A stretch of DNA of 64,000 bases from Leisingera aquimarina DSM 24565. GTDB taxonomy: Bacteria > Pseudomonadota > Alphaproteobacteria > Rhodobacterales > Rhodobacteraceae. Positions 1-64,000 of this stretch are shown piece by piece (the first letter of the stretch is position 1; each line of letters starts with the position of its first letter). The translations under genes were made by a program, and so were the position numbers. The stretch covers positions 1,749,437-1,813,436 of the forward strand of contig NZ_KI421504.1 in NCBI RefSeq assembly GCF_000473165.1. The letters are read 5' to 3'. The notes under the pieces were generated by a model that saw only the letters and a program-made list of their open reading frames with translations, had not been told where the DNA came from and ran no database searches.

Positions 1-627
1 GCTGTCCACGATACGGGTGGCGGCAAATGCCGCGGGAGCACTGGCACTGGGTTCATAAGTTGAGATGTCGGAAAAATAGACCGTGTCTTTCTCACCAGCC
101 GCAGCCAGCTGGAAAGCATGGGCAAGACCAGACTCCTTGAAGGGGCCGGTAGACATGTTCGTCGTGTAATCGGCTTCCTTGGCGACAGAAAAGATAACGT
201 CGCCCGACGGGTCGATCAGGAATATGTCGTAAAACCCAAGCCGCTCCATCATCTTTTTGAAGGCCGGGTGGTTGCGTTCGAAGTGAACGTCATATGGCGA
301 AGCAGCAGAGGCAAACATCGAAAGATTCTGAACTGCATCTTGCCCGGAGCCTTCACGTGTGCCCCAGGTCACCGCAAGGTCTTTCATGGCCTTGGCGGTT
401 GATGGGACTGAAGAAATTGTCAGGATCGCGGCTTCGATGGACGCGAGATAGGACTGCAACGCCGCCTCGCGGTCCTGTATCATCGATTGCATGAATATTT
501 CGGCATCGTGAACAACACTGCGCCGGAAGTAACTGCTGCTGAAAGCAATCAGGACAATTGTCAGAGTGAGTGCGGAACCGATGACAAGCATCGGCAGCTT
601 GTGAGCCAGTTTCAAGGAACGGAACAT
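1..627 (-). CDS. Methyl-accepting chemotaxis protein, N-terminal part (cut by window edge)
   Basis: The reverse strand is open from an ATG at 627 to base 1 (209 codons) with no stop, so the gene continues beyond the left edge. Residues 8-30 form a hydrophobic membrane segment (LPMLVIGSALTLTIVLIAF). A periplasmic sensor follows, with features typical of dCache chemoreceptors: FYDIFLIDPSGDVIFSV and a KEADYTTNM segment, then a FSDISTYEPS segment. The HAMP and signalling domains should lie to the left. It would sense a small ligand outside the membrane and signal to CheA. An adenylate cyclase or histidine kinase with the same sensor cannot be excluded because the output domain is missing. Confidence 0.75.
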   Translation of the reverse strand, partial: MFRSLKLAHKLPMLVIGSALTLTIVLIAFSSSYFRRSVVHDAEIFMQSMIQDREAALQSYLASIEAAILTISSVPSTAKAMKDLAVTWGTREGSGQDAVQNLSMFASAASPYDVHFERNHPAFKKMMERLGFYDIFLIDPSGDVIFSVAKEADYTTNMSTGPFKESGLAHAFQLAAAGEKDTVYFSDISTYEPSASAPAAFAATRIVDS

Positions 628-1168
628 TTCTAACTTGCGACCTCCGGAACGCATCCGCCGGGCGGTGGATGCAGGCATTGATAATTGGCTCAATACAACG
701 CTAGATAGATTTTTAATCCGTTAAGACACCTGAGATTTCCAGGAATGAGTTGGGCAGGCAGCATCGGTTCCGGATAAAGAGCGTTAACCATTTGGGCAGC
801 ATCGCAGCCAGCGGGCAGATGTGTCCGGTGCACGGTTCTGCTTCGAAAGCGCGGAAATCGTTAACGTATCCGAAAATTGAGAGCCTCGATTCGGGGGGGG
901 AGCCCGGATCGAGTGGTCTCAGGCCGGTGAACGGCTACGGAATTCTCCTTGTTTGTTGATGGTTTGGAAAAAATATTAACGAATTGTTCACTTTCTCTGG
1001 CGCTGCGGGGGGCTTTTTTGCCATGGTTAAGCATCAATAACCGGGGGGTTAGGGAATTGTTAACGCTGCCACATTCTGTCCATGAATCCGTCTCAGCCTG
1101 GCAACATTGGGCCTCATTCCAGCCGCACGCCTGAATAACGATGCGTCTGTGGGAAGCTGGAGTGGATA
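628..1168. other. Intergenic region with TTAAC motifs and two possible CtrA half-sites
   Basis: About 540 bases between the chemoreceptor gene and the protease gene. The short open frames here lack start signals and codon character. TTAACCAT occurs at 784-791, and its complement at 1023-1030. Further TTAACG words lie near 860, 976 and 1059. TTAACCAT is the half-site linked to CtrA in alphaproteobacteria, and motility genes are often CtrA controlled there. The link to either flanking gene is inference. No RNA gene was recognised. Confidence 0.35.
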
Positions 1169-1882
1169 ATGAGACTTCTTATTGCTGCGATTGCGGCGTG
1201 CCTGTCTTTGGGCATGCCCGATGGCGTGACTGCGGATGGTTCGCGGTCCAACGTCAGATCAATGGAAGGGTGGGAGGCCGTAGGACGGCTGAACATCTCC
1301 AACAAAAACATGTGCACCGGGGCGCTTGTCGCACCAGACTTGGTGCTGACGGCGGCGCATTGCCTGTTCGATCCCAGGACGGGCGCGCCGGTTGACCCGT
1401 CCACCATCAGGTTCGAAGCGGGCCTGTCCGGGCGGCAGGCCGTGGCCCTGCGGCAAGTGGTGAAAGCGGTGATGCACCCGCAGTACCGTTACCGGCCTGC
1501 AGGCACCCATCAGATCGGCAGCGATCTGGCGGTGCTGAAACTTGACCGGCCGATCAGCCGCAGACAGGTTCAGCCGCTGACAATGTCCAGCGGCGCGGCG
1601 CGGGGGGATATCCTGGGTGTTCTGTCCTACACCCGCAGGCATGCGACCCGGCCTAGTCTGGAGCGGTCCTGCAGCGTCCTGGCGCGGCAGAGCCGGACCT
1701 TGGTGATGTCCTGCTTGGTGGATTTCGGTGCTTCAGGCTCGCCGGTTCTGGAAATGCGCCCAGGATTGCCGCCGCGGCTGGTTTCGGTCATCTCGGCCAA
1801 GGCAGCGATGGGCAACCGCCGGGTGTCGATTGGAACGGCGTTGGATTCGACGCTCCGGGATCTGATGCGGCGGGCAGGCTGA
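1169..1882 (+). CDS. Secreted trypsin-like serine protease
   Basis: A 237-residue protein with an N-terminal signal peptide (RLLIAAIAACLSLG, likely cleaved near residues 22-24). It carries a chymotrypsin-fold catalytic triad: His in LTAAHC, Asp in GSDLAVLKLD and Ser in GASGSPV. The family includes V8-like glutamyl endopeptidases and short bacterial trypsins, and the length fits. It should act in the periplasm or outside the cell. It is convergent with the type I secretion operon, whose last gene ends 70 bases away on the other strand. A role in adhesin processing would be speculation. The ATG at 1169 follows a GGAG seven bases upstream. Substrate specificity cannot be read from the sequence. 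Confidence 0.85.
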   Translation: MRLLIAAIAACLSLGMPDGVTADGSRSNVRSMEGWEAVGRLNISNKNMCTGALVAPDLVLTAAHCLFDPRTGAPVDPSTIRFEAGLSGRQAVALRQVVKAVMHPQYRYRPAGTHQIGSDLAVLKLDRPISRRQVQPLTMSSGAARGDILGVLSYTRRHATRPSLERSCSVLARQSRTLVMSCLVDFGASGSPVLEMRPGLPPRLVSVISAKAAMGNRRVSIGTALDSTLRDLMRRAG

Positions 1883-1951
1883 CGGACCCAGCCATATAAA
1901 GCACAGCTTTCTGCCTGCCGCCGAAACCGGGTGCAGGTGTTTTCCTTGGCA

Positions 1952-3130
1952 TCAAGGCTCGCGCAGGGCTTCGCGGGACTTGTAAAGCGGTTTCAGGAGA
2001 TATTGCAGCACAGTTTTGGCGCCGGTCTGCAGTTCTGCGGTTGCCCGCATCCCCGGGCGGATTTCTATGGTTTGCTGGCGTTCGGTAAAACCGGATTTGT
2101 CGACCCGCACCGTCACCCGGTAATAAGGCTCGGCGCGCGGGTTGCGCTCGTCCTCGAAAGTGTCGGCTGAGACGAAATCCACCTTGCCGCGCAGGGAGCC
2201 GTAGATGGTGTAATCGTAGGCCGAAAGCTTGATCGTGGCGTCCTGACCGGGTTGGACACTGGCGATGTTCTCAGGCTTGATGCGGGCTTCTACAAACAGC
2301 TCTTCGCCCAGCGGGATGATCTCAAGTATCTCTTCGCCGGGACGGATCACGCCGCCGATCGTGGTGACGGACAGGCTGTTGACGATACCGGCCATCGGCG
2401 AGGTGATGATGGTGCGGTTCAGCTGATCCACCGCCAAACGCTGCTCCTGGCGCAGGGTGGTGAGCTCGCGCAAAGTCCGGGAGTACTCCTCGGCCTGTTC
2501 CAATTCTGCCTGGGTGCCGATCTCGTTGTATTTGGCACGGGCATCGGTGGACAGTTTGCGGGCCTTGTTCACTTCGATCAAGGCCACGATCTTCTGCTTG
2601 TAGAGCCGCTCCATATTGGCCAGCTCAGCATTTTGCTGGTCCAGGATCTGTTTGGCGCTGTCACGGCGGCTGGTGAAATCAGTCTGGCGGGCAGTCAGCA
2701 GCCCGCGTTCAGAGGACAGGATGCGGGGGGAGCGCTGCGCCAGCATCTCCGGCACCGTGAATTCAAAGGCGCCTTTCATTTGCGCCTCCAGCCGGTAGCG
2801 TTTGATTTCCAGCGCGTCGATCTGGTTTTGCAGCTCATCGGCAGCGGCGCGGAATTTGGTATCCTGCAGCTTGGCCAGCACCTGGCCTGCGGTGACGATG
2901 TCGCCTTGGCGCACCTGCAGCTCGGCCAGGATGCCACCTTCGAGGTTCTGAACGATTTGCGAGCGGGAAGAGGACACCACCTGGCCCTCGCCGCGGACAA
3001 TTTCGTCAATCGAGGCAAACGCGGCCCAGATCAGGAAGGTCAGAAGGGCGGCAAGCACCAAATAGATGATGCGGCTGGCGCTGCGCGGAGTCTCTGCGTT
3101 GCCGTAGGGGTCGTGCAGGGACATGGTCAT
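1952..3130 (-). CDS. HlyD-family type I secretion periplasmic adaptor
   Basis: A 392-residue membrane fusion protein with a short cytoplasmic N-terminus, one membrane segment (about 21-39), a biotinyl-lipoyl-like half motif (VQNLEGGILAEL), a long alpha-helical hairpin rich in Glu, Gln and Lys, and a C-terminal beta-barrel region (RPGMRATAELQTG). It links the inner-membrane ABC exporter to TolC. The chosen ATG at 3130 overlaps the exporter stop codon (ATGA), a sign of translational coupling. A longer open frame running up to 3373 lies inside the exporter gene and is not used. It is the last gene of the leftward operon adhesin-tolC-ABC-hlyD, which suggests a dedicated exporter for that adhesin. 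Confidence 0.92.
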   Translation of the reverse strand: MTMSLHDPYGNAETPRSASRIIYLVLAALLTFLIWAAFASIDEIVRGEGQVVSSSRSQIVQNLEGGILAELQVRQGDIVTAGQVLAKLQDTKFRAAADELQNQIDALEIKRYRLEAQMKGAFEFTVPEMLAQRSPRILSSERGLLTARQTDFTSRRDSAKQILDQQNAELANMERLYKQKIVALIEVNKARKLSTDARAKYNEIGTQAELEQAEEYSRTLRELTTLRQEQRLAVDQLNRTIITSPMAGIVNSLSVTTIGGVIRPGEEILEIIPLGEELFVEARIKPENIASVQPGQDATIKLSAYDYTIYGSLRGKVDFVSADTFEDERNPRAEPYYRVTVRVDKSGFTERQQTIEIRPGMRATAELQTGAKTVLQYLLKPLYKSREALREP

Positions 3131-5433
3131 TTGCCTTCCCCGGCGGCCAGATGGGCCAGGACCTGATCCCGCGGCCCGTCCACAACCATCCGGCCCGATT
3201 GCAGGATCAGGGTGCGGTTGGTCAGCGACAGGATCGGCATCCGGTGGGTCGCGACCACTGCGGTGCGGCCTTCCAGCCAGCTCTCCAGACGGCTTACCAG
3301 GGTGCGCTCCAGTGTTTGGTCCAGTGCCGCGGTGGGCTCGTCCAGCAGCACCACCGAAGGATCCTGCAACCACAGCCGTGCCCAGCCGATGGACTGGCGC
3401 TGGCCGATGGAAAGGCCATGGCCGCCATCGCTGATTTCCAGATCCAGACCCTTGTGATGGCTGCGCACATGCGCCCCGAGGCCGGCAAATTCCAGCGCTT
3501 CCATCAGCCGGTCGTCATCGCGCTCCAGCTGGTTAAGGTTCAGGTTGTCGCGCAGGGTGCCGGCAAACAGGCGCACGTCCTGGCTGAGATATCCGATGTT
3601 CGCCCGCAGGTCGCGCGGGTCGATCTGCGCCATATCGGTGCCATCCAGCAGAATCCGGCCGTGATCGGGCGCATAAAGCCCCGACAACAGCTTAAGCAGC
3701 GTGGATTTTCCCGAGCCATTGACGCCCAGCACTGCAACCCGCTGACCGGGGGTGACTGCCACGGCCTGCACATCCAGCGTCGGTGCGGCGTCGTCCTCAT
3801 AGCGGAACAGGATCTCGCGCAGGTCGAACCGGCCCTCGATTTTCTGACGGCGCAGGTAGGTGCGTTCTTTCTCTTTCTCCTGCGGCGCCTGGGCAATGGC
3901 GTCCAACCCTTCCAAGGCTGCCTTGACGTTGCTCCAGCGCGCCAAAGTGCCGGCAAATTGCGTGAGCGGCGCCAGGGTGCGGCTGGTCAGGATGCCGGTG
4001 GCGATGATGGTGCCGACGGTGAATTCGCCTGCAAACACCAAGAGCGTGCCCAGAACCACAGCGGTGATATAGGTCGCCTGCTGGACCCCTTGCGACCAGT
4101 AGGTGAGGGCGCTGGACAGTTTGCGCTGCTCGGTCGCGGAATGCGAGGACAGGGTGTTCAGCTCATCCCACAGGCGCAGCACCCGTTCCTCACCGCGCTG
4201 GGTTTTTACGGTGTCGAGTTCGGTGACAACCTCATGCAGCAGCCGCCCGGCCTTGGCGTTGGCGCCTTGGGTCTGGCGGGTCAGGGCGATCATCTTCTTC
4301 TGCATGAAATAGGCAGGCAGCAGCATCAGAATGCCGCCGGCGACAATCACCCAGACCACCGGCCCGGCAATCGAGGCCACCAGCAGCAGGAAGACGGCGA
4401 TAAAGGGAATATCTGCCAGGGTCGAGATGGTGGAGGATGTAAAAAACTCCCGCACCGATCCGAAATCGCGCATTGCTGCGAACAGGCCGGACGGCGGCAG
4501 CGGTTTCTTGTCCGAGCGCATGCCGATCAGGCGGCGCATCAGATTGTGCTGCACCGACAGCTCGATCTGGCGGCCGGCGGCATCGGTCAGCCGGGCACGG
4601 GCCAGTTTCAGCATTGCCTCCAGCGCAATTGCCAGAAAGGCACCGACCGCCAGTACCCATAGGGTGGCTTGCGATTGGTGCGGCACCACCCGGTCGTAGA
4701 CCTGAAGCGAGAACAGTGCGACCGAAACCGCCAGTATATTGGCGACCAGCGAGCCCAGCATGATCTCGCCGACCTGGCGGCGGTATTTCGGAAACTCACT
4801 CCAGAACCAGTGGCCGGGATCGATCTGCGGCGTGTGTTTTGCCGCCATCTGCTTGAGCGAGGGGCGGGCCGACAGAACGGTGCCAGTGAAATAGGGACTG
4901 AAGTCTGCCAGCGGCACTTCTGTGCGGTTGTCTGCGCAAGAGGTGTCGTAGATGGTCAGTGTTTCTTCGGCCTGGCTCAGCACCAGCACGCATTGGCCGC
5001 CGGACATGACCGCAAGCGCGGGCCAGAGGGCCGGGTTCAAGGTTTGCTTTTCCAGGATCTTCGGCTGCAACCCGGTGGTGTGCAGCGCCTTGGCCAGTGA
5101 ATGCAGCGACAGGTCGCCGGGTGTTTCGCTCCACAGGAAGGCGGCGACGTCGCTGACCGGCACTTCGCTGCCCTTCAGAGCGGCCAGGGTGGCAATCAGG
5201 CTGGAGCGGTGCTGAATGCGGGTTGCTGCGCCCTCCAGCAGCGAGCCGACTTCTGGCTGGGTGTCCTGCGGCGGGGCTTTTGGCAGCGGATTGGCATCCG
5301 GCGCGGCGGCGGGCGTGTTGGCTGGCTGCATTGCCTGCGGTGTTCCGGTCCCGGAGGCAGGCACTGCCCGCAGCACCGGCTTTTTGCCGGAGGCGGGCAG
5401 GGGGCGGGGCGGCTTTTGCGTTGTGTCGGTCAA
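3127..5433 (-). CDS. Type I secretion ABC transporter, permease/ATPase with C39-like domain
   Basis: A 768-residue half transporter. A Pro/Ala-rich N-terminal tail (1-60) precedes a degenerate C39 peptidase-like domain without an obvious catalytic Cys (about 70-195). A six-helix membrane domain follows (about 220-480), then a nucleotide-binding domain with Walker A GVNGSGKST (about 569), signature LSIGQRQ and Walker B VVLLDEPTAALD. The inactive C39-like domain is typical of exporters for large RTX or Bap-type substrates. The start is TTG at 5433, overlapping the tolC stop as TTGA, with a GGGGAC ribosome-site-like stretch upstream. An in-frame ATG near residue 35 is the alternative. It probably exports the adhesin encoded upstream. 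Confidence 0.92.
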   Translation of the reverse strand: MTDTTQKPPRPLPASGKKPVLRAVPASGTGTPQAMQPANTPAAAPDANPLPKAPPQDTQPEVGSLLEGAATRIQHRSSLIATLAALKGSEVPVSDVAAFLWSETPGDLSLHSLAKALHTTGLQPKILEKQTLNPALWPALAVMSGGQCVLVLSQAEETLTIYDTSCADNRTEVPLADFSPYFTGTVLSARPSLKQMAAKHTPQIDPGHWFWSEFPKYRRQVGEIMLGSLVANILAVSVALFSLQVYDRVVPHQSQATLWVLAVGAFLAIALEAMLKLARARLTDAAGRQIELSVQHNLMRRLIGMRSDKKPLPPSGLFAAMRDFGSVREFFTSSTISTLADIPFIAVFLLLVASIAGPVVWVIVAGGILMLLPAYFMQKKMIALTRQTQGANAKAGRLLHEVVTELDTVKTQRGEERVLRLWDELNTLSSHSATEQRKLSSALTYWSQGVQQATYITAVVLGTLLVFAGEFTVGTIIATGILTSRTLAPLTQFAGTLARWSNVKAALEGLDAIAQAPQEKEKERTYLRRQKIEGRFDLREILFRYEDDAAPTLDVQAVAVTPGQRVAVLGVNGSGKSTLLKLLSGLYAPDHGRILLDGTDMAQIDPRDLRANIGYLSQDVRLFAGTLRDNLNLNQLERDDDRLMEALEFAGLGAHVRSHHKGLDLEISDGGHGLSIGQRQSIGWARLWLQDPSVVLLDEPTAALDQTLERTLVSRLESWLEGRTAVVATHRMPILSLTNRTLILQSGRMVVDGPRDQVLAHLAAGEGK

Positions 5434-6719
5434 ATCTTGTCCCCATCGGCCAGCAGCCCCAGGTCGCGTGCCAGCTGCAGCTGGATCAGCACCACCTCGT
5501 ATTTTGCGTCGATATAGGCCTGTTCACGGCGCACCAGCTCTTCATAAACCTGGATCACCTCCATCACCGGGCGCTGGCCCGCTTCGAATTGCTTTTGGAA
5601 CAGGCCGTAAGTCTCGCGGCTGCGGCGCACCAGCGCGGCGGTCTCACCTTCCTGGCGCCGGTAGGACGCAATTTGCTGGACCTGGCGGCTATAGGTGCGG
5701 CGGGCAATCTCCTCGGTCTCGCCAATCTGACGGGTGGCGGCCTCCTTGGAGGCTTCCAACGCTTGAATGGCGGCGGGTGTGCCCAATCCCAGCGGCTGGC
5801 CAACGCCCAGGGTCAGCCCAGCGCCCGATCCGTCGGAGGTCACATTGCCTGAGGCCGCAATCTGGGGCAGCAGCCCGGCGCGCCCGGACTTGGCCTGGGC
5901 GATGGTGCGGTCCGCTTCGGCGCTTGCCTTCAGCACGGCCAGGAACTGCACCTGCTCCGGCGGTGTGGCAATTCCCAGATGCGAAGGCTTTTGCGCAAAG
6001 GACTGGCCGGTCATCGCCTGCAGTTCCGCGCGCGCGGTTGCAGCGGCGTCATGGGCGGTGGCCGTGGCAGTGCGGATGCCGCTGATCTTGCTGTCCACCA
6101 CGTTGAGGTCGGCGCGGTCCGACACGCCGCCGTCGACACGGCCCTGCACAATGCGGCGGAATTCCTGCATCCGGCGCAGGGCACGGTTGCCATAGGCGGC
6201 CTTTTCATCGCCGCGTAAAGCAGCTGCATACAGCCCGACAGCGGTTTCGACGCGGCTGTTCATGTCCTGGGACAGGCTGACGGCGGCCACCTCGACATCG
6301 GCGGCGGCAAAGGCGCGCTCGGCCTTGCGGCGGCCATTGTCAAACAGCACCTGCTCAATCAGAAGGCCAGCCACCAAATCCCCCAGATCGGTCAGGCTGA
6401 CGGATGGGCCAAGGGTTGGCAGCCAATTCTTGGAGGCGGCTTCGGCGCGCAGCTTGGCGCTGATCAGCTCTGCCTCGGCGGCACGGGAGGAGGCGGAAAT
6501 TGCGGCCTCGGCCACTTGCCCATAGGCGCTGTCCTGCGCCAGCAAGGAACGGCGCTCCATCAGTTCCCGGATCACCTCGGAGGAGGCCTCGCCGGATTGC
6601 GTGAAATTGCTGCGCGGCGCGGTTTCCGCGCTTTCTCCGCCGCCGGACGGCAGCGTCTGGGCGCAGGCCGACAGGCTGCACATCACTGCGATGGCGCAAA
6701 AAAAGCGTCCCGGTTGCAT
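5430..6719 (-). CDS. TolC-family outer membrane channel lipoprotein
   Basis: A 429-residue outer membrane factor. A signal peptide ends in the lipobox LSAC with acylated Cys19. It is followed by two long helical repeats rich in Ala, Glu, Gln and Arg that form the periplasmic tunnel of TolC/LapE-like proteins, with FDNGRRKAERAF and AELQAMTG motifs seen in this family. It completes the tripartite type I secretion apparatus. The gene lies between the adhesin gene (71 bases upstream, with a strong stem-loop in the gap) and the ABC exporter gene, with which it overlaps by four bases. RND-type efflux is less likely because no RND pump is present. Confidence 0.9.
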   Translation of the reverse strand: MQPGRFFCAIAVMCSLSACAQTLPSGGGESAETAPRSNFTQSGEASSEVIRELMERRSLLAQDSAYGQVAEAAISASSRAAEAELISAKLRAEAASKNWLPTLGPSVSLTDLGDLVAGLLIEQVLFDNGRRKAERAFAAADVEVAAVSLSQDMNSRVETAVGLYAAALRGDEKAAYGNRALRRMQEFRRIVQGRVDGGVSDRADLNVVDSKISGIRTATATAHDAAATARAELQAMTGQSFAQKPSHLGIATPPEQVQFLAVLKASAEADRTIAQAKSGRAGLLPQIAASGNVTSDGSGAGLTLGVGQPLGLGTPAAIQALEASKEAATRQIGETEEIARRTYSRQVQQIASYRRQEGETAALVRRSRETYGLFQKQFEAGQRPVMEVIQVYEELVRREQAYIDAKYEVVLIQLQLARDLGLLADGDKI

Positions 6720-6758
6720 CCTGCCATATGCCCTTTGTTTTAGGCTTTTGATGTATTG

Positions 6759-6784
6759 GGCCCGGCGGAAATGACCGCCGGGCC
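6759..6784 (-). terminator. Stem-loop between adhesin gene and tolC
   Basis: A perfect 10-base-pair stem: GGCCCGGCGG (6759-6768) pairs with CCGCCGGGCC (6775-6784) around a six-base loop. It sits 7 bases after the adhesin stop and 40 bases before tolC on the minus strand. There is no T run after it, so it may be a partial terminator or an mRNA-stabilising element that lets the abundant substrate be expressed above its exporter. Confidence 0.6.
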
Positions 6785-6790
6785 GATAGA

Positions 6791-9316
6791 TCAGATCACG
6801 ACGTTAACGTCTTCATCCACGGACAGCGTGGTGCCGTCATCGCCGATTGTGTAGACATTGTAAGTCTCGCCATCGACAGTCTCGGTGCCCGCAGCGGTGG
6901 CCCCGGTAATGGTGAGCGTGTCGTCAGCTTCCCCATGCACGGTGAGCTTGTCGGAATTGCCCGACAGCGCATTGATATCGGCTTCGGTCAGGGTCAGGTC
7001 GACGGCATCGGCATGAACCAGGTTCAGCTCGTCGATGTTGAACTGCGAGAGGCCCGAATGATCCAGGACAGCAGCGCCTGCACCATCTTCGAGCACCACC
7101 ATAGTACCGGAGCTGTTGCCCGCGTCATCCACCCGGTTCACAACAAGGTGCGAGCCATCCGGCACATCGGCATCGAAATCGTACAGGGTCTGGCCGTTGC
7201 CAAGATCGGTTTCGGTGCCGCTGACATCTGAAACACTGCCCGTGCTGGTTAACTCATGGATTGTGTCGCCGGCTTCAAAATCGTCGCTGAAAACGCCGCT
7301 GACACTGGTGCCGGTGCTGATCACGTCGCCAATGTTGGGGGCATCGTATTCGGTGTCGACGCTGAATCCCTCGGTCAGGGTCTGCGTGTTGCCTGCCGGG
7401 TCCGTAGCCGTGATTTCGGCTGTGGCCTCATAGGTGCCTTCGCGCAGGTCGCCGGCCTCGAACTCGGCAGTCCAGTTGCCGTCCGGATCCACCAGCGCGT
7501 TCCGGGTTACACCTTGAATGGTGACTTGCACCGTTGATCCGGGTTCGACTGTGCCGGACATCGAGAGGCCCGCAGCACTTTCCGCAAGGCTCACCACATC
7601 ATCATCGGTCACGCTGTCCGAGGTGAAAGGCACCACCTCGGTGTCTATTGCCAGGGTGTCAGTGATTTCCGACGTATTGCCCACGGGGTCTGTGGCGGAC
7701 ACAACAACCGCTGCATCGTAGCTGCCCTCGGTAATGTCAGCGGCTGCAAAGGATGCGCTCCAATTGCCGTCCGCATCAACTGTGGCGGTTTCCGTTGCAT
7801 CACCCAGTTGCACAACAACCGTCGAGCCCGGCTCAACCGTGCCGGTCAGGGTCACCCCGTCGCTGCGTTCGGTCTCGTTGACGATATTGTCGCCCTCAAT
7901 GCTGCCGGAGTTCAGGGTGAGGGGATCGACCACGGTATCAACATGGAGGTCCGCCGTGGCGGTTGCCGTGTTGCCGGCTTCGTCGGTGGATGTGACGCTG
8001 ACAGTTGTGTCATATTCACCGGCGGGCAGAGAGCCGGCTTCGAACTCTGCGGCCCAGTTGCCGTCTGCATCCACGGTTGCGGAGCGGGTCACGCCCTCAA
8101 CGGTGACGCTGACGGTTGCGCCGGCCTCGCCGGTTCCGGTCAATGTCAGACCAGCGGTTGCTTCCGCATTGCTGACAATGTCATCACCGCCCGCCTGGCC
8201 ATTGTCGATGCCTACGGCCGTGGTCGTATCTACGCGGATCGTGCCGGTGACGCTGTCAGTATTGCCGAATGTATCGGTCGCGGTGACGCTGACCTCCGAG
8301 TCATATTCCCCGGAGGCGATTTCCGAAGCTGCGAAGTCAGCGCTCCAAGTCCCGCTTTCGGTCGCGGTAACCGTCCGGGTTACACCTTGGAAAGTGACTT
8401 CCACTGTGGCGCCCGCCTCGGCAGTACCGGTCAGGGTCACCCCATCGGCTGCTTCGGCGGCATTGATCATGTCGTCGCCGCCTGCCTGGCCCTCGTCGAG
8501 GCCGACCGTGGCAACCGTGTCGATTACGACAGCAGGACCATCCAGGTCGAACTCGGTCCCGTTCGGGTCAACCACATGCACAGAGGTATCATAGTTTCCG
8601 TCTTCCGGCAGATCATCGACGGGGAAGGTGACGCTCCAATTGCCGTCATCATCGACGGATGTTGTGGCTGTGGACGTGCCGACAGTGACGGTCACTTCCG
8701 ACCCCGGTGCGCCGGTGCCGGTGATAATCACCGGTTCGGTGGTGGAACCGGATACAGGGTAGGTGGCATCAGGATCGTCGACTGTCGGGACAATGCCGTT
8801 CGTCCCGCCGCCTCCGCCGTCACCGCCGCCTCCACCCACAATTGCCGCCGCGCCGACGACGCCGGCCGCGGCTCCGGCCGCACCCAGCCCGCCGAACAAC
8901 GGCGCGGCCAGTGGTGCGACCACCGGCTCGATACGGTCAACGTCCAGGAACACCATCTCATCGTAGGCGCTCCACTTGCCGGTCAGATCAAGCGGCTCAT
9001 ATGTGGCAAAGAGCATGCCGCTGGATTTGCCTTCCAGGACAACTTCGGTGAATTCGCCGTCCTGGCTGAGGAACAGGTTCTTCCCGCCGGATGAGCCGTA
9101 GGAGTAATAGTTCTCAATCACCAGTTCCTGGCCATTGGCCAGACTGATGTGCAGGTTGCTGCCCTGGCGGGAATAGCTTTCGACATCTGCAGGGCTGAGG
9201 TTCAGCGAGATATCCTTGGCATGGGCGGCGTCAATACGTGCCGGGGTGCCTTCGGAAAAGTTCCCATGCTGTGTAGTGCCCGCCATATCGCGGGTAATAA
9301 ATGCGACCGTGCTCAT
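6791..9316 (-). CDS. Bap-like Ig-repeat adhesin, type I secretion substrate
   Basis: An 841-residue, very acidic, cysteine-free surface protein. Residues 1-110 resemble the BapA prefix domain (AKDISLNLSPADVESYSRQG). A Gly/Ala segment and glycine run follow, then five bacterial Ig-like repeats of about 95 residues with the recurring pattern TLTGT.EPGSTV, DADGNW and VTATD..GN. The end matches the C-terminal segment of many type I secreted adhesins (LSGNSDKLTVHG, YTIGDDGTT, DEDVNVVI). It is probably exported by the exporter encoded directly downstream and used for biofilm or surface attachment. There is no signal peptide, as expected. The start is uncertain: ATG codons at 9331 and 9427 are alternatives, and none has a clear ribosome site. 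It is small for a Bap protein. Confidence 0.85.
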   Translation of the reverse strand: MSTVAFITRDMAGTTQHGNFSEGTPARIDAAHAKDISLNLSPADVESYSRQGSNLHISLANGQELVIENYYSYGSSGGKNLFLSQDGEFTEVVLEGKSSGMLFATYEPLDLTGKWSAYDEMVFLDVDRIEPVVAPLAAPLFGGLGAAGAAAGVVGAAAIVGGGGGDGGGGGTNGIVPTVDDPDATYPVSGSTTEPVIITGTGAPGSEVTVTVGTSTATTSVDDDGNWSVTFPVDDLPEDGNYDTSVHVVDPNGTEFDLDGPAVVIDTVATVGLDEGQAGGDDMINAAEAADGVTLTGTAEAGATVEVTFQGVTRTVTATESGTWSADFAASEIASGEYDSEVSVTATDTFGNTDSVTGTIRVDTTTAVGIDNGQAGGDDIVSNAEATAGLTLTGTGEAGATVSVTVEGVTRSATVDADGNWAAEFEAGSLPAGEYDTTVSVTSTDEAGNTATATADLHVDTVVDPLTLNSGSIEGDNIVNETERSDGVTLTGTVEPGSTVVVQLGDATETATVDADGNWSASFAAADITEGSYDAAVVVSATDPVGNTSEITDTLAIDTEVVPFTSDSVTDDDVVSLAESAAGLSMSGTVEPGSTVQVTIQGVTRNALVDPDGNWTAEFEAGDLREGTYEATAEITATDPAGNTQTLTEGFSVDTEYDAPNIGDVISTGTSVSGVFSDDFEAGDTIHELTSTGSVSDVSGTETDLGNGQTLYDFDADVPDGSHLVVNRVDDAGNSSGTMVVLEDGAGAAVLDHSGLSQFNIDELNLVHADAVDLTLTEADINALSGNSDKLTVHGEADDTLTITGATAAGTETVDGETYNVYTIGDDGTTLSVDEDVNVVI

Positions 9317-10046
9317 TGTAATACCACTCATCTGTGCGCTGCGCCGCCGCAAATTGGCAGGTGCTGCGTCGTTCCGTTGCCTGTACGTTTGCCCTTCGAC
9401 CGTCTTTTGCGGCCATTTTGAGGCCATACTGTGATGATTTTTATTGTGCTGTCCAGTGCTTCAGGGCCGGGCTTCAAGCAATTTGGGCGGCAACCGTGTC
9501 TTGAGTGCCGCAGAATTTTTAAGGTTTTTCACGCAGCCGTGATATGGTCGCGCGAGGAGCCGGCACCGGAGGAATTGGCCGACTTGCCTGGTGTTGCGCA
9601 GTGCTAACCCTGCTGTCCAGACGCCAGAAGCAGAAGCGCAAAGCTCCTTATGTGCCTGCAGCCGGCAGTGGATACGCGGCGGGACGTCCCGGATTTGCCG
9701 CAGCGCAGAAGGCGGTTGCAACACCAGTGATCGCCGCGATGTGATGAAAATTTCCTGCAAAAGTTTCTGGCAATTAATTAAAAGTACACCACTTTCAGAT
9801 AGTAAGAAGTTCGTAATTGGTGTAAGCTCGAGAGTAAGTATCACGACGCCGCCAGCCTGGTATCCGGGCGCAGGCCGCCGCAAAGAGCGGCCAGCCGGAC
9901 GTATAACGCCAGAAACGGCGCCGAGCAGAAATCAGAACTCAACACTGACGCGGACACCCATGCCCACGTACTGGGCGTAGTCTGTCTGCGCGCGAACTAA
10001 CACGCCAGGAGGAACGGCGCCAGATAACCAGGAGGCTTGATTCAAG
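9317..10046. other. Long non-coding stretch before prkA
   Basis: About 730 bases between divergently oriented adhesin and prkA genes. A locally AT-rich segment around 9740-9840 probably holds promoters. Open frames on both strands look like chance frames. Apart from the possible porin-tail remnant at 9932-9985, nothing recognisable was seen. prkA has a strong ribosome site, CCAGGAGG, at about 10029. Confidence 0.4.
9932..9985 (-). pseudogene. Possible C-terminal remnant of an outer-membrane porin
   Basis: The reverse strand at this spot encodes YAQYVGMGVRVSVEF followed by a stop. This resembles the last beta-strand of Rhodobacteraceae porins, which end in an aromatic residue after a GVGVRV-like strand. 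Upstream coding sequence on that strand does not look like a porin, because it runs into the prkA leader and coding region. If real, this is a tail left by a rearrangement. The similarity is short and could be chance. Confidence 0.3.
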
Positions 10047-11981
10047 ATGAAAGACATTGCCGAACTTTTTGCAGAGCAGTACGGCGAAACCCGCGAGCAA
10101 GAGATGCCGCTGCAGGAGTATTTGAACGCCTGCCGCGACGATCCAAGCCTGTACGCGAACGTCGCCGAGAGGATGCTGAAGGCAATTGGCGAAGAGGAGC
10201 TGGTAGACACGTCCAAGGACGCGCGGCTCGGGCCAATCTTTCAGAACCGGACAATCAAGCGCTACAGTGCTTTCCACGACTTCTACGGTATGGAAGACAC
10301 CATCGAACGGATCGTCGGCTATTTCCGCCACGCCGCACAAGGCCTGGAAGAGCGTAAGCAGATCCTTTACCTGCTGGGGCCGGTCGGCGGTGGCAAATCC
10401 TCGCTGGCGGAACGGCTCAAGCGCCTGGTTGAGGATCAGCCGATTTATGTGCTGAAGGCCGGTGATCAGATCTCGCCGATCTTCGAAAGCCCGCTGGGCT
10501 TGTTTGACCCGGTCCGCATGGGCAAGATCCTAGAAGAGGAATACGGCATTGTTCAGCATCGTCTGCCGGGGCTGATGTCGCCCTGGGCAGTGCAGCGGCT
10601 GGATGAGTTCGACGGCGACATCAACAAGTTCTCTGTGGTGCGCATGTATCCGTCGCGCCTGCGCCGCATCTGTGTGGCCAAGGTCGAGCCGGGGGATGAG
10701 AACAATCAGGACATCTCTACCCTGGTTGGTAAGGTCGATATCCGCCAGCTGGAGCATTTCAGCCAGGACAACCCGGACGCCTACAGCTTCTCCGGCGGCT
10801 TGAACCGCGCGAGCCAGGGTGTTTTGGAATTTGTCGAGATGTTCAAGGCGCCGATCAAGATGCTGCACCCGCTGCTGACGGCGACCCAAGAAGGCAACTA
10901 TATGGGCACCGAAAGCTTTGGTGCGATCCCATTCAACGGCCTGATCCTGGCGCACTCCAACGAGAGTGAATGGCAGTCCTTCAAGAACAACAAGAATAAC
11001 GAGGCATTCATCGACCGGGTGTCGATCGTCAAGGTGCCATATTGCCTGCGGGTCTCGGATGAATCATCGATTTATGAAAAACTGATCGAGTTCAGCGAAT
11101 TGCGCGATGCGCCCTGTGCGCCGGAGACGCTTAAGATCCTCAGCCGCTTCTCGGTGCTGACCCGCCTCAAGCCGCATGAGAACTCAAACCTCTATTCCAA
11201 GATGCGGGTCTATGACGGCGAAAGCCTGAAAGACACCGACCCCAAAGCCAAGACGGTTCAGGAATATCAGGACCGCGCCGGCGTGGACGAGGGGATGAAT
11301 GGCATCTCAACCCGCTTCGCCTTCAAGGTGCTGTCCACCACTTTCAACTTCGACACGGATGAAGTGGCGGCGGATCCGGTGCACCTGATGTATGTGCTGG
11401 AGCAAATGATCAAGCGCGAGCAGTTTCCGCAGGAGACCGAGCAGAAGTATCTTGAGTTCATCAAGACGGAACTGGCGCCGCGCTATGAAGAGTTCATCGG
11501 CAACGAGATCCAGAAGGCGTACCTCGAAAGTTATACCGAATACGGCCAGAATGTCTTTGACCGCTATATCTCCTACGCCGATGCCTGGATCGAAGAACAG
11601 GATTACAAGGATCCCGACACCGGTCAGCTCTACAACCGCGAAGTGCTGGATGCGGAGCTTTCAAAGATCGAAAAGCCGGTTGGCATCGCCAATCCCAAGG
11701 ACTTTCGCAACGAGGTCGTGAAATTTGCCCTGCGCCATCGCGCAAACACCGGCAGAAACCCGGCCTGGAACTCCTATGAAAAGCTGCGCGATGTGATTGA
11801 AAAACACATGTTCAGCCAGGTCGAGGAGCTGCTTCCGGTAATCAGTTTCGGCAGCAAGAAAGACAGCAAGACCGAAGGCAAACATCAGGAGTTCGTCGAG
11901 CGTATGCGCGGCCATGGCTATACCGACCGCCAGGTGCGGCGTCTGGTTGAATGGTACATGCGTGTTAACAAGGCGGGCTAA
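10047..11981 (+). CDS. prkA: PrkA (YeaG) serine protein kinase, AAA+ type
   Basis: A 644-residue protein highly characteristic of the PrkA/YeaG family. An N-terminal AAA+ domain carries the Walker A motif GPVGGGKSS (111-119), and the C-terminal half is a PrkA kinase-like domain. In enterobacteria YeaG acts with YeaH and YcgB in nitrogen starvation and stationary-phase survival. In Bacillus the homologue affects sporulation, and ATP-dependent protease activity has been reported for that homologue. Here it heads the usual prkA-yeaH-spoVR operon, with a strong CCAGGAGG ribosome site. Start and length fit the family. The cellular target in roseobacters is unknown. Confidence 0.95.
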   Translation: MKDIAELFAEQYGETREQEMPLQEYLNACRDDPSLYANVAERMLKAIGEEELVDTSKDARLGPIFQNRTIKRYSAFHDFYGMEDTIERIVGYFRHAAQGLEERKQILYLLGPVGGGKSSLAERLKRLVEDQPIYVLKAGDQISPIFESPLGLFDPVRMGKILEEEYGIVQHRLPGLMSPWAVQRLDEFDGDINKFSVVRMYPSRLRRICVAKVEPGDENNQDISTLVGKVDIRQLEHFSQDNPDAYSFSGGLNRASQGVLEFVEMFKAPIKMLHPLLTATQEGNYMGTESFGAIPFNGLILAHSNESEWQSFKNNKNNEAFIDRVSIVKVPYCLRVSDESSIYEKLIEFSELRDAPCAPETLKILSRFSVLTRLKPHENSNLYSKMRVYDGESLKDTDPKAKTVQEYQDRAGVDEGMNGISTRFAFKVLSTTFNFDTDEVAADPVHLMYVLEQMIKREQFPQETEQKYLEFIKTELAPRYEEFIGNEIQKAYLESYTEYGQNVFDRYISYADAWIEEQDYKDPDTGQLYNREVLDAELSKIEKPVGIANPKDFRNEVVKFALRHRANTGRNPAWNSYEKLRDVIEKHMFSQVEELLPVISFGSKKDSKTEGKHQEFVERMRGHGYTDRQVRRLVEWYMRVNKAG

Positions 11982-11999
11982 AGAGGAGCGCTGTGGCAT

Positions 12000-13337
12000 A
12001 TGCATCATTTCATCGACAGGCGCGCCAATCCGAAGGGCAAGAGCCTCGGGAACCGCCAGCGGTTCCTGCGGCGGGCCCGGGAAAATATTAAGGAACGCGT
12101 CGACCAGTCGGTTCGGGGGAAATCGATCCAAAGCGGAAGCGGTGTCCAGGACGAAGGCGAAAAGGTCACAATCCCGACCAGAGGGCTGAAGGAGCCGCGG
12201 TTCTTTCACTCCTCCAAGGGCGGCCTGCGCCGCCATGTCCTGCCCGGCAATAAGGATTTTGTTGTCGGCGACACCATCAAGCGCCCGGACGGCGGAGCGG
12301 GCGAGGGCGGCCGCAAGGCTTCCGAGGACGGGGATGGTGCGGACGAGTTTTCCTTCACACTCACGCAGGAAGAGTATCTGGAAATCCTGTTTGAGGGGCT
12401 GGAGCTGCCGGACTTAGTGGAAAAGGCCACGGTGGAGACCGAAACCATCGGCACCCGCCGGGCCGGCCTGACCACTGCGGGCACGCCCAATAACCTCAAT
12501 CTGGTGCGCACTATGCGCAACTCTCTGGGGCGCCGGATCGCATTGCAGCGTCCGACCACCAAGTCGCAGCGGGATTTGGAAGAGCAGATCGCTGAGCTGG
12601 AAGCGCTGGAGGAACGCAGCCCGCCGCAAGAGGCATTTCTGGCCGAATTGCAAAAGAAACTCGAAGGCATCCTCCGCAAGCGTAAGGTTGTCGGGTATAT
12701 CGACCCCCTGGATCTGCGGTATGATACCTTTGTACCGGAAAAGATCCGCAATTCCCGGGCGGTGGTATTCTGCCTGATGGATGTCTCAGGCTCCATGCAG
12801 GAACGGGAAAAGGATCTGGCCAAGCGGTTCTTCCTGCTGCTGCACCTGTTCCTGGAACGCTGCTATGAACACACCGAACTGGTTTTCGTGCGGCACACCC
12901 ACCACGCCCAGGAAGTCGATGAGGAGACGTTCTTCTACGCCCGGGAAACCGGCGGCACCATTGTGTCCACCGCGCTGGAGAAGATGAAGGAGATCATCGA
13001 GGAGCGTTACCCACCGGATGAATGGAACATCTATGGGGCCCAGGCCTCCGACGGTGAAAATTTCGGCAATGACTCGGTGCGCTGCAAAAACCTGCTGCTG
13101 AACGATCTGCTGCCGGTCAGCCAGTTTTATGCCTATGTGGAAATCGTTGATGAGGCGGCGGAAATGCTGCTGAACAATCCTGAAGCGGGCGAAGACCTGT
13201 GGCAGAACTACCGCGAGGTGAAAGGCCAGGCGCAGCATTTCGAAATGCAGCGGGTCTCGCAGCCCGGCCACATCTATCCGATTTTCCGGGAGTTCTTCCT
13301 CCCCAAGGTGAAAGGGGCGCAGAATGCAGGCAGCTGA
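12000..13337 (+). CDS. yeaH: YeaH/YhbH family protein (UPF0229, VWA-like)
   Basis: A 445-residue member of the DUF444/UPF0229 family. The N-terminus is basic (HFIDRRANPKGKSLGNRQRF) and is followed by a Gly/Asp-rich linker. A von Willebrand A-like domain starts near residue 255 and has the metal-site motif DVSGS (about 261-265). It is the standard partner of PrkA and is thought to work with it in a starvation or stress signalling complex. It begins 18 bases after prkA and overlaps the next gene by 14 bases, so the three are certainly co-transcribed. A GAGGAG ribosome site lies upstream of the ATG. Biochemical function is not established for the family. Confidence 0.93.
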   Translation: MHHFIDRRANPKGKSLGNRQRFLRRARENIKERVDQSVRGKSIQSGSGVQDEGEKVTIPTRGLKEPRFFHSSKGGLRRHVLPGNKDFVVGDTIKRPDGGAGEGGRKASEDGDGADEFSFTLTQEEYLEILFEGLELPDLVEKATVETETIGTRRAGLTTAGTPNNLNLVRTMRNSLGRRIALQRPTTKSQRDLEEQIAELEALEERSPPQEAFLAELQKKLEGILRKRKVVGYIDPLDLRYDTFVPEKIRNSRAVVFCLMDVSGSMQEREKDLAKRFFLLLHLFLERCYEHTELVFVRHTHHAQEVDEETFFYARETGGTIVSTALEKMKEIIEERYPPDEWNIYGAQASDGENFGNDSVRCKNLLLNDLLPVSQFYAYVEIVDEAAEMLLNNPEAGEDLWQNYREVKGQAQHFEMQRVSQPGHIYPIFREFFLPKVKGAQNAGS

Positions 13338-14838
13338 AAAGGCGCGCAAGCCGCTGTTCGACGGGCCGGAGTGGACCTTTGAACTGATGGAAACAGCGCG
13401 CGACGCGATTGAGGAGATCGCGCTGGGCGACCTTGGGCTGGATGTTTATCCCAATCAGATCGAAATTATTTCAGCCGAGCAGATGCTGGATGCCTATTCC
13501 TGTGTCGGCCTGCCGCTGATGTATCAGCATTGGTCCTTCGGCAAGCATTTCGCCCGCGACGAGGCGCTGTACCGCACCGGCCGTCAGGGTCTGGCCTACG
13601 AAATCGTTATCAATTCGAACCCCTGCATCAGTTATAACATGGAAGAAAACACCATGGCGATGCAGACGCTGGTGATGGCCCATGCGGCCTTTGGGCATAA
13701 CCATTTCTTCAAGAACAACTATTTGTTCCAGCAGTGGACTGATGCCGCGGGTATTCATGATTACTTGGCCTTTGCCAAGAATTACATCGCCGCTTGCGAA
13801 GAACGGTATGGCCCTTGCGCAGTCGAAGAGGTGCTGGATGCGGCCCACGCGCTGCAGTCCCAAGGCGTGTTCCGCTACGGGCGCCCGCCCAAGCCGACCA
13901 CCGAGGAACTGGTGGCCATGCAGAAGGTGCGCGAAGGCTATGAAAGCGGCCAGAGCGTGCTGGATATCTGGACGGATACGACCCTTGGCCGGGACAAATT
14001 GGAACTGGTTGAGGATGCCGATTTCAGTGCGCGCCGCAAGCAGATGAACCTGCCGCAGGAGAATGTGCTTTATTTTCTGGAAAAGCACAGCCCGGTGCTG
14101 GAGGCCTGGCAGTGTGAACTCCTGCGCATCGTGCGGATGCTGGCACAGTATCTCTATCCGCAGAAACAGACCAAGGTGATGAACGAGGGCTGCGCGACCT
14201 TCGTGCACTACTACATCATTAATAAACTCTATGGGCAGGGTCAGATCACCGAAGGCGCCTATATGGAGATGATGCACAGCCACACCAACGTGGTGCTGCA
14301 GCCGGAATTTGACGATCCGCGTTTCTCCGGCCTCAATCCTTATGCGCTGGGTTTTGCGATGATGCAGGACATCCGCCGCATCTGTCAGGATCCGACCGAT
14401 GAGGACCGCGAGTGGTTCCCCGATTTTGCCGGTGACCCCGACTGGCGGAAAGTGATGCGCGATGCATGGGCGAATTATCGCGATGAAAGCTTTATCCAGC
14501 AGTTCCTGTCGCCGCATCTGATCCGAAAATTCAAACTGTTCACGCTGACCAATGACGCCGACTTGCCCAATCTGGTCGTGAGCCAGATCCACAACCGTGC
14601 AGGATACAAAGCGATCCGGCGCGACTTGGCAAAACAATATGACCTGGCTTACCTGGAGCCGGATATTCAGGTGACAGACGCGGATTTGCGCGGTGACCGG
14701 GAATTGAAGCTGACCCACACTGTTCGCGACGGCATCCATTTGGATGAGGAGGACCAGGAGGAGGTGCTGAAGCACCTGCGCCGCCTTTGGGGGTACGATG
14801 TTAGTTTGGACGCGGTGGAGACCGCCTGCGAAAACTGA
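13324..14838 (+). CDS. spoVR: SpoVR family protein (YcgB)
   Basis: A 504-residue SpoVR/YcgB protein with the conserved N-terminal WTFELM, YPNQIEIISAEQML and YQHWSFGKHF motifs and a typical C-terminal region rich in acidic residues. It is the third gene of the PrkA-YeaH-SpoVR trio that is conserved in non-sporulating Gram-negatives. There it is linked to general stress and stationary-phase physiology rather than spore cortex formation. The start overlaps yeaH. A strong bidirectional terminator follows at 14901-14928. No catalytic motif is recognisable, and the molecular activity is unknown for the family. Confidence 0.94.
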   Translation: MQAAEKARKPLFDGPEWTFELMETARDAIEEIALGDLGLDVYPNQIEIISAEQMLDAYSCVGLPLMYQHWSFGKHFARDEALYRTGRQGLAYEIVINSNPCISYNMEENTMAMQTLVMAHAAFGHNHFFKNNYLFQQWTDAAGIHDYLAFAKNYIAACEERYGPCAVEEVLDAAHALQSQGVFRYGRPPKPTTEELVAMQKVREGYESGQSVLDIWTDTTLGRDKLELVEDADFSARRKQMNLPQENVLYFLEKHSPVLEAWQCELLRIVRMLAQYLYPQKQTKVMNEGCATFVHYYIINKLYGQGQITEGAYMEMMHSHTNVVLQPEFDDPRFSGLNPYALGFAMMQDIRRICQDPTDEDREWFPDFAGDPDWRKVMRDAWANYRDESFIQQFLSPHLIRKFKLFTLTNDADLPNLVVSQIHNRAGYKAIRRDLAKQYDLAYLEPDIQVTDADLRGDRELKLTHTVRDGIHLDEEDQEEVLKHLRRLWGYDVSLDAVETACEN

Positions 14839-14900
14839 CGCTCTTCACAGGGCTGCATCCGGCATTTGAACGGCAGTCTTTCTGCCTGGCCGCAGAAATG

Positions 14901-14928
14901 AAAACGCAGGCCCAGGGGCCTGCGTTTT
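14901..14928. terminator. Bidirectional terminator between spoVR and frmA
   Basis: A perfect inverted repeat with 13-base arms: AAAACGCAGGCCC at 14901-14913 and GGGCCTGCGTTTT at 14916-14928. The GC stem is flanked by A and T runs, giving a U tract on both strands. It lies between two convergent genes and can serve both. Confidence 0.9.
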
Positions 14929-14951
14929 GCTGTTTGCGATCTGGAAAGGGA

Positions 14952-16067
<1,116 letters not shown>

Positions 16068-16420
16068 GTGACTTGTCCTTCGTCCAAATTCTCCGGGGCC
16101 GGGCCGCCGCGAAGCGGGTCCGGTTGAATGCGCAGCCAGCGGCAGGGCCGCGGGCCTGAATGACCCAGCGTTACATTTACAGGCTGGCGCACGCAAGCAT
16201 TGCCTCGGCACCCTATCAGGAGCAGGATGCCGGGCTTTGCCCTGAATGCGACAGCTGGCCAACGGTCCGCGCCATTCCTCTGTGATGAAAAACTGCTGAT
16301 TTCCAGCAGCTTGCCAGAAAGGTTCCGCCTATGGGAGGGAAACTGAATGCCGCCCCTTGACCTTCCCCTGACCGGAACCCTCATATCCCATGTTAAAGGA
16401 CCAGAACCGGCGGGACTCCT
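16068..16420. other. Divergent promoter region of frmA and copA
   Basis: About 350 bases between divergent genes. The right end holds a clear MerR-type copA promoter at 16357-16387. A short inverted repeat, CTGCTG and CAGCAG, lies near 16293-16309. The left part presumably carries the frmA promoter, but no strong hexamers could be assigned. No RNA gene or open frame of merit was seen. Confidence 0.5.
16357..16387 (+). promoter_or_regulatory. CueR-type copper-responsive promoter of copA
   Basis: A -35 TTGACC (16357-16362) is followed by a 19-base spacer and a weak -10 (CATATC, 16382-16387). The spacer contains an imperfect dyad, CCTTCC and GGAACC. An over-long 19-base spacer with a central dyad is the hallmark of MerR-family activation. 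The regulator gene cueR is the second gene of this operon, so copper would induce both copA and cueR. Confidence 0.7.
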
Positions 16421-18928
16421 ATGTCAGACACGATCCAATTTTCCTTACATATCACCGGCCTCAGCTGTGCAGGCTGCGCCGGGCGGGCAGAGCGCGCGCT
16501 GGCCGCGGTCGAGGGGGTTCAATCGGCCTCCGTGAACCTTGCCAATGCCACCGGCCAGGTAGAGGCCGCTGCAGATGTGGCGCTGACGGACCTGACCGGC
16601 GCCTTGGCCTCTGCGGGTTATCCAGCGGCACAGGCGCAAGCTTCCCTGGTGCTCAGCGGCATGAGCTGCGCGTCCTGCGCGGGCCGGGTGGAGCGTGCGC
16701 TGCTGGCGGTGCCGGGAGTGCTGTCGGCCAGCGTGAACATGGCGAATGAGACGGCCCAGGTCCGGTATTTAACCGGCATGGCCCGCGCTGCCGATCTCGC
16801 CCGCACGGTGACGGATACCGGCTATCCGGCCCGTCTCAGCGGCGCGGCGGAGGATGAAGCGGAGCAGGCCAGCCGGCGCAAGGCGGATGAGATGTCCGCA
16901 TTGGGCCGCCAGGTGCTGATCGCCGCACTGCTGACACTGCCGGTGTTCCTAATCGAAATGGGCGGCCACATGATCCCGGCGCTGCACCATTGGGTGGCGG
17001 CAAACATCGGTGTGCAGAACAGCTACTTGTTGCAGTTTGCCTTGACCACCCTTGTGTTGGCGGGTCCGGGGCGGCAGTTCTACACCAAAGGGTTCCCAGC
17101 GCTGTTCCGGGGCGCCCCTGACATGAGCGCGCTGGTGGCCCTGGGTACCTCCGCGGCCTATGGATTTTCGGTGATCTCCACCTTCGCGCCGCGGCTGCTG
17201 CCTGCGGGCACGGCCAATGTCTATTACGAGGCTGCGGCGGTCATCGTGGTGCTGATCCTGACGGGACGCTTTCTGGAAGCCCGCGCTAAAGGCCGCACCG
17301 GTGCCGCGATCCGCAAGCTGGCCGGGTTGCAGCCAAAGACCGCAATGGTGGTCTCAGCCGGTGATGCCAATGAGATCCCGGTGGAGGAGATCGGCACCGG
17401 CGACCTGATCCGGGTCCGCCCGGGCGAGCGGGTCGCGGTGGATGGCGAGATCACCTCCGGCAATTCCTACGTCGATGAAAGCATGATTTCCGGCGAGCCG
17501 GTGCCGGTTTCCAAGTCCCGCGGCGATGAGGTGACGGCAGGCACCATCAATGGCAACGCGGCGCTGGAATTCCGCGCTACCCGCGTCGGGCGCGACACCG
17601 TGCTGGCGCAGATCATCCGCATGGTGGAGCAGGCGCAAGGAGTGAAGCTGCCAGTGCAGGGGCTGGTCGACCGGATCACCCTGTGGTTCGTGCCCGCGGT
17701 GATCGCGGTTGCGGCGCTGACCGTGCTGGCCTGGTCTGTTTTCGGCCCGGCGCCGTCACTGCCTCTGGCGCTGGTGGCCGGTGTCTCTGTGCTGATCATC
17801 GCCTGCCCCTGCGCCATGGGGCTGGCCACGCCGACCTCGATCATGGTGGGTATCGGCCGCGCTGCGCAGATGGGGGTGCTGTTCCGCAAGGGCGACGCGC
17901 TGCAGAAGCTGCAGAAGGTTAAGGTGGTGGCGCTCGACAAGACCGGCACCCTGACCGAGGGCCGCCCGGCGCTGACCGAGCTGATCTGCGCCGAGGGCTT
18001 CACCCGCGACGAGGTGCTGCGCCTGACCGGCGCGGCGGAGGCGCAGTCCGAACATCCCATTGCCCGCGCCATCACGGCGGCGGCGGGCAAGAGATTGCCC
18101 AAGGCAGACGCCTTTGAGGCGGTTCCAGGCTATGGCCTGCGGGCAGAGGTCGAGGGGCACCTGGTACTGGCAGGTGCCGCCAGGCTGATGGCGCGCGAAG
18201 GCATTGCGCTTGGCGCGCTGGAGGCAGAAGGCGCGCGATTGGCCGAACGCGGAGAAACGCCGCTTTATGCTGCTATTGACGGCCAGCTTGCGGCGGTGAT
18301 TGCGGTGGCGGACCCGATCAAGCCGGGCACCCATGCAGCAATCAGGGCGTTTCACGATCAGGGGTTGAAGGTGGCCATGATCACCGGTGATGCGGCGGCC
18401 ACGGCGCAGGCAATTGCCGCGCGGCTGGGCATTGATGCGGTGAAGGCCGAATGCCTGCCTGCGGACAAGGTTAAGGCGCTGCAGGAGCTGCAGGCGGAGC
18501 ACGGCACGCTGGCTTTTGTAGGCGATGGCATCAACGATGCCCCGGCGCTGGCAGCAGCGGATGCGGGTATTGCCATCGGCACCGGTACGGATGTCGCGAT
18601 TGAAGCGGCGGATGTGGTGCTGGTTTCGGGCGATTTGCGCGGGGTGGTGAATGCGCTGACCGTCAGCTGCGCCACCATACGCAACATCCGCCAGAACCTG
18701 GGCTGGGCCTTTGGCTATAATGTGCTGCTGGTGCCGGTGGCGGCAGGTGTGCTCTATCCCCTTGGCGGGCCGCTTCTGTCGCCGGCATTGGCGGCGGGTG
18801 CCATGGCGCTGTCGAGTGTCTTTGTGCTGTCGAACGCGCTGCGCTTGCGCCGCCTGAAACCGGCCATAGATGAGGGTCAGGCCGCACCGGCACCCAAGGC
18901 AGACATCAAGCAGGAGGCACGCGCATGA
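16421..18928 (+). CDS. copA: Copper-exporting P1B-type ATPase
   Basis: An 835-residue Cu(I) efflux ATPase of the inner membrane. Two N-terminal heavy-metal-binding domains carry GLSCAGC (Cys16, Cys19) and GMSCASC (Cys83, Cys86). Eight membrane segments are expected. The transport motif CPC lies near residue 462, the phosphorylation motif DKTGT near 506, the SEHP motif near 544 and GDGINDAP near 701. This set defines the P1B-1 (copper) class rather than zinc/cadmium pumps. It protects the cytoplasm from Cu(I). The gene has a MerR-type promoter and overlaps cueR by four bases (ATGA). Confidence 0.95.
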   Translation: MSDTIQFSLHITGLSCAGCAGRAERALAAVEGVQSASVNLANATGQVEAAADVALTDLTGALASAGYPAAQAQASLVLSGMSCASCAGRVERALLAVPGVLSASVNMANETAQVRYLTGMARAADLARTVTDTGYPARLSGAAEDEAEQASRRKADEMSALGRQVLIAALLTLPVFLIEMGGHMIPALHHWVAANIGVQNSYLLQFALTTLVLAGPGRQFYTKGFPALFRGAPDMSALVALGTSAAYGFSVISTFAPRLLPAGTANVYYEAAAVIVVLILTGRFLEARAKGRTGAAIRKLAGLQPKTAMVVSAGDANEIPVEEIGTGDLIRVRPGERVAVDGEITSGNSYVDESMISGEPVPVSKSRGDEVTAGTINGNAALEFRATRVGRDTVLAQIIRMVEQAQGVKLPVQGLVDRITLWFVPAVIAVAALTVLAWSVFGPAPSLPLALVAGVSVLIIACPCAMGLATPTSIMVGIGRAAQMGVLFRKGDALQKLQKVKVVALDKTGTLTEGRPALTELICAEGFTRDEVLRLTGAAEAQSEHPIARAITAAAGKRLPKADAFEAVPGYGLRAEVEGHLVLAGAARLMAREGIALGALEAEGARLAERGETPLYAAIDGQLAAVIAVADPIKPGTHAAIRAFHDQGLKVAMITGDAAATAQAIAARLGIDAVKAECLPADKVKALQELQAEHGTLAFVGDGINDAPALAAADAGIAIGTGTDVAIEAADVVLVSGDLRGVVNALTVSCATIRNIRQNLGWAFGYNVLLVPVAAGVLYPLGGPLLSPALAAGAMALSSVFVLSNALRLRRLKPAIDEGQAAPAPKADIKQEARA

Positions 18929-19314
18929 ATATCGGGGACGTATCCAGCCGCTCGGGCCTGCCCGCCAAGACCATCCGCTATTACGAGGACATCGGTCTGA
19001 TCAAGCCGCACCGCAGCGCCAATGGCTATCGCTGTTTTGCCAAGACCGACCTGCACAAGCTGGCGTTTCTAGGCCGCGCCCGGGCGCTAGGCTTTACCAT
19101 CGAGGACTGCCGCACCCTGATGGCGCTTTACGAGGATGAAAGCCGCGCCAGCGCCGATGTGAAACAGCTGGCGCTGGAGCATCTCAGCAAGATCGAGGAG
19201 AAGATCGCCGACTTGCAAGCGATGCGCGACACGCTGGGCGAACTGGTCAAAGGCTGCGCAGGCGACAACCGCCCGGATTGCCCGATCCTGAAGGATTTGT
19301 CAGGAGAAGAATGA
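18925..19314 (+). CDS. cueR: Cu(I)-responsive transcriptional regulator CueR
   Basis: A 129-residue MerR-family activator. An N-terminal winged helix (MNIGDVSSRSGLPAKTIRYY) is followed by a dimerisation helix and a metal-binding loop with Cys111 and Cys119. This is the C-X7-C spacing that defines copper/silver sensors of the CueR/HmrR group. Its start overlaps the copA stop, so it is co-expressed with its target and autoregulated through the promoter at 16357. The protein should twist the long-spacer promoter when Cu(I) is bound. Confidence 0.93.
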   Translation: MNIGDVSSRSGLPAKTIRYYEDIGLIKPHRSANGYRCFAKTDLHKLAFLGRARALGFTIEDCRTLMALYEDESRASADVKQLALEHLSKIEEKIADLQAMRDTLGELVKGCAGDNRPDCPILKDLSGEE

Positions 19315-19386
19315 GCATACCGTATGGGGCAGGGAAGCTCCCGCGCCCGCGGCTGCCCTGACGGGCGGCCTGGCAGGCTTGGGCCT

Positions 19387-19412
19387 GGCTTCGGGCCTTG
19401 CGGCCCGAAGCC
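19387..19412. terminator. Stem-loop between convergent cueR and BKACE gene
   Basis: A perfect 11-base-pair stem: GGCTTCGGGCC (19387-19397) and GGCCCGAAGCC (19402-19412) around TTGC. It sits where two convergent transcription units end. No T run follows on either strand, so it may be a factor-assisted terminator or a mRNA 3' stabiliser. Confidence 0.55.
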
Positions 19413-19419
19413 GGCACCC

Positions 19420-20250
19420 TCAGGCAGGGCGCAGCTCCAGGATTCTTCGGGCCTGCTGCCAAGTGGCGACAGGACGTTCGTGTTTTTCGCAAAGCTCTGC
19501 CGCGCGTTTCACCAGCGCGGCGTTGGAAGGGGCCAGCGTCTCGCGGTCCAACCGCATGTTGTCCTCCAGCCCGGTCCGGGTGTGGCCGCCCGCCGCGATC
19601 GACCATTCGTTGACCAGGATCTGCCCAGGCCCGACACCAGCGCCGCACCACTGGGCCTCCGGTGCCAGCCGCTGTATGGTCCTGACGTAGTAATCGAACA
19701 CGTCCTTATCCACGGGCATCGCGTTCTTCACCCCCATCACGAATTGCACATAGAGGGTGCCGGGAATGCGGCCCTCGCGGTTCATCTTCACCGCCTGGTG
19801 GATATGCGACAAGTCAAAGGCCTCGATTTCGGGCTTCACGTCGTGAGCGCGCATCTCCGAGGCCAGCCAGTCCACCAAATCGGGGGAATTCTCATAGACC
19901 CGGGTGGGGAAGTTGTTGGAGCCGACTGAGAGCGACGCCATGTCAGGGCGCAGCGGCAGCATGCCGCCGCGCTCGTGCCCTGCACCGGAGCGGCCGCCGG
20001 TCGACAGCTGCACGATCATGCCGGGGCAATGTTTCTGCAGTCCCTCCATCAGCCGCGCGAACCTTTCCGGGTCAGAGGTCGGTGTCTGGTCGTCGTTCCT
20101 CACATGGCAATGGGCAATCGAAGCACCGGCCTCAAACGCTTCCTGGGTGCTTTCGATCTGTTCCGCAATGGTGACGGGCACCGCCGGGTTGTTTTCCTTG
20201 GTCGGGACCGAGCCGGTGATGGCAACGCAGATGATGCAGGGTTTGCTCAT
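19420..20250 (-). CDS. Beta-keto acid cleavage enzyme (BKACE, DUF849), probably beta-ketoadipate
   Basis: A 276-residue member of the BKACE family, which condenses a beta-keto acid with acetyl-CoA and cleaves it to acetoacetate and a new CoA ester. Zinc ligands are visible: His47 and His49 in AHCHVR and Glu229 in GLEDN, matching the Kce family positions 46, 48 and 230. It is the last gene of the leftward pcaC-pcaH-pcaG unit, 12 bases after pcaG. The likely substrate is therefore beta-ketoadipate, giving succinyl-CoA and acetoacetate. That would replace the PcaIJ transferase and PcaF thiolase. Family assignment is firm; substrate is inferred from context. Confidence 0.88.
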   Translation of the reverse strand: MSKPCIICVAITGSVPTKENNPAVPVTIAEQIESTQEAFEAGASIAHCHVRNDDQTPTSDPERFARLMEGLQKHCPGMIVQLSTGGRSGAGHERGGMLPLRPDMASLSVGSNNFPTRVYENSPDLVDWLASEMRAHDVKPEIEAFDLSHIHQAVKMNREGRIPGTLYVQFVMGVKNAMPVDKDVFDYYVRTIQRLAPEAQWCGAGVGPGQILVNEWSIAAGGHTRTGLEDNMRLDRETLAPSNAALVKRAAELCEKHERPVATWQQARRILELRPA

Positions 20251-20262
20251 GATTGATCCCCT

Positions 20263-20883
20263 TCAGATGTCAAAAAAAACGGTTTCACCTTCGCCCTGCA
20301 GGCGGATGTCCAAGCGGTAGACGGACTTGCCGTTCTGTGCGCTGTGCTTGGCGATCAGGGTCTGGCGGCGGCTCTCCCATTCTATCACGTTCAGCACAGG
20401 ATCGGCCGCATTGGCCTCACCCTCATCCTCGAAATAGATCCGGGTGTTCAGCCCCACATTGATGCCGCGTGCCACAATCCACAGGCTGATGTGCGGTGCC
20501 ATCCTTTGGCTGTTGCGGCCCATCACCGGCCCAGGTTTCACGGTGTCAAAACCCCATTCTCCAGTCTCGAAACCGGTAGTGACCCGGCCCCAGCCGCGGA
20601 AACCGTCCTCCACCGTGCCGGCATGTTCCGGGTGGGCATAGATACCGTCCGCATTGGCCTGCCACGCTTCCAGCAGCACATCCTTGACTGGTGAGCCGGT
20701 GCCGTCGGTCACGACACCCTCAACCCGGATGCGCTCACCCTTGGCGTTGGGACCGGCAATGTCGCGTCCAAGCTCCTGATCGTAGATCTCAAACCCCGCG
20801 GCACCGGGCGCGAGGCCGATGTGGACGTAGGGGCCGGCGGTTTGCGAGGGGGTTTCCTTTAGATATCCAAGCTTCTGGCGCAT
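20263..20883 (-). CDS. pcaG: Protocatechuate 3,4-dioxygenase alpha subunit
   Basis: A 206-residue intradiol dioxygenase alpha chain. The family pattern is visible in TPSQTAGPYVHIGL near the start, VLLEAWQANADGIY in the middle and APHISLWIVARGINVGLNTR before the C-terminus. Alpha chains lack the iron ligands of beta and shape the active site. With PcaH it opens the aromatic ring of protocatechuate to 3-carboxy-cis,cis-muconate. The ATG at 20883 follows AAGGAGA; the longer open frame upstream is discarded. It is separated from pcaH by 61 bases that contain a palindromic repeat. Confidence 0.94.
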   Translation of the reverse strand: MRQKLGYLKETPSQTAGPYVHIGLAPGAAGFEIYDQELGRDIAGPNAKGERIRVEGVVTDGTGSPVKDVLLEAWQANADGIYAHPEHAGTVEDGFRGWGRVTTGFETGEWGFDTVKPGPVMGRNSQRMAPHISLWIVARGINVGLNTRIYFEDEGEANAADPVLNVIEWESRRQTLIAKHSAQNGKSVYRLDIRLQGEGETVFFDI

Positions 20884-20898
20884 AACATTCTCCTTGCC

Positions 20899-20943
20899 GC
20901 ATTTCCGAACCGGAAAACCGGATTCCACTTTTCCTGGAAATGC
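20899..20943. repeat. REP-like palindrome between pcaH and pcaG
   Basis: GCATTTCC (20899-20906) and GGAAATGC (20936-20943) form outer arms. An inner CCGG-AAAA-CCGG dyad and GGAAAA/TTTTCC words lie between them. It occupies most of the 61-base gap inside the operon and starts just upstream of the pcaG ribosome site on the minus strand. It may tune the pcaH to pcaG ratio. Whether it is repeated elsewhere in the genome cannot be seen here. Confidence 0.5.
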
Positions 20944-20944
20944 T

Positions 20945-21682
20945 TCAGTTCCCCTCCAGCCGGTTCTCAAACAGCGTGGACCGCCGCCCGCGCAGCACGA
21001 TGTCAAAGCGGTAGGCGATGGTGTCCAGCGGGATGGTCGCATTCATGTCGAGCCGGGCAATCAGCATCTCCACCGCTTCCGGGTCCGGTATGGTGTTCAC
21101 AATCGGGCAGCGGGCAATCAGCGGGTCGCCCTCGAAGTAGAGCTGGGTGATCATCCGCTGGGCAAAACCGGTGCCAAAGACCGAGACATGGATATGCGCG
21201 GGCCGCCAGTCGTTCACCCGGTTGCGCCAGGGGTAGGCGCCGGGTTTCACGGTACGGAAATGATAGCAGCCGTTTTCATCCGTCAGCGTCCGGCCGCAGC
21301 CGCCGAAATTCGCATCCAGCGACCCTAGGTAGCTGTCCTTCTTGTGCCGGTAACGGCCGGAGGCATTGGCCTGCCAGATTTCCACCAGCGTATTCGGCAC
21401 CGGCCGGGCGTTTTCATCCAGCACCCGGCCATGCACGATAATCCGCTCGCCGATCGGGCTTTCTCCGGGTTGGGCAAAGTTGGTCAGCAGGTCATTGTCG
21501 GCGGTGGCGATGTCGTTGTGGCCGAACACTGGGCCGGTGATCTCGCTGGCGGTGTTCTCCAGGCTGATCAGCGGAAGCTGCGGCGAGCGGGTGACCGAGG
21601 TCTTGTAATCTTGCGACAGCGCGGGCGGATGCCAGCGGCGGTCGCGCTGGTAGAACTCCCCCTGTTTCGGCGGTGTGCTCAT
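20945..21682 (-). CDS. pcaH: Protocatechuate 3,4-dioxygenase beta subunit
   Basis: A 245-residue beta chain that carries the catalytic non-haem Fe(III). The ligand set is visible with the correct spacing: Tyr111 (in SGRYRHKK), Tyr150 (in PGAYPW), and His163 and His165 (in RPAHIHV). This matches the classic Tyr-Tyr-His-His site. It catalyses intradiol cleavage of protocatechuate together with PcaG. It overlaps pcaC by four bases (ATGA), so the two are translationally coupled. The gene order is pcaC-pcaH-pcaG-BKACE. Confidence 0.95.
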
Positions 21683-22077
21683 GCGGTTCTCCCTTCCTCA
21701 GCGGCCATTTCGGCATAGGTTTCCTTGGCCAGCTTCAGCGCACGGTTTGCCCGCGGCACCCCGGCATAGATGGCGGCATGCTGGAAGGCTTCAATCACGT
21801 CCTTCTGGCTGGCACCGGTGCGGACGGTGGCGCGGATGTGCATCGGAATTTCGTCGAAATTCCCAGTGGCAGCCAGCAGCGCCAGTGTCAGCATCGACCG
21901 TTCCCGCAGTGAAATTCGGTCAGAGGCCCAGACCGTGCCCCAGGCAGCTTCGGTGATCAGCTCCTGAAAGGGGGCGTCCAGCGCTGTTTTGGCGGTCTCT
22001 GCGCGCTCTACGTGGGCGTCGCCAAGCACCTTGCGCCTGATCTGCATGCCTTGGCTGTATCGGTCTTGCTGCGTCAT
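21679..22077 (-). CDS. pcaC: 4-carboxymuconolactone decarboxylase
   Basis: A 132-residue carboxymuconolactone decarboxylase-family protein with the characteristic [20 protein letters not shown] and [11 protein letters not shown] segments. It converts gamma-carboxymuconolactone to beta-ketoadipate enol-lactone in the protocatechuate branch. ATG at 22077 is chosen because a purine-rich GGGGAGA ribosome site precedes it; an upstream frame to 22143 runs through the promoter. It is the first gene of the leftward operon and divergent from pcaQ. pcaB and pcaD, needed before and after this step, are not in the window. Confidence 0.93.
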
Positions 22078-22151
22078 CCTGGTCTCCCCGTGCTGGATAA
22101 AGTATCGCATGCCGGGGATGATCTGTATAATCTTGATTGACACATGAAATC

Positions 22152-22167
22152 ATAACCGGACTGGTAT
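22152..22167. promoter_or_regulatory. Probable PcaQ operator
   Basis: ATAACC, four bases, then TGGTAT: an imperfect dyad with the T-N11-A core of LysR-type sites. It closely matches the ATAACC-N4-GGTTAT box described for PcaQ of Sinorhizobium. It lies between pcaC and pcaQ and overlaps the assigned pcaQ start codon. That suggests either autorepression or that pcaQ begins slightly downstream. Confidence 0.65.
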
Positions 22168-23092
22168 GCGGCTATCGTCTTCATTGAAACTGCGTCATCT
22201 TGAGGTGTTCGTCGAAGTGGCCCGCAAGATGAGCGTCACCCAGGCGGCCGGGGCCTTGGGCATGACCCAGCCCGCGGTGACACGGGCGCTGCGCGAACTG
22301 GAGGAAGTTTGCGGCAAGCCGCTGGTCGAAAAGCATGGCCGGGGTATCCGGCTCAGCGGATATGGCGAGCTGTTCCGGGATCATGCCGGGCGCAGCCTGG
22401 CGCTGGCTCGTGACGGAGTGGCGCTGTTGCGCGGCCTGGATGAGGCAGACGGACCACTGGTTGCCATTGGCGCACTTCCCACCGTCGCCGCCGATCTGGT
22501 CCCTGACACGCTGGCGCAACTGCGTGGCGGCGGCGCGCCGGGGCGGTTCATGGTGATGTCCGGGGGTAATCAGTACCTGATCGACCAGCTGCGCCGGGGC
22601 GGGCTGGATGTGGTGGTTGGCAGGATGCCTGCGCCGGAAGCCATGGCGGGCGTGGAATTCGACCCGCTGTACCGCGAGCGGGTGGCCGTCGTTGTCGCGC
22701 GGGACCATCCTTTGGCCGGCGCCGTGCATGTGCCGCCTTCAGCTTTTGAGGATTACCCGGTGCTGATGCCGTCTGAAGGATCGATAATCCGGCCGATGGT
22801 CGAGCGGATGTTTCTTGAGCAGGGATTGGCACTGCCCCGGTTCCCGATCGAAACCGTTTCCGCCACCTTTGGGAGGCGCTTTGTCTTGGCGCATCAGGCG
22901 ATTTGGATCATCAGCCACGGTGTGGTGCGGCCGGAGCTGGAGGCTGGCAGCATGGCAGCGCTGCCCTTGAATACCGACAGCACTCTTGGCCCCGTGGGTC
23001 TGTGTGTCCGGCGGGAGCACCAGCTTTCGGCTGCAGCCCAGCGGTTTTGTGCGGCCCTGCGCAGGGCTTGCACCGCGCTGGAGCTGGTTTAG
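22166..23092 (+). CDS. pcaQ: LysR-type regulator PcaQ
   Basis: A 308-residue LysR regulator. The N-terminal helix-turn-helix (LKLRHLEVFVEVARKMSVTQ) is typical of the PcaQ/GbpR branch and is followed by a two-lobed effector domain. PcaQ activates the divergent pca operon in response to beta-carboxy-muconate and gamma-carboxymuconolactone in rhizobia. Its location directly opposite pcaC supports the assignment. The ATG at 22166 lacks a ribosome site and overlaps the operator-like dyad. A TTG five codons downstream, just before the conserved LKLRHL, is an alternative start. Confidence 0.9.
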   Translation: MRLSSSLKLRHLEVFVEVARKMSVTQAAGALGMTQPAVTRALRELEEVCGKPLVEKHGRGIRLSGYGELFRDHAGRSLALARDGVALLRGLDEADGPLVAIGALPTVAADLVPDTLAQLRGGGAPGRFMVMSGGNQYLIDQLRRGGLDVVVGRMPAPEAMAGVEFDPLYRERVAVVVARDHPLAGAVHVPPSAFEDYPVLMPSEGSIIRPMVERMFLEQGLALPRFPIETVSATFGRRFVLAHQAIWIISHGVVRPELEAGSMAALPLNTDSTLGPVGLCVRREHQLSAAAQRFCAALRRACTALELV

Positions 23093-23220
23093 GAACCGCC
23101 TGTATTCCGGCACGCCGGGTTGCGGCATTGCCGTGTGTTTCCCTTACTGCCGTCATGAAGTAATATTCACCAAACATTATTTGTGCATTTGATTGCGCGG
23201 CGATACGGGAAGGAAACGGT

Positions 23221-24132
23221 ATGGAGTTCACCAGGCGTGAATTTGGGTTGTCGGCTGCAGTGGGGCTGGCGGCTGCTGCTGTCCCCGGCTGGGCTTCGGC
23301 GCGGATCACTTTGGGCAATAAGCGGATTGAGACGGTTTCAGACGGGTATCTCACTTTGCCGCCGGAGTTTCTGTTTGACGGGCTTGAGCCGGATGCTTTG
23401 CAACAAGCGTTGAAACAGTACGGGCTTGCAGCCGGGCCGCTGACGCCGGAGGTGAATGTAACCTTGCTGCGCGCAGAGGGCCGAGTCGTTCTGTTCGATG
23501 CCGGCGCCGGGCCGGGGTTTCAGGATAGTGCCGGAAATCTGCCCGGCGCGCTGGATGTTCTTGGCGTCACGCCTGACGAGGTGACGCATGTGGTCTTTAC
23601 ACATTGCCATCCGGATCACCTGTGGGGGGTGCTGGATGATTTTGACGATCTGTTGTTCCCTGGCGCAGACTATCTGATGGGGCAGAAAGAATGGGATTAC
23701 TGGTTCGACCCGCAGACTGCAGACAGGATTGGCAGCAGCAGGACGGCCATGGCCATTGGGGCCCTGCGCAGGATGGAGCGGCTGGAAGACAAGGTGCAGC
23801 TTTTCCGGGACGGCGAGGAGATCCTGCCTGGAGTCGCAGCTCATGCCACGCCAGGCCACACGCCGGGGCATATGTCATTTGAAGTCAGGGATGGCAGTAA
23901 CAGTGTCCTGGTTCTAGGGGATGCAGTGGGTAATCATCATGTAAGCTTTGCTGACCCTGGCAGGCCGGTTGGTGCCGACCAAGAGCCGCAAACGGCTGCT
24001 GTGGCACGTATGCGTTTGCTGGACCGGCTTGCCGCCGAACAAATGCAGTTGATCGGCTATCATCTGCCCGGCGGCGGTATCGGGCGGGCGGAGCGCATTG
24101 GCAGCGGCTACCGCTTTGTACCTGCGGTTTAG
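23221..24132 (+). CDS. Tat-exported metallo-beta-lactamase-fold hydrolase
   Basis: A 303-residue protein with a twin-arginine signal (TRREFGLSAAVGLAAA, residues 4-19) that should send the folded enzyme to the periplasm. The metallo-beta-lactamase motif HCHPDH is at 128-133, with further metal ligands in the TPGHTPGH and LVLGDAV regions. The family includes quorum-quenching lactonases, glyoxalase II-like enzymes and aryl-sulfatase-like proteins; the substrate is not predictable here. It has a good ribosome site (AAGGAAAC) and no operon partner. It lies downstream of pcaQ in the same direction, with 128 bases between. Confidence 0.85.
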   Translation: MEFTRREFGLSAAVGLAAAAVPGWASARITLGNKRIETVSDGYLTLPPEFLFDGLEPDALQQALKQYGLAAGPLTPEVNVTLLRAEGRVVLFDAGAGPGFQDSAGNLPGALDVLGVTPDEVTHVVFTHCHPDHLWGVLDDFDDLLFPGADYLMGQKEWDYWFDPQTADRIGSSRTAMAIGALRRMERLEDKVQLFRDGEEILPGVAAHATPGHTPGHMSFEVRDGSNSVLVLGDAVGNHHVSFADPGRPVGADQEPQTAAVARMRLLDRLAAEQMQLIGYHLPGGGIGRAERIGSGYRFVPAV

Positions 24133-24381
24133 GGGCGGATATCAAGACAACACAGGCCGAAGGCTTGATTTTCGATGCTGGCAGACAGCCCCGCTGTTCT
24201 GCTTGGGTAGTGAATTACAGTTTTTGCGTGTGCGTCCGCTCTTCTTAGCGGATCAGGTCATGGTTGTTGCAAAGGACCTGCATAGCTTCACTAAATCAGG
24301 TTGCTCCAAGCAGTCAGCTTACTGTGCCGTGTCGTTCGGGCGATAGTGTTAGCCCTCAGACGCACTCGATGGCTGTCAGGT
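24133..24381. other. Intergenic segment left of the insertion sequence
   Basis: About 250 bases without a credible gene. The word TTGTTGCAAAGG near 24262 resembles the ends of some insertion sequences, so this may be older mobile DNA, but no partner end was found. The 9 bases CTGTCAGGT at 24373-24381 are the left target duplication of the IS. Confidence 0.4.
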
Positions 24382-24806
24382 GGCGTTGTTGCAGAACTCT
24401 GACTTCTGAGGATTCACATCAGGAATCCATGCGCTTGCACGGTCCGCATGAGCAAACCATCCCCTCCCGCGATCGCACAACGAACTGGTCCAGCCTCAAC
24501 GCCGCGTTGCGCAAGCGGGGCTCGCTGCTGATCTGGGTGGACAAGGACATGACTTGGCGCGCGCCGCAGGAATGCCGCCCGGCCCCCCCTGCGGTCTTTT
24601 CCGACGCGGCGATCCAGTTCTGCCTGTCGATCAAAGCGCTGTTCAAGCTACTCTTGCGGCAGACCGCCGGGATGGCGTCGAACCTGCTCCGGCTGGCAGG
24701 TCCGGATTGGCCCGTGCCCGGCTCCTCCACCCTCTGCCGCAGGCAGAAGACACTGGCGGTGCAGATCCCGTATCGCCGCATGGACGGCCCGCTCAACCTG
24801 CTGGTC

Positions 24807-24847
24807 CCCTCTCGGGGCATCACTCTGTGATGCCCTGCCGGGCAATG
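24807..24847 (-). repeat. Hairpin micro-repeat, copy A, inside the transposase
   Basis: Extra bases relative to the transposase reading frame, inserted just before the DSTG codons. Read on the minus strand it has TGCCCGGCAG, then stem GGCATCAC, loop AGA, stem GTGATGCC, then a short tail ending GAGAGGGG. The stem is perfect (9 pairs if one flanking pair is counted). It shares both flanks, but not the stem sequence, with the copy at 24924-24962. Confidence 0.8.
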
Positions 24848-24923
24848 GACAGCACCGGGATCAAGTTGCTTGGGGATGGCGAATGGCAGGCCCGCAAGCA
24901 CGGGGTGCAGGGCCGCCGCCAAT

Positions 24924-24962
24924 CCCTGCCCGGCAGTTGATTGCAAAGCAATCAATGAGAGG
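24924..24962 (+). repeat. Hairpin micro-repeat, copy B, inside the transposase
   Basis: Extra bases between the GRRQ and RKVHLAMD codons of the transposase. On the plus strand it has TGCCCGGCAG, then stem TTGATTGC, loop AAA, stem GCAATCAA, then a tail with GAGAGGGG. The flanks are identical to copy A in the opposite orientation. The stem differs at 5 of 8 positions, yet every change is compensated. It introduces an in-frame TGA. Confidence 0.8.
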
Positions 24963-25536
24963 GGCGCAAGGTGCATCTGGCCATGGACACGGCGACCTCC
25001 GGCATGCGCGCTGTGGAATTCACTCCAAGCCGCGACGGCGACAGCCCTGTGCTGCCGGCCTGTGCTGCCCGACCTGCTCGGTCAGATCCCCGAGGCCGAG
25101 CAGATCGGCACCGTGACCGCTGACCGGGCATATGACACGCGCCGCGGCCACACCGCCATCATCGGCCGGCAAGCCACCCCGGTCATCCCGATCCGCAAGA
25201 ACGGGCCCGCGCGGAAAGAGGATTGCCCGGCTGCGCGGGTCCGCAACGAGACACTGCGTGCCACCCGCCACTACGGCCGGGCGTTCTGGAAGCGCTGGAC
25301 CGGATACCACGCCCGAAGCCGCATCGAAGCCAAGATGCGCTGCCTCAAGGCTTTCAGCGAGCCCATCGCCGCAAGAGACCCCGAGCGCCAGACCGCCGAG
25401 ATCCACATTCGCATCGCTCTTATGAACCGCTGCCACGCGCTCGGCACCGACGAGACCGTCCGCGTGGCATGAAGTCAGTGGGGAAAGGGGAAGTCACACC
25501 TCACGTGTGAGTTCTGCAACAATGCTCTGTCAGGTG

Positions 25537-25653
25537 TTGCTTTTGAAGTGAATTGCGAAAAAATGCAATCAGTAATTGCAAAATATATTGTCGTAATGCA
25601 ATGTAACGTTACTTTAATTTCAAGTGCGACACGGATTATTGTGGGGTTAACGG
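25537..25653. promoter_or_regulatory. AT-rich promoter region with palindromes
   Basis: A stretch of low GC content, unlike its surroundings, directly upstream of the regulator gene. It contains repeated ATTGC/GCAAT words (25551-25581) and a perfect 10-base palindrome GTAACGTTAC at 25603-25612. These are candidate binding sites for the adjacent winged-helix regulator or another factor. No confident -35/-10 pair was assigned. Confidence 0.4.
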
Positions 25654-27312
25654 ATGATTGTCTTTCTAAAGATATGCCGGTTTGGCGCGTTTGGCGTCTT
25701 TCACGCAGATGGAGCCAATGTTCAACTTGGGGCGAAACATCAGGCGCTGCTGGCGCTTTTGTCCTCTGCTGACGGCGGGATCCGCACGCGGGCGTTTCTG
25801 GAGAAGACACTGTGGTGCCTGGCGCAGCCCGAACAGGCAAAGGCAAGCCTGCGGACAGCCTTGTCGACGTTGCGCCGGCATCTGGGCCCCGAAGCGGCCA
25901 AGCTGCTATATGCAAACCGAGAGCGGGTTATCCTCGACCTGACCAGGGTGGAGTTGGACAGTTGCGCGGGCAATGCGAATTTCATGGAAGGGTTTGAACT
26001 GCCTCATGAGACCGCTTTTAACGCTTGGCTGAGCGAAGCCCGGGCGGAATTCGCCCGCGGCGCTGCCCGGCCTGGACCGCAGGCGGGAGCATCGCCAGGC
26101 CGTGTTATCCTGGATGGGCTGCTGCCTTCCATTGCGGTGCTGCCCTTTGTGCATCGTGCCCCGGGCGACTCGGTTGTGCCGCTGGGAGGGCTGATGTCTG
26201 AAGAATTGTCACGGTACTTGTCGCGCAGCTGGGCGTTTTCGGTCACCTCATATCTGGCATCGCGCCAGTTTGATCCGGAAACAGTGCGTCCAGCCGAAGT
26301 GTCTTCTGTCGCGGGCGTTGACTACTTGGTGTCGGGCACGGTCAGCTGCGACGGCAACCGGTTCCGGGTTGAGATCGATCTGCATGATGCAGTCCGCGAA
26401 AAAGTGATCTGGTCGCGCAGTTTCGAGGGCAGCAAAGGCAGCCTGATGGAGGGCCGCAGCGCCGTGCTGCGCAATGCCACTCAGCAAATCGGACAGACCG
26501 CCGCGGGCGAAGCTGTCCGGCTGGCGGGTTTCAAGCCGCTGTCCACCCTGGAAAGCCATACCCTGTTGATGGCGGCGATTTCTCTGATGCAGGAAATGGA
26601 CGCGCGCAAATTCCAGCAAGCACATGAAATCCTGTCGCATCTGCTTGAACGGGAGCCAAAGCATGTGCTGCCGCTGACTTGGATGGGATTTTGGCATGTG
26701 ATGCGGGTTGAAAAGGGGTTGTCTCCGAACCGTGGAGAGGACAGCCGCCTGGCCAGCCGGATGGCAGAGGCCGCGATCGAAGCTGCGCCGGGCTTCTCGT
26801 TGGCTCATACGCTCAAGGGCCTTATTTCCAGCCATCTGACGTTCCGCTTCGATCTGGCGCAGGACGCCTATGATCTGGCGCTGCGCGACAATCCGAACGA
26901 GGCGTTGGCGCTGCTGCTGAAAGGGGCGACACTGGCCTATCAGGATATGCCGGATGAAGCGGTGCAAATGACCGACGCGGCCCGGCGGCTGACGCCTCTG
27001 GGGCCGCAGCGGTACTATTTTGATGCGCTCTCAGCGCTGGCGTATTTGTCTGCCCGTAACTTTGGCCGTGCGATTGAACTTTCTGAACGGTCGCTGGAAG
27101 CCAAGGGGGCCTTCCCGGTGCCGTTGCGTTCCAAGGCGATCGCCCTGCAAATGTCCGGTCGGGGCGCTGAAGCCCGCAGCACAGTCCAAAGGCTGCTTGA
27201 GGCGGCGCCGGAATTCTGCCTGTCGCAGTTTCAGCGTGACAATCCTGCAGCGATGAGCCCGGCGGGACGGGAATGGGCTTCCGCCTTGCGGCAAGCGGGC
27301 GTGCCGGAATAG
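25654..27312 (+). CDS. Winged-helix, TolB-like and TPR domain regulator
   Basis: A 552-residue protein. Residues 1-100 resemble an OmpR/SARP-type winged helix with a trailing helical part (ASLRTALSTLRRHLGPEAAK). Residues 150-280 resemble the TolB-like N-terminal domain seen in CadC/cyclase-type regulators (PSIAVLPFVHRAPGD, LVSGTVSCDGNRFRVEIDLHD). Residues 300-530 are tetratricopeptide-like helices (ALRDNPNEALALLLKGATLA). No membrane segment or catalytic domain is visible. It probably is a soluble DNA-binding activator with a ligand- or protein-sensing module. It sits alone in an AT-rich setting beside the IS. Targets are unknown; a closely linked one may be the gene at 27466. Confidence 0.7.
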   Translation: MIVFLKICRFGAFGVFHADGANVQLGAKHQALLALLSSADGGIRTRAFLEKTLWCLAQPEQAKASLRTALSTLRRHLGPEAAKLLYANRERVILDLTRVELDSCAGNANFMEGFELPHETAFNAWLSEARAEFARGAARPGPQAGASPGRVILDGLLPSIAVLPFVHRAPGDSVVPLGGLMSEELSRYLSRSWAFSVTSYLASRQFDPETVRPAEVSSVAGVDYLVSGTVSCDGNRFRVEIDLHDAVREKVIWSRSFEGSKGSLMEGRSAVLRNATQQIGQTAAGEAVRLAGFKPLSTLESHTLLMAAISLMQEMDARKFQQAHEILSHLLEREPKHVLPLTWMGFWHVMRVEKGLSPNRGEDSRLASRMAEAAIEAAPGFSLAHTLKGLISSHLTFRFDLAQDAYDLALRDNPNEALALLLKGATLAYQDMPDEAVQMTDAARRLTPLGPQRYYFDALSALAYLSARNFGRAIELSERSLEAKGAFPVPLRSKAIALQMSGRGAEARSTVQRLLEAAPEFCLSQFQRDNPAAMSPAGREWASALRQAGVPE

Positions 27313-27465
27313 CCGGTCAAGCGACTGTGCAAAAGCCACGGTGACGCAGTGTAACCTGTATTCCGAAAACATCTTTTGTGCGGGAAGCGGCTGTGCGTGC
27401 TAGGCTTTACCGGAACCAGCAGCAAATCGGGCAGTTTGGCCCTGAACCAAGGTCAAGGAGGCGGC

Positions 27466-27924
27466 GTGCCAGAGAACCTGTCTTTTGAACGCCGGTTTTC
27501 GGAATACGGCCCGGGTGTGCAGCCCGAAGAGCGGACACAAGAGATCCTGGATGTTGTTGAGGATTTCATGCACCGCTGGGGCTATTCGGTGCAAAACCTT
27601 ATCGGTGCCGACTTGACGGTCGAGCATCTGGGCGGCGGGCCGAGCGAAGTGCCGGATCTGATCTTCAGAATGGCTGCGCTGGATTATTTCGAGATTGTCA
27701 TCCGCAGCGGCAGCGGGACCGTCAGTTACGGCGGCTGGCTGACAGGCACTTTGCCGGTTACGGTGTCCGGCGAGCAAGTGAATGGCCGTCCGGTTCTGCT
27801 GACCACTTGCCGCGAGGGCGGGCAGATCCGGCATATCTTTGATCCGCTTTCCGGTTACCGGCCTGTCACCGAAGCCACAAATTTGCCTCTGCATGCGGCG
27901 CGCCGTCTCTCCGGAGAGACCTGA
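27466..27924 (+). CDS. Unknown protein, 152 residues
   Basis: A soluble, acidic protein of unknown family. GTG at 27466 is preferred because AAGGAGG lies at the right distance, although the frame is open from 27376. Visible segments are FSEYGPGVQPEERTQEILDV, FMHRWGYSVQNLIGAD and DLIFRMAALDYFEIVIRSGS. No signal peptide, membrane helix or known motif is evident. It lies 153 bases after the winged-helix/TPR regulator and 232 bases before a chemoreceptor, all on the same strand. An accessory role with either neighbour is possible but unproved. Confidence 0.6.
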   Translation: MPENLSFERRFSEYGPGVQPEERTQEILDVVEDFMHRWGYSVQNLIGADLTVEHLGGGPSEVPDLIFRMAALDYFEIVIRSGSGTVSYGGWLTGTLPVTVSGEQVNGRPVLLTTCREGGQIRHIFDPLSGYRPVTEATNLPLHAARRLSGET

Positions 27925-28156
27925 CCGGTAAAGGTGAAACGGCCTTCGGTTTTTGCCAGTCTCTAAAATCCAACAGATTTCCCGATTGCCGCTCATGTTT
28001 TTTTTACGTTCTTGCGGCCCTTTTGTTTGGGAGACGCGGGCAGCTGTGCGGCAGCGGTCCTGCACCATTGAATGCCTGGCCTGCCGATAACGGCGGCGGG
28101 GCCGGAAGCTTGTCCGGTCTTGGCACGGTATATGGGCGGATGCCTTGGGTGATATT

Positions 28157-30802
28157 ATGACTGCAAAGAAAAAACTTCCCGCCAAGCGCGGTTTCCGTTT
28201 GGTTTCCAGCATTGGCGCAAAAATCACACTGATCCTGATGGCTATGGGGGCTGCTTTAGCAGTTGGCGGTGTTCTGGTTACTCTGGTCTTTTCTCAGACC
28301 GGCCGCCAGATGGAGGTTTTGACCGAACAGAAAGTGCCCCGGCTGGAGCTGAGCGGCCGCCTTGTCAAAGCGGGAAGCCGGACAAAGGATGCTATGATCG
28401 CAGTTTTGCAGGCTGGATCAGTTGATGGCCTGGGTCAGGCCGAAAGTGAAGCGGCTGCAGCTATTGCGCATCTTGAAAACAGCCTGGCAGAATTGCCTAC
28501 GGCAGAGCGGGCCATGTTTAGGCCGGAGGCTGATGCTGCCTCGGAAATGCTCAACAATCTGATCGCGGCCCGCAAAGGCGCTTTCCGCAACCAGGCCTGG
28601 ATCGACTCCCAGACCGCCAGTCTGCAGACTCTTAGTCAAACGGTGCAGGAGAAGCTTGTGCAGGTCGCGTCGGAGGCCAGCGACAGTTTGATGGCAGGCG
28701 GCGAAGACACAATTGGCCAGGTCGATGAGGTGCTCAAAAACCTGGTGGAGCAACAGTTCGGCAGCTTGCAAACGCTGTTGGAGACCCGCGCTGATATCAG
28801 CATTTTGTCTGGTGCGGCTCTGGCGTTGGGCCATGTGCGCGACGTGCCCACCAAGCGGGCGCTCAAAAAGATGGCCAATGACGCTTTGAGCCGGCTGGAG
28901 CCGGTCATGGGGGGGCTAGAGGAGCTGGGCCTGGATGCATTCAGGGCCAAGAAGGTCCGCGCGGGTGTGAAACTGTTCCGCTATACACTCACCGCAAGCC
29001 GCAAGGAGCTGAAGGACAGCCGCAAGGAAGTTCTGAGCGCCCGCAACGCCAGCGTGCGCCCGCTGACCCAGGCAATGGAGCGTATGGTGTTCACCCTGTC
29101 TGTTGCGGCAACCCAAGCCAGCTCCGATAACCGGACGGCGATCCAGGGGCTGCTGGACAACCAGGTTGGCGTGCTGCAGCAGCTGCTGGAGATCAACGGC
29201 TGGATCAGCGCCTTTCAGGTGGCGGCGCTGGATGTGGCGGCCGCGCATGATATTGATGCCGCCGATGCCGCTGCTGCCCCGCTTCAGGAAGCTGCCAAGG
29301 CGCTGCAGGGGTATGCCGGTTTCAACAATGGGGTCTTTGCGCAGGAACTTAAGGACTTGGTTGGCCTTGCCGATCCGTCCGAAGGATTGCCGGTCTTCAA
29401 GGTGGCGTCGCTGGAGGCCACGGCTGCGGCTGCCGCGGCGTCGCAGGCTACTGTGGACGCGGTATTGGAATTTGCACATCACGCAACCAGTCTGGGGGCC
29501 GAAAGCCGGCTGGAGATCGCGTCCATAGCGGGCGGGCTTGCGGGTGATGTGAAGGCGGCGCAGCAACAGCTGCAGATCCTGGCGGCTGTGGCTGCAGCAG
29601 TGTTCCTGGCGTCTCTGGTTCTGACACGGATCCTTATCCTGCGCCCTCTGGCTGATATCAGCGGCACAACCGAGCGGCTGGCTGCAGGCAACTTGCGCCC
29701 TGTAACGGGGTACGACCGGTCGAGCGACGAAATCTTCCGGATTGCCACCGCGCTTTCGGTGTTTCGCGACGGGCTGGTGGAGAAGGCAGAAGTTGAGGCC
29801 GCAGCGGATGCGGAACGTGACGCCCGCCTGGCAGAGCAGACTGCGGCGGTGACGGCCATTGGCGAAGGGCTGGAGCAGCTGTCGCAAGGCGATCTGACAG
29901 CCCGGATTCGCGGGGAAATGGGTGAGGGCTATACGAAGCTGCGTGATGATTTCAATGCGGCACTGGAGAAGCTGGAGGCATCCGTCAGCAGCCTCAGCAC
30001 AAGCGGCCAGTCGATTGCTGGCGGCAGCACCGAAATCTCCTCGGCCTCCCGCGATCTGTCCGAACGCTCGGAGCGTACTGCGCAGACGCTGGCAGGCACG
30101 GCTGCTGCCGTGAACCAGCTCTCGGTTTCCATTACCGGCACCGCCCAGGCCTCGGGGGAGGCGTCAGCCTCTGTTGAAGCGGCACGCGAGAATGCCAGCG
30201 CCAGTATCGAAGTGGTGAAGCGAACGTACGGCGCAATGGAAGCAATCAAGGAAAGCTCCGAAAAAATCTCACGGATCATCGGCATGATCGAGGCGATTGC
30301 CCAGCAGACCAACCTTCTGGCGCTGAATGCCGGGGTCGAGGCCGCACGCGCTGGCACTGTTGGCAAGGGCTTTGCGGTGGTGGCCTCGGAAGTGCGGACC
30401 TTGGCGCACCGGTCGAAAGAAGCCGCGACTGAAATTTCGGCTCTGGTGGATGAGGCCGGCCAGAATGTCGAACTTGGTGCGGATCTGGTTGAACAGACCC
30501 GCACGGCAATTGGTGAAATCTCCGCCTCTGTCGACAGCGCAGCAGATCTAATGAAAACTATTTCCCAGGCCTCTGCCGAGCAATCCGGCAGCCTGCAGGA
30601 GATCAATTCGGCAATGTCCAATCTTGACGATGCCACCACCCGCAATGCTGCCCTGTTCGAGGAAGTCACCTCCTCAAGCCTGGGCCTGTCCAAAGAAGCG
30701 CAGGCCATGGCCGGAGCTATCGGCGCCTTCAGGACAAATGCAGATTCAGAGGCGGTTTCAGGTAGTCTGGAACAGGAAGGTCCGTGGAGGCTGCAAGCCT
30801 GA
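28157..30802 (+). CDS. Methyl-accepting chemotaxis protein with long sensor domain
   Basis: An 881-residue chemoreceptor. The first membrane segment is at about 23-45, and a large helical periplasmic sensor spans about 50-470. The second membrane segment is near 475-495 ([20 protein letters not shown]), with a HAMP domain next ([20 protein letters not shown]) and a second HAMP-like part. A signalling domain with the hairpin tip [20 protein letters not shown] follows. There is no obvious C-terminal CheR-binding pentapeptide. It would send ligand information to CheA. ATG at 28157 is preferred to a TTG four codons upstream. A terminator follows at 30812. Confidence 0.92.
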
Positions 30803-30811
30803 CAACTTGCG

Positions 30812-30834
30812 GCCTGCCGTCTGGCAGGCATTTT
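30812..30834 (+). terminator. Terminator after the chemoreceptor gene
   Basis: GCCTGCC (30812-30818) pairs with GGCAGGC (30823-30829) around GTCT, followed by ATTTT. It is ten bases after the chemoreceptor stop, in the gap before a convergent gene. Confidence 0.75.
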
Positions 30835-30846
30835 GGGTCTGCCCTG

Positions 30847-31782
30847 TTACCTGTTGCGCAGCCTGCGCATGCCTTCGCTGGCGATGCCCTGCAGCTTTGC
30901 CCCCCAACCATAGTGCCGGCTGGCCAGCACGGCGCCGATACCGTCGTAGAAATCCAGCCGTGCACGGATCTTGCCGGCAGCTTGCGTCATCTTCCTGACA
31001 ACCGGAGAGCTATCTGCCAGGCCAAAGGTTGTGGCATCCGCAAGGCGCTGTTCCAAGACGGCCAGTTGCCCTTTCAGCATCCGTGCCCGGCGCTCCTGAT
31101 TGGTCAGAGTGCTGATCTTCTTGGTCAACTGGGCTGAGATGCCGACGTCCTCCTTGTAGATCACCAGCTTCTCGGGAATGTAGTGCAGGCCGTCCTCCAG
31201 CAGGGCGCGGAAGCCGAGGATCAGATCCTCATAGGCGCGGTCTTTGGGGAAACCGCCGTATTTGCGATAGAGGTCTTTGTGCCATGCAGCAGTTGCCCCC
31301 AGGTAGAGCGAAAAGGCCGTGGCCGCGTCCTCAGTGCTGAAGCCCTTGTAGAACAGGGCGCGGCGGTAGGTGTTCTCACCGGGTTCTCCGTCCGGGCCGA
31401 TGGTTTCCGCATCCGAATAGAGCAGTTTGGCGCCGGTTAGCCGGTGGCTGTCGATAACCCGCTGGGCGCGGTTGGGGGCATTGCGGTCATCGCCGGCGGT
31501 CCAGATCATCAGGTCGGAGGCAGCGAGGGCGATAGCATGTTCGATATGGCGGTTGACGCCCATATTGGTGTCGTTCCGACGTGCCACAATCCGGTGCGGG
31601 CCGGAATAGCTTTCGGCGAGCTGTTTGATCTTTTCAAACGTCCCGTCAGTGGAGGCATCATCCGAGATGATAATCTCGATTGGTTCGCAATCCTGGTCCA
31701 GCAAGGACTGCACTGACTCGGCAATAGTGTCTTCCTGGCAATAGGACAGCAGGATGAAACTGGCGGCGGGTCTATGTGTCAT
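30847..31782 (-). CDS. Family 2 glycosyltransferase
   Basis: A 311-residue GT-A fold transferase. Residues 1-110 hold the family 2 pattern: SFILLSYCQEDTIAESVQSL, IIISDDASTDGT and a DxD-like TAGDD motif. It should transfer a sugar from a nucleotide donor to a glycan or lipid acceptor at the inner membrane. ATG at 31782 follows AAAGGAC; the longer frame upstream is ignored. It is the last gene of a leftward set of four (acyltransferase, propeller, FemAB-like, GT2) that is divergent from a sugar ketoisomerase/aminotransferase pair. It probably adds a modified amino sugar to a surface polysaccharide. Confidence 0.87.
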   Translation of the reverse strand: MTHRPAASFILLSYCQEDTIAESVQSLLDQDCEPIEIIISDDASTDGTFEKIKQLAESYSGPHRIVARRNDTNMGVNRHIEHAIALAASDLMIWTAGDDRNAPNRAQRVIDSHRLTGAKLLYSDAETIGPDGEPGENTYRRALFYKGFSTEDAATAFSLYLGATAAWHKDLYRKYGGFPKDRAYEDLILGFRALLEDGLHYIPEKLVIYKEDVGISAQLTKKISTLTNQERRARMLKGQLAVLEQRLADATTFGLADSSPVVRKMTQAAGKIRARLDFYDGIGAVLASRHYGWGAKLQGIASEGMRRLRNR

Positions 31783-31844
31783 TGCATGTCCTTTAATTCT
31801 GCCGGCCGCATCCTCTGTCAGATGTCCGGACGGCAGGAGCTTCG

Positions 31845-32786
31845 TCAGATGAGCTGCCAGAGGTACTGCTGATACACTGTGCTGCGGGCGCCGAACATCT
31901 CTTTTTGTTTGGCCAGCCCGGTATTCAGAATCTGGCCCTGATCGGTAGTGGAAATGCCAAAGTCGAACCACGCCCTGCCGGTAAAAACAGCGTCCAGCAA
32001 GTAGTGAACAATCATGTCGACACCGCCTTTCTGGCGGCCTAGGTCAGACGAGGCGATGTATTGCACGTGAACGGTCTGGCTGCAGTCAAAGATCACCAGG
32101 GCGGAGATCATCTGATCGCCGTCAAATGCACCGAACATCCTGACCCGATCAGGAAAACGGTCCGCAAGAAGCCGGATTTCCGCCTCGCTGTGCACAGGTT
32201 GCGCATTATGCCGGTCGTCCAGAACTTGGCTAAGCAGAGCCCAGCAGGCGCTCCAATCGGTGCTTTCGCGGATTTCCAGCCCGGCCTTGCGCGCCTTGCG
32301 CAACCCGTCTTTTTTGCCGCTGCCAAAGGGCAGGCGGCGCGGTACTGCGATGGTGGCTGACACATCCGTGCGTACAACCTGCGCACCCTGCCGGAACAGC
32401 GCATAGATGTCTTCATCGGCCGGCTGGCGGTGATAGATATAGGGGATGGCTTTGTAGTTCACCTCGGTGAACCCGGCGGGGCGCAAATAGGCGGCAAGCG
32501 CCTCAAAAACCATAAGCATGCGCTCCGCACTCATCTTGGTGCCGGAAATTACCCCGCCGTAGGTCAGCCCGCCATGGGAATTCAGCGCCGTGCCATCGGC
32601 ATTGGCGGGCAGCACCGCCAGCAGCTTGCCGTCTTCATGGATCATCAGAGAATGATCCTGAAAGCGGTCGGCGTGATAGTCCATGAACCCGCGTTGAAGC
32701 AGGAAGGTGCCGTTTTTCGATGCCTTCAGGAAAACATCCCAATCGGTGGCGTTTTCAGCTGCGTAGCGCTGTACCTCAATCGCCAC
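31845..32786 (-). CDS. FemAB/GNAT-like acyltransferase
   Basis: A 313-residue protein of the GNAT superfamily arranged like FemAB or polysaccharide-biosynthesis acyltransferases. It has an N-terminal module with GTFLLQRGFMDYHADRF and a C-terminal module with DGDQMISALVIFDCSQTVHV and QYIASSD. It starts with GTG at 32786 behind GAGGA; the start lies three bases after the preceding gene's stop. It would transfer an acyl or aminoacyl group to a sugar amine. The link to the aminosugar made by the neighbouring aminotransferase is inferred from position. Exact donor and acceptor cannot be told. Confidence 0.75.
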   Translation of the reverse strand: MAIEVQRYAAENATDWDVFLKASKNGTFLLQRGFMDYHADRFQDHSLMIHEDGKLLAVLPANADGTALNSHGGLTYGGVISGTKMSAERMLMVFEALAAYLRPAGFTEVNYKAIPYIYHRQPADEDIYALFRQGAQVVRTDVSATIAVPRRLPFGSGKKDGLRKARKAGLEIRESTDWSACWALLSQVLDDRHNAQPVHSEAEIRLLADRFPDRVRMFGAFDGDQMISALVIFDCSQTVHVQYIASSDLGRQKGGVDMIVHYLLDAVFTGRAWFDFGISTTDQGQILNTGLAKQKEMFGARSTVYQQYLWQLI

Positions 32787-32789
32787 GGT

Positions 32790-33716
32790 TCAATCCTCAA
32801 GCAAGGCAACACCCACGCCGGTCGCGCCCATGTTATTGCCATTGTAAAACAGATAGCTGCGGCCCTGGCGAGTGTCGATCCGCGCCGGATAGCAGGTCAT
32901 CTCACCGTCCCAGGAACCTGCGGTCCCGCGCGGCAGTTCCTCGTCGCTGGTCCGGGTAAAGCTCACCCCGTCGGAAGAGATGAACCGGAAGCTGGCATAC
33001 TGCTTTGACAGCGTGTCCGAGGTCGCGCGCAGTTCCCAGGATCCGTCCGGCAGCTGGTTCGCCCGCGGGCGGCCGATGCGGTATTCTTCCGGGGCGGGGG
33101 GGATAATCCGCTGCGCGGTTGCATTGTCAAAGCGCACGCCGTCTGTGCTGGTCAATGTCCAGCAGTCATATTGCGGGAACAGCCGGCCGCCGATGTCCTG
33201 CCAGCCAAAGCCGCGGGAAATCCAGGCCCGGTAAGTGCCATCGGGCAGCGCCGCAATGGAATGCAGCGCACCGATAAAAGCACCTTCAGGGCAGCGGTCG
33301 ATGACCGGCGTCTGCTGCACCCGCTCAAAACTGTTGCCCCGGTCACGGCTGATGGCCAGCCCGGTGAAGGCCAGGAACTTGGCCTTCTCCACCAGCTGAA
33401 AGCCGACATAATACAGCCGCAGCTCATCCTCTGCGACTTCCAGAATGTCGCCCAGGATCATGCCGTTGTCATCGAACATGCCTGGCGCCCCCAGCCCGAT
33501 CACGGGCTGTTCGGACACAGCCTTGACCTGCAAAGGATCGGAGGCATCGACGTCGATCCAGCCAATCCGGCTGATCCCCTGATCATCCCGCATCCCGCCG
33601 AACAGACGTATGGTGTCCTCGTCCCGCTGCCAGGGGCAGGGTGTCATAAAGGAATGCCTGGCCCAGTCCTGGCTTCCGTCCGGGGCAAACACCAGCCCTT
33701 TCTTGACCCAGCCCAT
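32790..33716 (-). CDS. Five-bladed propeller protein, glycosidase-like
   Basis: A 308-residue cytoplasmic protein resembling the GH43/GH32-type five-bladed beta-propeller superfamily found in polysaccharide clusters. Repeated blades include DTIRLFGGMRDDQG, ELRLYYVGFQLV, GLAISRDRGNSF and SYLFYNGNNMG. It lacks a signal peptide. Members of this group next to glycosyltransferases are often annotated as glycosyl hydrolases or inositol-phosphoryl-ceramide glucosamine transferase-like proteins. Activity is therefore unclear. It begins one base after the stop of the acyltransferase gene, so it is tightly coupled within the sugar operon. Confidence 0.7.
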   Translation of the reverse strand: MGWVKKGLVFAPDGSQDWARHSFMTPCPWQRDEDTIRLFGGMRDDQGISRIGWIDVDASDPLQVKAVSEQPVIGLGAPGMFDDNGMILGDILEVAEDELRLYYVGFQLVEKAKFLAFTGLAISRDRGNSFERVQQTPVIDRCPEGAFIGALHSIAALPDGTYRAWISRGFGWQDIGGRLFPQYDCWTLTSTDGVRFDNATAQRIIPPAPEEYRIGRPRANQLPDGSWELRATSDTLSKQYASFRFISSDGVSFTRTSDEELPRGTAGSWDGEMTCYPARIDTRQGRSYLFYNGNNMGATGVGVALLED

Positions 33717-33717
33717 G

Positions 33718-34392
33718 TTACTGTTTGATCCGGAAGTAACGGTAAGAGGACACTTTCGCAGGCTCCGCCGGGTTGCCGTTCAGGATCTGGCCCGGCGTTT
33801 CAAAGCTCTTGTTTACGGCGGCGGCCATGCCGACAAAGCTGTCCTCGCCGATTTTCACATTGTCGGCAAAGGTCGCATTGACCCCGACAAAGCTACGCGC
33901 GCCGATATCGCAATAGCCCGAGACCACCACATGCGACGCCAGGAAACAGTGTTCGCGGATCCGGGTCTGGTGGCCGATGTGATTGCCCGACCACAGGACG
34001 CAGCCGCTTTCAATTTTGACCCCGTGCTGCACAACGTTGTTTTCAAAGATGAAAACATTGTCGCCCAGCTCTGCTGTGCGCCAGACCATGGCATGAGGGC
34101 TGATGAAATTGGCCAGATTGTAGCCTTTGCTGCGGGCGATCTCGATCAGCCGCGCACGGATCCTGTTCAACTTGGTTGAAGTCACCGCCACATGCGCCTC
34201 GACCTCGGAGGCGGGAAAAACCGTCTCCACGGTTTCCAGCGCCACCACCGGCAGGCCGAATTTATCTTCCTCGTTCAGAAACTCTGCCTCCACCGCAAAA
34301 CCCGCAACCTCATAGTCGCTGTCGACGGTGAAATACTCATAGGCGATGTCGGCGAATTCACCCGCACCGATGATCAGTAGCTTTTTGCTCAT
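33718..34392 (-). CDS. NeuD-like sugar acyltransferase
   Basis: A 224-residue protein with an N-terminal Rossmann-like sugar-binding module (KLLIIGAGEFADIAYEYF) and a C-terminal left-handed beta-helix of hexapeptide repeats (IESGCVLWSGNHIGHQTRIR, CFLASHVVVSGYCDIGARSF). This is the NeuD/PglD/FdtC-type architecture that N- or O-acylates nucleotide sugars. Together with the divergent ketoisomerase and aminotransferase it could complete a dTDP-3-acylamido-3,6-dideoxyhexose. ATG at 34392 is chosen to begin at the Rossmann motif; the frame extends upstream through the divergent promoter. Confidence 0.83.
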   Translation of the reverse strand: MSKKLLIIGAGEFADIAYEYFTVDSDYEVAGFAVEAEFLNEEDKFGLPVVALETVETVFPASEVEAHVAVTSTKLNRIRARLIEIARSKGYNLANFISPHAMVWRTAELGDNVFIFENNVVQHGVKIESGCVLWSGNHIGHQTRIREHCFLASHVVVSGYCDIGARSFVGVNATFADNVKIGEDSFVGMAAAVNKSFETPGQILNGNPAEPAKVSSYRYFRIKQ

Positions 34393-34459
34393 GGGAGGGA
34401 CTCTGTCCTTGATTGAGGCGGCCCTGGCGGCCGGCGCTGCTTGCTGGTCCGGTTCAGAT

Positions 34460-34912
34460 ATGCATATACACAAGGGACATTCAAATGCGAAGGCGGTTTC
34501 CGTGCCTCTGACTGACTGCAAAATCATTGACTTGCCCAAAATCACAGACGTCCGGGGCAACCTGACTTTTGTCGAGGGCGGCAATCATATCCCCTTTGAT
34601 ATCAAGCGGGTGTATTACCTCTACGATGTGCCGGGCGGGGCCGATCGCGGCGAGCATGCGCATAAGGCGCTGCATCAGTTCATTATCTGCATGTCGGGCA
34701 GTTTTGATATCCTGCTGGACGACGGGGCCGAGACCAAGCGTTTCCACCTGAACCGCTCATACTACGGGCTGTATGTCTGCCCGATGATGTGGCGCTACCT
34801 TGACAACTTTTCCTCCGGGGCGGTCTGCATGGTGCTGACCTCCGAGGTGTATGACGAAGCGGACTACATCCGCGACTATGGTGAATTCAAAGCCGCCGTA
34901 GGTGCGGCATGA
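34460..34912 (+). CDS. dTDP-6-deoxy-hexose 3,4-ketoisomerase (FdtA/QdtA/WxcM-like)
   Basis: A 150-residue cupin-fold protein with the family motifs [30 protein letters not shown] and the active-site segment [12 protein letters not shown]. It moves the keto group of dTDP-4-keto-6-deoxyglucose from C4 to C3, preparing it for transamination. ATG at 34460 is listed. GTG at 34502, behind GCGAAGGCGG and right before the conserved DCKIID, may be the true start. It overlaps the aminotransferase gene by four bases (ATGA). Whether the galacto (Fdt) or gluco (Qdt) product forms cannot be decided from sequence. Confidence 0.88.
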
Positions 34913-36006
34913 AGGTTCCCTTCCTCGATATCGCGGGCGCCCATGCTGAAATTCAGGATCAGCTGGAGGCAGCCGTGCTGCGGGTGGCGCGTTCGGGTTA
35001 CTTTATTCTAGGCCCCGAAGTGGAGGCGTTTGAGGCGGATTTCGCCCGCTACACCGGTGCGCCGCATTGCCTGGGCACTGGCAATGGCTTGGACGCGCTG
35101 ATTTTGACGCTGAAGGCAATGGGGATCGGCCCGGGCGATGAAGTGATCGTGCCCGCGAACACCTATATCGCGACTTGGCTGGCAGTCAGCTTTTGCGGTG
35201 CAGCCATTGTCCCGGTGGAACCGCTGGAAGCTACTCACAATATCGACCCGGATGCAGTGGTCGCCGCCATCACGTCCCGAACCAAGGCAATCATCCCGGT
35301 CCACCTTTATGGCCAGCCCGCCGACATGGATCCGCTGATAGAACTGGCTAGGCAGCACGGGGTGCACCTGCTGGAAGACGCGGCCCAAGCGCATGGCGCC
35401 GGATACAAGGGCAAGCGGATCGGCAGTTTTGGAGAGGCCGCTTGCTGGAGCTTTTACCCAGGCAAAAACCTCGGCGCGCTGGGGGATGGCGGTGGGTTCA
35501 CCACGACCTCGCCGGAGCTGGCAGAGCGGGTCTCGATGCTGCGGAACTATGGCTCGGCAGTTAAATACGAACATGAGCTGGCGGGACAGAACAGCCGCTT
35601 GGACCCGATCCAGGCGGCGGCGCTGCAAGTGAAGCTGCAAGTGCTTGATGGCTGGAATGCCCGCCGCCAGGCAATTGCCGCCCGTTACCTGGTGGCACTG
35701 TCTGCGGCCGGACTGGTGTTGCCTGCGGTGCCAAAATGGGCGGACCCGGTCTGGCACCTCTTTGTGGTGCGCCATCCCGACCGGGATGCTTTCCGCGCCC
35801 GGCTGGAGGCTGCAGGAGTCGGGACCGTCATCCACTACCCCAAGCCGCCGCATTTGCAGAACGCCTATGCAGGGCTTGGCTATGGCAAGGGTGCGTTCCC
35901 TGTTTCCGAGACGCTGGCCACAGAAGTGATCAGCCTGCCGATCGGGCCTGCTCAGACTGACGCGCAGACCGAATATGTAATCGAACAGGTGTTGAAACTG
36001 GCGTGA
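34909..36006 (+). CDS. Sugar aminotransferase, DegT/DnrJ/EryC1 family (FdtB/QdtB-like)
   Basis: A 365-residue PLP enzyme. Motifs include [40 protein letters not shown] and the lysine motif [15 protein letters not shown], with Lys186 expected to bind PLP. It would aminate dTDP-3-keto-6-deoxyhexose with glutamate. It directly follows, and overlaps, the 3,4-ketoisomerase gene, the arrangement of the dTDP-Fuc3N and dTDP-Qui3N pathways. The upstream enzymes RmlA and RmlB are not in the window and must be encoded elsewhere. Confidence 0.92.
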
Positions 36007-36202
36007 CCGGCCCGCCCGGTATTTTTGACGCCCGGCCCTTTGAACCTGCAAGTGTGCTTTGTCTAGGGACGAGGTCGCTGGTCAATGCATCAATAAGCGG
36101 CTGAATTTGACCGGTGCAATCCAGCAGTTGGATCAATGCCGGCGTTTTGGAAGCCTGTTGTGTGGAAATTGTATTGCGAAGCCGGGGCCGCCAATTGTAA
36201 AA

Positions 36203-36214
36203 TGTCGCATGACA
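36203..36214. promoter_or_regulatory. Candidate EnuR operator at the enuR start
   Basis: TGTC-GCAT-GACA, followed by AT, overlaps the enuR start codon. Eleven of the twelve bases of its AATGTC and GACAAT half-sites match those of the palindrome upstream of uehA (37603-37618). An ATTGT word lies 5' at 36194-36198. The arrangement suggests autorepression, as known for EnuR of Ruegeria pomeroyi. Confidence 0.5.
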
Positions 36215-37603
36215 ATATGGCATCCTGATCCTTCCACCTTGACCTCCCCCCTGCATGCGAGTCTTGCGCTGGCCATTGCAAAGGCAATCTCAGACGGCAA
36301 ACTGCCGAAGGGGACGCAGCTGCCGACTCACCGCAAAATGGCCGATGATCTTGGCCTCAGTGTCCACACCGTCAGCAAGGCATATGAAAGTTTGCGGCGG
36401 CAAAGGCTGATTGATGGCCAGGTCGGCCGGGGCAGCTACGTTCTGGATCCTGACAAGTCCAACGATCAGCCGTTTCAGCTGAGCTCTGAACGCGGTGGCG
36501 GTTTCGACCTGTCGATTTCACGCCCGGCATTCTCGCAGCAGCATGCTGAGCGGTTCGAACAAGCGCTGAGGGAACTGCCGGAGGGGTTGGACCCGAGCTA
36601 CTATCTGTCCTGCCGCCCGAATATCGGTCATGACGCCCACCGTGCCGCCGGATCGCAATGGCTGCGGCATTGCGGTTTGGAGGTGCCGCCGGAGCGGATC
36701 ATTATGACCAATGGGGTCAGTCATGGCATGTCAGCGGCGCTGTCGGCGCTGACCCGGCCTGGCGACACGGTGGTGTCAGACAAGGTCACGCATCATTTGC
36801 TGGTTTCGGGTTGTTCTTATCTGGGCCTGAACCTTGCAGGGGTTGATGTGGATGGGGATGGCATCCTTCCGGATGCGCTGGAGCGGTTTTGTCAGGGAAG
36901 CAAACCTAAAGTTTTGTTTTTACTTCCATCCTTGGCCAACACGACGGCGGGTATGATGCCTGAGGAACGCCGCCGCGCGCTGGTGGATGTCGCCCGTAAA
37001 CACGATCTGCACATCATCGAAAACGATGCCTTTGGTCCGGTTGCCGAGGGCCGGCCGGTGGCGGTCACTGCTCTCGCGCCGGAGCGTTCAATCTATTTGA
37101 CCACCTTTACCAAATGCACTGTGTCGGGGTTGCGCGCAGGTTACATGGCGGCGCCGGAGCACCTGCTGCCGGCATTGACCGGGCGGATTGTCGTGTTCGG
37201 TTGGATGGCGACACCACTGATGTGCGAGCTGGCCACCCGCTGGGTGCAGGACGGCACCGCGCTGGAGCTGGCGCAGTGGCAGCGGCGTGCGCTGGCGGCG
37301 CGCCATGGAATCGCCGCTGAGGTGCTGAAAGGCTGGCACTGGCAGGGCCATCCCTCTGCATTGCATCTATGGCTGCCGCTTCCCAAAGGCTGGAGCACCA
37401 GCAGTTTCGTGTCTTACGCGCGCGAATTGAAAGTTGCAGTGGCCCCGGATGCGCCGTTCCTGCCCCCCAAGACGCCGCCGCAGAATGCAGTGCGTCTGTC
37501 GCTCGGCAGCGTCCAGGATCTGGGGCGGTTCAGGCAGGCGTTAGAGCTGATCGCCGGCATGCTGGGCGGCCCGCCAGAGGGAGTAGCGCCCTTTACATAC
37601 TGA
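36209..37603 (+). CDS. enuR: EnuR, MocR/GntR-type regulator of ectoine utilisation
   Basis: A 464-residue protein. An N-terminal GntR winged helix (THRKMADDLGLSVHTVSKAY) is fused to an aminotransferase-like domain. The PLP-binding lysine is at position 302 in the TTFTKCTVSGLRAGY segment, the same number as in Ruegeria pomeroyi EnuR. EnuR represses uptake and catabolic genes and is inactivated by the ectoine breakdown products N-alpha-acetyl-L-2,4-diaminobutyrate and diaminobutyrate. It lies immediately upstream of uehABC. ATG at 36209 gives the standard MTIW N-terminus. The start overlaps a palindrome that also occurs in front of uehA. Confidence 0.93.
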   Translation: MTIWHPDPSTLTSPLHASLALAIAKAISDGKLPKGTQLPTHRKMADDLGLSVHTVSKAYESLRRQRLIDGQVGRGSYVLDPDKSNDQPFQLSSERGGGFDLSISRPAFSQQHAERFEQALRELPEGLDPSYYLSCRPNIGHDAHRAAGSQWLRHCGLEVPPERIIMTNGVSHGMSAALSALTRPGDTVVSDKVTHHLLVSGCSYLGLNLAGVDVDGDGILPDALERFCQGSKPKVLFLLPSLANTTAGMMPEERRRALVDVARKHDLHIIENDAFGPVAEGRPVAVTALAPERSIYLTTFTKCTVSGLRAGYMAAPEHLLPALTGRIVVFGWMATPLMCELATRWVQDGTALELAQWQRRALAARHGIAAEVLKGWHWQGHPSALHLWLPLPKGWSTSSFVSYARELKVAVAPDAPFLPPKTPPQNAVRLSLGSVQDLGRFRQALELIAGMLGGPPEGVAPFTY

Positions 37604-37618
37604 TTGTCCTGCGACAAT
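37603..37618. promoter_or_regulatory. Candidate EnuR operator upstream of uehA
   Basis: A perfect palindrome, ATTGTC-CTGC-GACAAT, starting at the last base of the enuR stop codon. It lies about 80 bases before the uehA start. A -35-like TTGACA is at 37626-37631 and a TACAAT at 37637-37642. The half-site GACAAT is identical to that at the enuR start. The position is suitable for blocking transcription of the transport and catabolic operon. Confidence 0.6.
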
Positions 37619-37698
37619 AAAAAAATTGACATGCAGTACAATTCCTTTCAAGTCTGGCGCAGCGGTGCTCAGGCACCCAAGAGACTTGGGAGGAAAAC

Positions 37699-38715
37699 AT
37701 GGCTCAAACTGTCAAAATCACCTTCGGTGCCCTGACTGCGGCGGGGATTGTTCTGGCGGACAGCGCGGTGCAGGCCGACACTTGGCGCTATGCCTTTGAA
37801 GAGGCAATGGCCGATGTGCAGGGCGTCTATGCGCAGAAATTCAAGGAAGAGATCGAGGCGAACTCGGATCACGAGATCCAGCTGTTCCCCTATGGCACAC
37901 TGGGTGAATCGGCTGACATCATGGAGCAGACCCAGGACGGTATCCTGCAGTTTGTGGACCAGTCGCCGGGCTTTACCGGCTCGCTGATTCCCGAAGCGCA
38001 GGTGTTCTTTGTGCCCTATCTGCTGCCGACCGATCAGGATCACCTGGCGCGCTTTTACAAGGAGAGCAAGGCGATCAACGGCATGTTCAAGCCGCTTTAT
38101 GCCGAGCAGGGGCTGGAATTGCTGAACATGTTCCCCGAAGGCGAAGTGGCGATGACCACCAAGACACCGGTCACCACCTGCGCCGATCTGGACGAGGTGA
38201 AGTTCCGGGTGATGACCAACCCACTGCTGGTCGAAAGCTACAAAGCCTTTGGCGCCACCCCGACGCCGCTGCCCTGGGGCGAGGTTTACGGCGGGCTGCA
38301 GACCAATGTGATCCAGGGGCAGGAGAACCCGACGTTCTTCCTCTATTCAACCAAGATCTATGAGGTCACAGATTACATCACCTACGCCGGCCACAACAAC
38401 TTCACCACCGCGGTGATGGCCAACAAAGACTTCTATGACGGCCTCAGCGCCGAGGAGCAGCAGGTTGTGCAAAACGCGGCGCAGGCCGCCTATGACCACA
38501 CCGTAGTTTACCAGCAGCAGGCTGCCGAGAGTGAGCTGGCCAAGATCATGGAAGCCAAACCGGAAATGCAGGTGACGGTGCTGAACGATGATCAGCGTAG
38601 CTGCTTCAAGGAAGCGGCGGCTGAGGTCGAGGCCAAGTTCATCGAGATGACCGGCGACAGCGGCGCCGCGATCCTGGAACAGTTGAAGGCAGACCTGGCG
38701 GCCACCGCCAACTGA
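37699..38715 (+). CDS. uehA: Ectoine/5-hydroxyectoine TRAP transporter, substrate-binding protein UehA
   Basis: A 338-residue DctP-type periplasmic binding protein. It has a short signal peptide ending near AVQADT (residue 27) and a typical core (TLGESADIMEQTQDGILQFV, PLPWGEVYGGLQTNVIQGQE). It scavenges ectoine and 5-hydroxyectoine and delivers them to UehBC. The specific assignment rests on its place between enuR and the eut genes, the same order as in Ruegeria pomeroyi. A strong GGGAGGA ribosome site precedes the ATG. Uptake in this system serves nutrition rather than osmoprotection. Confidence 0.92.
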   Translation: MAQTVKITFGALTAAGIVLADSAVQADTWRYAFEEAMADVQGVYAQKFKEEIEANSDHEIQLFPYGTLGESADIMEQTQDGILQFVDQSPGFTGSLIPEAQVFFVPYLLPTDQDHLARFYKESKAINGMFKPLYAEQGLELLNMFPEGEVAMTTKTPVTTCADLDEVKFRVMTNPLLVESYKAFGATPTPLPWGEVYGGLQTNVIQGQENPTFFLYSTKIYEVTDYITYAGHNNFTTAVMANKDFYDGLSAEEQQVVQNAAQAAYDHTVVYQQQAAESELAKIMEAKPEMQVTVLNDDQRSCFKEAAAEVEAKFIEMTGDSGAAILEQLKADLAATAN

Positions 38716-38739
38716 CGCCTGTCCTGCAAACAGTGCTGA

Positions 38740-39351
<612 letters not shown>

Positions 39352-39361
39352 GGGCGAACCC

Positions 39362-40648
39362 GTGGCTGCAACAATATTTTTGACCATGATCGCCCTGCTG
39401 CTGCTGGGCTTTCCGATGATGATCCCGCTGATTGCCGGCGCCTTCATCGGATTTCTGATGCTGTTCGGCGATCTGGCCCGGACCGAGACAATGGTACAGC
39501 AGATGATGGCCGGCATCCGGCCCGCCTCGCTGATTGCGGTGCCGATGTTCATCTTTGCCGCCGATATCATGACCCGCGGCCAGTCGGCCGGGCGGCTGAT
39601 CAATGTGGTGATGGCCTATATCGGCCATATCCGCGGCGGGCTGGCGATTTCCACCGCAGCCGCCTGCACCATGTTCGGGGCGGTGTCCGGCTCGACTCAG
39701 GCGACCGTTGTGGCGATCGGTTCGCCGCTGCGCCCGCGGATGCTCCAGGCGGGCTACAAGGACAGCTTTGTGCTGGCGCTGATCGTGAATGCCAGCGACA
39801 TCGCCTTTCTGATCCCGCCCTCCATCGGCATGATCATCTACGGGGTGGTCTCCAGCACCTCGATTGCCGAGCTGTTCATTGCGGGCATTGGTCCCGGCCT
39901 GCTGATCCTGCTGCTGTTTTCCATCTACGCCTATATCTACGCCGTGCGTAACAACGTGCCGACCGAGCCCAAGGCCACCTGGCGCCAGCGGCTGCAGACC
40001 ATGCGTGCCGCACTTTGGCCGATGGGGTTTCCGGTGATCATCATCGGCGGCATCTACGGCGGCGTCTTCAGCCCGACTGAGGCCGCGGCGGCCTGCGTTC
40101 TCTATGCGCTGATCCTGGAGGTCGCCGTGTTCCGCTCAATGTCGCTGGCGGATGTCTATGAAACCGCAAAATCCACCGGGCTGGTCACCGCCATCGTGTT
40201 CATTCTGGTGGGGGCAGGGGCTGCGTTTTCCTGGGTTATCTCATTCGCTCAGGTGCCGCAGCAGATCCTTGGTGCCATCGGGATTGCCGAGATGGGCGCC
40301 CTAGGGGTGCTGTTCGTGATCTCCATCGCGTTTTTCATCGGTTGTATGTTTGTCGATCCCATCGTGGTGATCCTGGTGCTGGTGCCGGTTTTTGCGCCGG
40401 TGGTGAAATCGGTTGGGCTGGATCCGGTGCTGGTCGGCACCATCATCACCCTGCAGGTTGCCATTGGCTCGGCCACGCCGCCCTTCGGCTGCGATATCTT
40501 CACCGCCATTGCCGTGTTCAAACGCCCCTATGCCGAGGTGGTGCGTGGCACGCCGCCGTTTATCCTAATGCTGCTGGCGGTGTCGGTGGCACTGATCTTC
40601 TTTCCGCAGATTGCGCTGTTCCTGCGTGATCTGGCCTTTGCAAAATAA
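39362..40648 (+). CDS. uehC: TRAP transporter large permease UehC
   Basis: A 428-residue DctM-type permease with about 12 membrane helices. Characteristic segments include LLGFPMMIPLIAGAFIGFL and ATVVAIGSPL, and ATPPFGCDIFTAIAV near the end. It forms the channel for ectoine and 5-hydroxyectoine import with UehA and UehB. The start is set at GTG 39362 behind GAGGGCG, because this gives the usual N-terminal helix. The open frame begins earlier, inside uehB. The universal stress protein gene follows 12 bases later. Confidence 0.92.
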   Translation: MAATIFLTMIALLLLGFPMMIPLIAGAFIGFLMLFGDLARTETMVQQMMAGIRPASLIAVPMFIFAADIMTRGQSAGRLINVVMAYIGHIRGGLAISTAAACTMFGAVSGSTQATVVAIGSPLRPRMLQAGYKDSFVLALIVNASDIAFLIPPSIGMIIYGVVSSTSIAELFIAGIGPGLLILLLFSIYAYIYAVRNNVPTEPKATWRQRLQTMRAALWPMGFPVIIIGGIYGGVFSPTEAAAACVLYALILEVAVFRSMSLADVYETAKSTGLVTAIVFILVGAGAAFSWVISFAQVPQQILGAIGIAEMGALGVLFVISIAFFIGCMFVDPIVVILVLVPVFAPVVKSVGLDPVLVGTIITLQVAIGSATPPFGCDIFTAIAVFKRPYAEVVRGTPPFILMLLAVSVALIFFPQIALFLRDLAFAK

Positions 40649-40660
40649 GGAGCACTGGCG

Positions 40661-41098
40661 ATGTTCACATCCATTCTGGTGCCCTTCGACGGCTCGCAAG
40701 GGGCAGAAGCCGCGCTGGCCAAGGCGGCGGAGCTGGCGCAACTGTGCGGTGCGCAGCTGACACTGCTGACGGTCTACCGCCACCATTCGCTGCTGGAGGC
40801 CTCGATGCATATGGTGCGCCCGGATCAGCCGGAGGACCTGGACGAGATCATGCGCAGCCACGCCAGGGAGGTGGCCGAGCGCGGCAAGGCGCTGGCGGCG
40901 GCGAGCGGCTCTCGAACACCCCGCGCCTTTGTTAAAGCGGGGCCGGTGGCGCGCACCATCACGGGGTTTGCCAGGGAGCACAGGCATGACCTGATCGCGA
41001 TCGGCAGCCGCGGCCTTGGCTCGGTGGAAGGGGTGCTGCTGGGCAGTGTCTCTCACAAGGTAACGAGCCTGGCCGAAACCCCGGTTCTTGTTGTTTAG
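40661..41098 (+). CDS. Universal stress protein of the TRAP operon
   Basis: A 145-residue UspA-fold protein: TSILVPFDGSQGAEAALAKA at the start and a GSRGLGSVEGVLLGSVSHKV nucleotide-binding loop at the end (G-2X-G-9X-G-S/T pattern). Similar proteins (TeaD in Halomonas) bind ATP and damp the activity of the ectoine TRAP transporter. A usp gene at this place is standard in roseobacter ueh-eut operons. It has a good ribosome site (AAGGAG) and lies 10 bases before eutA. A regulatory role in transport is inferred from TeaD. Confidence 0.9.
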   Translation: MFTSILVPFDGSQGAEAALAKAAELAQLCGAQLTLLTVYRHHSLLEASMHMVRPDQPEDLDEIMRSHAREVAERGKALAAASGSRTPRAFVKAGPVARTITGFAREHRHDLIAIGSRGLGSVEGVLLGSVSHKVTSLAETPVLVV

Positions 41099-41108
41099 GA
41101 AAGCAAAA

Positions 41109-41873
41109 ATGGCTCTTGATATCCAATCCGCGCCGTCGCGTGTTCCAGCCCGGCTGGATGACCGCCCGGTGAAAAAGCGGATCGCGCTGGTGGCGCTGGC
41201 GACCGACCACACGTCGGAACGCGACTTTGCCCGGATCTGCGATCCGGACCGGGTCGGCGTCTACACAAACCGCATCGAATTCGAAAATCCAACCACCAGG
41301 GAAACTTTGCTGAAAACCGGCCCGCGGCTGACCGAAGCAGCGGCGCAGATCCTGCCCGGCGAAACGGTGGATGTGGTGGCCTACGGCTGCACTGCGGCCT
41401 CCATCGTGCTGGGCAATGATGCCGTCGCGCGCAGCTTGAGCACCGCCAAGCCGGATACTCCCTGCGTCACCCCCAGCTCTGCAGCCTTCGATGCCTTTGC
41501 AGCACTGGAGGCCAGGCGGGTGTCGCTGCTGACCCCTTACAGCCCCGAAGTCACAGATGAGATGGCGCAATATTTCGCGGTACACGGCCCAGAGGTGGTC
41601 AATGCCGCCTGTTTCGGTCTGACAGATGATCGCCAAATGGCGCGGATTTCCGAGGACAGCATCATCGAGGCCGGGATCGCCGCCTGTGAGTCATCAGCCG
41701 ATGTGCTTTTCCTGTCCTGCACCGCCCTGCGGGCTGCTGTTTGCATTGAGCGGATTGAGGACCGGCTGGGCAAGCCGGTTGTCAGCTCAAACCAGGCGAT
41801 GGTCTGGCGGTGCCTGCGCTTGGCCGGGATCACGGATCCGGTGAAAGGTTTCGGCAGGCTTTTTGAACTCTAG
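41109..41873 (+). CDS. eutA: EutA, Asp/Glu racemase-family ectoine utilisation protein
   Basis: A 254-residue member of the aspartate/glutamate racemase and maleate isomerase superfamily. The two active-site cysteine regions are visible as VAYGCTAASIVLG and LFLSCTALRAA. With EutB and EutC it is thought to convert 5-hydroxyectoine derivatives so that they can join the ectoine pathway. The three genes occur together where 5-hydroxyectoine is used. ATG at 41109 is preceded by AGGAAAG. It has no connection with ethanolamine utilisation, despite the symbol. Confidence 0.9.
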   Translation: MALDIQSAPSRVPARLDDRPVKKRIALVALATDHTSERDFARICDPDRVGVYTNRIEFENPTTRETLLKTGPRLTEAAAQILPGETVDVVAYGCTAASIVLGNDAVARSLSTAKPDTPCVTPSSAAFDAFAALEARRVSLLTPYSPEVTDEMAQYFAVHGPEVVNAACFGLTDDRQMARISEDSIIEAGIAACESSADVLFLSCTALRAAVCIERIEDRLGKPVVSSNQAMVWRCLRLAGITDPVKGFGRLFEL

Positions 41874-41891
41874 ATAGGCTAAACAATTCCA

Positions 41892-42899
41892 ATGACTGGC
41901 AAAATCACCCTTCAGGACAGCTATCAGGCCCGGGCGCGGATTGCCGGGCGTATCCGGCAGACGGCACTGGTATCTTCGCCCTCTCTCAGCGCGCTTTGCG
42001 GCGGAGAGGTTTCGTTGAAGCTGGAAAGCACCCAGATCACTGGCAGTTTCAAACTGCGCGGTGCCACCAATGCAGTTTTGTCGCTGACCAATGAACAGCG
42101 CACGGCGGGTGTGGTTGGCGTGTCCACCGGCAACCACGGGCGCGGGCTGGCCTATGCGGCAGCGCAGGCCGGGGTGCGCTGCATCATTTGCATGTCGAAG
42201 CTGGTGCCGCAGAACAAGGTCGAGGGCATCAAATCCCACGGCGCCGAAGTGCGCATTGCGGGCCGCTCGCAGGACGATGCGCAGGTGGAGGTCGACAGGC
42301 TGGTGGCGGACGGCATGACCATGCTGCCGCCCTTTGATCACCGCAGCATCATCGCGGGCCAAAGCACCGTGGCGCTGGAAATTCTGGAACAGGCGCCGGA
42401 TCTGGACACCGTGCTGGTGCCGCTGTCCGGTGGCGGGCTGATTTCCGGCGTGGCGATGGTGATGAAAGCAGTGAACCCGAAAATCCGCGTGATTGGCGTG
42501 TCGATGGAACGCGGCGCAGCAATGTTTGAATGCCTGCAGGCGGGCAAACCGGTGCAGGTCGAAGAGCTGCCGACTCTTGCCGACTCCCTGGGTGGTGGCA
42601 TCGGGCTGGACAATGCCTATACTTTTGAAATGACCAAAGCTTTTGTCGATGACGTGGTGCTGGTTTCCGAAACAGAAATCGCGGCGGCGATCCGTCATGC
42701 GTATTTCGAAGAACGCCAGGTGATCGAAGGTTCCGGCAGCGTCGGCATCGCTGCCCTGCTGGCCGGCAGAATCGAAAACCCGGGGCGCTGTGTGTCGCTC
42801 GTCAGCGGCCAGAACATCGACATGGCCCTGCACAAGCGGATCATCGATGGTGAAGATGTCGACGTGGCGGCCAAGACCAAGGGAGGGGCAGATGCCTGA
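41892..42899 (+). CDS. eutB: EutB, threonine dehydratase-like PLP enzyme
   Basis: A 335-residue fold-type II PLP enzyme. The lysine motif GSFKLRGATNA places PLP on Lys54, and the phosphate-binding loop SGGGLISG is present. It resembles serine/threonine dehydratases and probably eliminates water from a hydroxylated diaminobutyrate derivative of 5-hydroxyectoine. The ribosome site is weak. It overlaps eutC by eight bases, which implies coupling. Assignment to the hydroxyectoine pathway rests on the eutABCDE order. Confidence 0.92.
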   Translation: MTGKITLQDSYQARARIAGRIRQTALVSSPSLSALCGGEVSLKLESTQITGSFKLRGATNAVLSLTNEQRTAGVVGVSTGNHGRGLAYAAAQAGVRCIICMSKLVPQNKVEGIKSHGAEVRIAGRSQDDAQVEVDRLVADGMTMLPPFDHRSIIAGQSTVALEILEQAPDLDTVLVPLSGGGLISGVAMVMKAVNPKIRVIGVSMERGAAMFECLQAGKPVQVEELPTLADSLGGGIGLDNAYTFEMTKAFVDDVVLVSETEIAAAIRHAYFEERQVIEGSGSVGIAALLAGRIENPGRCVSLVSGQNIDMALHKRIIDGEDVDVAAKTKGGADA

Positions 42900-43884
42900 C
42901 ATCAAGATTCTGACCGAAGCGGAACTGCGCGATCTGGTGCCGTTGGATAAGGACGCGGTGGATTGCGTCGAGCGGAGCTTCACGACCCTTGCCGGGGGCA
43001 AGGTGGTGATGCCGCCGATCCTGACGCTGCCTGTGCCTGACCACAATGGCGAGGTCTGTGTGAAAACCGCCTATGTGCCGGGTATCGACAGCTTTGCCAT
43101 GAAGATGAGCCCCGGTTTTTTCAACAATCCTAAGCTCGGTCTGCCGAGCACCACTGGTCTGATGGTGGTGTTTTCCAGCAAGACCGGCATTCTTGAGGCG
43201 CTGCTCTTGGACAATGGCTATCTCACCGACGTGCGCACCGCCGCTGCTGGTGCTGTCGCCGCACGCCACCTCGCGCGCGCGGACGCGGCGCATGTCTGCA
43301 TCATCGGCGCCGGCGTGCAGGCGAAAATGCAGCTTCAAGCAATGACACTGGTGCGCGAAATCAAAAGCGCCGTGATCTGGGCACGGGATATTGCCAAGGC
43401 TGAGGCCGCTGCTGCAAGCCTGCGCGAAGAGCTTGGGCTGGAAATTTCGGTCAGCACGGGCATCAGAGAAGCCGTTTTGTCAGCTGACATCGTGGTCACC
43501 ACCACCCCCGCAGCCGAACCTGTGATCAAGGCGGAGTGGCTGAAGCCGGGGCAATTGGTCATCGCCATGGGGTCGGATCAGGAGCACAAATGCGAGCTTG
43601 AGCCTGCCTGCCTGACCAAGGCAGCCTTGTATGTGCCAGACAGCCAGGCACAGTGTGCAGTCAAGGGCGAGCTGCGCAGCGCCACCAAGGCGGGGCTGAT
43701 CGCCAAGGATCGCAGTTTTTCCGAACTGGGGGATGTCACCTCAGGCAAGACCCCCGGCCGCCAGTCGGACGGTGATCTGATCATCGCCGACCTGACCGGC
43801 ACCGGCGTTCAGGACACCGCCATCGCAACTCTTGCAGGCTCCCGCGCAGATGCGGCGGGCGCCGGCACCACTTTTACCAGCTGA
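42892..43884 (+). CDS. eutC: EutC, ornithine cyclodeaminase/mu-crystallin family
   Basis: A 330-residue NAD(P)-dependent protein of the ornithine cyclodeaminase family. It has the TDVRTAAAGAVAARHLAR and VCIIGAGVQAKMQLQA motifs that form the substrate and nucleotide sites, and a GDVTSGKTPGR segment near the end. It works with EutA and EutB on the 5-hydroxyectoine branch. ATG at 42892 overlaps the end of eutB and is preceded by GGGAGGGG. The next gene begins 19 bases downstream. Confidence 0.92.
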   Translation: MPDIKILTEAELRDLVPLDKDAVDCVERSFTTLAGGKVVMPPILTLPVPDHNGEVCVKTAYVPGIDSFAMKMSPGFFNNPKLGLPSTTGLMVVFSSKTGILEALLLDNGYLTDVRTAAAGAVAARHLARADAAHVCIIGAGVQAKMQLQAMTLVREIKSAVIWARDIAKAEAAAASLREELGLEISVSTGIREAVLSADIVVTTTPAAEPVIKAEWLKPGQLVIAMGSDQEHKCELEPACLTKAALYVPDSQAQCAVKGELRSATKAGLIAKDRSFSELGDVTSGKTPGRQSDGDLIIADLTGTGVQDTAIATLAGSRADAAGAGTTFTS

Positions 43885-43903
43885 TCAACCAGGAACCACG
43901 CAT

Positions 43904-45091
43904 ATGGCAGACCCCAAGCTGTATTTCTCCCGCTCTGAATACCAGGCGCGTATCAAAAAAACCCGGTCCGAGATGGCCCGCCGCGGCATTGATCTTTTGA
44001 TCGTCACCGACCCCTCGAATATGAATTGGTTGACTGGCTATGACGGCTGGTCGTTCTATGTGCATCAGTGCGTCGTGCTGGGCCTGGAGGGCGAGCCGCT
44101 CTGGTACGGCCGCGGCCAGGATGCCAATGGTGCCCTGCGCACCTGCTTCATGGAACCCGCCAGTATCATTGGCTATCCGGACCATTACGTGCAATCGCCT
44201 GAACGCCACCCGATGGATTACCTGTCGGCGCAGCTGGCGGACCGGGGTCTGGGCAACGGCACCATCGGCGTTGAAATGGACAACTACTATTTCACGGCTG
44301 CCGCCTATGCATCCTTGCAAGCGCATCTGCCGAATGCGCGCTTTGCCAACAGCAACGCGCTGGTGAACTGGCAGCGCGCAGTGAAGTCCGAGCCTGAACT
44401 CACCTATATGCGCCAGGCCGGCAAGATCGTTGAACGCATGCATCAGCGGATTTTCGACAAGGTCGAACCGGGGATGCGCAAGTGCGATCTGGTGGCGGAT
44501 ATCTATGACTCCGCTTTGCGCTATGACGAGGCCCTGGGGTTTGGCGGCGACTACCCCGCTATTGTGCCGCTGTTGCCGTCGGGACCGGATGCAGCCGCGC
44601 CGCATCTGACCTGGGACGACCTGCCGATGAAATCCGGCGAGGGTACTTTCTTTGAAATCGCAGGTGTTGTGCACCGCTATCACTGCCCGCTGTCGCGCAC
44701 GGTGTTCCTGGGCAAGCCGACGCAAACTTTCCTGGATGCGGAAAAGGCCGTGCTGGAGGGCATGGAAGCCGGGCTTGAGATGGCCAGGGCCGGCAACACT
44801 TGCGAGGACATTGCCAAGGCGTTCTTCAAGGTGCTGAAAAAATACGGCATCGAAAAAGACAACCGCACCGGCTATCCGATCGGCGTCAGCTACCCGCCGG
44901 ACTGGGGCGAGCGCACCATGTCGCTGCGTCCGGGCGATACCACTGTTCTGGAAGAAAACATGACCTTCCACTTCATGACCGGCCTCTGGATGGAGGACTG
45001 GGGCTTTGAGATCACCGAAAGCATTCGCATCGGGGTGGACGGGTCGGAGTGCTTGTCCGATGTGCCGCGCAAAATGTTCGTGAAGGACTGA
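43904..45091 (+). CDS. eutD: Ectoine hydrolase EutD (DoeA)
   Basis: A 395-residue M24 (creatinase/aminopeptidase P-like) enzyme with an N-terminal creatinase domain (DLLIVTDPSNMNWLTGYDGW) and a C-terminal pita-bread domain (GEGTFFEIAGVVHRYHCPLS, RPGDTTVLEENMTFHFMTGL). It opens the ectoine ring to N-alpha-acetyl-L-2,4-diaminobutyrate, which is also the EnuR inducer. The ATG at 43904 is preceded by CCAGGAA; upstream in-frame sequence belongs to eutC. The name doeA is used in Halomonas. Confidence 0.94.
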   Translation: MADPKLYFSRSEYQARIKKTRSEMARRGIDLLIVTDPSNMNWLTGYDGWSFYVHQCVVLGLEGEPLWYGRGQDANGALRTCFMEPASIIGYPDHYVQSPERHPMDYLSAQLADRGLGNGTIGVEMDNYYFTAAAYASLQAHLPNARFANSNALVNWQRAVKSEPELTYMRQAGKIVERMHQRIFDKVEPGMRKCDLVADIYDSALRYDEALGFGGDYPAIVPLLPSGPDAAAPHLTWDDLPMKSGEGTFFEIAGVVHRYHCPLSRTVFLGKPTQTFLDAEKAVLEGMEAGLEMARAGNTCEDIAKAFFKVLKKYGIEKDNRTGYPIGVSYPPDWGERTMSLRPGDTTVLEENMTFHFMTGLWMEDWGFEITESIRIGVDGSECLSDVPRKMFVKD

Positions 45092-45094
45092 TCC

Positions 45095-46087
45095 ATGAAG
45101 GCAAACCCGATTTCCCCCACCATCCCGCTGGATCAGGATGGGGTGCACCACGGTTTCCTGAAGCTGCCATACAGCCGGGATGACTCAGCTTGGGGCTCAG
45201 TGATGATCCCGCTGACCGTGATCAGGAACGGCGACGGCCCGACGGCGCTGATGACCGGCGCCAACCATGGCGACGAATATGAAGGCCCGATTGCCTTGCA
45301 CGAATTCGCCGCCACTACCCGCGCCGAAGACGTGACCGGCCGTCTGATCATCGTGCCGGCCTTCAACTACCCGGCATTCCGGGCCGGCACCCGCACCTCG
45401 CCCATCGACAAGGGCAACATGAACCGGTCTTTTCCAGGCCGTCCTGACGGCACCGTGACCGAGAAGATCGCGGACTACTTCCAGCGCACCCTCTTGCCGA
45501 TGGCGGATCTGGCGGTTGATTTCCACTCCGGCGGCAAGACGCTGGATTTCGTGCCCTTTGCCGCTGCCCATATCCTGGAGAACAAGGCGACGCAGGAGGC
45601 CTGCTTTGCAGCCATGAAGGCGTTCAATGCACCCTATTCGGTGGAGCTTTTGGAGATCGACAGCGGCGGCATGTACGACACCGCGGTCGAGGGGATGGGC
45701 AAGGTTCTGGTCACCACCGAACTGGGCGGCGGCGGCTCTTCCACGGCACGCAGCAATGCTATTGCCAAGAAGGGGCTGCGCAATGTGCTGATCTATGCGG
45801 GCATCCTGAAGGGTGAGATGCAGCTGGAAGAGACCGTAAACCTGACGATGCCGGACGATGATTGCTTCCTGTTCAGCGAGAGCGACGGGCTGTTTGAGAT
45901 TATGGCCGATCTGGGCGCGTCAGTGGCCAAGGGGGATCTGGTTGGCCGCGTCTGGCCGCTGGACCGCACCGGGCAGCCGCCGGTGGAGTACCGTGCCCGC
46001 CGTGCCGGGCTGGTGATCAGCCGCCATTTCCCCGGGCTGATCAAATCCGGAGACTGCGTTGCGGTTGTCGGCGTCACCGGCGGCTGA
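45095..46087 (+). CDS. eutE: N-alpha-acetyl-L-2,4-diaminobutyrate deacetylase EutE (DoeB)
   Basis: A 330-residue zinc amidohydrolase of the AstE/AspA (succinylglutamate desuccinylase/aspartoacylase) family. The zinc ligands His58 and Glu61 lie in GANHGDEYEG and His144 in VDFHSGG. It removes the acetyl group from the product of EutD, giving L-2,4-diaminobutyrate. It begins three bases after eutD with AAGGA upstream. The name doeB is used in Halomonas. Confidence 0.94.
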   Translation: MKANPISPTIPLDQDGVHHGFLKLPYSRDDSAWGSVMIPLTVIRNGDGPTALMTGANHGDEYEGPIALHEFAATTRAEDVTGRLIIVPAFNYPAFRAGTRTSPIDKGNMNRSFPGRPDGTVTEKIADYFQRTLLPMADLAVDFHSGGKTLDFVPFAAAHILENKATQEACFAAMKAFNAPYSVELLEIDSGGMYDTAVEGMGKVLVTTELGGGGSSTARSNAIAKKGLRNVLIYAGILKGEMQLEETVNLTMPDDDCFLFSESDGLFEIMADLGASVAKGDLVGRVWPLDRTGQPPVEYRARRAGLVISRHFPGLIKSGDCVAVVGVTGG

Positions 46088-46099
46088 TAGGCGGAAGAC

Positions 46100-46579
46100 A
46101 TGCAACTGGACCAGCGCGATCTCGACATCCTGCGCGTGCTCTCAACCGAGGGCCGCATCACCAAGGCCGCGCTGGCCGACCGGATCGGCCTGTCGCCGAC
46201 GCCCTGCTGGGACCGGTTGAAGAAGCTGGAGCAGGCGGGTCTGATCGAAGGCTACGGCGCCCGCATCAACCTCAAGAAACTGGCGCCGCATGTGACGGTG
46301 TTTGTCGCAGCTGAGATTGCCGACCACACCGCTGCCAGCTTCCGCGCATTTGAAGCCGCAATGCAGCGCTATGACGAAGTTACCGCCTGCTGGGCGCTGG
46401 GGGGCGGGTTTGACTACCTGCTGCAGATCGTGACTTGCGACATCGATGCCTATCAACGGCTGATCGACGAGATGCTAGACGCCCGTATCGGACTTTCCCG
46501 TTACTTCACCTATGTTGTGACCAAACCTGTAAAAGGGGCCGGCGCACCGCCTCTGGATGTTCTGCTGCGGCAGGACTGA
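46100..46579 (+). CDS. asnC: AsnC/Lrp-family regulator of ectoine catabolism (DoeX-like)
   Basis: A 159-residue Lrp-type regulator. The helix-turn-helix is near the start (LDQRDLDILRVLSTEGRITK, LADRIGLSPTPCWDRLKKLE) and a C-terminal RAM ligand domain follows. In Ruegeria pomeroyi the AsnC protein of this operon, and DoeX in Halomonas, take part in control of the ectoine genes alongside EnuR, probably as an activator. It follows eutE by 12 bases. The next 97 bases separate it from an extra dehydrogenase gene. Confidence 0.92.
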   Translation: MQLDQRDLDILRVLSTEGRITKAALADRIGLSPTPCWDRLKKLEQAGLIEGYGARINLKKLAPHVTVFVAAEIADHTAASFRAFEAAMQRYDEVTACWALGGGFDYLLQIVTCDIDAYQRLIDEMLDARIGLSRYFTYVVTKPVKGAGAPPLDVLLRQD

Positions 46580-46676
46580 AACGGCAGTTTCAGGTGGAAT
46601 CCAGTCGTATGCAGACCCAAACAGTTTGCGGGCAGCAGGTTAGGCTTGGTGTCAGGGTAGTGGAGGAGGCTGCGGC

Positions 46677-47462
46677 ATGGGCACGTTTTCGGGGCAAAAT
46701 ATCCTGGTAACAGGCGGCGGAAGCGGGATCGGGCAGGCAATTGCCCATCGGCTTGCAGATGCCGGTGCCAAACTGGCCATTGCGGACCGCAACGCGGACA
46801 CAGCCGAAACCACGGCTTCCGAATCGCGCGATGCAGGCGCCGAAGCTTTGGCGATAGAGGCTGATATCAGCCGCGAAGCCGACGTCGAGGCGATGTTCGC
46901 TGCCGTTCAGCAATTTGGCGGGACATTGCACGGAATGGCACATTGCGCCGGGATCGGTGTGGAAAAAACCATCCTCGACACCTCTCTGGATGATTGGAAC
47001 CGGCTGATCGGCATCAATTTGACCGGGACATTCCTGTGCGCGCGCGGCGCGGTGCGGATGATGGCCGGTCAAGGCTATGGCCGCATCCTGCTGATGGGGT
47101 CCGCCGCCGGTGAACGCGGTGGAACCGGGCGCTCTGCGTACGGGGCCAGCAAGGGGGGCGTTCATGCATTGACCCGGGTCATGGCGGTTGAGCTGGCCGA
47201 ACTAGGAATCACGGTCAATGCCATGGCGCCTGGCGCCATTGAAACCGAGCTGGTCAGCCGCATGCATGACGCGGAGACCAGAACCGCCTATTGCAGCGGT
47301 ATTCCTGCCAACCGCTACGGAGCCCCAGATGAAGTTGGTGCTGCGGCGGAGTTCCTCCTGAGTTCCGGGGCTGCTTACGTCAGCGGAGTTGTGCTGCCGA
47401 TCGATGGCGGCTTCATGGGAGCCGGCGTCATCAAGCGGCAGATGAACCCGTCCGGCGGGTAA
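46677..47462 (+). CDS. Short-chain dehydrogenase/reductase inside the ectoine operon
   Basis: A 261-residue classical SDR. The nucleotide motif TGGGSGIG begins at residue 12, and the catalytic set is Ser142, Tyr155 and Lys159 (YGASK). The start has a strong GGAGGAGG ribosome site. It sits between asnC and ssd, a place where the Ruegeria pomeroyi operon has no gene. It could oxidise a hydroxylated intermediate of 5-hydroxyectoine breakdown. That role is inference from position; many SDRs act on unrelated alcohols. No frameshift or truncation is present. Confidence 0.88.
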   Translation: MGTFSGQNILVTGGGSGIGQAIAHRLADAGAKLAIADRNADTAETTASESRDAGAEALAIEADISREADVEAMFAAVQQFGGTLHGMAHCAGIGVEKTILDTSLDDWNRLIGINLTGTFLCARGAVRMMAGQGYGRILLMGSAAGERGGTGRSAYGASKGGVHALTRVMAVELAELGITVNAMAPGAIETELVSRMHDAETRTAYCSGIPANRYGAPDEVGAAAEFLLSSGAAYVSGVVLPIDGGFMGAGVIKRQMNPSGG

Positions 47463-47583
47463 TACCTTCAAATCAAGCTGGTTGGCGCAGAAGCCAGCTG
47501 TTTCTTCTGCTGTTTCAGGAAACTTCAGACACTTCTTCTGCCAGCATCAGGCAAGTTCTCCTGTAAAGCACAGGAGAACTTCC

Positions 47584-49059
47584 ATGACAGAGACTGCTCT
47601 CTCTGCCCGCGCGGACATTGCCGACAAGGCGTTAGTGCGTTCATTTTCCTATATAAATGGAAAGTGGTGCGCCGCTGCAAGCGGCGAAACCTTCCCGGTC
47701 AGCGATCCCGCGGATGGTGTTGAGCTTGGCCACGTCGCCAGCCAGTCTGCAGAAGAATCCTCTGCCGCCGTGGATGCGGCACAGGCAGCTTTCCCGGCCT
47801 GGGCAGGCCTTTTGCCACAACAGCGCGCCTCTATCCTGCGCCGCTGGTTTGAGCTGCAGTTGGAACACAAGGAAGACCTCTCCCGCATCATGGTGCTGGA
47901 ACAGGGCAAACCCCTCTCTGAGGCGCGCGGCGAGATCGACTATGGCGCCGCCTTTGTGGAATTCTACGCTGAAGAGGCCAAACGCCCCAACATCGAAGGT
48001 GTGACCAGCCATTTGCCCGACGCCGAAGTGGAACTGTGGCGCGAGCCGGTGGGCGTAGCGGCGCTGATCACACCCTGGAACTTTCCCTCTGCCATGCTGA
48101 CCCGCAAAGCGGCGGCAGCACTGGCGGCAGGTTGCACTGTTGTGGCGCATCCTTCGGGGGAAACCCCGTTCAGCGCCCTTGCGCTGGCAGAGCTGGCCGA
48201 ACGCGCGGGTTTCCCAGCTGGTGTTTTCAACGTGGTGACTGGCAGTGCCTCCGCCATCGTTGAGCCCTGGACCCGAGACACCCGCGTGCGCGCCCTGTCC
48301 TTCACCGGCTCCACCAGTATCGGCAAGCTGCTGTACCGTCAGTCGGCGGACACGGTGAAACGGCTGGTGATGGAGTTGGGCGGCCATGCGCCGGTGATCG
48401 TCTTCAAAGGCTGTAATCTGGACAAGGCGGTGGATGAGGCGATCAAGGCTAAATTCGCCACCTCCGGCCAGGACTGCCTGGGCGCCAACCGGATCTTTGT
48501 GGAGCGGCCGGTCTATGCGGAATTCTGTGCGAAGTTCACCGCAGCTGCCAAGGCCCTGACCATCGGCAAGGGCATGGATGACTGTGACCTAGGGCCGCTG
48601 ATGAACGAAAAAGCGGTGCAAAAGCAGGAGGAGCATGTGGCCGACGCGCTGGCCAAGGGCGCCACGCTGGCCTGCGGCGGCAAGCGGCATCCGCTGGGGG
48701 TGCTGTTTTATGAGCCGACGGTACTGACCGGCGTGCCGGCGGAGGCGCTGATCATGTCTGAGGAGACATTTGGCCCCGTCGCCCCCATCACCCCTTTCGA
48801 TACCGAGGAAGAGGTGATCGCCCGCGCCAATGACAGCGAGTATGGGCTGGTGGCCTATCTCCACAGCCACGACCCGCGCCGCATCTACCGCCTCAGCCGG
48901 GCGCTGCAATACGGCATGGTGGCAGTGAACCGCACCAAAGTCACCGGTGCACCGATCCCCTTTGGCGGAACCAAGCAGTCCGGCCTTGGCCGCGAAGGCG
49001 CCCGCCTGGGCATGGAGGAATTCACCGAGATCAAATACCTTTGCCGGGACTGGGCCTGA
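47584..49059 (+). CDS. ssd: Aldehyde dehydrogenase Ssd (DoeC), aspartate-semialdehyde to aspartate
   Basis: A 491-residue NAD(P)-dependent aldehyde dehydrogenase of the succinate-semialdehyde type. Catalytic Glu264 is in MELGGHAP and Cys298 in SGQDCLGANR. In the ectoine pathway it oxidises L-aspartate-beta-semialdehyde, formed by the transaminase Atf, to aspartate, which enters central metabolism. ATG at 47584 follows CAGGAGA; the open frame extends upstream to 47482. Three hairpins separate it from atf. The name doeC is used in Halomonas. Confidence 0.9.
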   Translation: MTETALSARADIADKALVRSFSYINGKWCAAASGETFPVSDPADGVELGHVASQSAEESSAAVDAAQAAFPAWAGLLPQQRASILRRWFELQLEHKEDLSRIMVLEQGKPLSEARGEIDYGAAFVEFYAEEAKRPNIEGVTSHLPDAEVELWREPVGVAALITPWNFPSAMLTRKAAAALAAGCTVVAHPSGETPFSALALAELAERAGFPAGVFNVVTGSASAIVEPWTRDTRVRALSFTGSTSIGKLLYRQSADTVKRLVMELGGHAPVIVFKGCNLDKAVDEAIKAKFATSGQDCLGANRIFVERPVYAEFCAKFTAAAKALTIGKGMDDCDLGPLMNEKAVQKQEEHVADALAKGATLACGGKRHPLGVLFYEPTVLTGVPAEALIMSEETFGPVAPITPFDTEEEVIARANDSEYGLVAYLHSHDPRRIYRLSRALQYGMVAVNRTKVTGAPIPFGGTKQSGLGREGARLGMEEFTEIKYLCRDWA

Positions 49060-49063
49060 AACA

Positions 49064-49167
49064 CCGAAATCCGGCGCGGATTTCGGCCCGGATTTGCACG
49101 GCAAATCCGCATCATCAAAGAGGCGGGACACTCCCGAATTCCACGCCGGAATTCTCGCAGAATTCCG
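49064..49167. repeat. Array of three hairpins between ssd and atf
   Basis: Three perfect dyads, each with a three-base loop. First: CCGAAATCCG (49064-49073) with CGGATTTCGG (49077-49086). Second: CGGATTTGC (49089-49097) with GCAAATCCG (49101-49109). Third: CGGAATTCT (49147-49155) with AGAATTCCG (49159-49167). They fill most of the 138-base gap before the atf ribosome site. They may act on mRNA stability or be REP-like repeats. There is no T run after any of them. Confidence 0.8.
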
Positions 49168-49197
49168 TCTTGCCGCAGAACTGATAAAGGAAACACG

Positions 49198-50571
49198 ATG
49201 CTGAAGAACGACCAACTCGATCAATGGGACCGCGAGAATTTTTTCCACCCCTCGACCCATCTGGCCCAGCACGCCCGCGGTGAAAGCCCGAGCCGGGTGA
49301 TCAAAACCGCATCCGGTGTCTTCATCGAAGACCGCGACGGCAACAAGCTGCTGGATGCCTTTGCCGGTCTCTACTGCGTGAACGTGGGCTATGGCCGCCA
49401 GGAAATCGCCGAAGCGATCGGGGACCAGGCCAAGGAGCTGGCCTATTATCATTCCTATGTTGGCCACGGTACCGAAGCCTCGATCACATTGTCCAAGATG
49501 ATCCTGGACCGCGCGCCTGCGAACATGTCCAAGGTCTATTTCGGCCTCGGCGGTTCGGACGCGAATGAAACCAACGTCAAGCTGATCTGGTACTACAACA
49601 ACATCCTGGGCCGCCCGGAGAAGAAAAAGATCATCTCCCGCTGGCGCGGCTATCACGGATCCGGGCTGGTCACCGGCTCCTTGACCGGGCTGGAGCTGTT
49701 CCACAAGAAGTTCGACCTTCCAATCGAACAAGTGATCCACACCGAGGCCCCGTACTACTACCGCCGCAACAACTTGGACCAGTCCGAGGAACAGTTCGTC
49801 GCTCATTGCGCCGCCGAACTGGAGGCACTGATCGAGCGTGAGGGCGCAGATACTATCGCTGCCTTCATCGGTGAGCCGGTTCTGGGCACCGGCGGCATCG
49901 TACCGCCGCCTGCAGGCTACTGGGAAGCAATTCAGGCGGTGCTCAAAAAGCACGGCATCCTGCTGGTTGCTGATGAGGTTGTCACCGGTTTTGGACGTCT
50001 CGGCAGTATGTTCGGTTCGGACCACTACGGTATCGAGGCTGACATCATCACCATCGCCAAGGGCCTCACCTCGGCATATGCGCCTCTGTCCGGCTCCATC
50101 ATTTCAGACAAGGTTTGGAAGGTCCTGGAACAAGGCACCGACGAAAACGGTCCGATCGGCCATGGCTGGACCTATTCGGCGCACCCGATCGGTGCGGCAG
50201 CGGGTGTTGCCAACCTCAAGCTGATCGATGAGCTGAACCTGGTGCAGAACGCAGGCGAGGTCGGCGCCTATCTGACCGCCACCATGGCAGAGGCACTGTC
50301 CCGTCACGCCAATGTGGGCGACGTGCGCGGCGAGGGTATGCTGTGTGCCGTAGAATTTGTGAAGGACAAGGACAGCCGCATTTTCTTTGATGCCGCAAAC
50401 AAGATCGGACCGCAGATCTCGGCCAAATTGCTGGAACAGGACAAGGTCATCGCCCGCGCCATGCCGCAGGGGGATATCCTGGGCTTTGCACCTCCGTTCT
50501 GTCTTAGCCGTGCGGAAGCTGATCAAGTGGTGGCAGCGACGCTGCGGGCTGTACAAGCTGTGTTGGGGTGA
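49198..50571 (+). CDS. atf: Diaminobutyrate aminotransferase Atf (DoeD)
   Basis: A 457-residue class III aminotransferase. The PLP lysine is Lys288 in IIIAKG-like DIITIAKGLTSAYAPLSG, preceded by VADEVVTGFGRLG. It converts L-2,4-diaminobutyrate to aspartate-beta-semialdehyde, which Ssd then oxidises. It is the last gene of the ueh-eut operon, matching the Ruegeria pomeroyi order. AAAGGAA precedes the ATG. The name doeD is used in Halomonas. Confidence 0.92.
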   Translation: MLKNDQLDQWDRENFFHPSTHLAQHARGESPSRVIKTASGVFIEDRDGNKLLDAFAGLYCVNVGYGRQEIAEAIGDQAKELAYYHSYVGHGTEASITLSKMILDRAPANMSKVYFGLGGSDANETNVKLIWYYNNILGRPEKKKIISRWRGYHGSGLVTGSLTGLELFHKKFDLPIEQVIHTEAPYYYRRNNLDQSEEQFVAHCAAELEALIEREGADTIAAFIGEPVLGTGGIVPPPAGYWEAIQAVLKKHGILLVADEVVTGFGRLGSMFGSDHYGIEADIITIAKGLTSAYAPLSGSIISDKVWKVLEQGTDENGPIGHGWTYSAHPIGAAAGVANLKLIDELNLVQNAGEVGAYLTATMAEALSRHANVGDVRGEGMLCAVEFVKDKDSRIFFDAANKIGPQISAKLLEQDKVIARAMPQGDILGFAPPFCLSRAEADQVVAATLRAVQAVLG

Positions 50572-51001
50572 AGCTGAGCTCCAAACTCCCTATTTTTAAT
50601 GGCTAAGTGAAGCTTTGACCTCTTGTTCGCGAAATGCTGGGTAAAAGCCGCGCAACAGCGGCCCGTGGTGCGGTTCCGAGGGCGGCAGATGGCAGCGGCG
50701 AGGCTCGTCTACTGTGTCGTCAACGGAGTGGACGTGTCGCGGTTTGATGCCGCTCCTTTGATAGCATTTATTGCAGCAAAGGAGACGAGCTATGGGAACG
50801 AAACGGACAGCCCATTTCCGCGCCGGGGATTCCTTTGTCATGCAGGCCGGTCTGGCCATGGAAGGCTACGTACCGGTCTACATTAAAAAGTGCTTTGCGA
50901 TTAGTCAGTTGAACCCACACGCTCTGAATGCAGCATTTTGAAGCCTCTCCCGCGGCTTTCCAAGCGCCACGCACTCGAAGATTTGTGCGTACTTCCGTCC
51001 T
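50572..51001. other. Intergenic region with IS remnant
   Basis: About 430 bases between atf and a gene on the other strand. Apart from the IS3-like remnant at 50715-50940 no gene or terminator was recognised. The region marks the right end of the ectoine operon and the start of an accessory stretch. Confidence 0.4.
50715..50940 (+). pseudogene. Remnant of an IS3-like element, start of orfA
   Basis: TGTCGTCAACGGAGTGGAC at about 50715 resembles the left end of IS3-group elements. An ATG at 50791 opens with MGTKRTAHFRAG, close to the MGTKRTDEFRAD start of IS3-family OrfA proteins, and then loses similarity and stops at 50938. Upstream is AAAGGAGA, a ribosome site in the right place. Only the first few hundred bases of an element appear to remain, and the right end was not found. 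Confidence 0.45.
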
Positions 51002-51763
51002 TCAGCTCTCTTCCGAAAGGCGGTTTGCAAGATCGTCCAGGCCACGTTTGGCAGCCGCGAAGGCGCCATCACTTTCCATTTGTTCCCGGAACTGCCGGTT
51101 GAGGCCGCCCGGAGTGTTCAGCGCCTCGATCAACTCAGGCAGGGCCTTATGGGCATCCATCGGTTTGGCCATCAGAGATCCGCCGACCAGCAGGCGCAGA
51201 AACTGCTCTGATCCGTGATAATCACCGGTCCGCATCGCCAGCCAGTCAACGGCAGTCGCCAAGAGCTTGACTATGGGTGACAGAACGGCTTGTGCGGCGA
51301 GGAAGTCATTAAGCGCGGCTTTGCTCGTCACGGACACCACCGCGTTGGAGGTGCCAAAAATCGCGTCAATGACATCCGAGTGAGGATAGGCGAGCACAGG
51401 CGAATTGCCTTCGGCAATCGACGGAAATGGGATCATGACTGCCTCAAACTTGACGGGCGCGATCAGCTTTTCGATTTCATCGGTCTCGATGCCTACCATA
51501 AATGAGACGACCTTTTGCCCCGCGCGAAACGATAGAGGGGTCAATGCAACGGGCGCGGTTTCTGCTGTCGTACCCAAAAATACCACTTCGGCGTGATCCG
51601 CGATCGACTGCATATCTGCCACGGACACATTGCCATACGCCGCCGCCATGGCCGAAGAACGTGTGGCACTGCGTTCGCTGATCCGGATTTCATGCCCACC
51701 CTCGACGCAGCCCTGTGCCACGGCGCTGGCGATACTGCCAATACCAAGAAAACCAAGCTCCAT
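51002..51763 (-). CDS. ProC-like NAD(P)-binding oxidoreductase
   Basis: A 253-residue protein with an N-terminal Rossmann motif (ELGFLGIGSIASAVAQG) and the general plan of pyrroline-5-carboxylate reductases or related F420/NADP-binding dehydrogenases. The C-terminal dimer domain has RLLVGGSLMAKPMD and AHKALPELIEAL in place of the usual proline reductase signature. The function may therefore differ from PCR. It is 159 bases downstream of the Old Yellow Enzyme gene on the same strand. A role in reducing a cyclic imine is plausible but unproved. ATG at 51763 is used rather than one 15 codons upstream because it begins the Rossmann strand. Confidence 0.75.
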   Translation of the reverse strand: MELGFLGIGSIASAVAQGCVEGGHEIRISERSATRSSAMAAAYGNVSVADMQSIADHAEVVFLGTTAETAPVALTPLSFRAGQKVVSFMVGIETDEIEKLIAPVKFEAVMIPFPSIAEGNSPVLAYPHSDVIDAIFGTSNAVVSVTSKAALNDFLAAQAVLSPIVKLLATAVDWLAMRTGDYHGSEQFLRLLVGGSLMAKPMDAHKALPELIEALNTPGGLNRQFREQMESDGAFAAAKRGLDDLANRLSEES

Positions 51764-51922
51764 TGTCAAAGATCCTTCATCGATTGCCGCCCAAAGTACT
51801 CGCGGCACGGGTTTGTGGGCGGTGGTGGCATCGCCAAGGAGACACCTGCCTTAGCCCGTTCAAGCGGATAGGCGCGAGAACGGTCTTTGGGCTAACCGTT
51901 TTCGGGATAGGCGGACGTATTC

Positions 51923-53014
51923 TCAGGCTCCCACGAAGAACCCGTAATTCTCTGCAAGGACGTGCCGTGTATCGACGCCGAGTTCCCTTGCGGCGGTGAA
52001 AGCCCAATGGGGATTGCGCATCATTTCCCGGCCCAGGAGAACGATGTCTGCTTTCCCTGCGGTGATGATCTCGTTCGCTTGATCCGCCCGCGTGATAGCC
52101 CCGACAGCCATGGTGGGCATCATTGCAAGCTTGCGCACCTCGCCGGCCATATCCGGCTGCTCTGGTGTTCGCCCGTTGATCGCTCCTCGGGCCTCGGGCA
52201 CAGCCCCCCCCGCCGAGCAGTCCAAGATATCGACCCCGCGCTCTTTCAGCCAGCCGCCGATTTCGGCCATATCTTCAACGGTCAGCCCGCCGGGGGCAAA
52301 GTCGTCGACGGATAGCCGGACCGCGAGAACGCGATCTTCCGGCCAGACTTCTCGGACTCTTTCAACAGTTTCGAGCAGGAATCGCGCGCGGTTTCGCGGC
52401 GAGCCGCCGTATTCGTCGGTGCGCGCATTCACAAGCGGCGTCAGGAACGAGTGGAGCAGATAGCCGTGGGCGCAATGCACTTCGAGCAGCTGATACCCCG
52501 CATCGCGCGCCCGCTTGGCGGCATTCACGAATTGTCCTTGAATTTCTTGGATCTCAGAAACGGTCAGTGCTTTGGGCTGGCGCCAAAGCCGTTGTTCCGT
52601 TGGGTCAAACCGCTCCGTTGTCGGGCTTACCGGAGACCACCCTCCGTTCTCATCGGAGATATGATTGCCGCCATCAAGCGCAGTTGCCGCGCTACCTTTT
52701 CGGCCGGAGTGAGAGATCTGGATGCCCGGCACTGCGCCATGGGCCTTAAGGAAGGACACGATCTGTGAGGCCTTTGCGGCTTGCGCGTCATTCCAGAGGC
52801 CCGCGCAGCCGTGTGAAATGCGGCCCGTGGGTGACACAGCGGTGCACTCCGCCATCACCAAACCCGCCCCGCCCACAGCGCGCGCACCGAGATGCACCAG
52901 ATGCCAATCTGTGGCGACGCCCTCCACGGACGCGTACTGGCACATCGGAGACATCCCAATGCGGTTCTTGAAGGTAACGTTATTGATCATCAATGAAGAG
53001 AAAAGATCTGGCAT
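51923..53014 (-). CDS. NADH:flavin oxidoreductase, Old Yellow Enzyme (YqjM-like)
   Basis: A 363-residue FMN TIM-barrel enzyme of the YqjM/thermophilic-like class. Cys25 in GMSPMCQYAS is the redox-tuning cysteine. HCAHGYLLHSFLTPLVN carries the two histidines that bind the substrate oxygen, followed by the NARTDEYGGSPRNR signature. It reduces activated alkenes such as enones, maleimides or nitro-olefins with NAD(P)H. It is divergent from a LysR-type gene and upstream of a ProC-like gene. The natural substrate is unknown. Confidence 0.9.
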   Translation of the reverse strand: MPDLFSSLMINNVTFKNRIGMSPMCQYASVEGVATDWHLVHLGARAVGGAGLVMAECTAVSPTGRISHGCAGLWNDAQAAKASQIVSFLKAHGAVPGIQISHSGRKGSAATALDGGNHISDENGGWSPVSPTTERFDPTEQRLWRQPKALTVSEIQEIQGQFVNAAKRARDAGYQLLEVHCAHGYLLHSFLTPLVNARTDEYGGSPRNRARFLLETVERVREVWPEDRVLAVRLSVDDFAPGGLTVEDMAEIGGWLKERGVDILDCSAGGAVPEARGAINGRTPEQPDMAGEVRKLAMMPTMAVGAITRADQANEIITAGKADIVLLGREMMRNPHWAFTAARELGVDTRHVLAENYGFFVGA

Positions 53015-53102
53015 AGCCGCCTCATTTGATTTTCAGCACAAACGATTGCAAATCTGCGGTTCAAGCAAGACAAGAATTTTTCAACATGTATAATTTCATA
53101 TT

Positions 53103-53990
53103 ATGAATGAATCTGACCTTCCATCTATGACATCCATTCGGGCCTTTGCCCTTTTTTCCGAGCATGGCAGCATATCCGGGGCAGCAAGGGCCATGAACGT
53201 CACGCAGCCGGCGGTCACGCAGCAAGTGCGCGCACTGGAGCGGTATCTGGGAGTCAAGCTGGTCAAACGCCATAAGCGCGGAGTGCTCTTGACGGATGAA
53301 GGACAAGTTCTTGCTCATTACCTGCGAAGGGGCTTTGGCGAGATACGCGAGGGCGTCCGCGTCGTCACAGCGAGCAAGGCGCCGAACGCGATACGGATCA
53401 CGGCATCTCCCAGCTTTGCCGCCTATTGGCTTGTTCCTCGCGTGACATCCTTCCAGGCAGCGCATCCCGGCGTGAGTGTTCAGCTTGACTTGAGCGCAGA
53501 GGCGCGCGCGCTCAAAGACACCGGGTTTGATGTTGCCATAAGGTATTGCCGCGATCAGGACTTGCCGCCAGGGGTATCCCCGCTTTTTGAAGTCGCCCTT
53601 AATGTCTTGTGCCACAAAGATCTGGTACCGGCAAAGCCTTGGACACATGAAAAGCTGCAAGCCTTACCCTGGTTGCAGGAGCTTGGCGTATCAGATGTCA
53701 AAAACTGGTTCGTGCGTCACGGCATGGGCACTTCTGTTCCTGATCAGATTTCCGAGATGCCCGGCAACCTGATCATCGAGGCCGTCCGACGTGGAGAGGC
53801 CGCGGCCTATTCCGTGTGTGATTGGGTCTCACCTGAATTGGAAAGCGGCGAGTTGGTGGAAATCTGGCCAAGCCGAGAAAAGGGCTTCTATTACGCGATC
53901 ACCGACAGCGGTAGTCCAGTTCTCGAGCTATTCTTAGATTGGTTGGTCACGGAGGCGGGGGGGCGCTGTGCGCGCGCACAAACGGCTTAG
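53103..53990 (+). CDS. LysR-family transcriptional regulator, GcvA-like
   Basis: A 295-residue LysR regulator. The helix-turn-helix lies in SISGAARAMNVTQPAVTQQV (about 24-43) and a periplasmic-binding-like effector domain follows (TASPSFAAYWLVPRVTSFQA). The sequence resembles the GcvA/AmpR branch. It is divergent from the Old Yellow Enzyme gene with 88 bases between, so it probably controls that gene and the ProC-like gene. The gap is AT-rich, and the start has no clear ribosome site. Confidence 0.87.
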   Translation: MNESDLPSMTSIRAFALFSEHGSISGAARAMNVTQPAVTQQVRALERYLGVKLVKRHKRGVLLTDEGQVLAHYLRRGFGEIREGVRVVTASKAPNAIRITASPSFAAYWLVPRVTSFQAAHPGVSVQLDLSAEARALKDTGFDVAIRYCRDQDLPPGVSPLFEVALNVLCHKDLVPAKPWTHEKLQALPWLQELGVSDVKNWFVRHGMGTSVPDQISEMPGNLIIEAVRRGEAAAYSVCDWVSPELESGELVEIWPSREKGFYYAITDSGSPVLELFLDWLVTEAGGRCARAQTA

Positions 53991-54395
53991 GCGAACTCGC
54001 ACAGGTCAAGTTAAAATTATCGAGAAGAGCATTGTTGCATGCGCAAACGTAACACTGGATTGCCAAAGGTGCTGACGTCAAACAGTCCCCGTGTCCCATC
54101 CATTCGCTGACGGCCGGGATCGGTATGGTGTGGCGGATGCGCAGATCACAGATCTGTTGCAAGAATTCGACGAGAAGGTCGCTCCCTTGGCGCTCGGCAA
54201 AACATCCCGAACCGGGGAAGGCATGGAGGCCTTTCTCGAGCTTCTGGATGCGCAGAACAAGCCTCTGGAGGGCAAGAAGGCCTTGCTGCGCAAGCCGGGA
54301 CGCAAGGCAGGGAGCAAGTCTGAGCGGCGCGTTCGAGCAGATGACTGCTGCGGTTGGGCTTTCTACCGGCCAAAAAACGCTGAGCGAAAAGCACA
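53991..54395. other. Probable mobile-element debris upstream of the recombinase
   Basis: About 400 bases with several weak open frames and no recognisable product. AGCATTGTTGCA at 54028-54039 is identical to the outer 12 bases of the right end of the IS at 24382-25526, here reading inward to the right. It may be the end of another copy of that IS type, now lost. No matching right end was found before the recombinase. Confidence 0.4.
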
Positions 54396-55277
54396 TTGCA
54401 CAACCGTCGTGGCTATATCGTAGCAGCGGCCAAAGCCCTCATGTCGGGTCGGGGGTATCTCATCGGCTCGATCTACGAGCTGACCGATCCGGATGTCATC
54501 GAGAATATTGCGGATGTCCTGGCTGAAGCCAATGAGGACAGGGAGTTCGCAAGCGACTACGTGCCATCCGTTTTGAAGACCCTTCGTAAACTTGCTGTCG
54601 GGTATTGCGAGCGGGAGGCCGAAGATATCGAGGATATCTCGGAACTGATCAAAGATTTCGAGATGGGCCGCCGGGGCATTGCCCCGCGAAATAAGGCGAA
54701 GCTCCAGGCGGTCACACCGGGACGCATTCAGCGCTTCATTGATGTATCAGATGAAATCATCCGGTATGTGAACGCCCGGGCAGAAGGTGTGAAGCGACGG
54801 TATCGCGGGAAACACGGTAAAACACCTGATCTGTCGGACATTTATGATGCCGAAATGCTGCGTGACGTCATGATGGCACTCGCCCAAGACATTCTGCTGG
54901 TACGCGCGCCGCGCAGTGAAAACCTGATCGGCATCGAATTGGACTGGATCCGATGGACGAGTGATCAGGCGACAATTGTGGTGCCAGCACCCAAGGTAAA
55001 AATGCGAACAAGGGCAGATGCGGATCTCTTCATTCCGCTGAACCCCTTTGTCAGCAAGCGGCTCAGGGTCCCAATTCACCGCTTTCGTGACAGTGCGGCA
55101 ACCGAAGCTGCAGAGGATCTGGAGAATGGCGGAGCTCTGGCACCGGCACTTCTGGGTCATCGGGATGAGAAAACCACGCAACGGCACTATGATCATTCCG
55201 AGGGTGTGAAGGGCGCTCGGAACTTCGCGGAACTCATTCAGACCAGGCGATCGGCACCTGTTGACCTCAAAATCTGA
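54396..55277 (+). pseudogene. Tyrosine-type site-specific recombinase, internally shortened
   Basis: A 293-codon open frame. The C-terminus is clearly a tyrosine recombinase: HRFRDSAATEA (His228, Arg231), LLGHRDEKTTQRHY with His255 and nucleophile Tyr265. The first catalytic Arg is probably Arg173 in VRAPRSENL. The Arg-to-HxxR distance is only about 55 residues, whereas about 90-110 is usual, so a piece of the catalytic core seems to be deleted. The N-terminus also begins abruptly without a core-binding start or ribosome site. It is a relic of an integrated element. The frame is open, so expression of a defective protein is possible. Confidence 0.65.
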
Positions 55278-55522
55278 ATACTTCCCTAAGTCTCCGCAAG
55301 CCGCTGTAAATGCTGAAACTTCCGAAATAGATTAAGAAAGGGAATGCACTACCCGCACGGAATGATGTGCCCCCAGTCTCAACTAATTCCCTTCACCACC
55401 TCAACCGCTGCCAACCAACGCTCCTTTAGAGAGTTGGTCTTTAACAGCAATTGAGCAGCCTCAAGAAAACAGTTCGGCGTCGCAGCTTTTCCAGCCCAGA
55501 TGATCTGTCTCCCGGGCTTCGG
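55278..55522. other. Gap between recombinase relic and GntR gene
   Basis: About 245 bases between convergent genes. No tRNA, attachment site duplicate or terminator hairpin could be recognised by eye. It has a lower GC content than its surroundings. Confidence 0.35.
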
Positions 55523-56254
55523 TTACCCCTCGAATGTCGAAAAATCGAAGTCGTCGAGATACTGTGCTTTCATGAAATTCGTGAACCGATCGTGGAACTG
55601 ACGTGTGTGTTCGTGAGCCAGGCGGTCTGCCAGATCTACGTCCTGGGCTTCGATTGCCTTGATCATGTCGAAGTGCTCAGACTGGAGCAGGTGGTCAGTC
55701 GTGGACGACTGTAGATAGTCGAAATGCATGTGCAGAATTCGCCGTCCTTCGTCCAGTAGTTGTCCATAGCTCTTGGCGAAATAGGGGTTCTTGCCGCCCG
55801 CAGCCACAGCCATGTGAAAGGCCTTGTTGGCCTCTGACATTCGCAGATGATCATTGGCTTCGCAGGCAGCGTCGAATTCCCGGGCCTTTTCCAACATCAA
55901 CTCGATATCTGCGCCGCTGCGGTGCTTTGCGGCGAGGCGTGTATTGATCCGTTGCAAGGCATCCAGCGCTTCGACGTAACGCGGAAATTCGGCGAGGTTG
56001 ATGGGCGCCACAAGGGTCGAGCGGTTCGACAAGGTCTCAGCAAGACCATCGGCAGTCAGTCTGACCAGCGCCTCGCGGATCGGGGAGCGGGACATGGCGA
56101 ATCTTTGCGCCAGCACGGTTTCTTCAAGCACTGCACCGGGGGCCAATTCGAGGGTCAAAATTTCGCGCTTGAGTGTTTCATAAACGAATTTCGCACCGCC
56201 ACCCTTGGCCTGTTTCGGAGTTGCTTTCGCAGGATTCGCTTTGGTTGCAGGCAT
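55523..56254 (-). CDS. GntR-family (FCD subfamily) regulator
   Basis: A 243-residue regulator. A Lys/Ala-rich N-terminal tail precedes a winged helix (FVYETLKREILTLELAPGAV, QRFAMSRSPIREALVRLTAD). An all-helical FCD ligand domain with a metal-binding histidine pattern (AFHMAVAAGGKNPYF, DHLLQSEHFDMIKAI) follows. FCD regulators usually repress catabolic operons and release DNA on binding an acid. It is divergent from the ABC/lyase/oxidase operon, whose promoter holds a perfect palindrome, so it is the likely controller. The ligand is unknown. Confidence 0.9.
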   Translation of the reverse strand: MPATKANPAKATPKQAKGGGAKFVYETLKREILTLELAPGAVLEETVLAQRFAMSRSPIREALVRLTADGLAETLSNRSTLVAPINLAEFPRYVEALDALQRINTRLAAKHRSGADIELMLEKAREFDAACEANDHLRMSEANKAFHMAVAAGGKNPYFAKSYGQLLDEGRRILHMHFDYLQSSTTDHLLQSEHFDMIKAIEAQDVDLADRLAHEHTRQFHDRFTNFMKAQYLDDFDFSTFEG

Positions 56255-56324
56255 TCGGCGCGGTTCTCTCGGCTTTATACGTGTCTGTCTTCGTAACGTC
56301 TTTCGCCGCTTTCTACAAAACGTA

Positions 56325-56361
56325 TTGACATGTCATCACCGTGTCGACATTGTGTCGACAC
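56325..56361 (+). promoter_or_regulatory. Promoter and palindromic operator of the amino acid uptake operon
   Basis: A consensus -35 TTGACA (56325-56330) and a 17-base spacer lead to a -10-like CATTGT (56348-56353). A perfect palindrome covers the -10: GTGTCGACA (56341-56349), TTG, TGTCGACAC (56353-56361). GT-N2-AC cores are typical of FCD-type GntR operators. The location argues for repression by the divergent GntR protein. Confidence 0.7.
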
Positions 56362-56373
56362 GTGGAGAAGATA

Positions 56374-57408
56374 ATGGAGAAGGCAACGATGAAGGCGTTG
56401 ATCGCAGGTGCCGCACTTGTGGGGGCCGCACAGGCCGCGCAGGCGGATAGCCGTCTGGGCGCGGTCCTGGAACGTGGCTCGCTTTTGTGCAGCGGCCACA
56501 ACGGTAGCTTTCTTGGTTTTGCGGAAGTGGATGACAAGGGCACCTGGAAAGGTGTCGATATCGACCTGTGCCGTGCCCTGGCTGCCGGCCTGTTTGGTAC
56601 GTCCGAGGGCAACCTCGAAATCGTTCCGATCAGCTGGGCGCAACGCTGGCCGGCATTGCAGTCGGGTGACATTGACGTGGTCATAAAGGTTTCGGGCTGG
56701 ACACAAAGCCGCGATACCGAGCTGAACCTCTCCTATAGCCGCCCCTATTTCATCGGCGCCTTCCAGGCCATGGCACACGCGTCTCTGGGCGCCGAAACCA
56801 TGGCCGATCTGGATGGCGGCACCCTGTGTGTTGCGGCCGGCACCTCGACCGAGCGTTCGGCAGCAGCCTATTTGGAGGCCAAGGGTATCGAGGCCGAGCT
56901 ACTGACCTTTGAAAACGGAGACGAGCTGCGCAATGCCTACTACGAAGGCCGTTGCGACGGGCAGGTTGAATGGGCTCCCAGCCTGGCCGCCGGCCGTGTG
57001 GATGCGCCGGATGGTGCCGAGAACCATGTCATCCTGCCTGACGTGATCGACCTGGAAAGCGAAGGTATCATCGTACCCGAGGGCGACCCGGATTGGCTGG
57101 ACGTCCAAAACTGGATGTTGTCGTCCCTGTGGTATGCCGAGGCAAACGGGATCACTTCGGAGAACGTGGACGAAATCCGCGCCAACCCGCCGACTGCGAC
57201 GATCGAGAAATTCCTTGGCGTGACACCGGGCTATGGCGTGCGACTGGGAGTGTCGGATGACTGGGCCTACAACATGATCAAGGAAGTAGGGAACTTTGCT
57301 GAGATCTATGATCGCAACATCGGCAAGGATTCTCCCTACGGCCTGCCGCGTGGCGTGAACGCCCTCTATTCGGATGGTGGCGTCTTCTTCCCGATGATCA
57401 TCGACTGA
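56374..57408 (+). CDS. Polar amino acid ABC transporter, substrate-binding protein
   Basis: A 344-residue periplasmic binding protein of the general L-amino acid (AapJ/BztA-like) family. A signal peptide (MKALIAGAALVGAAQAAQAD) is followed by a typical fold: VDIDLCRALAAGLFG, SWTQSRDTELNLSYSRPYFI-like segment and DVQNWMLSSLWYAEANG. ATG at 56374 is listed; ATG at 56389, behind GGAGAAGG, gives a simpler signal peptide and may be correct. It supplies the ligand to the permease pair encoded next. The Aap family accepts many amino acids, but here the downstream enzymes suggest an imino or amino acid degraded to a keto-glutarate-like product. Confidence 0.9.
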   Translation: MEKATMKALIAGAALVGAAQAAQADSRLGAVLERGSLLCSGHNGSFLGFAEVDDKGTWKGVDIDLCRALAAGLFGTSEGNLEIVPISWAQRWPALQSGDIDVVIKVSGWTQSRDTELNLSYSRPYFIGAFQAMAHASLGAETMADLDGGTLCVAAGTSTERSAAAYLEAKGIEAELLTFENGDELRNAYYEGRCDGQVEWAPSLAAGRVDAPDGAENHVILPDVIDLESEGIIVPEGDPDWLDVQNWMLSSLWYAEANGITSENVDEIRANPPTATIEKFLGVTPGYGVRLGVSDDWAYNMIKEVGNFAEIYDRNIGKDSPYGLPRGVNALYSDGGVFFPMIID

Positions 57409-57493
57409 TGATCTTTCCCAAGTGTGTGGCAGACAGAGTGCGTCTGCCACCAACGCTTTCCATCCACGTAGTTTTCGTCAGGAGAGCCGCCTC

Positions 57494-58660
57494 ATGCCCG
57501 CGATCCTAAAGAACAGACGCATCCGCAGCAACGGATTCCAGCTGGCTTTCGTTGGCTCAATCCTGTTGATGATCGTGGTTTTTGTTACCACTGCCCAGAC
57601 AAACCTCGCAGCGCAGGGTCTGACCTCAGGGTTCGGTTTCCTGCAACAATCAACCGGCTGGCGTATCAGCTTTTCGCTCTTCGAATACAGCACATCGTCA
57701 CCCTATTGGCACGCAATCCTGGTAGGGGTGTTGAATTCGCTGTTCCTGGGGGCGATCACCTTGCCTGTTGCAACTATCTTGGGCATCGCCGTGGGGGTGA
57801 TGCGGACGTCGGGTAATGGTATGGCCGAGCTGATCGGCGCCTCATTCGTCGAGATTTTCCGCAATATCCCGCTGATCCTGCAGCTGCTGTTTTGGTACAC
57901 CTTGCTGTTGGCGCTGCCGTCGCCACGCGAGGCAACACAACTGTTTGGTGGCGTCGTCTTCACGGGGCGTGGCGTCTACGTACCCGGGCTGAATGTAACT
58001 GCCGGCTCTGTTTTCCTATCGGCGTTGATACTTCTCTCAGCGTTTGGGGCGGCAATTATTCTGCGATCAAAACGCTGGTCGCAGATCGACGGACCATACC
58101 CCATTCGTGAACGTCGTCTGTTGATAGCTGTGGCCGTTGTCGCCGCCGTTGTTGCCATGTGGCTGGGCCGAATTCCGGAGACCTCGCTTGTTAGCATCCC
58201 GGTGCAGAAGGGGCTGAATTTCAAAGAGGGTATCCGCATCTCGCCCGAACTGATGGCTTGTGTTATTGCGATTTCGATCTACGGCGCCGCTTATATTGCC
58301 GAGATTGTCCGGGCTGGATTCAACGCGGTCCCCAAAGGGCAGAGCGAGGCAGGCCACGCCTTGGGGCTGACTGGTTGGCAAATTTTCAGCCGCGTTCGAC
58401 TGCCCTTGGCCATTCGTATCGTGATGCCGACGTTGATCAACCAATTCGTCTGGTTGTTCAAAGCGACGACCGTCGGTATCGCCATCAGTTTCACCGACTT
58501 CTTCATGGTGGTGTCGACCGCCATCAATCAGAGCGGTCAGACGCTCGAATTGATCGGCATCCTGATGGGGGGCTTCCTGATTATCAACTACTCGATCGCC
58601 TGGGTGCTGAACCGCGTCAACGACGCGATCAAGCTCAAGGGCACCCAACTAAGGATCTGA
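57494..58660 (+). CDS. Polar amino acid ABC transporter permease (AapQ-like)
   Basis: A 388-residue inner-membrane permease of the HisM/AapQ family with about eight helices and a large insertion between the first helices, as in AapQ. The EAA loop is seen in NAVPKGQSEAGHALGLTGWQ, and a FRNIPLILQLLFW helix precedes it. It pairs with the next permease. The start at ATG 57494 follows AGGAGAG; the open frame upstream covers the gap after the binding protein gene. The stop is three bases before the next ATG. Confidence 0.9.
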   Translation: MPAILKNRRIRSNGFQLAFVGSILLMIVVFVTTAQTNLAAQGLTSGFGFLQQSTGWRISFSLFEYSTSSPYWHAILVGVLNSLFLGAITLPVATILGIAVGVMRTSGNGMAELIGASFVEIFRNIPLILQLLFWYTLLLALPSPREATQLFGGVVFTGRGVYVPGLNVTAGSVFLSALILLSAFGAAIILRSKRWSQIDGPYPIRERRLLIAVAVVAAVVAMWLGRIPETSLVSIPVQKGLNFKEGIRISPELMACVIAISIYGAAYIAEIVRAGFNAVPKGQSEAGHALGLTGWQIFSRVRLPLAIRIVMPTLINQFVWLFKATTVGIAISFTDFFMVVSTAINQSGQTLELIGILMGGFLIINYSIAWVLNRVNDAIKLKGTQLRI

Positions 58661-58663
58661 GGC

Positions 58664-59764
58664 ATGACTATGACTGCTGAAACCGCTCCAGCCACTGTTC
58701 ACATGCAAGAACCCGACCTGTTGCAGCGCATCAAGGCCAAGTACTTCGCAACGCGTATCGACGCAATTGTCTCCGTTGCATTCGGTGCGCTGGCCCTGTG
58801 GATCATCTGGTCTTTGCTAAACTGGGCCGTGTTTGATGCGACCTTCGGTGCCAACCGTGGGGATGTCTGCCGCGAAGACCTGCATGGTGGCGCCTGCTGG
58901 TCTGTGGTTTCAACACGCTGGCGGATTGTCCTGTTCGGCCTCTACCCCTTCGAAGAACAGTGGCGCTCGGGGCTTGCCAGCCTGGTCATGCTGGGTGTGG
59001 CCGTGCTGTCCTGCATCCCGTGGTTCTGGTCGACGCGCCGTCTCCCCATCCTTTGGCTGACCGGCTTTGCCATTTTCTATGTCCTGATGCGTGGCGGCTG
59101 GTTTGGGCTGGTAGAAGTGACCGAGCAGAACTGGGGCGGGTTGTCGTTGACCGTCTTCATATTTGCGGCTGTCAGCATTCTGGGCATGCCGCTGGCCATT
59201 GTCTTTGCCTTGCTGCGTCGGTCGGACCTGCCGTGGATCTCGAAGACAATGGCATTGATCATCGACACGATCCGCTCGCTGCCGCTGCTGTCCATCATGT
59301 TCACCTTCGCCATCGTGATGCCCTTTGTGCTTCCCGACTGGGCGATTGGGGGCAAGCTCTATCGTGTCATCGTGGGCTATGCGCTGTTCTTTGCGTGCTA
59401 CCAGGCCGAGATCATCCGCGGCGGCATGCAAGCCTTGCCTGTCGGTCAGGAAGAGGCCGCAAAGGCTCTTGGCCTGAAGTGCCGGCACAGGATTGGATAC
59501 ATCGTCCTGCCGCAGGCCTTCCGCAATGCCCTGCCGCCGACGATCAACCAGTTCGTGATCACGTTCAAAGAAACCTCGCTTGTCACGATCATCGGGTTCT
59601 TTGACGTCATGGCTTCTGGCCGGGCGGCGTCAGGCACCGCCGATTGGAATTTCGCCGTCATCGAGATGTACGTTTTCGTGGGGCTGATCTTCTTTGTCTT
59701 CGTCTTCTCGCTGTCACGCTACGGCGCCTATCTGGAACGCCGCCTCGATACCGGCCGCCGCTGA
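58664..59764 (+). CDS. Polar amino acid ABC transporter permease (AapM-like)
   Basis: A 366-residue permease partner of the preceding protein. The EAA loop is [20 protein letters not shown], followed by a [20 protein letters not shown] coupling helix. Membrane segments include [18 protein letters not shown]. Two closely spaced ATG codons (MTMT) lie at the start. With the AapQ-like protein it forms the channel for an amino or imino acid. The ATPase gene follows 13 bases later. Confidence 0.9.
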
Positions 59765-59777
59765 AGGAGTTTTTACA

Positions 59778-60518
59778 ATGACTGAACCTGCCATTCGCAT
59801 GGAGGGTATGAACAAGTTCTACGGCGGCTTCCACGCGCTGAAGAATATTGACCTCGAGGTTAAGCCTGGCGAGAAAATCGTCGTGTGCGGTCCGTCAGGG
59901 TCCGGAAAGTCCACGATGATCCGCTGCATCAATCGGTTGGAAGAGCACCAATCTGGGCTGATCGAGGTCATGGGCACCGTTTTGGATGATGATGTCGATC
60001 ACATCGACGAAATCCGGCGCGAAGCCGGGATGGTGTTCCAGAACTTCAACCTCTTCCCACATATGACCGTGCTCGACAATTGCACGCTCGCCCCGATGCT
60101 GGCGCGCATGATCGGACGGGCTGAGGCGGAAAAGACCGCCATGCAGTATCTTGAACGGGTCAAGATTCCTGATCAGGCGCACAAGTACCCTGGTCAATTG
60201 TCTGGCGGACAACAGCAGCGGGTGGCCATCGCGCGAGCGCTGTGCATGACGCCGGACATCATGCTATTTGACGAACCCACCTCGGCGCTGGACCCTGAGA
60301 TGATCTCGGAAGTTTTGGACGTGATGGTCGGCCTCGCCGAAGAGGGCATGACCATGGTCTGCGTCACACATGAGATGGGCTTTGCCCGTCAGGTTGCCGA
60401 CCGGGTGATCTTCATGGCCGATGGCGAAATCATCGAAGAGGGTGCGCCGGACCAGTTCTTCGACAATCCGCAGAACGAGCGCACGAAAACCTTTCTCAGC
60501 CAAATCGTCGGGCACTGA
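59778..60518 (+). CDS. Polar amino acid ABC transporter ATPase (AapP/GlnQ-like)
   Basis: A 246-residue ATPase. Walker [10 protein letters not shown] is at 38-46, and the signature LSGGQQQR and Walker [13 protein letters not shown] are intact, with the H-loop in VTHEMGFA. It energises the two permeases. The ATG at 59778 follows AAGGAG; the start of the longer frame lies inside the permease gene. Highly similar proteins occur in glutamine, general amino acid and hydroxyproline importers, so this subunit says little about substrate. Confidence 0.93.
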
Positions 60519-60545
60519 GCCCCGCCCAAAAGAAGGAATGTAAAC

Positions 60546-61436
60546 ATGAACTACAATGTGAAACTCTCGGGTGTGATGCCCGCTCTGGTCACCCCGTTCG
60601 ATGCCGCGGGCAAGATTGATTTCGGGGCATTTGAAAAACTGCTGACTCATTTCCGGGACGCAGGCGTAACTGGCTGGGTGCCGAACGGATCGACAGGTGA
60701 ATACTTCAGCCAGTCGACCGAGGAACGCCGCCAGGTTCTGCAATTCGTGAAGGACTTCGCCAACGACGACGAGATCCTGATTGCCGGTACCAACGCACCA
60801 GCTACGCGCGAGGTGATCGAGCAGACAGCCATGGCCAAGGAAATCGGCTATGACAACGTTTTGCTGGCCCCGCCCTTCTACACCCGCCCGACACAGGACG
60901 AGCTGATCAAGCACTATGAAACCGTGCTGGCCGAAGTCGATGTGAATCTGGTACTCTACAGCTACCCGGCAAAGGACGGCAGCGATATCAGCTTCGAACT
61001 GATGGATCACTTCGCCGACAAACCGCGTGTCATCGGCATCAAGGAAAGCTCGGGCGTACTGCAGCGAGCGATCGAAATCGCCACTCGCTACGAGGGCAAG
61101 ATCCAGCTGATTTCCGGCTCGGACGATATCGCTTTGGACTTCATGTTCTGGGGCGCGGACAGCTGGATTTGCGGCCCGTCCAATTTCCTCGCCAAGGCCT
61201 GCTGTGATCTGGACCGCGCTTACAAGGTCGGCGAACTGGCCAAGGCGAAAGACATCATGGCCAAGCTGTATCGTGCGATGAACATCCTTGAGAGCGGCAA
61301 GTTCGTGCAGAAAATCAAGTATGGTTGCGAGCTGCAGGGCCTGCCGGTGGGCGAATGCCGTTCGCCTCTGGGTCCGTTGACCGACGAAGAGAAGGCCGCG
61401 CTGAAAGAGGCGTTGGAGCCGATCCAAGCCATGTGA
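60546..61436 (+). CDS. Dihydrodipicolinate synthase-family lyase or deaminase
   Basis: A 296-residue class I aldolase-fold (DHDPS/NAL) enzyme. The Schiff-base lysine is Lys166 in VIGIKESSG, Tyr138 lies in LYSYP and the carboxylate-binding loop is GSTGEYFS (about 48-55). It is not likely to be the lysine-pathway DapA, because it lies in a catabolic operon with an oxidase and an aldehyde dehydrogenase. Family members include 4-hydroxy-1-pyrroline-2-carboxylate deaminase, keto-deoxy-sugar aldolases and 5-keto-4-deoxyglucarate dehydratase. The context favours the pyrroline deaminase of hydroxyproline degradation, which yields alpha-ketoglutarate semialdehyde. The call on substrate is tentative. 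Confidence 0.85.
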   Translation: MNYNVKLSGVMPALVTPFDAAGKIDFGAFEKLLTHFRDAGVTGWVPNGSTGEYFSQSTEERRQVLQFVKDFANDDEILIAGTNAPATREVIEQTAMAKEIGYDNVLLAPPFYTRPTQDELIKHYETVLAEVDVNLVLYSYPAKDGSDISFELMDHFADKPRVIGIKESSGVLQRAIEIATRYEGKIQLISGSDDIALDFMFWGADSWICGPSNFLAKACCDLDRAYKVGELAKAKDIMAKLYRAMNILESGKFVQKIKYGCELQGLPVGECRSPLGPLTDEEKAALKEALEPIQAM

Positions 61437-61492
61437 CCCTCGTGTTTGGGGTAGCTCCGGTCATCCCAAACCCATCATTCAAGGTGCGTGCC

Positions 61493-62740
61493 ATGAGCAC
61501 ATCAACTGCAACAACCACAATTGTCGTCGGGGCCGGTGTGGTCGGCGCCGCCATCGCCTATGACCTGCAGAAGCGGGATCGAAACGTGACTTTGATCGAC
61601 CGGGATGCGCCGGGTTCGGGTGCGTCGTTTGGCAATATGGCGTCGATTGCAGTGACCGAATTCATGCCGGTGGCGCGGCCATCCACGTGGAAACAAATCC
61701 CGGGCTGGATGATGGACCCGGAAGGACCGATCCGGGTCAGCCCGCGTTACATGCCGCGCCTGATCCCGTGGTTCATCCGCTTTCTCGCGGCCAGCCGCCC
61801 GTCAGCCGTCCGGCGATTGGAGGCAGCAGGGGCCGCCCTGTGCGAACGCTCGTTGGCAGATACACGGGTCCTGATGGCTGAAATTGGCGTCGAGAAGCAG
61901 TTGTCTCAAACGGGCTGCCTGTCTCTCTATGCCAATGAGGCAGAATTCCAGGCTGACCGCGAGCGCATCGACATGCTGGATCGGTTCGGGTTCGACTATG
62001 AGGTATTGGACGCAGCGGCCATACGTACTCTTGAGCCGGAGATCACCGATCAGATCACCAAGGCGGTTCTGTTGCCGGACAATCGAACCGTGGCCGATCC
62101 CAATAAGATCGTCGAGCGGCTGGTCGCGCGTTTCGAAGGCATGGGCGGCATTGTACGCCGCGCCGATGTGACCGGGTTTGAGCGCGGTGAGCGGATAGTT
62201 GGTGTTCGCTTGGGGGCTGAGGTTCTGCGTGCCGACGAAGTGGTCCTCTGCGCCGGAGCCTTCACGGCATGGCTGTCCAAAATGTTGAGTGAGCCTATGC
62301 CGCTTGAGACCGAGCGTGGCTACCACACCCAGATCATGGCACCGGGGATCAAGATGGCGCATTCCATTATCTGGCCTGCGAAAGCCTTCATGGTCAGCCC
62401 AACGGCAAATGGCATTCGGGTGGGCGGCACGGTTGAAATGGCGGGGTTGGATGCCGCTCCGGACTATCGCCGCTCCAAGGTCACGGTGCGGCGGGCGCGC
62501 GAGGCTTTGCCGAACCTGAAAGTAGAAGATTTCACCGAATGGATGGGCCACCGCCCGGGCTTTCCTGACACCATACCGGTCATGTCGGCCTCGGCCAAAA
62601 CGCCGGGCGTGTTCTATGCGACAGGGCATGGGCATCTGGGGCTGACCTACGCTGCGACCTGCGCCCATCTGATGGGCGATCTGATCACCGGGGGGGTACC
62701 TGCGTTGGACATGTCCCCATATCGAATTGACCGTTTCTGA
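61493..62740 (+). CDS. FAD-dependent D-amino acid/imino acid oxidoreductase (DAO family)
   Basis: A 415-residue flavoenzyme with the N-terminal FAD motif VVGAGVVGAAIAYDL and the DAO pattern (GYHTQI, VGGTVEMAG and FYATGHGHLGLTYA at the C-terminus). It resembles DadA-like D-amino acid dehydrogenases and D-hydroxyproline dehydrogenase. It probably oxidises a D-amino or cyclic imino acid, passing electrons to the respiratory chain. The operon then offers a DHDPS-type deaminase and an aldehyde dehydrogenase, the set needed for cis-4-hydroxy-D-proline. ATG at 61493 begins the FAD domain; the open frame further upstream overlaps the lyase gene. Confidence 0.87.
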   Translation: MSTSTATTTIVVGAGVVGAAIAYDLQKRDRNVTLIDRDAPGSGASFGNMASIAVTEFMPVARPSTWKQIPGWMMDPEGPIRVSPRYMPRLIPWFIRFLAASRPSAVRRLEAAGAALCERSLADTRVLMAEIGVEKQLSQTGCLSLYANEAEFQADRERIDMLDRFGFDYEVLDAAAIRTLEPEITDQITKAVLLPDNRTVADPNKIVERLVARFEGMGGIVRRADVTGFERGERIVGVRLGAEVLRADEVVLCAGAFTAWLSKMLSEPMPLETERGYHTQIMAPGIKMAHSIIWPAKAFMVSPTANGIRVGGTVEMAGLDAAPDYRRSKVTVRRAREALPNLKVEDFTEWMGHRPGFPDTIPVMSASAKTPGVFYATGHGHLGLTYAATCAHLMGDLITGGVPALDMSPYRIDRF

Positions 62741-62753
62741 AGGAAGTCAAACC

Positions 62754-64000
62754 ATGCAAAACCAACTGTTCATCAATGGCGTATGGGTTGCGCCCGCCTC
62801 TGGCCAGATGTTTGACGTGGTCGACCCGTCGGACCGGAAGGTGTTTCACCAGGTCGCCGCTGGCGGGGCCGCCGATGTGGACGCCGCCGTGCGGGCCGCA
62901 CGCGCCGCTTTTGACCAGGGGCCCTGGCCGCGGATGAGCGGCGCCGCACGCGCCGCCATTCTGCGCAGAATGGGAGACGAGATCACGGCCCGCACCGATG
63001 AACTGGCCCGCATCGAAGTACGCGATAACGGCAAGCCCTTGCCCGAGGCTATCTGGGACATCGAGGACACCGCCGGGTGTTTCCACTTCTACGCGGACTT
63101 GGCTGAGCGGTTCGACAACAATTCGGTACAAGAAATCGCCCTGTCGATGGATGAGTTTACCTCCAAGGCTGTCAAGGAACCGGTAGGCGTGGCCGGGGCA
63201 ATCATCCCGTGGAACTTTCCGATGCTCATGGCTGCCTGGAAAGTGGCGCCAGCCTTGGCCGCAGGGTGCACCATGGTTCTGAAACCTTCGGAACTGACAC
63301 CGCTGACCGCGCTGGAACTGGGTGTGATCGCGCAAAAGGCGGGGCTGCCCGATGGTGTTCTGAATATTGTGACCGGTTTCGGCCCCGATGCTGGCCAACC
63401 GCTGACCGAACACCCGGGCGTCAACAAACTGGCCTTCACCGGGTCTGTCCCCACTGGATCGCGCATCATGGCCACTGCTGCGCAGGACATTAAAACCATT
63501 TCACTGGAACTGGGTGGAAAATCCCCGATGGTGGTCTTCGAGGATGCCGATATCGCCGAGGCGGTGGAGTGGATCCTGTTCGGGATTTTCTGGAATCAGG
63601 GCGAGGTCTGCTCTGCCACCAGCCGAGTTCTCATTCACGAGGATATCTACCCAGCTCTAATGGAGCGACTGGTAGAAGAGGCGCGTAAGATCAAGATCGG
63701 CCATGGGTTGAACGAGGGTGTTTTGCTCGGACCTCTGGTCAGCCAATCTCAGTATGAAAAAGTGCTTTCTGCCATTGAGATGGGCAAATCTGAAGCCACG
63801 TTGGTCACCGGTGGCGGCGTGCCCGAAGGGTTGGAACACGGTTGCTATGTCGAACCCACAATTTTCGCCGACGTTCCTACCGATACCTGGATCTGGAACG
63901 AAGAAATCTTCGGCCCTGTCGTTTGCATCCGTAAGTTTGCAGCCGAAGAAGAGGCCATAGACCTGGCCAACGACACGCGCTTCGGCCTTGGGGCGGCGGT
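62754..64000 (+). CDS. Aldehyde dehydrogenase, C-terminus cut by window edge
   Basis: The first 415 codons of an NAD(P)-dependent aldehyde dehydrogenase. The Rossmann and catalytic regions are present: PWNFPMLMAAWKVAPALAAG, Glu252 in LELGGKSP and Cys286 in GEVCSATSR. The last part, about 70-80 residues, is outside the window. In this operon it may oxidise alpha-ketoglutarate semialdehyde to alpha-ketoglutarate. Sequence features are also similar to betaine aldehyde dehydrogenases, so function is set by context. The ATG follows GAAGGAAG, 13 bases after the oxidase stop. Confidence 0.9.
   Translation, partial: MQNQLFINGVWVAPASGQMFDVVDPSDRKVFHQVAAGGAADVDAAVRAARAAFDQGPWPRMSGAARAAILRRMGDEITARTDELARIEVRDNGKPLPEAIWDIEDTAGCFHFYADLAERFDNNSVQEIALSMDEFTSKAVKEPVGVAGAIIPWNFPMLMAAWKVAPALAAGCTMVLKPSELTPLTALELGVIAQKAGLPDGVLNIVTGFGPDAGQPLTEHPGVNKLAFTGSVPTGSRIMATAAQDIKTISLELGGKSPMVVFEDADIAEAVEWILFGIFWNQGEVCSATSRVLIHEDIYPALMERLVEEARKIKIGHGLNEGVLLGPLVSQSQYEKVLSAIEMGKSEATLVTGGGVPEGLEHGCYVEPTIFADVPTDTWIWNEEIFGPVVCIRKFAAEEEAIDLANDTRFGLGAA

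Follow-up and report, generated by a model that had tools for sequence, protein, structure and literature searches.

The window considered here is a stretch of 64,000 nucleotides from Leisingera aquimarina DSM 24565, and in it one transposase gene contains two short hairpins, called A and B below, that had been picked out from the sequence alone. The question raised by this locus is whether they are pieces of ordinary coding sequence or copies of a mobile DNA unit and, if the latter, what such a unit consists of, where it inserts and what might move it.

Results

The host of both hairpins is an IS5-type insertion sequence (IS) at 24382..25525 on the plus strand, delimited by self matches in a DNA search of its own genome, which also give its inverted ends at about 24382-24399 and 25509-25525. 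The transposase gene, likewise on the plus strand, falls into three pieces. The first (24513..24806) carries the domain DDE_Tnp_1_5 (PF13737; Pfam, 1.3e-32, residues 84-186 of the ORF 24264-24830) and is interrupted by element A immediately before a DST motif, which we take to be the site of the first DDE aspartate. The middle piece (24848..24923) lies between the hairpins and aligns to element-free relatives, and the last piece (24963..25472) matches Pfam DDE_Tnp_1 (4.8e-10, on the ORF 24870-25472).

Element A occupies 24807..24847 on the minus strand (41 bp), with arms at 24815-24823 and 24827-24835 and a 3-base loop at 24824-24826. Element B, at 24924..24962 on the plus strand (39 bp), has a fixed 5' part (24924-24936), arms at 24937-24944 and 24948-24955 around the loop 24945-24947, and a fixed 3' part (24957-24962). 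Both are supported by their predicted folds and by covariance-model matches of 62.9 bits (A) and 56.7 bits (B). The initial annotation had held that the two are extra DNA in the transposase gene, a claim that the same sequence in intact relatives would have refuted. The empty-site alignment bears it out: both hairpins are missing from L069, L070 and L071, which are related copies of the IS elsewhere in this genome (~77-89% identity in the aligned pieces), and compared with them A amounts to 41 and B to 39 extra bases. The coordinates agree with this alignment once A is placed at the junction typical of other sites. The shared flanks, TGCCCGGCAG and GAGAGGGG, do surround perfect stems with 3-base loops in both copies, while the 8-pair stem proposed for both holds only for B (plus strand), the fold of A (minus strand) giving 9 pairs.

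As read from the window sequence, A and B each contain a stop codon in the transposase frame, and A also shifts the frame. Independently of the hairpins, an apparent 13-bp duplication at 25049-25069 (GTGCTGCC twice) shifts the same frame. The DNA search finds, besides the window copy, four near full-length copies of the host IS at 99% and one partial copy at 97%, plus shorter fragments. All six longer copies, at separate loci, hold both elements (A with point changes in three), so the IS has moved after both insertions. Presumably the hairpin-bearing IS spread using transposase from intact copies in the same genome, where three 313-aa transposase matches have no stops.

Had the flanks been found nowhere else, the case for a mobile unit would have failed; the genome contains dozens of further matches. 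The pattern TGCCCGGCAG plus GAGAGGGG at 15-25 spacing is matched 40 times in the 5.34-Mb genome and the reversed control pattern 0 times; the A/B-type hairpin pattern is not due to chance. A covariance model built from 9 elements, with the best 150 candidates scored per genome, gives at least 89 matches at E<=0.001 in this genome. Matches to the model occur in 20 of the 21 Leisingera genomes, ranging from 0 to at least 99 per genome, with the most copies in G002 (at least 99) and at least 20 in G007. Among 101 genomes (the own genome, 20 others of the genus, 40 of other genera of the family and 40 of other families of the class) the flank pattern is present in 33, namely the own genome, 18 of the 20, 14 of the 40 and 0 of the 40, respectively, with reversed controls at 0 throughout. 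Some single matches, that in G048 among them, lack a good stem and appear to be chance hits.

A scan of species genomes with the pattern gave at least 117 matching stretches. Among the 80 matches listed nearly all are from Rhodobacterales, the exceptions being Labrenzia, a Robiginitomaculum MAG and one Enemella contig. The last of these, a contig of Enemella evansiae, is a match in an actinobacterial record and reflects either transfer or contamination. Two of the stems are matched by 102 and 84 plasmid records, and the names among the matches listed are those of roseobacter-group genera. Most matches show no gene under the element, as would follow if the host genes were annotated as pseudogenes, since the table in question omits these. 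As regards a phage origin, 50,697 phage records yielded one weak partial match, and 16 viral contigs matched, several of them without a stem.

A longer, autonomous version of the element was sought among the 51 exact CCRYTGCCCGGCAG matches in the genome, and this candidate was rejected. The model matches at E<=0.001 cover all but five of these. Of the five, two appear to be chance occurrences, one resembles a decayed copy between genes, one is weakly matched by the model and one is at a contig end. In an Rfam search of five loci the only match above the gathering score was ALIL, at L017 1348-1502, outside the A/B-family elements.

The ends of the unit and its target were derived from a fuzzy search of all loci, in which at most one mismatch was allowed in the left part and two in the right, and a stem of at least five pairs was required, G.T included. 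This gave 480 occurrences, partly the same copy in overlapping loci, with 332 distinct strings at about 179 sites, as obtained by a rough clustering of flanks. For 86 of the 179 sites the same loci include a relative without the unit, although some of these alignments are poor, and 47 sites have clean empty-site junctions, ungapped over 12+12 nt. At these junctions the unit is mostly C-N-Y-TGCCCGGCAG, a variable stem-loop and GAGAGG(G). It starts three bases before TGCCCGGCAG, usually with C-N-Y, at 38 of the 47, the other 9 having another placement; where several placements were equal, the one with the C-N-Y start was chosen. The 38 units end in GAGAGGG (27), GAGAGG (10) or GAGAGGGG (1). The insertions measure 36-43 bp, and the element is about 36-45 bp overall. 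Read against each other, the ends CNYTGCCC and GAGAGGG are not inverted repeats.

None of the 47 clean junctions has a direct repeat of two or more bases that could be a target duplication. The unit is directly preceded by ATC in 15 cases and by GTC in 12 (27 of 47 together), and the base after it is G in 43. So far as a comparison of sequences can do so, these data show that the units were inserted precisely, mostly 3' of ATC or GTC and before G, in either orientation and without duplication of the target. Outside the unit the closest pairs of empty and filled sites are 97.1% (245 columns), 96.6% (437), 96.3% (597) and 96.1% (592) identical, which means that some gains are fairly recent. At one IS position, marked by GGTGCTGTC, unrelated stems are present in different genomes (15 distinct middles in 17 strings), and such recurrently hit positions argue for a preferred target. 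A palindromic target was considered and rejected, the flank complementarity at 62 sites being not above that of shuffled pairing (160 and 487 of 2000 as high). The many precise empty sites thus uphold the proposal of a putative mobile unit of about 40 bases with fixed ends; neither excision nor a free unit was seen.

The pairing of the stem was assessed with an unfiltered set, collected by exact fixed parts and no stem filter, which contains 153 distinct middles. A Watson-Crick stem of at least five pairs is present in 120 of them, against 3.8% of shuffles, and one of at least six in 105, against 0.8%. Among the 61 distinct middles of 21 nt, all 8 pairs are Watson-Crick in 11 of the 12 found at two or more sites and in 24 of the 49 found at one site. 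Where two such middles differ at two positions, the change is compensated in 69 cases and not in 49, with ~7% compensated expected by chance, and 86 pairs differ at a single position. The filtered set, for the inner six pairs only, gives 343 compensated, 49 uncompensated and 144 single-position differences. It is important to note that these counts of pairs reuse sequences and are not independent.

The covariation was scored on 36 elements of the filtered set with intact fixed parts. Of 432 cells, 99.1% are paired (78.9 in shuffles) and 75 differ in both partners (25.4 in shuffles). The covariation score is 0.509, a value that 0 of 500 shuffles reach (0.161 in shuffles). Sliding the partner collapses all three measures alike. 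Two measures of the whole structure do not decide the matter: 42 of 500 shuffles have as many pairs with a double change, and 295 of 500 have as many further pair types. Double changes are found in seven of the eight pairs of the second helix. In the first helix (Y-TGC, CCG, GCA-G) the closing pair is the only one to vary (C-G 25, T-G 11), and this helix is for that reason without compensatory support. These results confirm that the stem is variable yet paired, with its differences compensated, as had been inferred from A and B alone. They show, at the level of sequence, that the stem is free in its letters with pairing as the rule, and that almost every stem shared by more than one site is perfect.

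The plus-strand loops of the 61 middles are GNA in 35 cases and TNC in 0, so that the two strands are not alike in this respect; GNA triloops are very stable in DNA. The unpaired column 31 is T in at least 90% of the 36 elements. Whether DNA or RNA parameters are used, single strands fold better than their shuffles (z -1.9 to -3.6); the predicted folds disagree in the outer part, and folding cannot separate RNA from DNA.

The initial annotation had left open whether structure is selected or one arm is copied from the other. That multi-site stems are nearly all perfect fits selection acting on moving copies, but the mismatch bias that would have decided the matter vanished in the unfiltered set. 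Perfect stems at several sites would also fit plain decay after insertion. The bias in question, which would have indicated selection on the plus strand, was an excess of G.T (28) over A.C (4) in 113 of 129 middles. It was rejected as an artefact, since the stem filter used to gather these copies accepts G.T pairing; in the unfiltered set G.T and A.C number 20 and 16 when all lengths are taken, and 8 and 10 in fixed columns.

The setting of the sites was determined by taking one coding-like ORF piece beside each site, ranking the pieces and scanning the best 100 of 179, a few close sites sharing a piece. NCBIfam assigns these best 100 pieces to IS3 (35), IS481 (30, overlapping), IS21 (10), IS1182 (8), IS5 subgroups (up to 7), IS66 (6), IS630 (6), IS256 (5), IS30 (4), IS91 (4), IS982 (3), IS6 (2), IS110 (2) and others. 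If only families unlikely to share members are counted (IS3, IS1182, IS66, IS256, IS91, IS110 and IstB), at least 62 of the 100 scanned pieces belong to transposase genes; by eye the share is higher, some pieces being unclear. In G007, four 130-aa IS5-type transposase pieces each abut an element, with many 313-aa copies alongside. The concentration at transposase genes, a raw share not scaled to the available RTC sites, may reflect either targeting or survival. Relative to the host gene 70 elements are sense and 99 antisense (p 0.03); the frames were guessed from third-position GC, and the difference is too weak to use.

A minority of copies is intergenic, beside thrS, a dehydrogenase and others, and several of these have a short GGCGGC stem and share AAATACTC upstream. 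Short-stem copies with GGCGGC/GCCGCC (L134 1567, L136 1569 and, at 1501, L040, L042, L043, L046, L047 and L049) lie beside apparent housekeeping genes, most of them with a AAATACTC-like motif upstream and AGGC downstream. They are terminator-like, and possibly represent a domesticated copy or a source. The copy at L147 440-479 apparently lacks a stop codon in the transposase frame, which would run on through it (..PLPGRRCLHRRERR..); some insertions may therefore leave the frame open. At L028 2996-3087 the spacing between two elements is 17 bp, compared with 80 bp in sister IS copies; this looks like a deletion between GTGGACGC repeats.

The same transposase genes also contain a second hairpin family, with a fixed CTCGGACCAATGGCG and variable complementary sides such as TTGTC/GACAA and TGCCG/CGGCA. 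Copies are located, on the strand read, at L017 1458 and 1735, L022 2678, 2955 and 3188, and L144 1456. The core CTCGGACCAATGGCG has 14 exact matches in the own genome and is present in 11 of the 21 genomes of the genus. For 20 of 36 distinct copies a relative has a gap of at least 20 there, the ends being undefined.

Discussion

The account that we favour, with about as much doubt as confidence, treats A and B as copies of a mobile DNA element of ~36-45 bp that is non-autonomous and is moved in trans, most likely as a folded single strand, with the IS as its vehicle. An enzyme acting in trans would recognise the fixed parts together with the shape of the folded single strand (DNA rather than RNA), cut at both ends and join the unit 3' of RTC, much as HUH transposases act on IS200/IS605 and REP hairpins. 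The IS would be a tolerated landing site and a carrier, itself moved by transposase from intact copies. All of these steps are inferred. The traces left by single-strand HUH transposition would be of the kind seen here: precise ends without duplication, a short target on the 5' side, and a hairpin along with an unpaired T that is frequent. TnpAREP, IS608 and ISDra2 recognise hairpins with bulges and choose their sites by short guides (PMC8266576). A way of working like that of IS200/IS605 is suggested here by analogy, as a likeness and not as membership.

The enzyme itself could not be identified. A resident IS200- or REP-type transposase, the candidate named at the outset, is not supported: Y1 matches exist in 6 of the 21 genomes of the genus, the own one included, and none were found in the other 15, among them G002. 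A comparison of Y1, Y2 and reverse transcriptase (RT) counts with copy number across the 21 genomes, with IS5 as control, gave no clear partner. The Spearman coefficients with element count are 0.70 for Y2 (IS91-type), 0.42 for the unrelated IS5 family control, 0.41 for Y1 and -0.28 for RT. The Y2 count is 0 in G007 despite its at least 20 element matches, and Y2 genes are themselves hosts of elements.

Several other explanations have to be considered. A route through RNA, in which DNA would be copied from a short structured RNA at nicked RTC sites and which has reportedly been proposed for cyanobacterial small dispersed repeats, seems to us unlikely. The tiny unit, the absent target duplication and RNA folds that beat most shuffles and gain an extra CCC-GGG closing stem would all suit it, but no reverse transcriptase match was found in G002, G003, G019, G009 or G007, each with at least 20 element matches, element counts fall rather than rise with RT genes in rank order, though not significantly, and the triloops are often of the GNA kind that is stable in DNA. 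Template switching or quasi-palindrome repair could instead rewrite one arm from the other, with occasional movement allowed and no need for selection on structure. We regard this as quite unlikely: several stems recur at unrelated sites, empty relatives of up to 97% identity imply that the whole unit was gained, and 25 of the 49 single-site middles are imperfect, with uncompensated changes common, which makes in-place arm repair look inefficient. The mechanism would nevertheless account for compensated two-position differences far above chance (69 of 118 unfiltered and 343 of 392 filtered, the latter for inner pairs only), for the different stems at one IS position, and for the unfiltered count without the excess of G.T over A.C that selection on one strand was expected to give.

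That the tested sites lie mostly beside transposase genes, which come from about ten IS families, that insertions with different stems recur at the same spot before the DST motif and that frames are broken (130 aa against 313 aa in G007) would also be expected if a host or plasmid defence wrote hairpins into transposase genes and so silenced IS elements. This is very unlikely in our view, as survivorship gives the same pattern, IS genes being dispensable and multiplying their passengers, as some copies lie outside IS genes, and as no gene system tied to the hairpins was found, albeit without a systematic search. Finally, the hairpins could be skipped in the mRNA or by the ribosome, for which the mitochondrial byp elements are the comparison case, so that the transposase stays active. 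IS copies bearing both hairpins have indeed multiplied, but we give this option almost no credence: A and B are opposite in orientation within one gene and the elements overall divide into 70 sense and 99 antisense, the window copy has a further frame break, and intact related copies in the genome, three of them of 313 aa without stops, could act in trans.

One can go beyond the favoured single-strand DNA element and suppose that the units form an undescribed, hyperparasite DNA class of transposons, that is, ~40-bp shape-recognised units whose stems drift freely, which specifically target transposase genes of many unrelated IS families and ride between replicons and species; we offer this as a rather doubtful extension, in which the second hairpin family in the same genes hints at a whole guild. 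The roseobacter units are among the smallest mobile DNA with defined ends, a target and natural sequence variation. Since the letters of the stem are free and its pairing is kept, the units amount to a natural experiment on how an unknown enzyme recognises shape. The units account for a set of broken roseobacter transposase genes, and may show how tiny sequences without genes spread across a bacterial order.

Comparison with known small repeats

Rickettsia palindromic elements, too, are hairpin repeats that lie within coding genes. Many host genes tolerate them in frame, whereas the roseobacter units lie in transposase genes, often with stops or shifts. The fungal mitochondrial double-hairpin elements consist of two adjacent hairpins, are mobile and have no known enzyme; in the bacterial units, by contrast, the proposed first hairpin is fixed in sequence and only the second varies. 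The MITE of a DDE transposon has terminal inverted repeats and a target duplication, neither of which the units have (no duplication at 47 junctions). CGTC-tagged palindromic repeats are small palindromes, frequent in alphaproteobacteria and without a dedicated transposase according to their description (PMC3733652), whose main text has no word that starts with Roseo, Ruegeria, Silicibacter or Rhodobacter. They have CGTC at one end, which is absent from the roseobacter unit consensus, and differ from it in stem, loop and flanks. The motif CGTC is present in some target sites of the units.

Cyanobacterial SDRs were reportedly described by Elhai et al. in 2008 as very small mobile repeats whose structure is backed by compensatory change. 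SDRs are 21-27 nt long and cyanobacterial, whereas the present units are about 36-45 bp, belong to Rhodobacterales and are found in transposase genes with an RTC target. IS200/IS605 elements resemble them in inserting 3' of a short target without duplication, as at the 47 roseobacter junctions. REP and REPIN sequences with their RAYT (TnpAREP) are likewise short, non-autonomous single-strand hairpins with fixed ends and a paired middle. In REPINs the ends are conserved, the middle is kept by length and hairpin capacity, and compensatory changes are common (PMC3116915). They are the closest described architecture, with several differences: REPINs have inverted ends, while those of the roseobacter units are not inverted repeats; a GTAG tag lies beside the REP/REPIN hairpin but is missing from the unit consensus (179 sites); REP/REPIN sequences are extragenic, the units mostly in or beside transposase genes; and the former depend on a RAYT (Y1), of which the copy-richest genome, G002, has no match.

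The likeness to SDRs and REP elements suggested in the initial annotation stands for size, structure and compensatory change, but not for GTAG, Y1, extragenic location, a cyanobacterial host or a length of 21-27 nt. No description of the roseobacter hairpin unit was found in the open-licence PMC literature, and to that extent these hairpins look undescribed, with an architecture close to that of REPINs and SDRs.
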